Of a stretch of DNA of 6,199 nt, positions 1 to 6,199 are shown piece by piece. Location: positions 1-6,199 of the forward strand of contig JAGGVT010000198.1 in NCBI GenBank assembly GCA_021157815.1. The letters run 5' to 3'. The DNA is from a bacterium (GTDB taxonomy: Bacteria > JAJVIF01 > JAGGVT01). The translations under genes and the position numbers were made by a program. The notes under the pieces were generated by a model. That model saw nothing but the letters and a program-made list of their open reading frames with translations. It ran no database searches and was not told the DNA's origin. Each line of letters begins with the position of its first letter. Position 1 is the stretch's first letter.

Positions 1-9
1 AAATAAGTA

Positions 10-573
10 CTATGGTTGTGCAGACACGCAAGGTTTGTCAGAACAGTTATCGGTATCAAGTTGCCTCCTGGCAATACCCTGACATATATCTTCTTCGCAA
101 AAACAAGTCATACAGTAACATCCTCTTATCGCATTCCTAAGGTCATTCATATCCCATTCATCCCATTTTGAAACCAATTGGCTGCCGCAACCAAACTTTA
201 TCCATCGTCCTGTTGGCCAGTCACAATGCGCCCGGCATAAAACTGGTTCTGTAATATAGCCGCAAGGATAACTGCAACAGAGATTTCGTTTACAGTTCCA
301 TTTAATTATTTGCCAGCACCATAATGAAGAACCAGGGCAGGGTAATACTTCATAATCATCCGTCCAACTTAAACAAGTATACACATCTGTTGGGACGTTA
401 TTTTTGTCAGCAGTAACACAGCATTCAAATGCATTTACTGGTTCTAAGAGAATCTGAAGAAACAACATAATAAGGGAAGCAAATATAATTAAAAACAAAG
501 ATTTGTGGGGGGGGGGGTAGAAAATTTCATTTTTGTCTCCTAACCTTTTAAGGTCATGGAACTTAAGCCCCAA
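10..573 (-). CDS. Cysteine/tryptophan-rich secreted protein, unknown function (frame out of register with its best start)
   Basis: I do not recognise a family. The open frame is 187 codons from a TTG at 571–573, which has no convincing ribosome site, to a TAG at 10–12. Residues about 24–42 form a strong hydrophobic segment preceded by H and K and followed by EPVNA, a V-N-A signal-peptidase I type site, so export is likely. The mature part (from F49, about 139 residues) holds 19 cysteines, including CC pairs and a CYCMTCFC cluster, and 8 tryptophans. This suggests a compact disulfide-bonded or metal-binding extracytoplasmic protein. There is no lipobox and no second membrane segment. The intended start is probably the ATG at 530–528, which follows AGGAG but is in another frame; an 11-C tract lies between it and the signal peptide. 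With 12 C the product would begin MKFSTPPPHKSLF and be 173 residues. The gene diverges from rimP. Export is well supported; function is unknown. Confidence 0.6.
   Translation of the reverse strand: MGLKFHDLKRLGDKNEIFYPPPHKSLFLIIFASLIMLFLQILLEPVNAFECCVTADKNNVPTDVYTCLSWTDDYEVLPCPGSSLWCWQIIKWNCKRNLCCSYPCGYITEPVLCRAHCDWPTGRWIKFGCGSQLVSKWDEWDMNDLRNAIRGCYCMTCFCEEDICQGIARRQLDTDNCSDKPCVSAQP
507..517 (-). repeat. Homopolymeric C11 tract inside the start region of the secreted-protein gene
   Basis: Eleven consecutive G on the + strand, read as C on the coding strand, lie 11 nt after the ATG at 530–528 and just before the signal-peptide hydrophobic core. The frame from that ATG reads M-K-F-S-T-P-P-P-T-N-L-C-F and stops at 489–491. 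Adding one C, or losing two, joins the ATG to the HKSLFLIIF signal-peptide frame. Poly-C/G tracts of this length in the 5' coding region are the classic substrate of slipped-strand phase variation. A miscounted homopolymer in the assembly would look the same. Confidence 0.75.
528..541 (-). promoter_or_regulatory. Shine-Dalgarno AGGAG plus ATG for the secreted-protein gene
   Basis: On the − strand, AGGAG (541–537) is followed by six bases (ACAAAA) and ATG (530–528), an ideal spacing. It is far better than the TTG at 571–573, which lacks a purine-rich site. The resulting N-terminus (MKFSTPPP, then HKS and the hydrophobic core) is a more typical signal peptide than the 22-residue preceding segment of the TTG version. 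It is out of frame with the present tract length. Confidence 0.7.
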
Positions 574-605
574 TTGATAATTAACCCGCTTAATAGCTAT
601 ATAGA

Positions 606-633
606 ATTATATCACATATTTAAAGCGTGTCAA
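606..633 (-). promoter_or_regulatory. Consensus σ70 promoter of the secreted-protein gene
   Basis: On the − strand TTGACA (633–628) and TATAAT (611–606) are separated by 16 bp, and TGA precedes the −10 as an extended −10 element. Both hexamers match consensus exactly. Transcription would start near 599, about 70 nt before the ATG at 530. The match implies strong constitutive transcription, so any switching would act after initiation or through an added regulator. Confidence 0.8.
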
Positions 634-692
634 GGCATTACTATTTCACAAAATCCGCGATTGGGCTTGTTATCATTCCGTGCTTGCCCCGT

Positions 693-726
693 AATCCATT
701 AAAAAAAAACGATTAAGGCATGGATT
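693..726. repeat. Inverted repeat AATCCAT/ATGGATT
   Basis: AATCCAT (693–699) pairs with ATGGATT (720–726) across a 20-nt loop that contains a run of nine A (701–709). It is the first of several dyads within the 650–833 block. It is weak alone and could be chance. Confidence 0.35.
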
Positions 727-737
727 CTGAACCAGGT

Positions 738-747
738 ACCAATTGGT
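738..747. repeat. 10-bp perfect palindrome ACCAATTGGT
   Basis: This is a perfect self-complementary site inside the intergenic block, with no loop. It is suitable as a binding site for a dimeric regulator, but its length makes chance possible. Confidence 0.35.
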
Positions 748-764
748 GAATTTAATGTTAAAAG

Positions 765-783
765 GGAAAGTGTGACACTTTCC
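765..783. repeat. 19-bp palindrome, 9-bp arms
   Basis: GGAAAGTGT (765–773) and ACACTTTCC (775–783) are exact reverse complements around a single central G at 774. So tight a dyad reads better as a protein-binding site than as an RNA hairpin. It lies roughly 60–80 bp upstream of the rimP-side −35 box. Confidence 0.6.
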
Positions 784-788
784 ACACA

Positions 789-805
789 ACCTGCGGGTCG
801 CAGGT
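789..805. repeat. 7-bp stem hairpin ACCTGCG-GGT-CGCAGGT
   Basis: Arms 789–795 and 799–805 pair perfectly around a 3-nt loop, and five of the seven pairs are G-C. It directly follows the 19-bp palindrome, so the two form a compact cluster of secondary structure ahead of the rimP promoter. There is no T-run after it on the + strand, so it is not an intrinsic terminator. Confidence 0.5.
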
Positions 806-844
806 GTTACTAAAATATTCAATCGCGGATTTTCGCTATTTTGC

Positions 845-873
845 TTGCCATATAATCAAATCTGTGTTATAAA
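845..873 (+). promoter_or_regulatory. Probable σ70 promoter of the rimP–nusA–infB operon
   Basis: TTGCCA (845–850, five of six to consensus) and TATAAA (868–873, five of six) have a 17-bp spacer that ends in TGT, an extended −10. Transcription would begin near 880, giving a leader of about 130 nt before rimP that includes the terminator hairpin at 899–923. A TATAAT at 851–856 is an alternative −10 but has no good −35 partner. Confidence 0.65.
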
Positions 874-898
874 TCTAAGTTGAAGTACTCTTTTTGAG

Positions 899-923
899 AG
901 TGGGTTATATACCCACTTTTTTT
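899..923 (+). terminator. Intrinsic terminator in the rimP leader (possible attenuator)
   Basis: AGTGGGT (899–905) pairs with ACCCACT (911–917) around a 5-nt loop and runs into seven T (917–923). No + strand gene precedes it in this window, and the predicted start of transcription is only about 20 nt upstream, so it should act inside the operon's own leader. A competing small hairpin, ACTCT (887–891) with AGAGT (897–901), overlaps its 5' arm and could act as an antiterminator. Leader termination dependent on NusA is known for nusA operons in E. coli and B. subtilis. Confidence 0.75.
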
Positions 924-1011
924 GTGCTTGAATATTTTCAGCTATGTTCGGTTAAATGCGGATATACAGAAAGTGGGTCATTGTGGAATGGTTTTTGTTG
1001 GTGATTTTGAC

Positions 1012-1509
1012 ATGGAAAGGATTGAGGCGGAAATTGAGGATTTCCTTTTTCGCCGTGGGTTGGAGCTTGTTGATTTACGTTTTGAACACAATCCCACCCG
1101 TCCATTCCTGGAAATATTCGCGGATAAAATGGGTGGGATTACGGTAAAGGATTTAAGCGAGATAAACGGGCGATTGACACTGTTTCTCGAAGCGGGGGAT
1201 TTCTTCCCGGATGCGTTCAACCTGGTTGTTTCATCGCCGGGGCTGGACAGGGTTATAAAAAAAGAGGCTGATTTCAAGCGCTTTACAGGCAGAAGGATTC
1301 GCCTGAAGCCGATAAATACAAGCGGCAAAGAGGCAAAGAGCTGGGAAGCCACACTTATTGGGTTTGAAAATGGCGAAGTTATTATCGAAACGAACGATAA
1401 AAAAACTGAAAGATACGCTTTAAGCGAACTTAAAAAGGTCAGACTCGTGCCGGATATCGATTTCAGTATTGATTCTGCAAAAGGTACAAAAAAAAGAAGA
1501 GACAAGTAG
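1012..1509 (+). CDS. rimP: Ribosome maturation factor RimP
   Basis: RimP binds the small ribosomal subunit during its assembly in the cytoplasm. The 165-residue product has the family's two parts. The N-terminal α/β domain (about 1–82) contains RGLELVDLRF and ends in the signature VVSSPGLDR (about 72–80). The C-terminal SH3-like barrel (about 83–149) ends with ALSELKKVRLVPD, the usual position of the family's conserved close. A short lysine/arginine-rich tail (KGTKKRRDK) follows. I chose ATG 1012 because GGTGA (1000–1004) precedes it at 7 nt and the protein then begins MERIEAEIE, like other RimPs. The in-frame ATG at 988 would add eight residues, and a TTG at 922 overlaps the terminator and is unlikely. 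It is the first gene of the operon, 57 nt before nusA. Identification is firm; the start is less so. Confidence 0.93.
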   Translation: MERIEAEIEDFLFRRGLELVDLRFEHNPTRPFLEIFADKMGGITVKDLSEINGRLTLFLEAGDFFPDAFNLVVSSPGLDRVIKKEADFKRFTGRRIRLKPINTSGKEAKSWEATLIGFENGEVIIETNDKKTERYALSELKKVRLVPDIDFSIDSAKGTKKRRDK

Positions 1510-1566
1510 ATATGATTAATGTTGCAAATGGCATAGTAACAAGAAAGACCGGAGGATTTGCCCTGT

Positions 1567-2853
1567 ATGTTTAACGAACTGATGAAACTGGAAATACAGG
1601 AAACAATGAGGGACAAGGGCATCCCTATCGAAATAATCAAGGAAGCGGTAGAGGCTGCTCTTACAAGCGCGTACAAAAAGGACCATGGGCGCGAACTGAA
1701 TATCACTTTCAGAGTTGATACGCAATCAGGCGAGATAAAAGCGTACGAGGCCTATGAGATTGTCGAGGAAATCGAAGAGCCCGGAAAGCAATTTACCCTT
1801 GAAAAAGCGCTTGAATACGATCCTGATGCGGAAATTGGCGGGGAGATTCTTCTGCCGAAAGGAGATGTCGAACTGAATTTCTCGCGAATCGCTACTCAGT
1901 CGGCGAAACAGGTCGTCATGCAGAGAATCAAGGATGCCGAACGGGAACTGGTGTTCCAGGAATTTGTTGATAAGAAAGGACAGCTGGTCAGCGGTAAGAT
2001 TCGACGAATGGAAAGCGGCACTGTGTATATCGAATTTGAAAATGTCGAGGGTGTGATTCCGCAGATTGAGCAGGTTTTCAAGGATATATACAAACCCAAA
2101 TCAACAATAAGGGCGATTATTCTTGAGGTCGAGCGAACAAATCGCGGCCCCAGGATTACTCTCTCAAGAGCTCATGCCGACTTCGTACGCCAGCTTTTCA
2201 TGCTTGAGGTTCCCGAAATTGGCGAGGGACTTGTTGAGATAATCAACATAGCCCGCGAACCGGGAAGCCGTACAAAGATAGCGGTATATTCAAACACGCC
2301 GGACATCGACCCCGTTGGCGCCTGTGTTGGCTCCAAGGGCGCGAGAGTTCAGGCGGTTGTGAATGAACTTAAAGGCGAGAATATCGATATCATTCACTGG
2401 ACTGATGACCCGTTCGATTATATCGCTAACGCGTTGTCACCGGCTCAGGTTTATAGTGTCGAGGTTTTCGAGGAGGAACAGTCCGCTGAGGTAATAGTGC
2501 CAGATGACCAAGTTTCACTTGCCATCGGAAAAGCCGGACAGAATGTTCGCCTTGCCGCGAAACTTACAGGATGGCATATTGATATCAAGAAGCAGAGCGA
2601 CAAGGTTGCTGAAGAGGAGAAAGAGCATGTTGTCGCGATGGAAGAGGAGCTCAAAGTCGTGCTTGTGACCGAGGTAACCGATCTTCCAATTCGGAGAAGC
2701 GCCCAGAATGCGCTTGTCGAGAGCGGTTATACTGTTCTGAACGATGTTATTGAACTTACCAAGGATCAAATCCTTTCGGTAAAAGGATTTGGTGCCAACT
2801 CACTTGAGGATCTGAACAGGTTCTTGAGGGAATATGGAATTGAGATAGAGTGA
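1567..2853 (+). CDS. nusA: Transcription termination/antitermination factor NusA
   Basis: NusA binds RNA polymerase and nascent RNA, stimulating pausing and intrinsic termination and serving antitermination complexes. The 428-residue product shows the NusA order. The N-terminal polymerase-binding domain is about 1–130 (RIATQSAKQVVMQRIKDAER). The S1 domain is about 138–201. KH1 (DPVGACVGSKGARVQAV, 248–264) and KH2 (AIGKAGQNVRLAAKLTGW, 319–336) follow. An acidic linker (about 345–365) leads to a helix-hairpin-helix domain at 371–428, which resembles the RNA polymerase α-subunit CTD (ILSVKGFGANSLEDL). The E. coli protein instead ends in two acidic repeats and is longer (495). ATG 1567 is preceded by GGAGGA (1551–1556) with a 10-nt gap; TTG 1558 sits 1 nt from that site and is rejected. 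It overlaps no gene and is followed by ylxR after 7 nt. Confidence 0.97.
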   Translation: MFNELMKLEIQETMRDKGIPIEIIKEAVEAALTSAYKKDHGRELNITFRVDTQSGEIKAYEAYEIVEEIEEPGKQFTLEKALEYDPDAEIGGEILLPKGDVELNFSRIATQSAKQVVMQRIKDAERELVFQEFVDKKGQLVSGKIRRMESGTVYIEFENVEGVIPQIEQVFKDIYKPKSTIRAIILEVERTNRGPRITLSRAHADFVRQLFMLEVPEIGEGLVEIINIAREPGSRTKIAVYSNTPDIDPVGACVGSKGARVQAVVNELKGENIDIIHWTDDPFDYIANALSPAQVYSVEVFEEEQSAEVIVPDDQVSLAIGKAGQNVRLAAKLTGWHIDIKKQSDKVAEEEKEHVVAMEEELKVVLVTEVTDLPIRRSAQNALVESGYTVLNDVIELTKDQILSVKGFGANSLEDLNRFLREYGIEIE

Positions 2854-2860
2854 TAGCACA

Positions 2861-3121
2861 GTGAGTCACATACCAGTTAGAAGCTGTGCTGCTTGTCGGA
2901 TGAAACTTCCCAAGAGGGAGTTGGTTCGCATTGTGCGAACTCCCCAGGGGACGGTTGAATATGATCCGACATCAAAAGCGGATGGTCGCGGGTTGTACTG
3001 GTGCGGACGAGAGTCCTGCCTTGATAGAATCCGCAAGAAGGGGATGGTTGCGCGGTTTCTCAGAGTTAAACCATCTGAGAATTTGTATGCGCAACTTGAG
3101 GGGGTGATATCAGGGAAATAA
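2861..3121 (+). CDS. rnpM: YlxR/RnpM family RNA-binding protein (DUF448)
   Basis: This small protein of 86 residues is normally encoded between nusA and infB. B. subtilis YlxR has been reported to bind RNase P RNA and modulate its activity, hence RnpM. The family signature is visible: P-V-R-S-C-A-A-C-R at 5–13, RELVRIVR at 19–26 and DGRGLYWC at 41–48. Cysteines C9, C12, C48 and C53 could form a metal site, although whether this subgroup binds metal is not known to me. The start is GTG at 2861, only 7 nt after the nusA stop, with a weak purine-rich site (GAG, 2848–2850). Translational coupling to nusA is therefore likely. The C-terminal helix (about 69–82) is typical in position. No in-frame ATG precedes the conserved region. 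Confidence 0.92.
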   Translation: MSHIPVRSCAACRMKLPKRELVRIVRTPQGTVEYDPTSKADGRGLYWCGRESCLDRIRKKGMVARFLRVKPSENLYAQLEGVISGK

Positions 3122-3147
3122 TACGGGTCTCCCGGACCCATACTTTT
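3122..3147 (+). terminator. Hairpin between ylxR and infB, weak terminator or processing site
   Basis: GGGTC (3125–3129) pairs with GACCC (3135–3139) around TCCCG, and TA/TA pairs extend it past one mismatch (3122–3123 with 3141–3142). Only four T (3144–3147) follow, so termination would be partial at best. It could set the infB:nusA ratio or mark an RNase cut. It lies just before the infB ribosome site AGGTG (3150–3154). Confidence 0.4.
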
Positions 3148-3167
3148 ACAGGTGTTTGATAAATTAT

Positions 3168-6029
3168 ATGCGCGTACATAGTCTTGCAAAAGAACTCGAA
3201 ATTCAGACGAATCAACTCATCACGTTTTTACAGTCCAAGGGTTTCGACATCAAAGGTCCTCTAAATACGCTTGGGGATGCTGAGATTGATGCTGCCAGGA
3301 ATAATCTGGCGGAGCTGAAAAGCGCAGAGAAGGATAAAAAGACAAAAAAGAGTCCAACAAGCGGAGTAAAGAAAAGAGTATTTGTCCGTTCGAAACAAAC
3401 AACAGATCCAAGAACTCGCCCCCGACGCCAACCGGGCTCAACCCAGCAGATAAGACCTCCACAGATACCACAAAGAAAACAGGGAACATCCAAAGCCGCT
3501 GAGAAAGCGATGGCGCATCAGAAAGCTCTGGCGGAAGAGGAAAAAGCTAAAAGAACCGCTCTTGATAAAAAAGCCCTTAAGGCACAAATGGCTGAAATCC
3601 AACCGGATGCTTCTCCTGCTGATAAAAAGAAAATAAGGCAAAAACCAAAGAGGGGAAAGGTCGCTGCGACTGATAAAAAGATTGATGACAGGCGGGATAA
3701 GAAAGGAAAGAAAGAACAAGTAAGAACCGATCCAGGCAGGGGAAAGGGAACAGAAAGGCCCAAGAAGAAAAAGTTCAAATTTTCGAAGGAAGATGCTATC
3801 CGTGTCGCCAGGGATAAACGACGGACCGCGTCTCGAAACAAGCCAGCCTCCCAGACTCCTGTAACAGGTTCTGATGCTCTGGGAGTCAGGAAAACACAAC
3901 CCATGCCGGCGGATCTCAGGAAGAAGAGAAAAAAAGGCAAACCGGATTTCAGGGGAAGAGGCCAGGCAACGCGGGCATCAAGAAAGAAAGAACCCAAAAA
4001 AGATGTTGTTCTCAAAGGGAAAGCTCTTGATGTTGGCATCAACAAACTGAAGGGCGGTTTCAAAACCAGTGTCGATGCCGATAAGAAAGCGGCTGGTAAA
4101 ACAAAGCGCCGCAAGAAAATCGTTCAGGACAAGAAGCGATTCAAGCCCGGAGCAAAATCAGGGCGAAGAACGGACAGAACGGAGTACGGCGGTCGCGGTG
4201 TTCTGGTTAGAAAACATAAAAGAAGAAAACACAGAGATATCATTCCCGCACTGGCGGATGCTGCCGGTACCGTTGATACGCACAGGAAAATACGAATCAC
4301 CAATCACATGACAATTAAGGATCTCAGTGCGGCAACTGGTGTTAAAAGCCCAACTATTGTGAAATTCCTTCTTGATGAGATAAACGTTATGGCGACAATA
4401 AACCAGGTCGTCGATATTGACATGGCGTCGCTTATTCTTGAAAGCCTCGGATACGAATATGAAATTGCGATTAAAAAGGTTGAGGATATTCTCAAGCATG
4501 ATGATGATTCCGAAGAAGACCTCAAAACACGCCCACCGGTTGTAACCGTGCTTGGCCATGTCGATCATGGTAAAACAAAACTGCTTGATACGATACGAAA
4601 AACAAACGTGGCTGAGGGTGAGGCAGGCGGAATTACGCAGGCTATCGGAGCCTACCAGGTGTATATGAGAGATCGGGCAATTACATTTATAGACACGCCC
4701 GGCCATGAGGCTTTCACTGCAATGCGCGCTCGCGGCGCGAAGGTTACAGATGTCGCGATTCTCGTGGTTGCATGTGATGATGGTGTGCAGCCGCAAACAA
4801 AGGAAGCTATCGATCACGCGAAATCCGCGGGCATTGAAATTGTCGTCGCACTCAACAAAATTGATCTTGACACAGCAGACCCGGAAAGAGTCAAGGCGCA
4901 ACTTTCAGAACTTGAACTTATCCCGGAGGAGTGGGGCGGGAATACCGTCATGGTTCCAATCAGCGCCAAATTCGGTGATGGAATTGAAGAACTTCTTGAC
5001 CTGGTTCTCCTGCAGGCTGATATTCTGGATTTGAAAGCCAATCCGGATGCGCTTGCCGAGGGAACGATAATTGAGGCGAAAATTGATAAAGGCAAGGGTG
5101 CGCTGGCGACTGTCCTTATCCAGCGTGGAACACTAAAAGTCGGAGATTATATTGTCGTTGGTTGTTCCCATGGGCGAATCAGGGCAATGCTTAATGAGTA
5201 CGGTAAAAAAGTTAAAGAAGTCGGGCCATCGACCCCAGTGGAGTTATTCGGTTTGAGTGATGTCCCCCAAGCTGGTGATATCCTTAACAAGGTTGAAAAC
5301 GAGAAAATAGCGAAAGAAATCTACGATAAACGATGTCTTGACCGCAGGCAGGAGGCAATCCGGGCGGTCAACAAGATAAGCCTGGATGACCTGTATGCCA
5401 AAATCAAGGAGGGTGAGGCCAAGGAACTCAATCTTATCATCAAGACAGATACACAGGGGTCGATTGAGGCTATTATTCACGCGCTTGGGAAAATTAAAAA
5501 TCCTGAAGTTAATATTAAATTCATCCACTCCTCTGTCGGTAATGTCAAGGAATCGGATATCATGCTCGCACTTGCGTCACAGAGCATTATTCTCGCTTTC
5601 AACGTTGTTGTGTCAGCGGAAATGAAAAAACTCGCATTGATGGAGGGAGTTGATGTCCGCAGTTATAACATCATCTACAAGGCTGTGGAGGATATCGAAC
5701 TCGCAATGAAGGGCATGCTCGAACCTGTATTCGAGGAGAAAATTATCGGCACTGCGGAAGTTCAAGCGATTTTCAAAAAACGCAGGAATACGATTGTCGC
5801 CGGCCTTATTGTTACTTCGGGCAAACTTATTCGCGGTAAGGATATTCGAATCACTCGCGGCGATGAAAAAATCTGGGAGGGCAAACTTTCCAGCTTGAAG
5901 CGATTCCAGGATGATGCCCGTGAGGTTGACAACGGCCTTGAATGTGGAATCTCACTCGACAATATCCCCAGCCTTGAAGAGGGTGATGTAATCGAGCAGT
6001 ATGAATCAGTCGAGGTCCCAAGAAACTAA
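3168..6029 (+). CDS. infB: Translation initiation factor IF-2
   Basis: IF-2 is the GTPase that brings fMet-tRNA to the 30S subunit and promotes subunit joining. The 953-residue product starts with the small helical domain [13 protein letters not shown] (1–35). A long lysine/arginine-rich low-complexity linker (about 51–358) follows, then the second IF-2N domain (about 375–432). The G domain carries GHVDHGKT (463–470), DTPGHE with the catalytic-type His (509–514), NKID (563–566) and SAK (599–601). Domain II starts near 630 ([13 protein letters not shown]), domain III near 754, and the C-terminal tRNA-binding domain near 863, ending with NGLECGI (922–928). All GTPase motifs are intact. ATG 3168 gives the normal N-terminus; AGGTG at 3150–3154 is 13 nt away, somewhat distant. 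TTG 3156 sits 1 nt from that site and is rejected. It is the last gene of the cluster seen here; rbfA, a frequent neighbour, is not present in the next 170 nt. Confidence 0.98.
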
Positions 6030-6033
6030 ATAA

Positions 6034-6057
6034 AAAATAGGGACAGTTACCTATTTT
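6034..6057 (+). terminator. AT-rich hairpin just after infB
   Basis: AAAATAGG (6034–6041) pairs exactly with CCTATTTT (6050–6057) around an 8-nt loop, 5 nt after the infB stop, and ends in four T. It may serve as a weak bidirectional terminator. It is also the left end of the inverted-repeat element that follows, so its terminator role may be incidental. Confidence 0.45.
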
Positions 6058-6126
6058 ACAAACCGCATGGTTAAGGCAAATAGAGTTGCCAGTGTTTATC
6101 GGCCACATAAAACAGGTAATTGTCCC
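6040..6126. mobile_element. Small inverted-repeat element resembling REP/Y1-transposase-associated ends
   Basis: GGGACAGTTACCTATTTTA (6040–6058) and the reverse complement of 6108–6126 match at 17 of 19 positions, enclosing a 49-nt centre with a GGCAA/TTGCC hairpin (6075–6090). The GGGACAGTTACC type of end is one I associate with repeats near IS200-like (Y1/RAYT) transposases, which is recall, not a search. No transposase is present, so this would be a non-autonomous copy of about 87 bp inserted right after infB. An intercistronic hairpin unrelated to transposition is the alternative. Downstream, 6127–6199 holds nothing I can name. Confidence 0.5.
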
Positions 6127-6199
6127 GAATGTCACTCGGTTAAGCAGTATAGCCAATTTCAATTAGTTTACGTTCTAATTTTCTAGGTATGTTCAATAA

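Follow-up and report, generated by a model that had tools for sequence, protein, structure and literature searches.

A poly-C tract as a probable phase-variation switch on a secreted-protein gene, and similar tracts on lipoprotein genes, of an uncultured bacterium

Introduction

What is to be made of a gene with a consensus promoter, a good Shine–Dalgarno sequence and an intact body, whose start codon is out of register with its main reading frame? The question is raised by a run of 11 cytosines (C11) on the − strand of the 6,199-nucleotide stretch of DNA analysed here, called the window below, which is an entire contig (C70) of a 3.2-Mb draft genome in 221 contigs. The original prediction, made from the letters of this stretch, took the run as a candidate phase-variable switch. 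The host phylum is tiny and uncultured, and is sampled here by four genomes including three sisters; its NusA is 55% identical to that of the nearest named MAG records (DAOVJF010000179.1 and JAPKYR010000157.1).

The closest known system is the translational phase variation of surface genes through poly-G/C tracts, exemplified by the Campylobacter phasome and by Neisseria pilC and nalP. For Campylobacter phasomes, a poly-G/C cut-off of at least 7 is used and tracts of at least 8 have been shown to switch (PMC6321876). In Neisseria, tracts are established both at the 5′ end of coding regions and in the spacer between the −35 and −10 elements (PMC5320596).

The start codon, the tract and the reading frames

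The gene is preceded by a sigma-70-type promoter that matches the consensus at 12 of 12 positions (TTGACA at 633–628, a 16-nt spacer and TATAAT at 611–606, − strand), the sole promoter-like site within positions 1–1000. Its −10 element lies 75 nt from an ATG (530–528), which is served by an AGGAG Shine–Dalgarno sequence (541–537) at a spacing of 6 nt. Because this perfect promoter precedes it, the ATG is regarded as the natural start. The homopolymer (G507–G517 on the + strand, C11 on the − strand) begins 13 nt from the A of this ATG. At its assembled length, the ATG frame reads MKFSTPPPTNLCF and ends after 13 codons at a TAA (491–489). Past the tract, the secreted-protein frame (507–10) is open down to a stop at 12–10, with no other lesion in the gene body. 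It encodes a signal peptide with the core HKSLFLIIFASLIMLFLQILLEPVNA, followed by a mature part of about 139 residues that includes 19 cysteines and 8 tryptophans. Searches of Pfam, NCBIfam and the PDB with this protein gave no match, no relative of it was found in 96 other genomes and viral contigs, and a single-sequence AlphaFold model was poor (pLDDT 41).

When the frame was recomputed for tract lengths of 8 to 14, the secreted protein fell in the ATG frame solely at 9 and 12, yielding 172 and 173 residues, respectively, both with the signal peptide. Lengths of 8, 10 and 11 gave products of 12, 34 and 13 residues. The predicted arrangement, an AGGAG–6 nt–ATG start whose C11 frame stops at 489–491 and which enters the signal-peptide frame with 9 or 12 cytosines and not with 10, is exact to the base.

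The same secreted protein can be read at C11 from an upstream TTG (573–571), as had also been foreseen: the ORF spans 10–573, encodes 187 residues and stays open through the signal peptide. Could translation simply begin there, leaving the tract incidental? We deem this very unlikely. The TTG has no clear Shine–Dalgarno sequence, whereas an AGGAG stands 6 nt before the ATG; the product from the TTG would bear a long, polar, proline-containing leader ahead of the hydrophobic core; and the other switch loci described below would not be covered by such an explanation.

Chance and the placement of G/C tracts

That a C11 tract would be very unlikely by chance, as first supposed, held up: 200 shuffled versions of the window contained none, and the number expected under a first-order Markov estimate, based on sampled loci, is 0.38 per genome and 0.0007 per window. 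The tract at 507–517 is the longest G/C tract genome-wide. Long G/C tracts as a class show no genome-wide excess, with 37 distinct tracts of at least 8 observed against about 33 expected, and about 15 of the 37 fall in a dispersed intergenic hairpin repeat. This repeat, CCCCCCCC-TTAAT-CCCCCCGCGAGCGGGGGG, is present in about 15 copies in the genome, carries tracts of 8–10 and supplies most of the long non-genic G/C tracts (loci L001, L002, L007, L008, L015, L027, L032–L035, L039, L042, L044 and L045).

The unusual feature of the remaining tracts is their position, not their number. Outside the dispersed repeat, four of the six tracts of at least 9 sit at switch-type positions. Seven of the 37 lie near SD-ATG starts (P ~2e-4), judged against the 3.2% of strand positions in sampled loci that are no more than 62 nt from such a start, a biased and hence generous figure. 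With paralogues collapsed, four independent cases are left, for which P is about 0.03 among all 37 tracts and 0.004 without the dispersed repeats. Counting alone thus gives moderate significance, and more weight falls on the long ORFs that remain intact downstream of the tracts.

Recurrence at secreted-protein and lipoprotein genes

All G/C tracts of at least 8 in the genome were read, and the genome was searched for an SD-ATG followed by C7 or G7 and for tracts in promoter spacers. Nine genes carry a tract soon (within about 110 nt) after a good SD-ATG, namely the window gene and eight others, and all nine encode a signal peptide or a lipoprotein N-terminus. The window gene, with C11, is OFF as assembled and would be ON at 9 or 12. 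C23, C194, C174 and C13 each have C8 and are OFF, with the frame restored at 9; the same holds for C109, whose tract is a G8 just past the lipobox. C89 (C9) is OFF and comes into frame at 8 or 11, C37 (C7) is OFF, and C14 (C9) is in frame and ON. Altogether, eight of nine coding loci are OFF and one is ON (seven and one, respectively, among the eight beyond the window). By our own arithmetic, a random phase would produce at least eight OFF loci of nine with a probability of about 0.14, which does not contradict switching; the OFF count is further qualified in that five of these loci are alike in phase and have a 5′ cassette in common.

In a pattern search of the genome, SD-ATG followed within 0–30 nt by C7 gave 14 overlapping matches from eight places, versus two with the reversed pattern. 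One of the eight places, C53, lacks a convincing ORF for a secreted protein downstream of its tract. Widening the gap to 31–61 nt adds C13, which is relevant, and C18, where no gene of this type starts; the corresponding G7 pattern had no match in the genome. Among the sister genomes, G001 has no more SD-ATG-C7 matches than the control and G003 little more. G002 exceeds its control, with much more G/C in the matches, and the cases inspected there are without a secreted-protein switch. One sister locus (G003:C155:4956-5004) has an ATG followed by C8 in frame with a 507-codon ORF, a register that would be lost with C7 or C9; a hydrophobic segment follows about 25 residues later.

Tracts also occur within two promoters of the genome, both belonging to signal-peptide genes. 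At C216, TTGACA and TATAAT flank an 18-nt spacer with a G10, before an ORF starting MMNFRLFSKYYMLLIPLFLILLASPAMA. At C149, TTGACT and CATAAA, the latter a weaker match to the −10 element, flank a 17-nt spacer with a G8 before MMKFKILAFLMVFLVITSVAQ. No poly-C was found inside promoter spacers of the genome. The arrangement resembles the promoter-spacer variation of Neisseria porA and fetA, where a homopolymer between −35 and −10 likewise sets the spacing. Unlike those cases, the tracts here have a putative effect on transcription, and they lie outside the window. With eight further secreted-protein or lipoprotein loci and two promoter-spacer tracts beside it, C11 is probably a slipped-strand translational phase-variation switch, one of a proposed set of nine translational and two promoter-spacer switches, to judge from sequence. 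The phase variation originally proposed for the window gene gains its support from this recurrence.

A lipoprotein family with a shared 5′ cassette

Behind the tracts, the reading frames of the lipoprotein genes are long and open, extending for 1213 codons at C23, 1070 at C194, about 1067 at C37 and 1095 at C109; a further switch locus is open for 219. C194 and C23 share fewer than half of their residues, with dN 0.54 and dS 2.4 (saturated) over 949 codons; from dN 0.54 against dS 2.4, it follows that the two have been under selection as proteins. Three sequence features expected of slipped-strand phase variation are found at these loci and in the window: a G/C homopolymer of at least 7–8 in the 5′ coding region (C11 and eight further loci), a tract whose length decides whether the main frame is in register with a genuine start, one that has a Shine–Dalgarno sequence and a promoter, and a gene body intact behind the tract (in the window and at the paralogous loci, open for 1070–1213 codons).

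These findings bear on whether the window gene might be a young pseudogene, decaying after a chance expansion of its tract. It is OFF as assembled and no homologue of it was found, as decay would have it. Against this stand its perfect promoter, its good Shine–Dalgarno sequence and the lack of a second lesion; the paralogous OFF genes hold ORFs of more than 1000 codons under protein-level constraint, and the tract position recurs at other loci. Decay is accordingly most improbable.

The 5′ ends of five of the lipoprotein genes are far more alike than their bodies. The first 175 nt, comprising promoter, Shine–Dalgarno sequence, signal peptide, tract and mature N-terminus, match one query with 80–98% identity at five loci (L129:150-330, L136:60-240, L128:195-375, L051:1556-1740 on the − strand and L137:140-330), while identity between the bodies is for the most part about 50% or lower. 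So similar a cassette on such divergent bodies suggests that it has spread by recombination or gene conversion. Two paralogues, C208 and C51, are without the tract and have an uninterrupted reading frame; because they read through, the tract is regarded as something added to the family. The lipoproteins had no confirmed relative in the genome contigs searched, and the three sister genomes have no relative of either the lipoproteins or the secreted protein.

Miscounting and recoding

Homopolymers are the usual site of sequencing error, and this is a draft of 221 contigs. The true tract might then be C12 (or C9) and the gene constitutive, and one extra base would bring six OFF loci into frame in addition to the window gene. 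Such a miscount should break long tracts irrespective of position, which is not the case. Elsewhere in the genome, five tracts of 8–9 inside genes leave their ORFs intact and in frame: G9 in C41 (a CheA-like ORF of 762 codons), G9 in C104 (395 codons), G8 in C35 (235 codons), C8 in C90 (437 codons) and G8 in C75 (289 codons). Moreover, C89 needs one base fewer, not one more, and C14, with its C9, needs no change at all. We hold a miscount to be unlikely. In a further ORF of 263 residues, which ends in KEGGG, a G8 lies just 5′ of the stop (L041:1987-1994), and a change in its length would alter the C-terminus.

A second alternative leaves the length of the DNA fixed and has the frame changed at a fixed rate by programmed recoding, through either transcriptional slippage or ribosomal −1 frameshifting. 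The shift required, which equals a −1 frameshift, is the same at seven of the eight OFF loci, and it is retained in five paralogues even where C8 has turned into C7 with compensating bases. Five of these seven, however, share a recent 5′ cassette and hence are not independent. A single frame relation fixed across all loci is not seen: C14 is already in frame, such that slippage would disrupt it, and C89 needs the opposite shift. The promoter-spacer tracts at C216 and C149 are outside the reach of recoding altogether. Slippage and frameshifting in bacterial IS elements provide the nearest parallel, in that a homopolymer likewise parts the start from the main frame; here, in contrast, the run is of C or G rather than A or T, one locus is in frame and one needs the opposite shift. 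A survey of bacterial slippage concerns A and T runs (PMC1088944). Recoding is, to our mind, quite unlikely. Slippage and miscounting, the competing explanations named at the outset, are both weakened by the intact in-gene tracts of 8–9, the differing frame needed and the ON state of C14; with the promoter tracts and the opposite shift at C89 also considered, programmed slippage and systematic assembly error were rejected as main readings.

Proposed mechanism and significance

Slipped-strand phase variation is defined by a tract length that varies between cells or strains, and the variation is reversible, frequent and alters expression. In the window gene, DNA polymerase would slip on the poly-C at replication, such that C residues are gained or lost. 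A length of 9 or 12 would join the SD-ATG to the signal-peptide frame and turn the gene ON. At 8, 10 or 11, translation would end after 12–34 codons, leaving the gene OFF or expressed weakly from TTG573. Since all the switches sit on secreted-protein or lipoprotein genes, the population would become mixed in its surface and secretome phenotypes. The genes for MutS and MutL are present, which rules out a loss of mismatch repair; because of their presence, moderate slippage rates are expected at C8.

The bacterium, known here from one genome for the species, thus probably turns the expression of a set of its surface and secreted proteins ON or OFF in a random manner. There is a good chance that it has its own multi-locus phasome. 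This would comprise poly-C/G switches of two sorts, about nine acting on translation and two in promoters, all at genes for large lipoproteins or orphan secreted proteins, with a cassette shared by several of the switches. By analogy with other phase-variable surface proteins, the benefit may be escape from phage, from predators or grazers, or from a host, or else variable adhesion. In the draft, gene callers have probably mis-started or missed these secreted proteins.

The mechanism is of an already known kind; the lineage is what is new, and a search of the open-access literature left us aware of no report of phase variation in it. Why do genomes with multiple phase-variable loci seem limited to pathogens, or is this a bias of the databases, as a review asks (PMC11868660)? 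A clear case in a distant, uncultured lineage would bear directly on this question.

Neighboring features of the window

On the + strand of the window, divergent from the secreted-protein gene, lie rimP, nusA, ylxR and infB. A scan of the window for tRNA genes and Rfam families gave no match. The intergenic region from the secreted-protein gene to rimP harbors a perfect 14-nt inverted repeat, AAAATCCGCGATTG, at 650–663 and 820–833 with its arms 156 nt apart. Immediately 5′ of rimP, an intrinsic-terminator-like hairpin, GAGAGTGGGTTATATACCCACTTTT, occupies positions 896–920.
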